From Desulfurobacteriaceae bacterium (GTDB lineage: Bacteria; Aquificota; Aquificia; Desulfurobacteriales; Desulfurobacteriaceae), in NCBI GenBank assembly GCA_027075275.1, contig JALTBO010000019.1:1-42482 (forward strand): 42,482 bases of DNA. Direction: 5' to 3'. A program made the position numbers and the translations under genes. This document shows, piece after piece, positions 1 through 42,482 of this stretch; position 1 is the first letter of the stretch, and the number at the start of each line of letters is the position of its first letter. The notes below the pieces were generated by a model that searched no databases, had not been told where the DNA came from, and worked only from the letters and a program-made list of their open reading frames with translations.

Positions 1-1330
1 AAGCATCATCGCTCCTGCTTCCGTAAGCTCCTCCAAAACAGACGTGGGAACCGGAAACCTGTTCAGGGTCGGTTGAACTGTCAGCATCAGTATCACATAG
101 GCCTTTAGCGTAACTATCTCCATTAGAGGGAGCGTTTACATAGGTCTGCTCTGCCCATACATCACCCTGAGTATACCCGCTGTTTAACCCTTCTACAGGA
201 GAAACTGTTTTTGAATCAACAACGACGTAGTAATCGTCGGTATTAAGGTTAGCAAAGTAGTAGTAACCGTTGCTGTCAGTTGTTGTTTCAGCCTTTAAAT
301 CTCCTCCCTTTGAAAACAGTCTTACCTTAACACCTTCAACAGGCTTTTTATCGTCCATATTTCCGTCACCGTTGGGATCCTCATAAACGTGACCTGCAAA
401 CCCTGTAACCTTTAAATCATAGATGGCAAGAGCAGACACAATAACAAGATCCTGTCCCGTAGAGAAAGCCCAGTTGAGTGAAGTATCTCCAGGATTAACG
501 TACTGAGAAGCATCAACAGAGTCTATATCAACACCGTAGGTATCATCCTTAGGAATGGCCGTTGAATTGGAGTCAAACAGGTTCGTTCCTGCAGCATGAC
601 CGTTAATTTCAAGCTCCTCATTATTGTTAAGATCCGGGTCACCCTCCCATACAACGCTCAAAACCTTTAAACTTGGATTGTCAGCTGCAATAAACCCGGT
701 AAGATCTTTGGAAAACGAATTATTATGGACAATCTTAAACCCCTCATAAAGATGAATAAACTTCATATCCGATGAATTTGATTCTTTATAAATAACAATT
801 AAAGACCATCCACCAAGAACCGTGCAGTAGTTTTTCCAGGGACTTCCGGTATTTATCGTTAAATCTGTAAGGGTATACGTTCCAGAACCGTAAGATTTGA
901 CAAGATCTGTAACGTCTGCGTAACAGCCGTAGAAAGAAAGGCCATCAATGCCAGAGTATTCTGATAGGTGGCAGTTGGAAGAAGGAGCTGTTATCTGATT
1001 TCCGTTAAGGGTTACTGTGTCGTCTATTTTGCTATCTGAAGCTGCCCAGAAGAGGAAAGCCTTTTCAACTTGAGCACCGGTGGGGAGACTAAGCTGAGCA
1101 GTAGAAGAGTCGGTAACAGCTGTACAGTCCTCATCGTTAGATTTAGTTCTGAAAGTACCTCCTGTAGCAACAAGTTCAAAAGGTCCAGAAATACTGTATA
1201 TAGAGGTCAAATCATCTCCGTCATTATTATCACTGTCTGCCAGAGAAACAGAGGAAAAGAGGGAAAGGGAAAATAGAGTCAAAACTAAGGAAATTAACCC
1301 TATTTTAAAGAGATCTCTTATATTCAACAT
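1..1330 (-). CDS. Secreted surface protein, partial (runs off left edge), with SdrD_B-like domain (GHVYEDPNGDGNMDDKKPVEGVKVRLFSKGG...TTTDSNGYYYFANLNTDDYYVVVD)
   Basis: Missing from the ORF track because it has no stop inside the window. Reverse-strand translation from ATG at 1330 (MLNIRDLFKIGLISLVLTLFSLSLFSSVSLADSDNND...) starts with a signal peptide; the frame was checked open at the left edge (...SGSHVCFGGAYGSRSDDA). Confidence 0.85.
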   Translation of the reverse strand, partial: MLNIRDLFKIGLISLVLTLFSLSLFSSVSLADSDNNDGDDLTSIYSISGPFELVATGGTFRTKSNDEDCTAVTDSSTAQLSLPTGAQVEKAFLFWAASDSKIDDTVTLNGNQITAPSSNCHLSEYSGIDGLSFYGCYADVTDLVKSYGSGTYTLTDLTINTGSPWKNYCTVLGGWSLIVIYKESNSSDMKFIHLYEGFKIVHNNSFSKDLTGFIAADNPSLKVLSVVWEGDPDLNNNEELEINGHAAGTNLFDSNSTAIPKDDTYGVDIDSVDASQYVNPGDTSLNWAFSTGQDLVIVSALAIYDLKVTGFAGHVYEDPNGDGNMDDKKPVEGVKVRLFSKGGDLKAETTTDSNGYYYFANLNTDDYYVVVDSKTVSPVEGLNSGYTQGDVWAEQTYVNAPSNGDSYAKGLCDTDADSSTDPEQVSGSHVCFGGAYGSRSDDA

Positions 1331-1502
1331 GCGGTCTCCCCTCATTATACTTACCTTGCTTTCCAATTCTTACTGTAAATTCGTATAATTTCTCGGAATT
1401 TTTACCTTTAAAGTAGAATCTAACCTTGAAAGGTGGGATTCCTTTAAGAAGTATCTCCTTCTTTTTTCCATAATGCCACTCTTTTCCACCCGGGAAAATC
1501 AC
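1305..1502 (-). CDS. Downstream half of a small secreted protein, in frame with the preceding ORF across a TGA; could initiate at GTG 1502
   Basis: 65 aa ORF in the same frame as 1512..1706. A GAGGTG SD-like sequence overlaps the TGA. Overlaps the start of the next gene (1330). Confidence 0.55.
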   Translation of the reverse strand: MIFPGGKEWHYGKKKEILLKGIPPFKVRFYFKGKNSEKLYEFTVRIGKQGKYNEGRPHVEYKRSL

Positions 1503-1511
1503 ATGAACACC

Positions 1512-1706
1512 TCACGGTTTATAAACACTCTGAAATATCAAAGGTTCTTTCAAATCATTTACCAGAGTAATTTTCACTCTCGCTCTACCTGGGAAAGGGT
1601 ACTTAACAGAAAGACTTCTTTTTGATAAAGGAAATCCTGCTGCACTAAAACTTACAATAAGGCACAGAAAAAAGGTAAAAAGTATCTCTTTAATCTTAAT
1701 CCGCAT
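1512..1706 (-). CDS. Small secreted protein (signal peptide MRIKIKEILFTFFLCLIVSFSAAGF), ends at an in-frame TGA
   Basis: ATG at 1706 overlaps the end of the upstream 1331 aa gene (CGCTATGCGGATTAA), typical of translational coupling. Confidence 0.6.
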   Translation of the reverse strand: MRIKIKEILFTFFLCLIVSFSAAGFPLSKRSLSVKYPFPGRARVKITLVNDLKEPLIFQSVYKP

Positions 1707-4700
1707 AGCGGGTTCTCCTACTGAGAAGTCTATCCAGCTTTTTAAAGGTGTTCTCGTCAAACTTTACTCTGAACTTCATATAGAAACCTTTAGCCCAGTA
1801 GTTAGCATCTTCAAAGTCCCTATCGTAAAAACCTGAAAAGTTGTAACCTACAGAAACCCAGAAGTTCTCTATTACTCTCACTCCAACTTCCGGTCCCCAG
1901 CTCAGAAGGTAGCTGTTTGTATTAATGTTTCTCATAATCCCAGCGTGAAAGTTTACGTCAAACCTGTCGGTTAAGTCGTAAGTAACCCTTCCCCTTAAAA
2001 GGTCGGTAAATGAAGTTCCCACAGATTTAACATCTTCGTACTTCAGAGCATACTCACCCATAAAGGTGAGCCTATAGGTCGGCTGATAGTTAACGTGCGT
2101 GGAGAGAATAGCTTTCTTTGTTACTTCGTCTCTGTCTGAAAGTTTCAACCTGAGTTTCAGGAGCCAGTTGAGTTTGTCGTTCATCAAAGGTCTCCTGGCA
2201 AGACCGAAAAGGAGGTCGTGTTCTTTGTAGGAGGAGATGAAGAAACGGTCCCTTAAGAATAGGGTGTAGTCTTTACCTACCTTAAAGATACCTCCAACCC
2301 TGAGGAGATGTTCCGTCTTTACGTTGCCAAACCTTATCTCGTAGTCACCCGACAGGAGATACTTCTCATCCTGCCTGTAAATGCCCCTGAACCTTAAAGC
2401 GGTGTAGTCGGAGCTCCCCTCACCCCTGTAAGTGTGAACGTTCTCTCCACCCAGGTCAAAGGAAACCTTATCGCTGTACTTAAACGTCCTGTTCAGCCCA
2501 AGGTGGGACTGAACCCTCCAGCCAGAAGCGGAATCGTCAAGGGTGTATTTAGAATATGCCGTTGTGTTCTTATCAAGCTTTGAGTTGAGGCCGAAGGTTG
2601 TAAGGCTCTCGTCTCTGTCTTCAAGTTCTCTGTATTCCGACTGAAGGTAGGCAGTAAGATTAGGACTTAAACGGTAAGAAACTTTGCCAACGGTTCTATT
2701 AGGATAGTAGGTAGAGTTGTTTCTGCCCGAAAAGGACTGTTCGCGCCTTAAAGAGAGGGACAGTTTATCGGTTACGTTCCAGTGGAGTTCTCCAATTCCC
2801 TGAAGGTAGGAGTCGGTCCCATCAACTCTCTCCTCTTTATTCCACCTTAAACCAGCCCCAAGGGAAAGCTTATTAGTAAAAAGATACGTTCCCCTCAGAT
2901 CTGTTTCTTTCCGGTCTATATCTTCTCTGCTTTCAACAGTTCCTGAGGAAGAAAGCCTGAATTTCTTCCAATCCTTTGAAAACTGGTAACCATAAGTCCT
3001 GTAGGCCTCCTCAACCGTATCGGAAGACGGGTTCTGGAAACCGTCTGTAACCTTTTTGAAAAAGACTTTTCCTGAGATTCCCGATGAACTGTAGCTGGCC
3101 TCAACTCTGTAGGCCTTCCCCGACGTAGAAGTAAAATTCTCACTTTCAAACCCAAAAGACTTAGAATACTCACCCAAAAACTTCAGAGGACCGTTACTGT
3201 AGTAGAAATCAGTTCCAAGGAGCTCTCTATTCCTGACCGGGTGTTCCTCCCTAACAGAAAAAAGGCCAAACCTTACACCTTTTATCCACTTCTCAGCCCT
3301 TAAACCGTAGAAATACTCCTCTTTAGGAAGGGATGTTGTCTCATACCTAACAACCAAATATTCAGGGTTAAGGTTATCGTCAAACTGAGGTAACGGCTCC
3401 TTTAGAACAATAAAACCTTCTGTATAGTTAATTTCATAATCAGTAAATCTGTTTAACTCCCTTCTGCTGAGGACAACTTGAGGGTTATACCTGTCCCTTA
3501 CCTCTATCCATACCTTTTCTGAGAAGGGCTCTATGGAACCTTTTACAAAGAAGGGACCTGAAGTTCCTTTTCCTTCAAACTCCTCCCTAACAATATCTTG
3601 ATCGTTCTTAGTTATAAAACCTCTTAACCTATAATTTCTTTTCTTTTCAAGATTTAGAAAAATTCCGTTGAATGTTCTATCGTACCTGTTATAGTCAAAC
3701 TCGCTTCCGAAATCGGTTCTGAAATCACCAAAAAGTCCGTAAGAGAGACCCTTTTCTATCCTCAGGAAAAGATGCCTTCTACTCTTAGCTTCAAAATACT
3801 GTTCTGAATCGTCTCCATAAACCGGGTAAAACTCACCCTCTTCTGTAGAGGGAACGTTCTGACGGAGAAGAACGTCTTCAGGTCTTTTGGTATCGTAGCG
3901 GAGAGTAACCACGTAATCCTTTAAACTGCCTTTTGCAAAAACAGCCCCCCTACCCCTTGCGTGAGTTCCACTCCTTGAATGGTCAAAAGGCATATCCTCC
4001 AACTTTGGAGGTGAGTTATGGGTGGAGGAAACTCCCAAATCTCCTTCAAGTTCTCCAACAACTATCCAGGGTCTCTTTTCAGGATAGAACTGGAGAGTAA
4101 ACTCTCTGCTGATTTCACCGTAAGTTACGGTAATTTTCCTTTCCTCAAGGCTCTTTGCCGGAGAAAGTTTCAAAACTGCCCGGCCGTTAATTAGCTGAAC
4201 TCGCAAAGGATGGTCCTGAAACTTTTCAAATCTTCCCGTTGAGTAGTCAAAAACGTCACCTTTATCAACCGTTACGGTAATGTAACTGTTCTCCTTTGCA
4301 GGATTCCCATCTTTATCGTAAGCTTCTACAACGACGTAAGCATAACTTCTGCCATCTGCAACCGGTTTTTCTGGAAAAACTTTGAATTTAAAATCTGAAA
4401 TATCGGAAGAAACTATAATTTTTTTCTTATCAACGATTTTCCCATCAACAATTAACTCCAGCTCGTTAGACCCTTTCTTAAGAGGAACTCCGTAGTATTT
4501 GAGAAGGAGAAGCTGACGGGCTCTATCCACTCCCTTTTCAGCCCTGAATTTCCGGGGAATTCTCTTTCCGTTAAGAAGAATCTGGTATCTGCTGTTGAGA
4601 GGAACCGATACGTAAATCTCTGTAGCCGGCTGGGGAAGGACTACATCAGAGGAGGGAAAGAGGATAGATGCTCTATTAACTTTCTTTTCACTGTTACTTT

Positions 4701-5691
4701 TTGAAACAGAATTAGAACTATTTATCTCTTTTAATACACGATTTGTAAATTTGCTGTTTTTACCAAAAGAGAGAAGGCTTCCGTTTTCTGTCTTTACAGA
4801 GATAACAGAATTTACAGTTTTTACCTCTTCAGGAGAGGTAAAACGGAGCTCCAGCTCAAAACCACCGTTCGGCTTTAAAGAACCTACAGGTATAAAGAGG
4901 AGTTCTCCCCTCCTTTCCGGAATAACAGGTTTACCGTTGATAAGAGGAGTTCCGGCAACGATCCTTGCTTTCGGCGGGAGCTCCACCACAACCTTTACAT
5001 CTTTCAAACCCACTGGGTAGAGGCCTTTAACCGTCAACGAGTAAGTTGTAAGGTATCCTTTGAGAAAAGGAACAGATTTAACGGAAGAACTAAAGGGAGA
5101 AACTCGCTTCTTAATCACCTCCGGGGCAAAAGCTTTTACGTTTACTTCAGCCCGCCTGTTCTGAAGCGTTCCGGGGTAAGATGAAGTAACGTTCTTTACC
5201 TTAGGTTCTAAAGCACCGTGACCCTCAACCTGAAATACCACTTCAGGCTTCTGGAAAAGCTCACACCTGAAACCCTTTCCAGAGCTTACCTTTATAGGTT
5301 CGTCATCTAAACTGTTTGTTTTAGCAACTGTAAAACTTCCAGCCTTTTCTGTTCTGCTTACAACTTTTGAGGGATCGGTTTTTACTAACCTGTAACCTTC
5401 AATTCCACCCTTTTTAAGGAGTTCCCTTTCGGCCTTAGTTAGAACCCTATTCTTCTTGAGAAAAACCCTTACAGAGAGTTCTCCGTTTTCCTTCTTATAA
5501 AGGAAAGCCTTCGCTTTCAGGCTCTCCGGCAGAGAATCATAGTAAGAACGGGCAATCTCCTCGTTTGATGTCGACACAAGCTCAACACTATAAAAGTGAG
5601 AAACTTCCCTTGCTTGAGCCTGAGAAGAAACCCCGCCGGCAACAACAGAAGCAAATAGAAGGAACCCCTTTAATTCCCCCTTTCTTACCAT
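1696..5691 (-). CDS. Outer-membrane protein: signal peptide, SPOR-like domain, OmpA-tail-like segment, DUF11/Ig-like domains, C-terminal beta-barrel
   Basis: 1331 aa. Signal peptide MVRKGELKGFLLFASVVAGGVSSQAQA; C-terminal half shows alternating aromatic/polar strands typical of a large beta-barrel. Confidence 0.8.
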   Translation of the reverse strand: MVRKGELKGFLLFASVVAGGVSSQAQAREVSHFYSVELVSTSNEEIARSYYDSLPESLKAKAFLYKKENGELSVRVFLKKNRVLTKAERELLKKGGIEGYRLVKTDPSKVVSRTEKAGSFTVAKTNSLDDEPIKVSSGKGFRCELFQKPEVVFQVEGHGALEPKVKNVTSSYPGTLQNRRAEVNVKAFAPEVIKKRVSPFSSSVKSVPFLKGYLTTYSLTVKGLYPVGLKDVKVVVELPPKARIVAGTPLINGKPVIPERRGELLFIPVGSLKPNGGFELELRFTSPEEVKTVNSVISVKTENGSLLSFGKNSKFTNRVLKEINSSNSVSKSNSEKKVNRASILFPSSDVVLPQPATEIYVSVPLNSRYQILLNGKRIPRKFRAEKGVDRARQLLLLKYYGVPLKKGSNELELIVDGKIVDKKKIIVSSDISDFKFKVFPEKPVADGRSYAYVVVEAYDKDGNPAKENSYITVTVDKGDVFDYSTGRFEKFQDHPLRVQLINGRAVLKLSPAKSLEERKITVTYGEISREFTLQFYPEKRPWIVVGELEGDLGVSSTHNSPPKLEDMPFDHSRSGTHARGRGAVFAKGSLKDYVVTLRYDTKRPEDVLLRQNVPSTEEGEFYPVYGDDSEQYFEAKSRRHLFLRIEKGLSYGLFGDFRTDFGSEFDYNRYDRTFNGIFLNLEKKRNYRLRGFITKNDQDIVREEFEGKGTSGPFFVKGSIEPFSEKVWIEVRDRYNPQVVLSRRELNRFTDYEINYTEGFIVLKEPLPQFDDNLNPEYLVVRYETTSLPKEEYFYGLRAEKWIKGVRFGLFSVREEHPVRNRELLGTDFYYSNGPLKFLGEYSKSFGFESENFTSTSGKAYRVEASYSSSGISGKVFFKKVTDGFQNPSSDTVEEAYRTYGYQFSKDWKKFRLSSSGTVESREDIDRKETDLRGTYLFTNKLSLGAGLRWNKEERVDGTDSYLQGIGELHWNVTDKLSLSLRREQSFSGRNNSTYYPNRTVGKVSYRLSPNLTAYLQSEYRELEDRDESLTTFGLNSKLDKNTTAYSKYTLDDSASGWRVQSHLGLNRTFKYSDKVSFDLGGENVHTYRGEGSSDYTALRFRGIYRQDEKYLLSGDYEIRFGNVKTEHLLRVGGIFKVGKDYTLFLRDRFFISSYKEHDLLFGLARRPLMNDKLNWLLKLRLKLSDRDEVTKKAILSTHVNYQPTYRLTFMGEYALKYEDVKSVGTSFTDLLRGRVTYDLTDRFDVNFHAGIMRNINTNSYLLSWGPEVGVRVIENFWVSVGYNFSGFYDRDFEDANYWAKGFYMKFRVKFDENTFKKLDRLLSRRTRYAD

Positions 5692-5694
5692 TCC

Positions 5695-8600
5695 TTAATC
5701 CTTAAAGTCAATTTTTACTTTTCTGGTATCAATTAAAAGTTCTCTCAAATAGTGCTCTACTGCTTTAGCACGCTTTAAAGAAAGCTGTCTGTTATTTCGG
5801 TAACGTCTGTTAGCCTTACTTACCCCAACACTATCAGTATGACCCACAATCTTTACGAAAACCTGCTTATAGTCGTTCTTCCTGAGGAAATCGGCAAGCG
5901 CCTGCAGAGACTTTTTCGCATCAGCAGAGAGCTCGTAACTTCCAAAATCAAAGTAAACTGTTATTACATAAGTTTTTGGAGATTTAACGGAGAAGATAAC
6001 AGGAATAGAAGCGGAAACCTCCTTAGAAGTTCCTTCATAAGGTTTCAGACTGTAGTAAACAACCGATTTAACCCCAACATCTTTAGAAACAGGTTTTGAA
6101 AGCCAGGTAAGGCAAACCGACTCGCCCGGTTCAACAATAGGCAGACTCCAGCTAAAGGAGCTCCCGCTTACTTCCGGATTTTTAAAGGGAGCTCCATTCA
6201 GCTTAACAGTTCCTTCTTCCGGAACAAAGGGAGAAGACTCTACAAACCTTACCTCATATAGAGGAGATTTAACTCCGTTCTTTAAACAGAAACAGTGCTT
6301 CAACATCAGAGTTTGATCTCTGGGATCAACTAGAACAGCAGCTATCCCCCTCTTTGCTTCAAGATTACCTGAAGAAACTTTTTCAGTTTCAACAGAGGAC
6401 TTTAATTTTGCAGGAAGAGGTATAAGTCTGAAGTTGGCCTTAAAGAGTTCCCCCGGGAAAAGATCAACAAACAGAGAACCTGGGTCTCCGGCGTTCCTGT
6501 TACCGGTGACCGCTAAAACTGTGTTGGCAGGAATGGTAGTTCTATCAACCTTTAGAACGTGGGTCCCCGGTCTAACATTATCAAAATGGTATTTCCCTTC
6601 AGAATCCGTAACTACAAACCGCCCATCTTCCATATAGATCTTTACGCCACCAACTCCCGGCTCTCCATTATCCAGAACTCCATTTCTGTTGTTATCAAGA
6701 AAAACCCTGCCCAATATGTAACCTTTACTTGTAAAAACACCGGGAATAACTCTGACATAGGCATAAGCTTCATTTGAAGAAATCGGAACTTCCCCTTTTG
6801 GGTCTATCCAGCCGGAGGCTCTGGCCCTATTCTTTTGCTGTCCCTCCTTCGCCCCCGGCGTAACATACGTGTAGAAAGTTATCTCTTTTGTATCACCAGC
6901 AGTTAACTTCCCAAGATTCCAGACAAGCAGAGAGCCGGAGGAGGAAACAGAAGGGTCTTTAGACCTGTTCTCATTAACTTCTGTCGTTCCACCTTTATAT
7001 CTGAAACCGCGAGGTAGAAAGTCATAAACTTTTACACCAAACAGATCAAAGTTGTTAGGGTTCTTTACCTCTATAGTCCACTTCACAAGCTCCCCGTAGT
7101 AAACAGTAAAAGAAGAGACAGACTTCCTAACTTCTATCTGTCTAAGCCCTTTAGGAACAAGAGGTATCCTCAGTGCAACAGCTCCGGGAAAGGAGTAGTC
7201 TACGTAGAACTTTTCTCCCGTATAGGGCTTTCCACTGTAAGGAGACCAGACTAAAGAATTTTTAAGGTTGACAGGAGTGTACTTATCTTTCAAATCTTTA
7301 TCGGCAGCAGGATAGTTGCAGCTGTAATCAACAGTTATAAAGTACCATCCAACATCTAAATCTGTAAAATTCGCTATCTGAAAAACAAAAGCTCCATCGT
7401 CAAGCCCTACCGGTTTTCCGTTAACATCCGTAGGTCCAGAAACCTGTGGATTCTCCTGCCTTGTTGTCCCATCTGGATAAAAGTCAAGCTTTGCAGGGTC
7501 TACAGGAACATAAGAGGAACAGGAACCATCGGAACATCTGTAGAAGTGAACACACGCCCCATTTATCTTTTTCCCTGTAATGGCATCATAGACGTACCCT
7601 GCAGGATCTATTGGAAGCCGTAAAATCCTTGCTCCACTACTGTTTACAGTAACTTTTATAACTGCAGCTCTATCTGAACAGCTCACTCTTTTCATCTGCC
7701 AGTTCCAGCAAGCAGAATCTCCCGGTTTACCAACAGAATTCAGAAAATCCTTTCTGAACGGTGGAGACAGAAAGTAAAGGAAACCGTTCTTTTCCTTTTT
7801 TACAGTCAACCTGTAGATATAACCGTCTCTCATCCAGGAGTAGAGAGAATTGGGAACTCCTGAACTATCAAGGGAAACACTTCCTGAACTATCAGTCATA
7901 AAGAGTTTTTTCCTTACTAACTTTCCATCAGGAGTATACTCATAAGCCACAACCTGCTGGTTCCCTGCAACCTGCTCAGACAAACCGCCAACAGAAATAA
8001 CTTTTGTTTTCACAATAACTTTAGTTTTTTCAACACTTTCAGCCTTATCATACGTGTAGTCGTAAACACCTGGATTGAGAGAAGAAATCCCCTTAATAGC
8101 TACTAAAAAGGAATTTTTGTCGTAATCGGAAGGAATAAAAACTTTTGTATAGAAAATTTTTCTTCCTCCCGGTGGAATCTGACCAACATCTGGAAGTCCA
8201 TCTCCGTCGGAATCCGTCAAAACCCGACCTTCAGAATCGTAGAACTTAACGGTAAGTCCAGAAAGGTTTTGAGAAAGAGAAGTATCAATCGTTAAATTAA
8301 CAACATCAGGTCTATTCCCCAAATTCCACACTTCATTTTCAAACACCACCCAATCACCAGTGGAAATACCCTTAATCAGCATTAAATCATCTGGATCGTC
8401 TGGCTTACCGCTTCCCGAGTAACTGGTAGCATCATCGGTATCGTCAACAATAATCCTAACAAGAGGTTCCACATTAACAACAGCGGTATTAGACTCAACA
8501 ATTTCTCTCTTTCCTCCAGAAGTATAAACACCATAAACTCTGTTTTTTAAAACAGTTCCACCAAAAGAAGGACTTAAATAACCCTCAACGGTAAACGTTC

Positions 8601-9522
8601 CAAACTGTGAAGCTGAAAGCTGAGAATCTTCCTTAGACAGAAGACCAACGTACTTCAGCTTTCCGGAAATTGAATCGGGATCTTTCTTCCAGTAAGAATC
8701 CCCCGTCCCCTTATAAATAACAGTCCAGTTAAACAGGTTGGTATATGCCCTTTTAAAAACGAAACCGTCCGGTAGTTCATCGTAAATAAGGATTCCTGTC
8801 CTTTCCTCAGGGGAACCGTCGTTATTAAAATCGGTAAAAATCTTCGCCCCGTTTATACTTTTATCACCAGCATTTTCAAATTTTAAAGAGTAAGAAAGCT
8901 TATCTCCCGGCTTAACCTTAGATGAACTGGGTGATTTTTCTATTCTTAAGTAACCCTCTCTCAAAACTTTAACGATGTAGATATTGTCGGAATCTACTTT
9001 CGTTTTATCTCCTAAAGATATACCTACTACCTGTACATCTATTTCTCCATTTGAAATATCTGAAGGAACCTTACCTTTTAAAACGAGTGAAATAACTTGT
9101 CCCGGCTGTAAAAAGTCTGTTTGGGAAATGGGAACTTCACCGGTATCAACCTTTCCATTACCATTTTCATCATAAAATACCTGTAGATCAGTGAGATTCC
9201 CGTTATCACCTACAAGATTTTCCGCCGAGATGACAAAACGGTCCTTCCCGTTACCGGTATTCTCTAAAAGGAAAGGAATTTCAACAAAACTCCCCGGAGA
9301 TGAATCGGCTTCCAAGCTGTTGGGCTCAACTAGGACTCCGTAAACCTGAGCAACCACAGTCTCAACTGTATTGGAGACTTGAGTGTAGCTGTTCCCTTCA
9401 GGCGAAACATAAGTACAGAGAGCGGTATTTGAGATAACAGTTCCGCTTTTTGAAAGCCCCCAGCTGTTAGCCGTAAGAAACCCCAGAAAGACAAGCCAGA
9501 CAAAAAGGAACCTCTTAATCAC
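5695..9522 (-). CDS. Exported DUF11-repeat protein with SdrD_B-like domain and a C-terminal OmpA-like domain (truncated)
   Basis: 1275 aa. Signal peptide; DUF11-like motif (VSSFTVYYGELVKWTIEVKNPNNFDLFGVKVYDFLPRGF); GRVFLDNNRNGVLDNGEPGVGGVKIYMEDGRFVVTDSEGKYHFDNVRPG; OmpA motif VYFDFGSYELSADAKKSLQALADFLRK...VKIVGHTDSVG. Confidence 0.85.
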   Translation of the reverse strand: MIKRFLFVWLVFLGFLTANSWGLSKSGTVISNTALCTYVSPEGNSYTQVSNTVETVVAQVYGVLVEPNSLEADSSPGSFVEIPFLLENTGNGKDRFVISAENLVGDNGNLTDLQVFYDENGNGKVDTGEVPISQTDFLQPGQVISLVLKGKVPSDISNGEIDVQVVGISLGDKTKVDSDNIYIVKVLREGYLRIEKSPSSSKVKPGDKLSYSLKFENAGDKSINGAKIFTDFNNDGSPEERTGILIYDELPDGFVFKRAYTNLFNWTVIYKGTGDSYWKKDPDSISGKLKYVGLLSKEDSQLSASQFGTFTVEGYLSPSFGGTVLKNRVYGVYTSGGKREIVESNTAVVNVEPLVRIIVDDTDDATSYSGSGKPDDPDDLMLIKGISTGDWVVFENEVWNLGNRPDVVNLTIDTSLSQNLSGLTVKFYDSEGRVLTDSDGDGLPDVGQIPPGGRKIFYTKVFIPSDYDKNSFLVAIKGISSLNPGVYDYTYDKAESVEKTKVIVKTKVISVGGLSEQVAGNQQVVAYEYTPDGKLVRKKLFMTDSSGSVSLDSSGVPNSLYSWMRDGYIYRLTVKKEKNGFLYFLSPPFRKDFLNSVGKPGDSACWNWQMKRVSCSDRAAVIKVTVNSSGARILRLPIDPAGYVYDAITGKKINGACVHFYRCSDGSCSSYVPVDPAKLDFYPDGTTRQENPQVSGPTDVNGKPVGLDDGAFVFQIANFTDLDVGWYFITVDYSCNYPAADKDLKDKYTPVNLKNSLVWSPYSGKPYTGEKFYVDYSFPGAVALRIPLVPKGLRQIEVRKSVSSFTVYYGELVKWTIEVKNPNNFDLFGVKVYDFLPRGFRYKGGTTEVNENRSKDPSVSSSGSLLVWNLGKLTAGDTKEITFYTYVTPGAKEGQQKNRARASGWIDPKGEVPISSNEAYAYVRVIPGVFTSKGYILGRVFLDNNRNGVLDNGEPGVGGVKIYMEDGRFVVTDSEGKYHFDNVRPGTHVLKVDRTTIPANTVLAVTGNRNAGDPGSLFVDLFPGELFKANFRLIPLPAKLKSSVETEKVSSGNLEAKRGIAAVLVDPRDQTLMLKHCFCLKNGVKSPLYEVRFVESSPFVPEEGTVKLNGAPFKNPEVSGSSFSWSLPIVEPGESVCLTWLSKPVSKDVGVKSVVYYSLKPYEGTSKEVSASIPVIFSVKSPKTYVITVYFDFGSYELSADAKKSLQALADFLRKNDYKQVFVKIVGHTDSVGVSKANRRYRNNRQLSLKRAKAVEHYLRELLIDTRKVKIDFKD

Positions 9523-9540
9523 CGCTTACTCCAGTAGTTA

Positions 9541-9563
9541 TTAAAAGGGGGGAGAGCCCCCCC
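9541..9563 (-). terminator. Intercistronic GC hairpin with T-run (possible partial terminator/attenuator)
   Basis: Minus-strand GGGGGG-CTCT-CCCCCC followed by TTTTAATAA, between the 999 aa and 1275 aa genes. Confidence 0.65.
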
Positions 9564-9587
9564 AAAGTTGAGATATTTGCGGCAAAA

Positions 9588-12587
9588 TCATTGAATCTTC
9601 ACCTTAAATATCACGCAGCCCTTCTCGTTAGGAGCAACCTTACCGCCATGAGTAGCATCTGCACCTATTCCAACTCTAAACCTTACAAGTTTGTTGGCAG
9701 CATCGTACTCTGCCTGGTCATCACCGGAAGCATCTGTAAGGTTTGTATCGCAGGTTCCATCACAGTTTGTATCAAGGCAGAGAGAACCTGGAACGTAGGT
9801 TGTGTGGTCTGGAATTGGGTCGGTAATTATGACGTTAAGGGCATCTTTGTCACCTATGTTCTTGTACTCAATGTGGTAAACGATAGTATCGCACGGACCG
9901 GGAACTATACCATCGGGAGTTGCTGTACAGGCACCTGAACTGTCAATACCTCCTGTATCAAGCTCGTCTTTCGTCTTAGTAAGCTGGAGGTAACCGGAGA
10001 TAATTGTAGTTGTATCAACTGCTTCGTCGGTACAGTCCGGCGTGTTATCTCCATTGATATCAGACTCAGCTTTAACTGTCAGGTTCTCAACGTAACCGGA
10101 AGCAACGTCACTGGGTGCATTGACTTTTACGTAGAAGGTCTTCTGTTCACCTGGAGTAAGTGTAACAGTGTAAGCAGTTCCAACAGGGTTCTTGTTCTCG
10201 TCAAGTATTGTATAAGAGAGCTGCTTGTTACTTGTATCAAGGGTTATCGTAACTGTTGCATCTGTATTGCCGGCGTTCTTTACAACATGCTGATAGGTAG
10301 TTGTTCCAGATGGCGGTAATTGATCAGAGTGGTCAGGTGAAACAGAAACTCCACAAATCTCATTAACCTTAAGGTATGCATCAATACTGTCTGTAACTCC
10401 TGAATTCTTGGAAGTTGAATTAACAACTACGTTGTAATTTCCCGGAGGCGTACTATCAGTTGTTGTCACCTCAAGGACAACGCATACATCCTCAGAAACT
10501 CTTTCACCTGCAGCGTGGTCTTTTGTCAGATTTCCAGCAAGAGTAATCGTTCCAGCGTTAGCATCTACAGATTGAACTTTCACTTTCTCAGCATGGTCTG
10601 TACCAGCTCCAACAATTACAGTATCACCGGCCGAGAAGTTGGCAACGTCGTAAACGGTAAGTGTGTTCGTTCCTGATGCAGCAGCAGACTTAAGAAGTGT
10701 TCCACCAAGAAGAGGTGTATTCGTAATCACCTGACCATCTGATGGGTCACCATCACAGTTGGGGTCTGTCATAAACTGAACTTCAGAACCGGAAAGTTCC
10801 GAAGGCAATGTAGCTGAAAGGTTGAACTGATCTGATGAAGCACCGGTATTGGCAACTTCAAGGGGATAAACCGCTGACTCTCCAGGGTTAACAATATCTA
10901 CAACGCCGTTGTGTCCGTTATCTCCAGGCAGTACATCGTCCGAGTCGTTTGTTCCATCTGTGTTACCGTCGGAAGGATTGTTTACATCATCTCCTACTGT
11001 CCCGACCTTACCAAGGTCTACACCAGCCTGAACAATATTTTGAACTGTATCACGAGACTTATCCTGCTCTGATGGATTGTTCTTTGAAGTAGCAACAACA
11101 TCTACGTAACCACCGGAAGTGGCATTTGCAGGAATGTAAACTTTAACAATGAAATCTTTTTTAGACTGACCAGGAACGGTTCCAAGGTCTACCTTTCCGT
11201 CTCCGTCAGTATCTATAAGCTTGGCAGTTCCATCTGCATTCCAGAATTCAACGATCCATCCTTGAGGAACGTTTTCTGCAGAGAGCTCTATAACGTCATC
11301 GGAACTGGATCTGTTGGCTGCAGAGTGTTTAAACTCAACCCAACTTCCTGCAGGAGCCTGGGCTACAGTGTTATCATCCTGCCAGTTGTTTCCATTATCT
11401 TTTTCTACCTGATCCCAGGAAGCAACCTGCTGACTAACTGCAATATCAGCAGCTGCAGTTTGAGGAATCTTGGTATGGACATCGTTAGTATCAACTTCCT
11501 CATCAGTTCCGTCAGACTTGGCGTAGTCAATAACTGCTTCGTTATCTACGCTGAGATCCGGGTCATCAAAAGGAGAGTCAACTGTAACCTGGAATTCAAG
11601 GTAGCCTTCCTGGTCTGAATCAAGAACGTTCTCCTTAACGTTGTCTGTTGGATTGCTGTCTGGAATGAAGAATCCCACATATTTAACACCGTTAGGTACC
11701 TTATCTTCAGACTTGTACCAGTTCTGCCCGTCGCTTGAATAGACCGGATAGCCGTTGGAAGGAGCTCCCGCTGCAGAACCTGACTTATAGGTAGCCCCTT
11801 TTGGAATCTGGTCTTTAATGATGATACCTTCAACGTCCTGCTCGTTGTTGTCAATATTGCCGTCATCGTTAAGGTCTACTTTCAGACCATCAACAGACTT
11901 AGCTGCCTTAAGTCCAACGTTCTTGAAGGTTACACGGTAAGTAAGCACATCACCTGGAACAGCCTGAGTCTTGTCAACTGACTTGTTTGCCTGAATTAGA
12001 GCATCACTGATTACAGTTACAGAAGCGTTCTGATCAGAGGCACAGGAAGAATTATCTGGATTTTCAACGTGGAGTTTAAACTGATCTTTATCTCCGACGT
12101 TTGCCCCGGGATCTACAGAAACTGCTACAACAAGGTGCTTCGTCTCTCCCATACCGAGAGTAACAGAGGATACCTCCTGTTCACCTGGATCAACAAGACC
12201 GTTCTGGTTCTCGTCAAGGTAGATGTGCTTCGTGTAGTTGGGACCGGAAACCTCAATAGTTGAAAGGTTGAATGTGAACTGTGAGTTACCTTTGTTGGTA
12301 ACCTCAAATGGAACGTAAACAGTTTGACCTGGCGTTCCCTGATAGTCTCCACCACCGGCAGTTGTTACGGAGCAGACCGCCTCAACGGTCGTCTGGACCA
12401 CGTTTGACGTGGTGGTGTACTTGTTGTTGTCTTCATCCATGTAGACAGCTGTTGCTGCGTTGCTGATCACTGTTCCTGCCGGAGTTAAAGCCTTCGCCTG
12501 AGGTGAGAATAAAGCCACACCTCCAAGAAGACCCAGCAGGGACAGCGACGAGGTCAGCAGTTTTCGGACTCGCCTTTTCCCCCACAT
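9588..12587 (-). CDS. Exported DUF11-repeat surface protein with Asp/Asn-rich loops
   Basis: 999 aa. Signal peptide; repeated DUF11-like blocks (LIQANKSVDKTQAVPGDVLTYRVTFKNVGLKAAKSV; YLQLTKTKDEL...DTIVYHIEYKNIGDKDALNVIITDPIPDHTTYVPGS). Confidence 0.85.
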   Translation of the reverse strand: MWGKRRVRKLLTSSLSLLGLLGGVALFSPQAKALTPAGTVISNAATAVYMDEDNNKYTTTSNVVQTTVEAVCSVTTAGGGDYQGTPGQTVYVPFEVTNKGNSQFTFNLSTIEVSGPNYTKHIYLDENQNGLVDPGEQEVSSVTLGMGETKHLVVAVSVDPGANVGDKDQFKLHVENPDNSSCASDQNASVTVISDALIQANKSVDKTQAVPGDVLTYRVTFKNVGLKAAKSVDGLKVDLNDDGNIDNNEQDVEGIIIKDQIPKGATYKSGSAAGAPSNGYPVYSSDGQNWYKSEDKVPNGVKYVGFFIPDSNPTDNVKENVLDSDQEGYLEFQVTVDSPFDDPDLSVDNEAVIDYAKSDGTDEEVDTNDVHTKIPQTAAADIAVSQQVASWDQVEKDNGNNWQDDNTVAQAPAGSWVEFKHSAANRSSSDDVIELSAENVPQGWIVEFWNADGTAKLIDTDGDGKVDLGTVPGQSKKDFIVKVYIPANATSGGYVDVVATSKNNPSEQDKSRDTVQNIVQAGVDLGKVGTVGDDVNNPSDGNTDGTNDSDDVLPGDNGHNGVVDIVNPGESAVYPLEVANTGASSDQFNLSATLPSELSGSEVQFMTDPNCDGDPSDGQVITNTPLLGGTLLKSAAASGTNTLTVYDVANFSAGDTVIVGAGTDHAEKVKVQSVDANAGTITLAGNLTKDHAAGERVSEDVCVVLEVTTTDSTPPGNYNVVVNSTSKNSGVTDSIDAYLKVNEICGVSVSPDHSDQLPPSGTTTYQHVVKNAGNTDATVTITLDTSNKQLSYTILDENKNPVGTAYTVTLTPGEQKTFYVKVNAPSDVASGYVENLTVKAESDINGDNTPDCTDEAVDTTTIISGYLQLTKTKDELDTGGIDSSGACTATPDGIVPGPCDTIVYHIEYKNIGDKDALNVIITDPIPDHTTYVPGSLCLDTNCDGTCDTNLTDASGDDQAEYDAANKLVRFRVGIGADATHGGKVAPNEKGCVIFKVKIQ

Positions 12588-12649
12588 AATCTACTCCTTT
12601 TATTAAAGTTGTTTTAAAGCCAAAGTTTTTAGTTAGCGTTTGTTCAAAC

Positions 12650-13141
12650 CTACTTAACTTGAACTCTGTACTTTAAAATTCTCTTTACACCGGGAGATAA
12701 CTGAGGTATCTGCCACATTAGGTTGGTATACATATCGGGAGTTGCCACCTTCTCAATTTCTTTTCCATTCTGAATAACCTTATACTTAATAGGCTCTGGA
12801 GAGAAAGTTTTACCGCCGTCAATAGAAAAGAGAGGTTTGCCAGTTGCTGAATGTTCAACGTAAACTGTAGTTTTTGGAATCTGTGCTCTTATTTTTACGT
12901 TCTTAAGAACCTTTCCAGACAAGTTCTTGACGGTTATCTGGTATTCAATAACGTCTTTGGGATACACCTTTTCAGGAAGGGGCTTGAGTACTTCTCTCTT
13001 CTTTCCATTCTCAATTTCATTAACTACCAGGAATCCTCTGGTTTCCAGTTTAAGAGGTTGAGAAGCAGAAAACGCAGAAGCCGTAAAAATAGAGATGACA
13101 AAGAAAAGAGGTACAAGTAAAAACCGCAAGTACTTCCTCAC
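12650..13141 (-). CDS. Small exported DUF11-like protein
   Basis: 163 aa. Signal peptide; VYPKDVIEYQITVKNLSGKVLKNVKIRAQIPKTTVYVEHSATG. Confidence 0.75.
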   Translation of the reverse strand: MRKYLRFLLVPLFFVISIFTASAFSASQPLKLETRGFLVVNEIENGKKREVLKPLPEKVYPKDVIEYQITVKNLSGKVLKNVKIRAQIPKTTVYVEHSATGKPLFSIDGGKTFSPEPIKYKVIQNGKEIEKVATPDMYTNLMWQIPQLSPGVKRILKYRVQVK

Positions 13142-13207
13142 CTTTTCCCCCTTAATTAAGTTCGTTTTATGTAAGCGATATTATAAATCGCCCGTTAGTA
13201 GAAAAGT

Positions 13208-15341
<2,134 letters not shown>

Positions 15342-15342
<1 letters not shown>

Positions 15343-16778
15343 CAGAGGATATACCTCGTCAGGTCTTCATCTTTTATTATTCCTTCAAGCCTTTCCCTTA
15401 CGTATTCTCTGTCAATAACAACTTTCTGCCCTTTCATCTCAGGAGCGTTGAAGGAGAGGTCTTCAAGAAGCCTCTCAAGAACAGTGTGAAGACGCCTTGC
15501 TCCAATGTTTTCAGCTTTTGAATTAGCCTCTTCGGCTATTCTGGCTATCTCTTCAATACCGTCGGGAGTGAACTCTATCTCAACGCCTTCGGCAGCAAGA
15601 AGGGCTTTGTACTGTTTTGTAAGGGCGTTTTTTGGCTCTGTCAGAATTCTTACGAAGTCCTCTTTTGTAAGGGGCTTAAGCTCAACCCTTATGGGGAACC
15701 TTCCCTGGAGCTCCGGCAGTAAATCTGAAGGCTTTGCAATGTGGAAGGCTCCGGCAGCTATAAAGAGCATGTGGTCTGTTCTTACAAGGCCGTAGCGGGT
15801 AGAGACTTTGCACCCTTCAACTATCGGCAGAAGGTCTCTCTGAACACCCTCCCTTGAAACGTCGGGGCCTCTTGCTCCGCTCCTTGCTGCCACTTTGTCT
15901 ATCTCATCTATGAAAATGATTCCCTGGTTCTCCGCCCTGTCTATCGCCTCCCTTATCACCTCGTCCATATCTATCAGCTTCTGGGCCTCCTCCTGAGTAA
16001 GGTAGCGGAGAGCCTCTTTAACCTTCATCTTCCTGAGTTTCTTAGGCTTTGGAAGAAGGGAGGAGAGCATATCCTGAATGTTCTGCATGTCTCCACCAAG
16101 GCCTATTACGTTGACCTTAGGCCCTTCAACCGTTACAGGTATTTCAACAATCTCATCGTCAAGCTTTCCCTCTTTTAAGAGTTTTTTTACCCTGTTCCTT
16201 TCGTCTTTAAGGCGGGAGCTCTCCCTCTCAACGTCTGTCTGGGGTTTCTGCGGAAGGAAAACGTCAAAGAGGCTCTGAACAGACTGAGTCTGCTGAGGTT
16301 CGGGAACCATTATCTCTGCAAGCCTATCGTAGGCAAGCTCCCGAGCCCTCTCTTCAACTTCAGCAATTTTTTCCTCTTTAACCATATTAACGGCAATTTC
16401 AACCAAATCCCTTATTATTGACTCAACATCCCTTCCAACGTATCCGACTTCTGTAAACTTCGTGGCTTCAACCTTTATAAAGGGAGCTCTCACAAGCTTT
16501 GCAAGCCTTCTTGCTATTTCAGTTTTTCCAACTCCGGTAGGGCCAATCATTATTATGTTCTTTGGAACAACTTCCTCCCTCATATCCTCAGGGAGCCTCT
16601 GGCGGCGCCACCTGTTCCTGAGGGCTATGGCAACAGCCTTCTTGGCCTCTTTCTGCCCAACAACGTATTTGTCAAGCTCCTCAACTATCTGCTTTGGCGT
16701 AAGGAAATCGTCGTTCCTGCCACTATCCCTTTTCCCGGTGTTTTCTGAATCGGAGCTCCCAAAGAGCTTTTTGAACAT
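15342..16778 (-). CDS. hslU: ATP-dependent protease ATPase subunit HslU (ClpY)
   Basis: 478 aa. Walker A GPTGVGKT, pore motif GYVGRD, Walker [11 protein letters not shown]-terminal tail EDLTRYIL; adjacent to hslV. Confidence 0.98.
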
Positions 16779-16787
16779 TCGGCCTCC

Positions 16788-17324
16788 TTAAGGCAGTTCT
16801 TCAACAACTATGTTCGTATTCGTATAGATACAGATGTTCCCTGCAATTTCCAGAGACTTGTAGGCAATATCTCTGGCTGAAAGGTCCGTATTCTGGTAGA
16901 GAGCAGTTGCCGCAGCCTGAGCGTAAGGACCTCCAGAACCTATAGCCATAACGGGAATGTCAGGCTCTATAACATCCCCATTCCCGGAAATAAGGAGAAT
17001 TCTGGTTGTATCTGCAACTAAAAGCATCGCCTCAAGACGCCTTAAAACCCTGTCGGTTCTCCAGTCTTTTGCAAGTTCCACAGCAGACTTTAAAAGGTTT
17101 CCTCCGAAAGTCTGAAGTTTATCTTCAAACCGTTCTAAAAGGGCAAAGGCGTCTGCAACGGAACCGGCAAAACCGGTAAGAACCCTTCCGCCATAGATTT
17201 TCCTGACCTTCCTTGCACCGTTTTTAAACACTGTGTTACCAAGGGTTACCTGACCATCTCCGGCCATGGCAACTTTTCCATCTCTTAAAACGGCACAGAT
17301 AGTTGTCCCTCTGAACTCCATCAC
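16788..17324 (-). CDS. hslV: ATP-dependent protease subunit HslV
   Basis: 178 aa with the N-terminal Thr motif [23 protein letters not shown] and a [11 protein letters not shown] motif. Confidence 0.98.
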
Positions 17325-17596
17325 TCCTCCAGGTTAAGAGAGGCAAACTGCCTTCTCCTTAAACGGGCTCCAACAAACTGTCCCAAAACGGCAACGGCTA
17401 TAAGAAGGGGAGCAAACTTCCAGGGAACTCCAAGGCCGATCCTCAGGGCAATTATGAACGGTATCGGCAGGTGAACGTAGAGGAACCATAGAGGTGAAAA
17501 CTTCCTCACGCCTTCCCTGAGCCAGCCAAAAGGCAGGTTTAAGAAAAAAGTGATAAGAACAACAAACATAAGTGTTTCCAAGGCTCTAACCTCCAC
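17321..17596 (-). CDS. Small membrane protein
   Basis: 91 aa with three hydrophobic segments; ATG/stop overlap with hslV. Confidence 0.65.
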
Positions 17597-17661
17597 GAGG
17601 TTTTAACGGTTAACAAATTTAGTGTTTCTCTCTTAAAGTGGCAAAACTACGGTATCACCCC

Positions 17662-17690
17662 TTGACACCCTGACGCTTACTTCCTATATT
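17662..17690 (+). promoter_or_regulatory. Sigma70-type promoter for tRNA-Asn
   Basis: TTGACA-N17-TATATT about 15 nt upstream of the tRNA. Confidence 0.8.
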
Positions 17691-17705
17691 ACTCGTCAGC
17701 AAAGC

Positions 17706-17781
17706 TCCCCGGTAGCTCAGCTGGTAGAGCGGGTGGCTGTTAACCACCAGGTCGCTGGTTCGAGCCCGGCCCGGGGAGCCA
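17706..17781 (+). tRNA. tRNA-Asn (GTT)
   Basis: Cloverleaf TCCCCGGTAGCTCAGCTGGTAGAGCGGGTGGCTGTTAACCACCAGGTCGCTGGTTCGAGCCCGGCCCGGGGAGCCA; anticodon GTT; CCA encoded. Confidence 0.97.
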
Positions 17782-17865
17782 TTTTTATTTTCAAGCCAAA
17801 TTGGAAAAAGAAAAAATAAAGAAATACTCGAGGTTATGGAAACCAAAACTGGAAAAATTTGAGAA

Positions 17866-18579
17866 CTACTTCACCGCAACTTTACTGTAAATGAACCTTC
17901 CGCAGTAGGGACATTTGGTTTTCCCGGGCTCAAGGTTTTTGAGGAGCTCCTTAAATTCAGCCGGCGAGAATGTGAGTCCACAACCCTCGCAGGCTCCCGA
18001 TGAGATATCTGAAAAGACGAGGCCGTTAAACTTCTCTTTAAGCTCCTCAAATCGGCGGAGCTCCTCCTCAGGTATCTCCTCCTTCAGCGTTTCAATCTCC
18101 TTATTTATCTTTTCCATTTTCCTCTTCAACTTATCTATCTCAAGGCTTATATCGTCTATATCCCTTTTCACAGACTCAATTTGAGGCGTCAGCTCCTCCT
18201 TTAACTTCTCGTAAGCGTCTGCAAGGGTCTCTATCTCCGCCTCAACTTTTGTTATCTCCTGTTTTGTTTTTATTATGTCATCCTCGTTCTTGGCAATCTG
18301 CCTCAATATCTGTTTAAACTCGCTTCTACTCTTTGCCTTTTCCCTCTGAACCTTAAGTTCCTCAACTCGCTCCTGTTTGTAGGAGATAAAGTCTTTTAGG
18401 TCTTTAAGCTCTCTCTTTTTCTCCTCAAGCTTGCCTGCAGCAGACTCTAACCTGGCCTTAAGTCTATCAAGTAACCTCTCCTTTTCTTCTCTCTCCTTGA
18501 TAAGTTCTTTTAACTTCGTAGCAAGCCTTAAGAGTTCAATTTCTCTATTTTGAACTTTAAGTAATTTCTCGTTTAACAT
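17866..18579 (-). CDS. Coiled-coil protein with C-terminal C4 zinc ribbon
   Basis: Long heptad coiled coil followed by CEGCGLTFSPAEF...KCPYCGRFIY. Confidence 0.85.
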   Translation of the reverse strand: MLNEKLLKVQNREIELLRLATKLKELIKEREEKERLLDRLKARLESAAGKLEEKKRELKDLKDFISYKQERVEELKVQREKAKSRSEFKQILRQIAKNEDDIIKTKQEITKVEAEIETLADAYEKLKEELTPQIESVKRDIDDISLEIDKLKRKMEKINKEIETLKEEIPEEELRRFEELKEKFNGLVFSDISSGACEGCGLTFSPAEFKELLKNLEPGKTKCPYCGRFIYSKVAVK

Positions 18580-18580
18580 A

Positions 18581-19351
18581 TTACACCACCTCAAAGGGGG
18601 ATTTTTCAGGCAGGAGTATAAAATCTACCTGTGGGAATGCACTTTCAAGTAAACCTTTCAACTTTCTGTAAAAGAGCCTCTCTGTTCCAAAATGCCCCAT
18701 ATCAAAAACCGTTAGTCCCAGATCTCTGGCTTTCATCGCATCGTGGTATTTAACATCTCCGGTAATGTAAACATCCACCTTACCAGCGATCAGGTCTATA
18801 AACGAAGCTCCACTGCCGGAACATACTGCCACAGTTTTAACTGAAGATGCGGGAGAGTAGTTAACAGCTCTAAAGAGATCCTGAGGGAGGAAAGATTTAA
18901 GCTTTGAGAGGAGCTCCTCCTGCAAACACTCCTCCGGCAGAACTCCTAAAGCTCCGTAAGAAGGTTTCACCACAATGGGTTTAACGTTTTGAAGGTTTAA
19001 AAACTCACTGATAATAGCGGTAGGGCCTAAAGGCGAAATGTCAAGGTTCGTATGAAGGGCAAAAAGAGAGATGGAGTTCTTCACCAGCTCAAGAAGAAGG
19101 TTTTGAGGGTAACGTTCTGGAGTAAAGACTTTTAAACCGGAAATTGTTAGTGGATGGTGGGTTATTATCAGGTCAACTCCCTCTTTCTTAGCCTCTACTA
19201 TAACATCCCGGGAAACTGATAGGGCGAAACCGACTTTACCAACCTCCTGCTCTCTCTGACCTACCTGAAGACCTGAATTATCCCAGCTGTCCTGCTGCTC
19301 AGGTGGAACTAAAGAGTTCAGAAAATCCGTTATTTCACTTAGCTTAACCAT
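18581..19351 (-). CDS. Nif3-like dinuclear metal centre protein
   Basis: 256 aa. DSWDNSGLQVG, DLIITHHPLT, LHTNLDISPLG, VYITGDVKYHDA. Confidence 0.92.
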   Translation of the reverse strand: MVKLSEITDFLNSLVPPEQQDSWDNSGLQVGQREQEVGKVGFALSVSRDVIVEAKKEGVDLIITHHPLTISGLKVFTPERYPQNLLLELVKNSISLFALHTNLDISPLGPTAIISEFLNLQNVKPIVVKPSYGALGVLPEECLQEELLSKLKSFLPQDLFRAVNYSPASSVKTVAVCSGSGASFIDLIAGKVDVYITGDVKYHDAMKARDLGLTVFDMGHFGTERLFYRKLKGLLESAFPQVDFILLPEKSPFEVV

Positions 19352-19405
19352 ATTTACTCTCCTTGAGGTGGTAGAATTCTACAAAATTGAAGGGAGAAGT
19401 AAACG

Positions 19406-20893
19406 ATGGCCTATAAAGATTTAAGGGATTTCATTAAAAAACTGAAGGAAAAAGGAGAGCTGAAAGAGATTGACCACCCTGTAAGCTCCTACCTTGAAAT
19501 TACGGAGATTGCAGACAGAACCGTTAAAGCCGGAGGACCGGCCCTTCTGTTTAAGAACGTTGACAGAGGAAAGATACCGGTTGCAATAAACCTGTTTGCC
19601 AGTTACAGAAGAATGGTTCTTGCCCTTGAGGACGACCCTGACTCAATAGGGAAAAGGGCAGCAAAGCTCTTAAAGCCTGAAAAACCATCGGGCTTTATTG
19701 ATAAGTTGAAAAAGTTGGTGGAGCTGAAGAAGATTGCCGATATCTTCCCGAAAGAGGTAAAGAGGGAGGGAGCTCCCTGCAAAGAAGTAATAGTGAAAGA
19801 TCCAGATCTTTCAAAGTTCCCAATACTCTTCTGCTGGCCTAAAGACGGCGGAAGGTTTATAACCCTACCGCTGGTTTTCACCAAAGACCCGGAAACTGGA
19901 GAGAGAAACTGCGGAATGTACAGGCTCCACGTCTACTCAAAGAACACAACCGGAATGCACTGGCACTGGCACAAAGTTGGAGCAAAACACTTCTGGAAAG
20001 CAAAGAGAATGGGAATAAAGAGGTTTCCCGTTGCCGTTGCCATAGGCTCAGACCCGGCAGTTATCTACTCGGCAACAGCTCCCCTTCCTGAAGATGTTGA
20101 TGAGATGGTTTTTGCCGGGTTTATAAGAGGAAAGCCAGTTGAGATGGTTAAGTGCGAAACCGTTGACCTTGAGGTTCCTGCAAACGCAGAGATAGTTTTA
20201 GAAGGCTACGTTGATACAGAGGAGTTCCGTTTTGAAGGGCCCTTTGGAGACCACACAGGTTACTACTCACTGCCCGACTTCTACCCCGTTTTCCACATTA
20301 CCTGCATAACTCACAGGAGAGACCCCATCTACCCGGCAACGATAGTCGGCAAACCGCCCATGGAGGACTGCTACATCGGGAAAGCGACAGAGAGAATATT
20401 CCTCTACCTCCTCAAAACTCAGCTTCCTGAAATTGTTGATATGTGTCTCCCCATTGAGGGAGTGTTCCACAACTTTGCCTTCATCTCCATAGATAAGCGC
20501 TACCCGGGACACGCGAAAAAGGTTATCTCTGCCCTCTGGGGAATGGGACAGATGAGCTTCACGAAGAACATAGTGATTTTTGACAAGGATACAAACGTTC
20601 ACGATATAGGAGAAGTTCTGTGGAGGTGGGGGAACAACGTTGACCCAAAGAGGGATGTAATTTTCACAGAAGGCCCCGTTGATGCACTTGACCACACCTC
20701 ACCTCTGCCTTTTTACGGAAGCAAAATGGGCATTGACGCGACTAAAAAGTGGAAAAGCGAAGGATTTACAAGAGACTGGCCACCAGATATTGAGATGGAC
20801 CCGGAAGTTAAGAAAAAAGTTGATATGCTCTGGGATAAATTGGGACTGCCCTCTCCACCTGAAAAGAAAAACCCCTGGAGCTGGGGAATCTGA
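19406..20893 (+). CDS. ubiD: UbiD-family decarboxylase
   Basis: 495 aa. MYRLHVYSKNTTGMHWHWHK, FEGPFGDHTGYYS, YPATIVGKPPMED. Confidence 0.93.
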   Translation: MAYKDLRDFIKKLKEKGELKEIDHPVSSYLEITEIADRTVKAGGPALLFKNVDRGKIPVAINLFASYRRMVLALEDDPDSIGKRAAKLLKPEKPSGFIDKLKKLVELKKIADIFPKEVKREGAPCKEVIVKDPDLSKFPILFCWPKDGGRFITLPLVFTKDPETGERNCGMYRLHVYSKNTTGMHWHWHKVGAKHFWKAKRMGIKRFPVAVAIGSDPAVIYSATAPLPEDVDEMVFAGFIRGKPVEMVKCETVDLEVPANAEIVLEGYVDTEEFRFEGPFGDHTGYYSLPDFYPVFHITCITHRRDPIYPATIVGKPPMEDCYIGKATERIFLYLLKTQLPEIVDMCLPIEGVFHNFAFISIDKRYPGHAKKVISALWGMGQMSFTKNIVIFDKDTNVHDIGEVLWRWGNNVDPKRDVIFTEGPVDALDHTSPLPFYGSKMGIDATKKWKSEGFTRDWPPDIEMDPEVKKKVDMLWDKLGLPSPPEKKNPWSWGI

Positions 20894-20903
20894 GGCACAA
20901 ACA

Positions 20904-20933
20904 TTGACAATTCTTATAAAGTTGCCATATAAT
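20904..20933 (+). promoter_or_regulatory. Perfect-consensus sigma70 promoter in a convergent intergenic region
   Basis: TTGACA (20904-20909), 18 nt spacer, TATAAT (20928-20933). Confidence 0.75.
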
Positions 20934-20939
20934 AATTTG

Positions 20940-20999
20940 TGGTCAAAAATAAAGAACAAGCTCCGACTTAATTTAAAGGGGGCTTCTGCCCCCCTTTCT
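20940..20999 (+). ncRNA. Candidate small RNA ending in a terminator hairpin
   Basis: Begins ~7 nt after the perfect -10; ends at hairpin AAAGGGGGC-TTCT-GCCCCCCTTT. No convincing ORF inside. Confidence 0.45.
20975..20997 (+). terminator. Terminator hairpin between convergent ubiD and flavin reductase genes (possibly bidirectional)
   Basis: AAAGGGGGC-TTCT-GCCCCCC-TTT inverted repeat with AAA/TTT flanks. Confidence 0.75.
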
Positions 21000-21583
21000 C
21001 ACGAGAGCTCTGAAAGGTCAAGTTCCTCTTTTACAACACAGTACCTTTTCCCTCCAAGCCTTCCAACCACCCCCAACTGGGTCTGAAGGAGCTCCGGCCT
21101 ATAGTGAACGGCAACAACCTCCCCTATAAAAACGTCCATAGGTGTTGAACCCAGCTGAAGGTGTTCCTTCAAAACACATTCAAGGGCAGCAGGAACACCT
21201 TTAACCCCTGGAGGCTTCACCAATTTTGAAGGTTCAAGCTCTATGCTTAACTCCTCTGCTTCACTAACACCAGGAGGAAAATCTTTACCGGAGAGGTGCA
21301 TTTTCTCAAGAAATTCCTCTGAAACTACGTTAACAACAAACTCCCCTGTTTCCAGGATATTCCTGGCCGTATCCTTCAAGGTGCCGTCTTTTCTCTTTCC
21401 AACAGAAACGAATAGAAGAGGCGGCTTTGTTGTTATGGCATTAAAGAAGGAAAAGGGGGCAAGGTTAACCTTACCTTCCCTTGAAACTGTTGTTATCCAG
21501 GCTATAGGCCTTGGAACAACTGTGTTGAATATGAGCTTGCTGACAAGCTGCTGTGGAGATTCTGAAACGATAGCCGTCTCCAC
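20999..21583 (-). CDS. Flavin reductase-like (FMN-binding) domain protein
   Basis: 194 aa. NTVVPRPIAWITTVSREGKVNLAPFSFFNAITTKPPLLFVSVG. Confidence 0.9.
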   Translation of the reverse strand: METAIVSESPQQLVSKLIFNTVVPRPIAWITTVSREGKVNLAPFSFFNAITTKPPLLFVSVGKRKDGTLKDTARNILETGEFVVNVVSEEFLEKMHLSGKDFPPGVSEAEELSIELEPSKLVKPPGVKGVPAALECVLKEHLQLGSTPMDVFIGEVVAVHYRPELLQTQLGVVGRLGGKRYCVVKEELDLSELS

Positions 21584-22005
21584 TAAGCAACCTCCTCCTT
21601 TTTCAGAACTTTAACTCTGAAGGTTAACGGAACCCCGGCAAGGGGGTGATTGTGGTCTATAGTTACGGTTTCGTCGTTAAAGTCCACAACCCTGACTAAA
21701 AAGGTCTGGCCGTCTGGTGTTGTTCCCTGAAGGGTTTGTCCTCTCTGGAGGTCTATTCCCTGAAACATCTGACGGGGAAGGGTTTCAATTAGATCTTCCC
21801 TCCTCTCTCCGTAAGCTTCAGAGGGCTGAAGTGTAAAGGTTTTCTCCTCTCCCTCTTCCAACTGAGACACTTCTCTTTCAAAGCCGGGGATAACCTCATT
21901 ATGGCCTGTGGTGAATGAGAAAGGTTCTCTCCCTTCGGTAGAGTCAATTACCGTTCCATCGGGAGCGGTCAGCGTGTACTCAACGGTGTAGCGAAACTTT
22001 TTCAT
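21583..22005 (-). CDS. FKBP-type peptidyl-prolyl isomerase, SlyD-like
   Basis: VEYTLTAPDGTVIDSTEGREPFSFTTGHNEVIPGFEREVSQLEEGEEKTF...DHNHPLAGVPLTFRVKV. ATG at 22005 has a good SD. Confidence 0.93.
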   Translation of the reverse strand: MKKFRYTVEYTLTAPDGTVIDSTEGREPFSFTTGHNEVIPGFEREVSQLEEGEEKTFTLQPSEAYGERREDLIETLPRQMFQGIDLQRGQTLQGTTPDGQTFLVRVVDFNDETVTIDHNHPLAGVPLTFRVKVLKKEEVA

Positions 22006-22043
22006 AATTTCTCCTTTTTTCAATTATTTAAGGTCCCACTATA

Positions 22044-23195
22044 CTACAGATTTGCCGAGTAAAAAACCTCCATCGCTGCCCTTACAGAGTCTCCAAAGCT
22101 AAACCTGTCGTAACCAAGTTCTTTCAGAGCAAGCTCTACAACTTCAAGGCCGGTTAAAACGTCAAACTGGTCAACGTATCCCATGTGGGAAAGACGGAAA
22201 ATTTTCCCCTTGAGGTGCTCCTGACCGCCGGCTATGGTTATTCCATACTTCTCTCTGGCCACTTTTACAACGTCCTGGCCGTTTATACCTTCAGGAGAAA
22301 GGACTGCAGTTACGCCGTTTGCCGGGCTGTTTGAAAGGAGCTCCAGCCCCATCGCTTTTACTCCAGCCCTTGTAGCCTCTGCAAGAAGGGCGTGGCGTTT
22401 TGCAACGTTCTCAATTCCCTCATCTAAAATCATTTTCAGCGCCTCGTTGAGGGCAACAACTAAGTTGGTGGCAGTTGTATAAGCGGTTTGCCCTTTCCCC
22501 TGCTGTTTCAGCTCTTTTTTCAGGTTGAAGTAGTAAGTTTTCGGACTTTCAACAAGCCTTTTTACAGCCCTCTCGCCGAGAGTTATGATAGCCAAACCGG
22601 GAGGGGTCATAAGGGCTTTCTGCGAACCTGTGATAGCAACGTCTATTCCCCACTCGTCTGTCGGTATGTTGTAAACGCCGTAGGCGGTTATTCCGTCGGC
22701 TATCAGCAGGGCTTCAGGGTAGTTCTTAAGGAGCTCCCCTATCCCCTTAACGTCGTGGACAGTTCCCGTTGAGGTTTCACATATCTGAACTAAAACTCCC
22801 TTAACGCCGGGATTTTCAGAGAGAGCTCTCTCCACATCTTCAAGGTTCACGGCCTTTCCCCACTCAACGTTTACAACTACCGGGTTTACGCCGTGTGTTC
22901 TGCAGAGCTCCTCCCACCTCTGACCGAACTTTCCGCCTACAACAACAACGGCGCTGTCTCCGGGGTTAAAGAGGTTGGCAACGGCAGCCTCCATCGCCCC
23001 CGTTCCAGAGGAAGTGAGTATCAGAACCTCTCCCTCTGTTCTCATCACTTTTTTAAGGAGCTCCCTCGTCTCAAGGAAAATCTCTTTGAACTCGGGAGAC
23101 CTGTGGTAAAGAGTAGGACGGGAAAGGGCTTCAAGAACCCTCTCCGGAACCATTGTTGGACCGGGAGTAAGAAGTCTTTTCTTTATCGGATTCAA
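22044..23195 (-). CDS. PLP-dependent alanine/serine-glyoxylate aminotransferase family
   Basis: 383 aa. LLTPGPTMVPERVLEALSRPTLYHRSPEF, GSQKALMTPPGLA, GGQEHLKGKIFRLSHMGY. Confidence 0.92.
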   Translation of the reverse strand: MNPIKKRLLTPGPTMVPERVLEALSRPTLYHRSPEFKEIFLETRELLKKVMRTEGEVLILTSSGTGAMEAAVANLFNPGDSAVVVVGGKFGQRWEELCRTHGVNPVVVNVEWGKAVNLEDVERALSENPGVKGVLVQICETSTGTVHDVKGIGELLKNYPEALLIADGITAYGVYNIPTDEWGIDVAITGSQKALMTPPGLAIITLGERAVKRLVESPKTYYFNLKKELKQQGKGQTAYTTATNLVVALNEALKMILDEGIENVAKRHALLAEATRAGVKAMGLELLSNSPANGVTAVLSPEGINGQDVVKVAREKYGITIAGGQEHLKGKIFRLSHMGYVDQFDVLTGLEVVELALKELGYDRFSFGDSVRAAMEVFYSANL

Positions 23196-23204
23196 GGCGA
23201 CCTC

Positions 23205-25349
23205 CTAAGCAAGAACTTTTAAGAATTTCATAATTATCGTCTTTTCACCGTAATTGGCAAAGAAAGCCGTAACTTTTGCGTTCTCTCCAGTTCCTTCAAC
23301 CCTTTTAACAACTCCCTTTCCAAACTTACTGTGAAAAACGATTTTCGGTATCTTCTGTTTTACAGGCTGGGAAGGAACAGGCCTGCTAACCTGCTGCTGA
23401 ACCCTTTCAGAACGCCTCTCAACTTCCCTGATTAAATGGGAAGGGATTTCAGATAAAAACCTTGAAGGCCTCATAATGCGATAGCTTCCAAAGAGACGGC
23501 GCTTTTTTGAATAAGAGAGGAACAGCTGTCTCTGTGCCCTCGTTATCGCAACGTAGAAAAGCCGTCTTTCTTCCTCAATTTCACTGCTGGTCTCTGAAGA
23601 TTTCACGTGGGGGAAAGTTCCCTCCTCAAGTCCGGTTATAAAAACAACGGGAAACTCCAGACCTTTTGAAGCGTGAACAGTCATAAGAGTTACCCTGTCT
23701 TCCCCTTCAATCTCGTCCTGGTCGGAAGAAAGAGTTAGAGATGAGATAAACTCTAAGTAGAGCTCTCCCCCTTTAAGCCCGCTTCTCTCTGCAAACTCCT
23801 GAAGGGTATTACCAAGTTCCTCTACGTTCTCAAGCCTCTGCTCGTAATCGTCTGGAAATTCCTTTTTAATAAACTCCTTGTAGCCAGTTGAAACGGTTAT
23901 GAACTTTATAAAGTCGTAAGGGGGGAGCTCCTCCATTTTCTCCCTGAGGGTTAAAAGGGTGCTGTGGAGCTCCTCAACGGCCCTCTTCTGCTTCTCAAGT
24001 CTCAGCTGTTCTTTCAGATCTGAAAGTGCCCTATCCCAGGACTTCTCCTTTTCTACAATCCTCCTCAGCCTCTCCTCTACAGCGCTGCCCAGCCCCCTTT
24101 TTGGCGTATTTAAAATCCTGAAAAGGGAAATAACATCTAAATCTGAAACAGCAAGCCTCAGGTAGGCCAGTATGTCCTTTACCTCTTTCCTCTCGTAAAA
24201 CTTCACTCCACCAACTATCTGGTAGGGTATGCCTTCCCTCCTGAGGGCATCTTCAAAAACCCTTGAGAGAGCGTTGGTTCTGTAGAAAACGGCAATGTCG
24301 GAGGGTTTTAAACCTCTGTTTAACAGTTTCTTTACCGTTCTTGAAACAAACAGAGCTTCCTCAAGGTCTGTCTCTGCTCTGAACAGTCCTATAGGGTGAC
24401 CTTCAGGGTTATCTGTGTAAAGGCGTTTTCCCTTCCTGAGCCTGTTGTTCTCAATTACGGCGTTGGCCGCCTCAAGAATGGTTTTTGAACACCTGTAGTT
24501 CTTCTCAAGCTTTATAACTCTTGCATTTTTAAAGTCCCTTTCAAAGGAAAGAATGTTATCTATATTCGCCCCCCTCCAGGTGTAGATGCACTGGTCTTCA
24601 TCTCCAACAACACAGATATCTCCCCTCTCCTCAGTCAGAGCTTTTGCAATTTCGTACTGAATCCTGTTGGTATCTTGGTATTCGTCTATCAGAACGTAAC
24701 GGAAAAAACGGGAGTAGTAGTCTTTAAGATCTCTTTCAAGGAGGAGCTCCCTCCCGTACACCAGAAGATCATCAAAGTCAAAGGCGTTTAACTCCTTCAG
24801 TTTCCTGTTGTAAAGGTCATAAATCGGTTTAAGCTTCTCGTAGTAGACTTCTGCAGACTCTAAAGAGAACATCCCGTTTTTCACGTTGCTTATAACCGAT
24901 GAAATTGCTGAAGGAGTATACTGCTCAGCGTCAAGGTTGAGGTCTTTTAAAACTTCCTTTATAAGTCGTTTTTTATCGTCTGTATCAAGAATTACAAAAT
25001 TGGGTCTGTAACCAACCCTTTCTGCGTGGGCCCTCAGAAGTCTAACACAGAAAGAGTGGAAGGTTGATACAGAAACCGGAGCCTCACTGCCTAAAAGGGC
25101 TTCTACCCTTTCCTTCATCTCGCGGGCTGCCTTGTTTGTAAAAGTAATTGCTAAAATTCTCTCCGGGGGGAAAGAGAGCTCCTTCACCATGTAAGCTATT
25201 TTGAAGGTTATAACGCGGGTTTTTCCGGAACCTGCACCGGCAAGGATTAGAAGGGGGGAATCAAAGTAGAGAACAGCTTCTCTCTGTTTTTCGTTGAGCT
25301 TTGAAAGGAGCTCCGTCACAACATCTCCCTGAAGCAGAAATTTCAGCAA
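23205..25349 (-). CDS. UvrD/PcrA-type superfamily 1 DNA helicase
   Basis: 714 aa. LAGAGSGKTRVITFKIAYMV, VLIDEYQDTNRIQYEI, GDEDQCIYTWRGA, LMTVHASKGLEFPVVFITGLEEGTFPH. Confidence 0.97.
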   Translation of the reverse strand: MLKFLLQGDVVTELLSKLNEKQREAVLYFDSPLLILAGAGSGKTRVITFKIAYMVKELSFPPERILAITFTNKAAREMKERVEALLGSEAPVSVSTFHSFCVRLLRAHAERVGYRPNFVILDTDDKKRLIKEVLKDLNLDAEQYTPSAISSVISNVKNGMFSLESAEVYYEKLKPIYDLYNRKLKELNAFDFDDLLVYGRELLLERDLKDYYSRFFRYVLIDEYQDTNRIQYEIAKALTEERGDICVVGDEDQCIYTWRGANIDNILSFERDFKNARVIKLEKNYRCSKTILEAANAVIENNRLRKGKRLYTDNPEGHPIGLFRAETDLEEALFVSRTVKKLLNRGLKPSDIAVFYRTNALSRVFEDALRREGIPYQIVGGVKFYERKEVKDILAYLRLAVSDLDVISLFRILNTPKRGLGSAVEERLRRIVEKEKSWDRALSDLKEQLRLEKQKRAVEELHSTLLTLREKMEELPPYDFIKFITVSTGYKEFIKKEFPDDYEQRLENVEELGNTLQEFAERSGLKGGELYLEFISSLTLSSDQDEIEGEDRVTLMTVHASKGLEFPVVFITGLEEGTFPHVKSSETSSEIEEERRLFYVAITRAQRQLFLSYSKKRRLFGSYRIMRPSRFLSEIPSHLIREVERRSERVQQQVSRPVPSQPVKQKIPKIVFHSKFGKGVVKRVEGTGENAKVTAFFANYGEKTIIMKFLKVLA

Positions 25350-25474
25350 ATTATACAGACAGGCTGGAATGTAAAACAGCAGAACATCTGAAATAAGGTA
25401 AAAAAAATTAATCCATTAGAATAGAAGCTTTGTTAGAATAGTCACCAAATCAAATAAGCTCACTACAAAAAACT

Positions 25475-26143
25475 ATGAGGGGGCTTAAAATGGAAAAAGT
25501 GATAACAATTAGTATTTGTCAACAGGACAATTCTCTCAAAAGTGTTATATCACAGATAACCAGAATAGAAGACTACAGGATACAGCTCAGGTACTTCCAC
25601 CTGAGTAGCAGGTTAAGTGAAGACCCCATAACCGACATCTATGCTGTAAGTAACCCTCTCTTTCACTCCATAATTATGGATGAGATTAAAGAAAAGCCTA
25701 TACTAATTGTGGAAGATGGAGAAAACAGCTTCCAGACTGGAAGCGAAAACATTTTTACAATCTGTAAAAATCAGAAATCTATTGAATCTTTCCTGAAGGC
25801 ACTGGTCAGAAGTTTTAAAAGTATTAAACTCCTGCTTTCAGACGACAGAACAGTCAAGCTCACCTTTACGCTACCTGAATCCAAGCTGGAAATTATTCAG
25901 GGAAATAGAGTAAAGGGAAGGGAGTATCTCTCTTACAGGGGGGCTCTGGTATTGAAGGAACTTTTCAGTAAACCGGAAAGAGTAGTTGAGTTTAAAGAGT
26001 TTATTAACTTAGGAATAAAAGAAGAAAGCCTGCCGGTTTATATTTCAACCCTTAGAAAGACGTTAAAGAAAATTGCTCCTGAGCTTGAGATTAAAAGTCA
26101 CAGGTCAAAAGGATACTCATTAAGGTTTATAAACAATGGTTGA
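25475..26143 (+). CDS. Putative transcriptional regulator with C-terminal OmpR-type winged helix
   Basis: 222 aa. C-terminal LSYRGALVLKELFSKPERVVEFKEFI...PVYISTLRKTLKKIAPELEIKSHRSKGYSLRF resembles the trans_reg_C fold. Confidence 0.6.
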   Translation: MRGLKMEKVITISICQQDNSLKSVISQITRIEDYRIQLRYFHLSSRLSEDPITDIYAVSNPLFHSIIMDEIKEKPILIVEDGENSFQTGSENIFTICKNQKSIESFLKALVRSFKSIKLLLSDDRTVKLTFTLPESKLEIIQGNRVKGREYLSYRGALVLKELFSKPERVVEFKEFINLGIKEESLPVYISTLRKTLKKIAPELEIKSHRSKGYSLRFINNG

Positions 26144-26617
26144 TATGGCATGCTTGTAGGCCAGTATGTTTCCCCTGTAGTTTTTTAACTTCAGACAGAA
26201 ACGGTCAAACCCTTTTAGTTTTCCCTCTACTTTGCTTCCGTTTCTGAAGTAGACCGTTACCCTTTTTCCCAGGGCGGAACGGAGCTCCCTGCTCTGAACT
26301 CCTCCCATAGTTGAACAGGCGATCACTTTGTATCCCTGTTTAACCTTTTCTTCAACCTCCCTCTGCTGCTCCTCTGTAAGAACAGGTGGAGGTAGAGAAA
26401 CCATCATACTGGCAGGCCGAACGATAATTTCATCTCCAACTTCTTCGTAAACAACGTCTCCTGAAGACTTCAGGAGTTGAAGAAGCGGTTTAATCTGTTC
26501 CGATTTAACAGAGAGCTCCTCGGCAAGCTCATCAACGCTTCCCCTGAACTCTCCCTGCTCCTCAAGGAGCTCAATTAACGCCATCTGGGCTTCTTCTAAA
26601 GTCCTGTACCTTTTCAT
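26120..26617 (-). CDS. Winged-helix + Hfq/Sm-like fusion protein (second of pair)
   Basis: 165 aa. Helical wHTH-like N-terminus; C-terminal ALGKRVTVYFRNGSKVEGKLKGFDRFCLKLKNYRGNILAYKHAISTIVYKP matches the Hfq Sm1/Sm2 pattern (FDxF...YKHAIST). Confidence 0.8.
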   Translation of the reverse strand: MKRYRTLEEAQMALIELLEEQGEFRGSVDELAEELSVKSEQIKPLLQLLKSSGDVVYEEVGDEIIVRPASMMVSLPPPVLTEEQQREVEEKVKQGYKVIACSTMGGVQSRELRSALGKRVTVYFRNGSKVEGKLKGFDRFCLKLKNYRGNILAYKHAISTIVYKP

Positions 26618-27123
26618 TTCTGTTCCACATCAAAGAGAATTGTGGCAACGGCGTGCTTGTAAACCAGAGACTTCCCCTTAGGAGCTGTCATGGCAAGGGT
26701 AAAGTTATCAAAGTCTAAAAGTTTACCCTCAAGCCTGGTTCCGCTAATAAGGAAAACTGTAACATCCTTTCCCAGAAGGGAGGTTAAAACTGTATCCTGC
26801 AGAGACTTCTTTTTCTCCTTTTTCTCTCTTTTCTCCTCGCTTTTTTGGGTCTCTTTCTCCTCCCCCATTTTTACCTCCTCAGCAGAAGCCTCCTCTTTTC
26901 TCGGCTTATTCTCTAAAAGCTTTATAAGGAGGCCTTTTCCCCTCTTTGTTTCAGATTTCAGGAAACCTTCTTCTTCAAGCTCCTTAAGAACCTTCTTTAT
27001 AAGATAAGGTGAAGCTCCGGTTAAACCGGAGAGTTCTTCCAACGTTCCGTTATACTCTCCAAATTCAGAAAGGTATTCCTTTAACCAGATTTTAACTTTT
27101 TCAGACTTTGATTGAGAAGACAT
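26614..27123 (-). CDS. Winged-helix + Hfq/Sm-like fusion protein (first of pair)
   Basis: 169 aa. wHTH-like N-terminus, charged linker, then SLQDTVLTSLLGKDVTVFLISGTRLEGKLLDFDNFTLAMTAPKGKSLVYKHAVATILFD, which matches Hfq. ATGA overlap with the next gene. Confidence 0.85.
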   Translation of the reverse strand: MSSQSKSEKVKIWLKEYLSEFGEYNGTLEELSGLTGASPYLIKKVLKELEEEGFLKSETKRGKGLLIKLLENKPRKEEASAEEVKMGEEKETQKSEEKREKKEKKKSLQDTVLTSLLGKDVTVFLISGTRLEGKLLDFDNFTLAMTAPKGKSLVYKHAVATILFDVEQK

Positions 27124-27153
27124 ATTTCCTCCGGAATCTGTTTTAAAAAAGAT

Positions 27154-28503
27154 TCACTGTTCCAAACCGGGTAGTATCTCCTCCTCAAGGGTTCTGGTAT
27201 TAAACCTCCCTTTCCTAAACTGCTCAGTTTCCAAAAGCTTAAGGTGGAAAGGAATAGTTGTCTTCAGAGCTCCGTTAATTACAAACTCTGAGAGAGCTCT
27301 CTTTCCTCTCTCTATAGCCTCCTCCCTCGTCTCTCCCCAGACAATAAGTTTGCCAAGGAGAGAGTCGTAGTAAACAGGAACTGAGTAACCCTCATAAATG
27401 TAGGTATCTACTCTTACTCCAAAACCGCCTGGCAGAAGGAGTTTCTCTATCTTCCCTGGAACAGGTCTAAAGTTCTCTGTGTAGTCTTCACAAGTTATTC
27501 TAAATTCTATGGCGTGACCGTTCAGTTTTACTTGACCTAAGTCAAGTCTATCTCCAGCAGCAGACCTTAACTGGAGAGATATAAGGTCTTTTCCTGTAAC
27601 CATTTCTGTAACCGGGTGCTCTACCTGAATACGGGTGTTCATTTCTATAAAGTAGAAATTCTTATCCTTGTCTACAAGGAACTCTACTGTTCCAGCACCT
27701 TCATAGTTTATATATTCGGCCAACTTTTTCGCAGCTTTAGAGAGCTCTCTTCTCAGTTTTTCGTCAACAAAAGGGGACGGAGCTTCTTCAACAACCTTCT
27801 GGTGTCTCCTCTGAAGGGAACACTCCCTTTCTCCAAAGGTGTAAACGTTGCCGTGGCCGTCGGCAATCACCTGTATCTCTATATGGCGGGGTTCCTCTAT
27901 GAACTTCTCTACGTAAACCTCTCCGTTTCCGAAGGCCGCCTCAGCCTCAGCCATTGCGGTGGCTATGAGGGTTTCCGCATCCTCAATCGATGTAATAAGC
28001 CTCATACCCCTTCCGCCACCTCCGTGGGCAGCCTTCACAAGAACCGGAGGTCCTATCCTTTCAACTTCTTTCAGCGCCTCCTGGACGCTACGGCAGACTC
28101 CGCTTCCCGGAACAACAGGAACACCGGCTTCCTGAGCCACTTTCCTCGCTTTTGCCTTGTCTCCCATTAAGATCATCGTTTCAGGAGAAGGGCCTATGAA
28201 CTTGATTCCGCAGGCGTTACATATCTCTGCAAATCCCGGGTTTTCTGAGAGGAAACCGTAACCGGGGTGAATGGCATCGGCGCCGGAGAGCTCAGCAGCT
28301 GCAATTATTGCCGGTATGTTCAGGTAGCTTTGTTGCGGCTGAGGCCCACCTATACAGACAGACTCGTCTGCAAGGTAGACGTGGAGAGATTCCCTGTCTG
28401 CCGTTGAGTAAACGGCAACTGTCTTAATACCTAATTCCCTGCAGCTCCTTATTATCCTTACTGCTATTTCACCTCTGTTGGCAATAAGAACTTTCCTGAA
28501 CAT
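27154..28503 (-). CDS. accC: Biotin carboxylase (acetyl-CoA carboxylase subunit)
   Basis: [62 protein letters not shown]. Confidence 0.96.
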
Positions 28504-28511
28504 CCACAATC

Positions 28512-28949
28512 CTATTTAGGTTCTATGTAGAAGAGCGGCTGGCCAAATTCAACCGGCTGGCCGTTTTCAACCAGAATTTTCCTGACAATTCCAGATACTT
28601 CCGACTCTATCTCATTCATCACTTTGAGGGCCTCAATTATACACAGGGTTTGCCCTTTTTCAACGTAGTCTCCCTCTTTTACAAAAGGCTCCGCACCGGG
28701 AGCTGGAGCCCTGTAGAAAGTTCCAACCATGGGAGACTCTACAACGTAGTAGTTCTCCTCAGGCTGAACCTCTCTCTCAGCAGGGGAGGGTTCTTGGGTT
28801 AAAGGGAGTTCTGAAGGGGCCGTAACTGCCCCTCCTTCTCGCTTGAACTTCACTTTTATTTTGAGCCCCTCAGCTTCTACTTCAAGCTCCTCTACAGAGG
28901 AGTTTTCAAGGCTTTTAAGGAGCTCCCTCACCTTTTCAATATCGGCCAA
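28512..28949 (-). CDS. accB: Biotin carboxyl carrier protein
   Basis: 145 aa. Biotinylation site [10 protein letters not shown](E)[23 protein letters not shown]. Confidence 0.96.
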
Positions 28950-28958
28950 CGGTTCCTC

Positions 28959-29531
28959 CTACTTAACGTTTACCCTTTCTATGTACTCTCCAGTTTCAGG
29001 GTTAACCCTTACCATATCTCCAACGTTAATAAACATGGGGACCTGAACAACTGCTCCGGTTTCAAGTGTTGCAGGCTTGGTAACGTTGGAAACTGTATCC
29101 CCCTTAAAGCCAGGCTCTGTATCTACAACCTGAAGAACTATGCTCTTTGGAAGTTTAACTGAGATTGCTTCACCTTTGTAGAACTGAACCATTACAGATG
29201 TGTTCTCTTTTAAAAACTTTGCCCTTTCACCAAGGGCTGCAGCAGGAATTCCTACCTGTTCGTAAGTTCTTGAGTCCATGAAATAGTAGTAGTCTCCGTC
29301 GTTGTAGATGTATTCCATCTCCCTCTCTTCAAAATCGGCAAGCTCTAACTTCTCACCAACTTTGTAGGTTTTCTCAACAACGTTTCCGGTTTTCAGGTTT
29401 TTCAGCTTTATCCTTGCAAAGGCCTGTCCCTTTCCCGGTTTAACGTGCTGGTAGTCTATGATTTCGTAGGGAGTTCCGTCTATCTCCAGCTTCATTCCTT
29501 TTGCGATTTGGTTTACATCAATAGAAGCCAC
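28959..29531 (-). CDS. efp: Translation elongation factor P
   Basis: 190 aa. GMKLEIDGTPYEIIDYQHVKPGKGQAFARIKLKNLKTGNVVEKTY. Confidence 0.98.
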   Translation of the reverse strand: MASIDVNQIAKGMKLEIDGTPYEIIDYQHVKPGKGQAFARIKLKNLKTGNVVEKTYKVGEKLELADFEEREMEYIYNDGDYYYFMDSRTYEQVGIPAAALGERAKFLKENTSVMVQFYKGEAISVKLPKSIVLQVVDTEPGFKGDTVSNVTKPATLETGAVVQVPMFINVGDMVRVNPETGEYIERVNVK

Positions 29532-29597
29532 CTTTAGACCTCCTGAACGGGTTTTGGGAAAATTATAGCAGTAGAATTAAATTTTAATGGAGGTATT

Positions 29598-30476
29598 TTG
29601 AAAAGATTTCTTCTTCTCGCTCTCCCGCTTCTTTTCTCATTTTCTACCTGCGGACATAGGGGAGCTCCCCTACCTCCCCTTCCAAAAGAGCCATCGGTTC
29701 CTAAAATAGAGTATCTGTTCCAGGATTTCAACAGACCACTTCTCTACTGGGAACCTGTTAAAACCTACAGGGATGGAAGAAAGCTGGCCAATCCGAAAAG
29801 GGTAATATACGTAGTAAGCGTTAACTTCGGGAAGAAAAAAGTTGAAACAGGGAAAAACTTCTTTATTGACCGACCGGTGAAAGTAGGTGAGAAAAGGTGC
29901 TACTCGGTTCTGGCCGTTTACAGAGGAAGGTGGAGCTCCCCCTCTGAACCGGTCTGTATAGTAGGGAAGGAACCGATAAACCAGATACCCGAAACAGAGC
30001 TTTCAGGAGAGGACAGCAAAGTTATAGTTGAAATTAAAAACCCGAAACCGGAATTCACAGTTGAAGTGTTCAGAAACCAGAAACCACCACTTGTAAAACC
30101 CTACGCCGTATTTAGGGGAAGGAAATTTGTTGACCGAAAAGTGGAAAATGGAAAAGCCTACACTTACACGTTCCGCTTCTCTGACGGCAACCTGAAAGGA
30201 CGGTTGACAGAACCCATAACCGTTACTCCACAGGACAGAACTCCCCCCCTTCCCCCTCCCCGCGCCTACCTGATAGAGGGAAATCCCTGCACGGTAGTCT
30301 GGGACCCCTCTCCCTCTAAAGACGTTGTTTACTACACTGTGAAAGCAGGAAACAGGAGTTTCACAACTTCTGGAATATACTTAACCTTGCCAGAATGCCA
30401 GAAAAGTGTAGAAATAACGGCTGTTGACAAAGCAGGGAACAGATCAAAACCTGTAGAAGCGGAGGTGGTGAGGTGA
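29598..30476 (+). CDS. Lipoprotein with fibronectin-type-III-like repeats
   Basis: TTG start with GGAGG SD; lipobox FSTC|GHRGAPLPPLP; two FnIII-like blocks. Confidence 0.75.
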   Translation: MKRFLLLALPLLFSFSTCGHRGAPLPPLPKEPSVPKIEYLFQDFNRPLLYWEPVKTYRDGRKLANPKRVIYVVSVNFGKKKVETGKNFFIDRPVKVGEKRCYSVLAVYRGRWSSPSEPVCIVGKEPINQIPETELSGEDSKVIVEIKNPKPEFTVEVFRNQKPPLVKPYAVFRGRKFVDRKVENGKAYTYTFRFSDGNLKGRLTEPITVTPQDRTPPLPPPRAYLIEGNPCTVVWDPSPSKDVVYYTVKAGNRSFTTSGIYLTLPECQKSVEITAVDKAGNRSKPVEAEVVR

Positions 30477-30940
30477 AAAAAGTTGCCGTTGTTATGGGAA
30501 GCAGATCAGACATGCCGGTTATGGAAAGCTGCATGAAAACTTTAGAGGAGTTTGGCATTCCCTACGACGTTAAAGTTCTCTCTGCCCACAGAACAATTGA
30601 TGAAGTTATCGCTTTCTGCGAAAGGGCAGAGGAGGAGTACGACGTAATCATCGCCGCAGCCGGGTACGCCGCCCACTTAGGTGGAGTTATAGCCGCCAAA
30701 ACTACCCTTCCCGTAATAGGCGTTCCCCTTGACGCATCTCCCCTGAAAGGTATTGACTCACTGCTCTCAATCGTTCAGATGCCCGGAGGAATTCCCGTTG
30801 CAACGGTAACCATAGGAAAGGCCGGTGCTAAGAACGCAGCCGTTCTGGCAGCGGAGATAATGGCAATTAAGTACACAGAGCTCCGCCAGAAACTTAAAGA
30901 GTACAGAGAAAAGATGAAGAAAAAAGTATTAGAGGGTTAA
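30473..30940 (+). CDS. purE: N5-carboxyaminoimidazole ribonucleotide mutase
   Basis: 155 aa. VMGSRSDMPVMESCMKTLEEFGIPYDVKVLSAHRT, AAGYAAHLGGVIAAKTTLPVIGVP, QMPGGIPVATV. Confidence 0.97.
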   Translation: MKKVAVVMGSRSDMPVMESCMKTLEEFGIPYDVKVLSAHRTIDEVIAFCERAEEEYDVIIAAAGYAAHLGGVIAAKTTLPVIGVPLDASPLKGIDSLLSIVQMPGGIPVATVTIGKAGAKNAAVLAAEIMAIKYTELRQKLKEYREKMKKKVLEG

Positions 30941-30943
30941 GCT

Positions 30944-31843
30944 ATGAAAGTTTATCCACTCTGCCTTCCCTGTTTCCTCAACCAGATAAGAAAGGCAGCA
31001 GAAGTTGCAGGTCTCAGCAGGGAAAAGACCATAGAGATTGAGAGAGAAGCCGCAAAGTTCTTATACAAAGACCTTCAACCTGAAAAATCCCCCGGCCACA
31101 ACGCAACCTTTATCCACAGGATATTTAAAAAGATGTCGGGAATTGATGACCCCTACAAAGTTTTAAAGGACAAGTACAACTCCATAGCCCTTAAGCTTGA
31201 ACCCCATCTGAGGGACGAGATTTACGAGAAGTCAGAAGACCGGCTTGCCGCAGCGATAAAGTTAGCCGCTCTGGGAAACGTTATTGACTTTGGAGTACCG
31301 AGGGCTTTTGACCTTGAGGAGGAAATAAGGAACTTCTTCAAAACTCCCTTTGCATACTTTGACGAAGCGATCCTTGAGAGGTTTTTAGTTCCCGGAAAAA
31401 CTGTTCTCTACGTTGCAGATAACGCAGGAGAGATAGTATTTGACAAATTCCTGATGAAAGAACTAAAAGAAAGAGGAATGAAAGTTATTCTGGCCGTTAG
31501 AGGAGGTCCCATTCTCAACGATGCCACAGTTGAAGACGCAGTAAAAACCGGGGCAAACGAGATAGCAGACGAACTGATAACAACAGGAAAGGACTACATA
31601 GGCGTTGATTTTGAATTTGCGTCTGAGGAGTTCAAGAAAGCGTGGGATAAGGCGTTTTTCGTTATCTCAAAAGGACAGGCAAACTTTGAGACTTTAGATG
31701 GAATAGAGGATAAGGACATCTTCTTCATACTGAAAGCAAAGTGTGAGCCTGTTGCAAAAGAGCTCTGTTGCAACATTGGAGATCTCGTTTTCCTCTACAA
31801 TAAACACCTTCTTGAGATTAAAGAGGAAAATGGAGAGAATTAA
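30944..31843 (+). CDS. DUF89/ARMT1-like damage-control phosphatase family protein
   Basis: 299 aa. N-terminal CLPC, LYVADNAGEIVFDKFL, VRGGPILNDATVEDA, ISKGQANFETL. Confidence 0.9.
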   Translation: MKVYPLCLPCFLNQIRKAAEVAGLSREKTIEIEREAAKFLYKDLQPEKSPGHNATFIHRIFKKMSGIDDPYKVLKDKYNSIALKLEPHLRDEIYEKSEDRLAAAIKLAALGNVIDFGVPRAFDLEEEIRNFFKTPFAYFDEAILERFLVPGKTVLYVADNAGEIVFDKFLMKELKERGMKVILAVRGGPILNDATVEDAVKTGANEIADELITTGKDYIGVDFEFASEEFKKAWDKAFFVISKGQANFETLDGIEDKDIFFILKAKCEPVAKELCCNIGDLVFLYNKHLLEIKEENGEN

Positions 31844-32444
31844 GAAGGAGTTATCTGCAGCTCCGATAGTTGCGGAGTTTATAAAGAGGAAAGAGATTGT
31901 CTGCTCCCCCACAGATACGCTTTACGGTGTGCTGGGGAGCTCCCTCTCCAAAACCGTCTTTGACAGGCTCTACAAACTGAAGAAGAGAAGTAGGGAAAAA
32001 CCTCTAATAGTCCTGTTTAACTCTCTTGAAAGAGCAGAGGAAATGGGAGTAATCTTTCCGGGAGAGACGAAAGAAAAACTAAAGAGAATTTTCCCGGAAA
32101 GGCTAACCGTTGTCCTCCCGTTGAAGGAGAGTTCCCCCATAAAGGAAATAACAGGAAGGAAAGATGTTGCAATAAGAATTCCAAAAGATGGGTTTCTAAT
32201 AAAGGTTATGGAGCTCTCCCATCCCCTCTTTGCCCCCAGCGCAAACACAGAAGGGGAAAAACCGGCAGAAAACTGCTCCGAATGTTACAGATACTTCAAA
32301 GATGAAATATCCCTCTGTGTAGAGGGAGAAACCTACGGAAAGCCCTCTACCCTTGTCTCTCTACTAAACGGAAAACCGAAACTCTTAAGAGAGGGAGCTT
32401 TCCCTTTTGAAAAACTTCTGGAGGTATTCGGTGAAAAAACTTAA
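31830..32444 (+). CDS. YrdC/Sua5-family protein
   Basis: VCSPTDTLYGVLGSSLSKTVFDRLYKLKKRSREKPLIVLF, LFAPSANTEGEKPAE. ATG 31830 preferred over the track start. Confidence 0.88.
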   Translation: MERIKKELSAAPIVAEFIKRKEIVCSPTDTLYGVLGSSLSKTVFDRLYKLKKRSREKPLIVLFNSLERAEEMGVIFPGETKEKLKRIFPERLTVVLPLKESSPIKEITGRKDVAIRIPKDGFLIKVMELSHPLFAPSANTEGEKPAENCSECYRYFKDEISLCVEGETYGKPSTLVSLLNGKPKLLREGAFPFEKLLEVFGEKT

Positions 32445-33372
32445 ACTGGTCTTTATGGGAACTCCTGACTTTGCAGTTCCTTCACTGAAAAAGCTGATTG
32501 ATGAAGGTTATGACGTTAAACTGGTTGTCACACAGCCCGACAGACCTGCCGGAAGGGGGAAGAAACTGACCTCCCCTCCTGTAAAAGTAGTTGCAGAAAA
32601 ATCGGGAATTCCCGTTTACCAGCCGGAGAGGATTAAGGAAAACAAAGAGCTGAAAAGGGAGCTCCTAAATATAGAGCCAGATTTAATAGTTGTTGCCGCC
32701 TACGGAAAGATACTGCCCGAGTGGCTGTTAAATCTTCCAAAGTACGGAACTATAAACGTTCACGCTTCACTCCTTCCAAAGTACAGGGGTGCTTCTCCTA
32801 TTCAGTGGGCACTTTTGAACGGAGAGGAGGAAACCGGAGTAACAATAATGAAGGTCATCCCGAAACTTGATGCCGGCGACATAATAAGCCAGAGGAGAGT
32901 AAAGATAGAAAAAGAGGACAATGCTCAAACCCTCCACGACAAATTGGCAAAGGCTGGAGCAGAGCTCATAGTAGAAACCATTCCCCGTTACATCTCAGGA
33001 GAGATAAAACCCGTTCCCCAGAATGAGGAAGAAGCAACCTACTGCCCTCAGATAAAGAAAGAGATGGGGAAAATTGACTGGAGTAGAAGCTCAGAGGAGA
33101 TCTTCAACCAGGTAAGGGCATTTACACCGTGGCCCTCTGCATTCACAAAATTTAGAGGAAAACTGGTAAAAATAACCAAAGCCCAACCAGTTGAAGGAAC
33201 GGGAAAGCCGGGAGAGGTGATAAGGGCAGATAGAGAACTAATAGTTGCAACGGGAAGCGGAGCTCTGAAAATTGAAAGGCTCAAACCTGAAGGGAGAAAG
33301 GAGATATCGGGAGAAGAGTTCATAAGAGGTTACAGAGTAAAAGTAGGAGACTTTTTCGGATTTAAGGAATAA
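32431..33372 (+). CDS. fmt: Methionyl-tRNA formyltransferase
   Basis: KLVFMGTPDFAVPSLKKL, NVHASLLPKYRGASPIQWALLNGEEETGVTIM. GTG start at 32431. Confidence 0.97.
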   Translation: MKKLKLVFMGTPDFAVPSLKKLIDEGYDVKLVVTQPDRPAGRGKKLTSPPVKVVAEKSGIPVYQPERIKENKELKRELLNIEPDLIVVAAYGKILPEWLLNLPKYGTINVHASLLPKYRGASPIQWALLNGEEETGVTIMKVIPKLDAGDIISQRRVKIEKEDNAQTLHDKLAKAGAELIVETIPRYISGEIKPVPQNEEEATYCPQIKKEMGKIDWSRSSEEIFNQVRAFTPWPSAFTKFRGKLVKITKAQPVEGTGKPGEVIRADRELIVATGSGALKIERLKPEGRKEISGEEFIRGYRVKVGDFFGFKE

Positions 33373-33424
33373 ATTAAGCATATACAAATAGTTTGCTCTT
33401 AAAACATTTATGCAGAGGTTAAAA

Positions 33425-33853
33425 ATGGACCTTGAAAGGAAGGTTGAGGAATTTAAGAGAAAGGCAAGAACTCTCGGACTTAAGGTAACCCCTCAGAGGC
33501 TTGCCGTTTATAAGGCCATTGCCCAAAGGCACGATCACCCTTCAGCGGAAGAACTTTTTGAAGAGCTGAAGGACAAAATTGAGGGAATCTCCCTTACTAC
33601 CGTTTACAGAACGTTATCAAGTCTTGAATCTGTAGGGCTTGTCCAGAGGGTTCCAACGCTTAAAGACAAAGTAAGGTACGACGCAAGAGTTGAACCCCAC
33701 AGCCACTTTATCTGTTTAAAGTGCGGAAGGATATACGACATTGACGTTGTTCCAGAGGTGAACAGAAAAGAGGTAGAATCTGTAGGAGAACCTTTAAGCT
33801 GTACGGCTATCTGCTACGGAATCTGTAAAGAGTGTAAGGGTGAAGAAGTATAA
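33425..33853 (+). CDS. Fur-family transcriptional regulator (PerR-like)
   Basis: RKARTLGLKVTPQRLAVYKAIAQRHDHPSAEELFEEL, SLTTVYRTLSSLESVGLV, HSHFICLKCGRIYDID. Confidence 0.93.
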   Translation: MDLERKVEEFKRKARTLGLKVTPQRLAVYKAIAQRHDHPSAEELFEELKDKIEGISLTTVYRTLSSLESVGLVQRVPTLKDKVRYDARVEPHSHFICLKCGRIYDIDVVPEVNRKEVESVGEPLSCTAICYGICKECKGEEV

Positions 33854-35033
33854 GCTGTTGATGGATCCAGTTTACGAGGAGTTCATACTGATAGAAAGGG
33901 GGAGCTCCACTGACAGGGTTTTGAGGAGCTCCCCCCTCCAGCGCCTCAGGTATATCCGCCAGTTAGGTCCCTGTTATCTGGTCTATCCGGGAGCCGAACA
34001 TACCCGTTTTCAGCACTCATTAGGTGTTTACTGGTTGGTTGAAAAAGCGTTTAACTACCTGAAATTAAACGGTTACCGATTTTCAGACAGCGAAACTTTA
34101 CCTGTAAAGCTTGCAGCCCTGACTCACGACTTAGGCCACTCTCCCTTCTCCCACGCACTTGAAGGTTACATACTTCCCTTTAACCACGAGGAGCTTACAC
34201 AGAAAGCTCTTGATATAGTAGAAGCAGAAACGGGAATTGACGGAAAACTGATTTCAGAGACAAAAAAAATCCTGAGGAAAGAAGCTGAACAGCCATTTAA
34301 ATACCAGCTGGTATCAAGCCAGTTAGACTGCGACAGGTTAGACTACCTGAAAAGAGACGCCTTCTACACGGGAGTCTCCTTTGGAAGGATAGATACGAAT
34401 CGGATACTCATATCTGCTCAGGTTGAAGGTGGAGAGCTGGTATGGAGCTCCAAAGGATTCAACGCCCTTGAATCCTATGTAATGTCAAGGTATCAGATGT
34501 ACTGGACAGTCTACTTCCACAAAGTAAACCTGTCTGCCCAGGTTCTCCTTCAGAAGATAGTAAAAAGGATGAGGGAGCTCATTTTAAACGGAGAGGAACT
34601 GCCGATAGACCCGAGCCTGAAAAACTGCCTGAAGAACAACAGCATAGAGGAATTTTTCAGACTTACAGACGGCCACATAATCTGTTCCATATACAACCTT
34701 CAGGAATTTAAAGACAGAGTAATTTCCGACCTCTCAAAACGGTTCGTCAGAAGGGAGCTGTTCAGAACGGTTGAAGTTAAACCTTCTGATCTCTTAGAGC
34801 TTAAAGAAAGAGTAGAAAAGGCCGGATTCCCCACAGAATTTTACTTTGAGGTAGTAGAACCCTCAAAGGTTGCCTACTCCTACTACTCTCCACAGGGAAA
34901 TGAAGTGATAAAAGTGAAAGTTGGAGAAAAAATAGAGGAGCTCTCCAACGTAGCTCCAACAGATGCTATAAAGGCTCTATCAAGGGAAGTTTCAAAAACT
35001 TACGCAGTTATTCCCCCTGAAGTTTTACAGTAA
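33840..35033 (+). CDS. HD-domain phosphohydrolase (dGTPase-like)
   Basis: 397 aa. PGAEHTRFQHSLGVYWLVEKAF, LAALTHDLGHSPFSHALEG, SSQLDCDRLDYLKRDAFYTGV. Confidence 0.9.
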   Translation: MKKYKLLMDPVYEEFILIERGSSTDRVLRSSPLQRLRYIRQLGPCYLVYPGAEHTRFQHSLGVYWLVEKAFNYLKLNGYRFSDSETLPVKLAALTHDLGHSPFSHALEGYILPFNHEELTQKALDIVEAETGIDGKLISETKKILRKEAEQPFKYQLVSSQLDCDRLDYLKRDAFYTGVSFGRIDTNRILISAQVEGGELVWSSKGFNALESYVMSRYQMYWTVYFHKVNLSAQVLLQKIVKRMRELILNGEELPIDPSLKNCLKNNSIEEFFRLTDGHIICSIYNLQEFKDRVISDLSKRFVRRELFRTVEVKPSDLLELKERVEKAGFPTEFYFEVVEPSKVAYSYYSPQGNEVIKVKVGEKIEELSNVAPTDAIKALSREVSKTYAVIPPEVLQ

Positions 35034-35056
35034 AAATTTCAGGATCAAGAAGTTCC

Positions 35057-35740
35057 TCAAGGATTAGGATATTTTAAGGTAACCTTGCCTACATTTCCCT
35101 GCAGTTGGATAACTTTAGATTCTTTTTTTTGTGAAGATTTAGCTGACTGACGAAAGGAAATCAGGAAAAATGCAGATAATATGGAATTAAGGTGTGCAAG
35201 AAAGGCCCAAACATATTCTTCTTTAAGTTCCTCTAAGCTCCTTCTATACTCCTGCCAGTAAAAATACGGTGTTAAAAGTTCTTTAAATTCTTCCTTTACT
35301 CCCTGCGGCGGTTCTATGCTTTTTAAAGCTCTATCAATTTCGTCAAGTTTTATATGCTTAAGCGTATCTATGACTGCTTTAAAGTATTCAGGGCGGGGCA
35401 TTTCATTAAATAACTCAAAACCAGCATTTTTAACAGCTATGGAAAGGATGAACATCCCCACAAGTTTCCCCTCAGGAGCCTGATTTTCCTTTATTAGCCT
35501 GTATCCCAAAACGTTATAGTTGTTCACATGACACTCTACTATTCTTGAAAATCTGTACGGGTCTGTATGCATAAGACAAAAAAGCCCCTTTCCAAATTCA
35601 GGGTCTTTGTAATCTTCATCTTCAATAAGTAAAGCATCTGGGAAAAATACAGCTATCTGTTTTAAATCCGGTTCAATATTGCTCAGCTTTACCATTTCAA
35701 CAAAGGCTTTAGTATCCTCAAAAGGATCTATCTTATCCAT
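35057..35740 (-). CDS. Hypothetical protein
   Basis: 227 aa ORF with coding-like composition; family not recognised. Confidence 0.6.
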   Translation of the reverse strand: MDKIDPFEDTKAFVEMVKLSNIEPDLKQIAVFFPDALLIEDEDYKDPEFGKGLFCLMHTDPYRFSRIVECHVNNYNVLGYRLIKENQAPEGKLVGMFILSIAVKNAGFELFNEMPRPEYFKAVIDTLKHIKLDEIDRALKSIEPPQGVKEEFKELLTPYFYWQEYRRSLEELKEEYVWAFLAHLNSILSAFFLISFRQSAKSSQKKESKVIQLQGNVGKVTLKYPNP

Positions 35741-36109
35741 AACTCAGCCACTCCGTTAAGCCCTAAAAACATCACGTCGTTCATTCCCGAACGTGCAAGT
35801 ATCTGGTCAATCTCTTTCCGTAATCCCTGTAAACCTCTACAGGGTCGTCCCAGTTCATTCGTCTGACTATAAGAATGTCCCTGCTCCTTTCTCCGTCCCA
35901 GCTGTATTTGAGCTCTTTCTCCAGAATGCTCTGCTTTTCCACTTTTCCCTCTGTCTGAGGTTCTCCGATTTTAAATATATACACGCACGCAGATACACAC
36001 TGAACACGTTGGAAACATGTTTAATAACAGAGATAGAAAAAAGTCCTTTAATTGCCGTACAGGAAAAACCAGATAGATTTTGAGAGGGGAAATTTTTCAG
36101 GAGTGTAGA

Positions 36110-36595
36110 ATGGACAGAAAAATGCACTACATTACAGGCCTTGAGGCTCTCAACTATCACGGAGCTGACTGGCACTCTTTTGCGTTTGACTTTAATAGGG
36201 AATATCCGCCTCTTATTCGGGATTGGTGCGGAGATTACGGGATAAAAAAAGAAAAGGATGAGGAAGTTGCCAATCCCGTAAGGGCTTTTCTTGACTACCT
36301 GCTCTATGAAATCAAGTTTGAAAAGAGAGTTCCCATCAAAAGAGTAAGTGATTTAGCCTTTTCAGACGAAGAAGAAAGAGAAATTTTGGAACAGGTTGAG
36401 AAAAAACTTAAAAACTTCCTAAAAGGAAAAGATAGGGAAATTCTTGAGAAGTGGATTAGATACAACAGCGGAGGAGATTATGAATTTACAAATATCAGAC
36501 TCCTTAAAAGAAAAGCTTGGAGAAAGAGAAGAAAGAAAACTAAATTTAATCTTAAAGATTTTAGAGAAAATGTCCGAAAAACCTTTGATCTTTAA
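36110..36595 (+). CDS. Putative antitoxin-like partner of the AbiEii-type protein
   Basis: M(H)YITGLEALNYHGADWHSFAFDFNREYPPLIRDWCGDYGIKK...; directly upstream and overlapping; SD at ATG 36110. Confidence 0.55.
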   Translation: MDRKMHYITGLEALNYHGADWHSFAFDFNREYPPLIRDWCGDYGIKKEKDEEVANPVRAFLDYLLYEIKFEKRVPIKRVSDLAFSDEEEREILEQVEKKLKNFLKGKDREILEKWIRYNSGGDYEFTNIRLLKRKAWRKRRKKTKFNLKDFRENVRKTFDL

Positions 36596-37157
36596 AGGCG
36601 GAACGGCTTTAATATTGTTCTACGGCCTTGACAGAATATCTGAGGATTTGGATTTTGACTGCACGTATCCAATTAATATCAAGGGAATTGTAAAAAGCCT
36701 TGAATGTCTTGGAAGCGTTTTTGTTAAAAAGGACACTAATACTGTTAAAAGAATTGTTCTTACCGATAAATCTGGTGAAAACAAAGTTAAAATAGAAATT
36801 TCTCTAAGAAACAACTATGCGCCCAAATATCCCTTAGAGAAAGTTCAGGGTAATTTAAAGATATACAACATAAACGATTTGTTTTTACAAAAGCTTAAGG
36901 CTTTTACGGAAAGAACAACGGCAAGGGATTTATACGATATTGCTTTCATATCAAGTACTTATTATTCGCAACTGGATTATAAACTAAAACTCAAGTTATT
37001 TGAACTGCTTGAGTCAGAAGATAGAATTTATGACCTTATTCCCGAATACGAAGAAGTGTTTAAATCAAGCTCAATTTTTGATGAAGTAAGTTTGCTTACA
37101 TCTGTTACAAGACTAATGGAGTTCTTTAAGAAAGTTAAAAGGGACTTTAAAGAATAA
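36480..37157 (+). CDS. AbiEii/AbiGii-type nucleotidyltransferase (putative toxin)
   Basis: FKGGTALILFYGLDRISEDLDFD hallmark; KAFTERTTARDLYDIAFI; ATG 36480 with GGAGGAG SD. Confidence 0.85.
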   Translation: MNLQISDSLKEKLGEREERKLNLILKILEKMSEKPLIFKGGTALILFYGLDRISEDLDFDCTYPINIKGIVKSLECLGSVFVKKDTNTVKRIVLTDKSGENKVKIEISLRNNYAPKYPLEKVQGNLKIYNINDLFLQKLKAFTERTTARDLYDIAFISSTYYSQLDYKLKLKLFELLESEDRIYDLIPEYEEVFKSSSIFDEVSLLTSVTRLMEFFKKVKRDFKE

Positions 37158-37224
37158 TCAAGAGAGAAGTCACAGAAAGCAGAATTAAAATATTCTACTC
37201 CACTTTAAAGGAAATTATTTTTCA

Positions 37225-38121
37225 TCACGAGTTCCATCCTCTTTTATAAGAATCTACAAGCTTTTTCACACATTCTACTTCTCTTGAGGAAATTTCTTTT
37301 AGTGAAAGTATAGAACTTAGAAAACACACTTCAAAAGCAGAGGGTTCTCCAATATGAGCAAGAACAAAAAGCCTCTTTTTATAGAAATTTATAAAAGTTT
37401 CAAGATGATTCTTCATCTTAATCCAAAACACAAGATTTGTATTTTTAACTAGTTCCTCAATAGAAATATCTCTTAAATATGAAATAGCCTTTAGAAACAG
37501 AATAGGTGCTACCTCTTTCTTATACCAGTTAATATTTGTAAAGAACAGTAATGCAAGTTTCTGTTTGTTGGAAAGTTTGAGTTTCTCTAACGTAAAAAGC
37601 GTTGCCACGGGAGAAATTTCAAAGTTAACTCCCGCATCTCTCATAAGATCAAGAAACAGTTTGGAAAGAATATATTTATTATAAGATATAATCCTATTGT
37701 ATAGTTCTTCAATCTCCCTTAAGTGGTTGTATGGCTCTCTGAAAATTTTTAAAAAAACTTTTCTCTCCTTTTCAGAAAGAATGAAATCATCGTTCTCAAG
37801 TTTTTCAATTACTTTATCAAATAAATCTGAAACTTCTCTTTTATCTAAAGCTTCAATTTCAGTTACCAGTCGGAGAGGTTGGATTATTCTTTTAGGTATT
37901 AATGCCTTCCACCTGTCAGTTACTGCTGTTCTAATATCCTTAATTCCAAGTATAGTCTCATCTTTAAAAAAAACAATGCCTGCACGCACACTGGCTAATA
38001 AAACACAATCTTGCAAATGATCTAATTCATCTTCCCTGGATTTATTTCCCTCATATACCATAATATCTGTTCTAAAAGGACAGTTTTCCAATACAATCTG
38101 CAGCGGACTTAAAGCAACCAT
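37225..38121 (-). CDS. Hypothetical protein, last gene of AAA+ operon
   Basis: 298 aa ORF, 20 bp after the 106 aa gene; no family recognised. Confidence 0.65.
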   Translation of the reverse strand: MVALSPLQIVLENCPFRTDIMVYEGNKSREDELDHLQDCVLLASVRAGIVFFKDETILGIKDIRTAVTDRWKALIPKRIIQPLRLVTEIEALDKREVSDLFDKVIEKLENDDFILSEKERKVFLKIFREPYNHLREIEELYNRIISYNKYILSKLFLDLMRDAGVNFEISPVATLFTLEKLKLSNKQKLALLFFTNINWYKKEVAPILFLKAISYLRDISIEELVKNTNLVFWIKMKNHLETFINFYKKRLFVLAHIGEPSAFEVCFLSSILSLKEISSREVECVKKLVDSYKRGWNS

Positions 38122-38140
38122 AACTTTTTCCTCAATTAGT

Positions 38141-38461
38141 TTATATTATAAATCTCCTCTTCATCTTCCTACATTCAAATGAATAAAGAGGAATAGCTAT
38201 CTTTATTTTTTCACTTAAGATTACAGGTATCTTCATAATTTTCCTTTTCCCTTGAAGAAACTCTACAACCATTAAGTTTCCAACTTTGAAATCCTCATAA
38301 TTTGACGAAAAAAGAACGAGTTGTTTAGCTAATTTTTCTTTATCGGGGGGGAGCTCCTCCCCCCTCCTGAACGCTTCTACTAACTGTTTCATCTCTTCCG
38401 GATCAAGATCGTCAAGATCTATATCAAAGTTTTCTTCCAACAATTCGTAGCGCTTATCCAT
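38141..38461 (-). CDS. Hypothetical small protein of AAA+ operon
   Basis: 106 aa, SD GGGGAGG before ATG 38461. Confidence 0.65.
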   Translation of the reverse strand: MDKRYELLEENFDIDLDDLDPEEMKQLVEAFRRGEELPPDKEKLAKQLVLFSSNYEDFKVGNLMVVEFLQGKRKIMKIPVILSEKIKIAIPLYSFECRKMKRRFII

Positions 38462-38486
38462 TAATACCTCCCCTAAATCCTAAGAT

Positions 38487-40049
38487 TTAAATTTCAAAAA
38501 GCATATCTTCAGGAAACTCATCTTCAACTATATTAACCCTCTTCAAAATCCGTTTAAGAGTCTTTTTTTCAAAATTTCTCTTTAACCATCTGCTCGTGGT
38601 TTTATCTATCGCTTTTATAACTCCCTTTTCTATTAAATACTCTAAAACTGTTTTCCCTTTTGAATCTCTCTTTCTCAGATGCGTTCCAATAACAGAATTT
38701 AAGATGCGCCCTAGTTCTAATTTACCCTCTCGTTCCCTCAACATTTCCTCATAATAAGAAACAAGTTCTTTAACCAAACTATCGTTTATATGTTCTTTTA
38801 CTTTTAACTCGGATATTTTCTTAGAATCAGAGGATGAAATAGCTTCACAATTCATATTAGACCTTGTGAAGAAAATTTCTTCACAAGGCGGTTCAAAGGA
38901 AACAGCCCACCTGACAAAATTTCCATCCACAACTATAGGAAAAGAGCTGCCGCTTCTCAATTCTCTATTAATCGCTCTATTCACCTTAGAAACTATCTCT
39001 TTTAACCTCCGAGCTCCGAGATATTCCATTCCATTTAACTCTTCACAAATTCTGGCAATCTCTATGGTAGCGGTCGGTTCAACAACTACCAGCTTATCCT
39101 TTACCACCTCCGGAATATCAAACTTCTGAAGATTGGCAATCTTAAGATAATCTTCAAACTCAAGTTCTTTAATTCTTACTTTAACATTAAGCCTACCTTT
39201 AAGCTCAGGGATAAACTCATCGGGAGAATGTTCAGAGAAAGCCCCTGCAAGAATGAAAGTAATGTGTGAAGTATCAATTTGAGCTCTACCAAAATCACCA
39301 TTTTCCGACGTCACAACAGCACCTTCAATCATAGTAAGCATAAAATTTTGAAGCGGACGGTAAAAAGAAGCTCCATCATTTCTTTCTTTAATCAGTATTT
39401 TATCAATCTCATCAACAAATATTATACCAAACGGCTTTTCCCTAAAATATTTGAAATCAATACTATCTGGTTTTAATGTTTTAAAACTTTTCTTTATCTC
39501 ATTCAAAACATAAATGGTATCTTTTATTGCATTTTTAATCTCTGCTCTCGTGCCGTATTTTGAGAATATTTCCTCTATAACTTCTTCTTGTTCAAGAAAA
39601 ACTGTAGCTGATAAAAACTCCAGTGCTATTTTATATCTCAAAGGTGGAATATCTAAGGATTTTAAAACTTCAACAGTTTTTTTATGGAAAAAGAACCTGT
39701 TTCTGTATTCATTTATCCTTTTACAGTGCTCTTCTGTTAAAACCTCTTTAAAATCAACAGCTGCAATTTCTTGAGGGTCTCTTCCATGATAACCCGTCAG
39801 AGTATAATCGGCTATTGTAACTTTAACAAAAGGAACTTTTAAAACTATGCTTAATTTTCTTGACATTTCTGTTTTACCACTTCCCGTTGGCCCCATCAAC
39901 AATATGTTATTAATCTTCTCCGACCTTCCAGAAGCATATGCTTCAAAGTTTTCACATACAGCCAAAATTACAGACTCAATAGCTGACTCCTGACCTATAA
40001 TTAATCTGCTCAACTTTTTGGTTAAAATTTCACTCGCAAAAGCAAGCAT
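38487..40049 (-). CDS. Divergent HslU-like AAA+ ATPase with novel C-terminal extension
   Basis: Walker A LLMGPTGSGKTEMSRKL, pore motif GYHGRD, Walker B FGIIFVDEIDK, AGAFSEHSPDEFIPELKGRL, sensor 2 GARRLKEIV. AGGAGGTGG SD before ATG 40049. Confidence 0.88.
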   Translation of the reverse strand: MLAFASEILTKKLSRLIIGQESAIESVILAVCENFEAYASGRSEKINNILLMGPTGSGKTEMSRKLSIVLKVPFVKVTIADYTLTGYHGRDPQEIAAVDFKEVLTEEHCKRINEYRNRFFFHKKTVEVLKSLDIPPLRYKIALEFLSATVFLEQEEVIEEIFSKYGTRAEIKNAIKDTIYVLNEIKKSFKTLKPDSIDFKYFREKPFGIIFVDEIDKILIKERNDGASFYRPLQNFMLTMIEGAVVTSENGDFGRAQIDTSHITFILAGAFSEHSPDEFIPELKGRLNVKVRIKELEFEDYLKIANLQKFDIPEVVKDKLVVVEPTATIEIARICEELNGMEYLGARRLKEIVSKVNRAINRELRSGSSFPIVVDGNFVRWAVSFEPPCEEIFFTRSNMNCEAISSSDSKKISELKVKEHINDSLVKELVSYYEEMLREREGKLELGRILNSVIGTHLRKRDSKGKTVLEYLIEKGVIKAIDKTTSRWLKRNFEKKTLKRILKRVNIVEDEFPEDMLFEI

Positions 40050-40070
40050 AACCACCTCCTACTCTTAGAA

Positions 40071-41615
40071 TTAAGCCCTTAAAGGAGAAGCATTTAAATA
40101 TTTCAAAAGTTTTCCTTTAAGGATTTTTCTTCCATCTACCATTAGTTTTTCTAAGTTTTCCTCTCTAAGAAACTTCCTAAATAACCCATCAACAACAAGC
40201 TCCCCCACAACATTCCTCAAAATATTTATGTTTAAAGTCTTCTTAGCAGGATTGTTATCTGATGGGAAAGTTTTAAACTCCGCCATCAGTAGCTTAAAGA
40301 AGTTTTCTATCTCCTTAGCTGAAAATTCTTCTGGATTGAGACGAATTATTGCCATATCCGGCTTTGCAATGTAGATTTCCCGGTCTGTTTCAGGAGTCTC
40401 TTCACATATGAAAGCAACATTGAAGTTGGTTTTCCGTTTTATAGTAATGAGAATGTCATTTCTCCGAATGGCTGGAGAATCTAAGAGCTGTTTCTTACTT
40501 ACTCCATTCCATATCAACTTCTTTTCATCTTCATCAGTTACTTCATCTCCTTTTCTAAGGTCTGCTAAGGTAACATAGGAAGCTTTAAGCTGGTTCATTC
40601 CAACTTTTCTCATTGGTATATCAGGAGGAAAAACAGTTTTTGGAGGAACTTTTCTTGAAAGCGGTGAGTCTATGATCCGAAAAAGCTTTAGAGTCTCACC
40701 GGGAAATGGAAAAGTTTTAGTAAAGGTCAGCAAACCCCGATATAAATCACTTCCCCTTAAATGAAAGGATTTTAAATTTCCTACATCAGGGTTTTTTAAC
40801 AGCTTCCTAAAAGTTTCTCCACTTACTAAAAGCAGATTTATTCCATTATCTAAGTAGAAAACTGTTGACGCCGCTTCTATTAATTTCAATTCTTCTATTT
40901 CAGGTGTGCATTCAGGAGATATAACCAGAATTCCAAATTGAATTTTTGTTTCCTTTAATAGAAGGATAAAGGTTTTTAAGGAAAGCAGATCTATCTTCTG
41001 CAAATCCTTTAAAAGAGACTCAGACGGATAGTTATTACCTTCTGAAAATTGGGTTAAAACTTTGCAGATAATTCCTGATGCAGCTAACGGAACAAATAGT
41101 ATTTCATTTGGTTTAAATTCCAGCGATATATATTTAGACCAAAGAAGCTCTAATGCCTCCTCTATTTTAATTGCATAAATTCTTTTGCCATCTGAATAAA
41201 GTTCAGGGAAAATTATTATCGGATAATTATCCGACTGCCAAACAATTTTTGATAAACTTTTCACTACCGACAAAGATATTTCTTCTTGTTCTGCCGATTC
41301 TAAACAACTTTCCAAAATTTCCTTAATTTCTTTTACTGAGGTATTACCAGAAATGCTTTTTAGCTTTGCTGATAAACATCCTTCTAAAACAGCTCTAACC
41401 CTTCCTTTTAAACAAATATATTCAGCTTTTTCTAATGAACATTTTTCTAAAATCTTTTTAACATCTTCCACCGAGCAGTTTTTAGAAACATCCTCAACTA
41501 TTAGTGATAAGCATTCTTCAAAAATATTCTTCACTTCTTCTAATGAGCATGTCTCCAAGGCACATTTAACTTCTTCCACTGTTCGCTTATAGTTTGAAAT
41601 CAGATCCTTTTTCAT
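40071..41615 (-). CDS. Large operon-leading protein with N-terminal Cys-rich helical repeats and HsdS-like C-terminal region
   Basis: Three CSxExxKxIxExC units; C-terminal AIRRNDILITIKRKTNFNVAFICEE...KPDMAIIRLNPEEFSAKEIENFFKLLM resembles type I specificity subunits. GGAGGAG SD before ATG 41615. Confidence 0.65.
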   Translation of the reverse strand: MKKDLISNYKRTVEEVKCALETCSLEEVKNIFEECLSLIVEDVSKNCSVEDVKKILEKCSLEKAEYICLKGRVRAVLEGCLSAKLKSISGNTSVKEIKEILESCLESAEQEEISLSVVKSLSKIVWQSDNYPIIIFPELYSDGKRIYAIKIEEALELLWSKYISLEFKPNEILFVPLAASGIICKVLTQFSEGNNYPSESLLKDLQKIDLLSLKTFILLLKETKIQFGILVISPECTPEIEELKLIEAASTVFYLDNGINLLLVSGETFRKLLKNPDVGNLKSFHLRGSDLYRGLLTFTKTFPFPGETLKLFRIIDSPLSRKVPPKTVFPPDIPMRKVGMNQLKASYVTLADLRKGDEVTDEDEKKLIWNGVSKKQLLDSPAIRRNDILITIKRKTNFNVAFICEETPETDREIYIAKPDMAIIRLNPEEFSAKEIENFFKLLMAEFKTFPSDNNPAKKTLNINILRNVVGELVVDGLFRKFLREENLEKLMVDGRKILKGKLLKYLNASPLRA

Positions 41616-41853
41616 TTCTCCTCCTGTATTAACTTCTAACCTCATAATACACCGGATACTTTTTAAACAAAACCGTTGAAAACTCAACAGTTAACTGCTG
41701 AAAATTTAAGAACCCCCAAAGTTGTTAATTTACTTAGGACTTATAAAAACCATAAGAAAAACAACCGTTGAATTTTTAACGGTAGTTTCAGCTTAGAACT
41801 TTGATTTATTCTTCCGATACCCATCGTGCCCTCAACACTTTGCACCTTCCCCG

Positions 41854-41875
41854 TTCCCAGCCTTAGGGCTGGGAA
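41854..41875. terminator. Perfect 9-bp hairpin (TTCCCAGCC-TTAG-GGCTGGGAA), terminator-like or element end
   Basis: Direct inverted repeat between the island operon and serA; no strong T-run. Confidence 0.45.
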
Positions 41876-41962
41876 ACCTTTATCAAGTTAAGACTCCCTC
41901 TTAGTCTATAATTCCTTTTCAGTAAAATCGTAAACTAAACAGCAATTTCTGGAGGTTTAGAA

Positions 41963-42482
41963 GTGTCAAAGTTTAAGGTTTTGATAACAGAGCACATAGC
42001 AGATGCCGGGATAGAGCTCCTCAGGAAGCAACCTGATGTTGAGCTAACTTACGATCCGGAGCTCTTCAGGAACTTTGAAAAGATTTTAGAAATTATCCCT
42101 GAGTATGACGCCCTTATTACAAGGAGCGGGACACCGGTTACGGAGGAGCTCCTTGAGAGGGGAAAGAAGCTGAAGGTTGTTGGAAGGGCAGGCGTTGGCG
42201 TTGACAACATAGACCTTGAAGCAGCCTCCAGAAGGGGAATTTTGGTTGTCAACGCACCTACGGGAAACACCTTAGCTGCAACTGAACACACAATGGGAAT
42301 GATGATAGCTGCCGCAAGGCTCATCCCCTACGCCCACAAGTCCTTAAAGGAAGAGAGGAAGTGGGAAAGGAAAAAGTTTATGGGGGTTGAGCTTGCGGGG
42401 AAAACTCTCGGAATTATTGGCTTTGGCCGTATCGGTTCAAGGGTTGGAATAAGGGCTAAAGCCTTTGATATGAAAGTTATCG
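41963..42482 (+). CDS. serA: D-3-phosphoglycerate dehydrogenase, partial (runs off right edge)
   Basis: GTG start with [40 protein letters not shown]...[42 protein letters not shown]...[19 protein letters not shown]. Confidence 0.93.

Follow-up and report, generated by a model that had tools for sequence, protein, structure and literature searches.

Hfq normally occurs as a small protein on its own, with a disordered tail as its only appendage. In Escherichia coli Hfq, the acidic C-terminal tip shields the basic surface of the Sm domain (PMC5606850). The transcription factor PafBC is a heterodimer of operon-encoded paralogues that carry winged helices and WYL domains with an Hfq-like Sm fold (PMC6789036). 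A search of the open-access literature found no winged-helix/Hfq fusion, either as a named Hfq family or otherwise, and no paper that paired Hfq with Thermovibrio or Desulfurobacterium. The tandem pair of winged-helix–Hfq fusions reported here, HfqA and HfqB, is apparently undescribed.

The pair is encoded in a genome of the Desulfurobacteriaceae, a family of heat-loving deep-sea bacteria. The window, that is, the whole stretch of DNA that was analysed, comprised 42,482 nt from a Desulfurobacteriaceae bacterium (GCA_027075275.1, contig JALTBO010000019.1, positions 1–42,482 of the forward strand).

The pair resembles canonical Hfq (PF17209; the miaA-side copy of the same genome; Aquifex aeolicus Hfq, PMC5379935) in having an Sm domain with an N-terminal helix, the proximal Gln, an aromatic residue, YKHA and the TI strand. 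It differs in the added N-terminal winged helix, in being two tandem paralogues, in lacking the RRER/RKxR rim, where two residues are deleted, in the change of distal Gln33 to Glu, and in scoring under the NCBI equivalog cut-off. With PafBC and the wHTH-WYL factors (PMC6789036, PMC4012209) it shares an N-terminal winged helix, an Sm-type barrel resembling Hfq, adjacent paralogues and asymmetric partners; in contrast to these, its Sm domain is Hfq by sequence, a WCX domain is missing and the linker of HfqA is long and disordered. As in E. coli Hfq (PMC5606850), the basic Sm surface of HfqB could be shielded by an acidic segment of its own chain; unlike the E. coli tip, this segment is a folded winged helix at the N-terminus, and only one of the paralogues has it.

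The hfqA–hfqB gene pair

An earlier note on this DNA had described two adjacent genes overlapping by ATGA, each encoding an N-terminal winged helix joined to an Hfq/Sm domain. The overlap was confirmed by the ORF coordinates and the quoted sequences, and AlphaFold2 and the Pfam Hfq matches agreed on the architecture. The features of the pair were as follows.

26614..27123, minus strand: hfqA, 169 aa; winged helix, disordered K/E-rich linker and Hfq Sm domain (ORF, Pfam Hfq, orthologues)
26120..26617, minus strand: hfqB, 165 aa; acidic winged helix, helix/strand segment and hyperbasic Hfq Sm domain (ORF, Pfam Hfq, orthologues)
26614..26617, minus strand: 4-nt ATGA overlap of the hfqA stop and the hfqB start (sequence)
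27128..27132, minus strand: GGAGG Shine-Dalgarno of hfqA (sequence; GGAG(G) also 5' of hfqA in relatives)

In relatives, the spacing between the two genes ranged from -4 to +15 nt. HfqA and HfqB are paralogues with a common origin in the duplication of one winged-helix–Sm fusion, and they aligned end to end (hhalign 99.5%, 151 columns). When compared with the nearest relatives, dN was 0.02–0.21 for the winged helices and 0.007–0.07 for the Sm domains, with dS from about 1 to saturation; the linker of HfqA was loosely constrained (dN 0.14–0.56). Both proteins are under strong purifying selection, and chance ORFs or pseudogenes were therefore ruled out, on the strength of the orthologues and the dN/dS comparison.

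Convergent with hfqB, and overlapping its 3' end by 24 nt, was a gene whose fast-evolving product carries a PhoB-type domain at its C-terminus (25475–26143, plus strand; PF00486, E=9.6e-5, slightly under the family cut-off). Some relatives had a gene of this type next to the pair and others lacked it. No Rfam match was obtained near the hfqA–hfqB locus.

N-terminal winged helices

The N-terminal domains were delimited as follows.

26917..27108, minus strand: HfqA winged helix, residues 6–69 (AlphaFold2 pLDDT 72–92, Foldseek, charge and wing table)
26414..26599, minus strand: HfqB winged helix, residues 7–68 (AlphaFold2, charges)

AlphaFold2 models were built with five sequences, which for HfqA were the only close ones usable. 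The predicted topology was the same in HfqA (H6–21, E23–26, H28–35, H39–51, E55–60, E64–69; pLDDT 72–92) and HfqB (H7–21, E24–26, H28–35, H39–51, E55–60, E63–68; pLDDT mostly 77–89), and the models support a winged-helix fold well in both. For the best orthologue of each, weak HMM matches to Pfam were obtained: GntR (1.1e-5) and Rrf2 (7.5e-5) for HfqA, HVO_A0114 (5.8e-4) and PafC-HTH (4.7e-3) for HfqB. Foldseek matched the HfqA model to RbkR, CodY, MarR and Zalpha, all weakly (best E 4.7e-3), and against viral models it returned generic winged-helix matches only.

The winged helix of HfqA was near-neutral overall (net -2 to +3), with a wing of the form (K/R)RG(K/R)GL in 21/21 orthologues and a KKGKG counterpart in the sister family described below. 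The winged helix of HfqB was acidic, its wing region included, with a net charge of -5 to -9 in all 20 orthologues (mean -7.3). The N-terminal domains had been said to resemble DNA-binding modules. AlphaFold2 and the HMM matches uphold this for the fold; since the HfqB domain is acidic, the likeness does not extend to its charge. The suggestion of DNA-binding arms on both subunits fits the conserved basic wing of HfqA and sits poorly with the acidic arm of HfqB, which makes it doubtful that the two arms are equal.

Linkers and Sm domains

The remainder of each protein was divided as follows.

26806..26910, minus strand: HfqA linker, residues 72–106, charged and of variable length (pLDDT <50, predicted disordered; length variation; dN)
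26635..26805, minus strand: HfqA Sm domain, residues 107–163 (Pfam and alignments)
26303..26374, minus strand: HfqB connecting segment, helix 82–93 and strand 97–100, leading into a conserved GGVQSR (AlphaFold2, alignment)
26129..26299, minus strand: HfqB Sm domain, residues 107–163, a helix and five strands (AlphaFold2, Foldseek, charges)

The Pfam Hfq profile PF17209 (cut-off 27 bits) matched both HfqA (E=3.4e-14, 52.6 bits) and HfqB (E=5.7e-13, 48.7 bits), and an Hfq match was present in 21/21 HfqA and 20/20 HfqB orthologues. Pfam LSM also matched both C-termini, less strongly than Hfq. Against the NCBIfam equivalog TIGR02383 'RNA chaperone Hfq' (cut-off 61.7 bits), HfqA and HfqB scored 52.6 and 47.6 bits, compared with 97.6 for the canonical Hfq of the same genome. 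In sequence searches of the PDB, the C-terminal part of each protein matched Hfq structures. The Sm domain of HfqB was modelled well (helix 109–115 and five strands) and its monomer fitted Hfq protomers in crystal structures (Foldseek, 3rer, E=2.4e-5, TM (target) 0.81). The Sm fold of HfqA was modelled poorly from a shallow alignment; because only five close sequences were available, confidence was low outside the winged helix, and the assignment of this domain consequently rests on the HMM and sequence match.

The Sm core of HfqA was nearly invariant across the Desulfurobacteriaceae, with Q109, D110, N140, F141, K156 and H157 invariant. The residues corresponding to the proximal site of E. 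coli Hfq (Gln8, Phe42, Lys56, His57) were present as Q109/F141/K156/H157 in HfqA and Q108/F-or-Y140/K155/H156 in HfqB; the equivalent of E. coli Gln41 was Asn in HfqA and Arg in HfqB. As had been claimed, both copies in the window retained YKHA and the N-terminal Gln, and the alignment showed this Gln, the Lys and the His to be invariant across all orthologues. In both proteins, the edge strands of the Sm domain were intact around YKHA and TI. The distal-face residues differed between HfqA and HfqB, again as the earlier note had it, except at the Gln33 position, which was Glu in both.

The basic rim had been reported missing. An RRER-like patch was indeed absent from both proteins, the aligned positions being Leu, Gly and a two-residue gap, but a lack of basic character did not hold for HfqB, whose Sm domain was hyperbasic (net +10 to +12 in 20/20 orthologues, mean +10.6) with invariant R110, R113 and K118. 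The Sm domain of HfqA was near neutral. Because an acidic winged helix is combined with a hyperbasic Sm domain in all 20 HfqB orthologues, self-shielding by the acidic arm appears likelier than DNA binding.

In a tree of the Sm domains (~70 columns), HfqA and HfqB grouped together (100/99), apart from the canonical Hfqs and from the short second Hfqs of other Aquificota. Derivation of the Sm domain from such a short second Hfq was considered and set aside, as the tree did not point to any one donor.

Canonical Hfq and distribution of the pair

It had been proposed that the pair would be the Hfq system of the organism if no stand-alone hfq existed. This was overturned by the genome search, which located a canonical 82-aa hfq adjoining miaA (locus L001) and so ruled out the pair as the only Hfq. 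The other Desulfurobacteriaceae genomes bearing the pair also had a canonical hfq. HfqA–HfqB is therefore an extra, accessory Hfq system.

HfqA was found in 21 and HfqB in 20 of 22 Desulfurobacteriaceae genomes. The gaps in HfqB concerned G121, where the contig edge (locus L103) precedes the expected hfqB start, and G130, which is 62% complete. Upstream of the pair lay three conserved neighbours, assigned as accC and accB, which serve fatty-acid synthesis, and efp.

27154..28509, minus strand: accC (biotin carboxylase), 30 nt upstream of hfqA (neighbourhood comparison, spacing)
28512..28949, minus strand: accB (biotin carboxyl carrier), conserved neighbour
28959..29531, minus strand: efp (elongation factor P), conserved neighbour

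Among the loci compared, the order efp-accB-accC-hfqA-hfqB was kept wherever the contig was long enough, and accC was directly upstream of hfqA, 17–172 nt away, in 21/21 loci examined. A scan of the genome collection, tuned to close homologues, found relatives only in Desulfurobacteriaceae/Thermovibrio. The fusion was present in none of 112 Aquificota genomes from outside the order, nearly all of which had unfused Hfqs, mostly two.

In the loci of other Aquificota that were read (L119–L127), a short Hfq of 62–76 aa, separate from the 80-aa Aquifex-type copy, usually had an hflX-like gene for a neighbour or belonged to a locus of the miaA-hfq-hflX type. No split winged-helix gene accompanied this short Hfq in these loci, most of which showed the miaA-hfq-hflX arrangement. 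A term search through the paper on the Aquifex Hfq structure (PMC5379935) gave no mention of a paralogue. A mobile or viral origin was likewise rejected, as viral contigs held no relatives of the fusion; the plasmid and phage matches were to ordinary Hfq, covering the Sm part only, and the PHROG matches of HfqA were low-level, to winged-helix replication proteins.

A diverged pair in the sister family

Two genomes of the sister family in the same order (G113 and G114) carried a diverged A/B pair, still adjacent but in another gene context.

Locus L117, 6347-6787 then 6797-7303, plus strand: sister-family pair
Locus L118, 1732-2169 then 1232-1720, minus strand: sister-family pair
L117:6347-8447, plus strand, and L118:84-2169, minus strand: pair with RNA-ligase gene

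Profile comparison of the two families gave probabilities of 99.4% for A-to-A and 91.7% for B-to-B, and only 35.7% for B-to-A. From this correspondence, the A/B duplication is judged to be older than the family split. The spread across the Desulfurobacteriaceae, together with this diverged pair, makes HfqA–HfqB an old, co-inherited pair.

The sister winged helix A was 45–47% identical to that of Desulfurobacteriaceae HfqA. In the alignment, the sister Sm domains had lost most of the Hfq signature and RNA-binding residues, and Hfq-type RNA binding is therefore not a universal function of the pair. The charge split was also absent, with net charges of -1/+1 for the HfqB-like winged helix and 0/-3 for the Sm domain. 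At the threshold used, no Hfq-family protein was found in G113 or G114, one of which is 95% complete; loss of canonical Hfq in the sister family is probable.

The sister pair was flanked upstream by an rpe-like gene and downstream, with a 4–8 nt overlap, by a gene for a T4-type RNA ligase (PF09511, E=3.1e-26). This overlap suggests a link to RNA repair. Relatives of the ligase occurred elsewhere in many Desulfurobacteriaceae genomes, including that of the window, where the relative (46% identity; G000:C98:4639-5742, locus L132) overlaps the end of an hisA-like gene.

Possible functions of the pair

Tentatively, hfqA–hfqB may specify a dedicated, accessory assembly of the Sm/Hfq kind in which binding of single-stranded RNA is coupled to a DNA-associated output, either transcriptional or nucleoid; this is the reading that we prefer, held at rather less than even confidence. 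Hetero-oligomerisation of HfqA and HfqB is predicted, with indirect support, and the adjacency of the pair was kept although its genomic neighbours changed between the families. The Sm domains would form a ring, probably a mixed one, given that the two proteins are produced jointly and have intact edge strands. HfqA would supply a proximal U-rich RNA pocket, and its winged helices, held on long flexible linkers, would use their basic wings to touch DNA or structured nucleic acid. HfqB would supply a hyperbasic Sm surface with non-specific RNA/DNA binding, which its own acidic winged helix may restrain; this is proposed by analogy, because the acidic tip of E. coli Hfq behaves in this way (PMC5606850). 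RNA occupancy would then change where or how the arms of HfqA engage their targets.

Several observations speak against this accessory assembly. The winged-helix fold also mediates protein–protein and RNA contacts, the winged helix of HfqA is near-neutral with weak Foldseek matches that include Zalpha, and neither the charge split nor most of the Hfq RNA-binding residues are found in the sister family. A bolder form is unlikely as it stands: a mixed ring of the Hfq type, armed with winged helices, that would detect single-stranded RNA or the 3' ends of RNA and itself govern transcription or chromosome binding. The pair would then be an RNA-responsive transcription factor beside canonical Hfq, with the DNA-contacting arms on HfqA and the acidic arm of HfqB shielding the hyperbasic RNA surface.

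It is possible, if somewhat unlikely, that the pair is instead a purely post-transcriptional accessory RNA chaperone, acting in annealing, decay or repair, with winged helices that engage RNA or a protein partner (ribosome, RNase, RNA ligase) and not DNA. The overlap with the ligase gene in the sister family can be explained in this way, as can the ligase relatives in many Desulfurobacteriaceae genomes, that of the window among them, the translation factor gene efp in the neighbourhood, and an HfqB winged helix that is ill-suited to DNA. However, in the Desulfurobacteriaceae the ligase gene is not adjacent to the pair, several near-complete genomes bearing the pair lack it, and the winged helix of HfqA, with its conserved basic wing, best matches bacterial regulators (GntR, Rrf2, Crp).

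Less probable again is a heterodimeric transcription factor without a ring, in the manner of PafBC, in which the Sm domains sense a ligand (RNA, ssDNA or a small molecule) and switch the winged helices. The plan is the same, with adjacent paralogous genes, a winged helix followed by an Sm-type fold, and asymmetric partners (PMC6789036), and the sister Sm domains have drifted from the Hfq RNA residues with winged helix A still 45–47% identical. Yet the Sm domains of the Desulfurobacteriaceae are Hfq-type, with YKHA and the TI edge strands intact and that of HfqA nearly invariant, and the long, disordered linker of HfqA is unlike a compact dimer. There is no space for a WCX domain, and Pfam returned Hfq matches and no WYL match at E<=1 in either protein. 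Because WYL was not detected, the pair is analogous to PafBC but does not belong to it.

A role confined to local regulation of the efp-accB-accC operon, such as feedback on acetyl-CoA carboxylase, is very unlikely: accC does lie directly upstream in every locus examined, but the sister-family pair is placed between an rpe-like gene and the RNA-ligase gene, away from accBC, and constitutive regulators are commonly co-transcribed with house-keeping genes.

The conservation of a duplicated Hfq–winged-helix fusion beside an ordinary Hfq throughout the family suggests a second, specialised Hfq system, one that may tie the sensing of RNA to the control of genes. Among Hfq proteins it parallels the regulatory logic of PafBC-type winged-helix/Sm-fold proteins, and with it one can ask directly whether Sm rings can be targeted to DNA. 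In the sister family the pair is kept but the Hfq signature is gone, and this gradient of divergence shows how Sm domains can move away from canonical RNA chaperoning.
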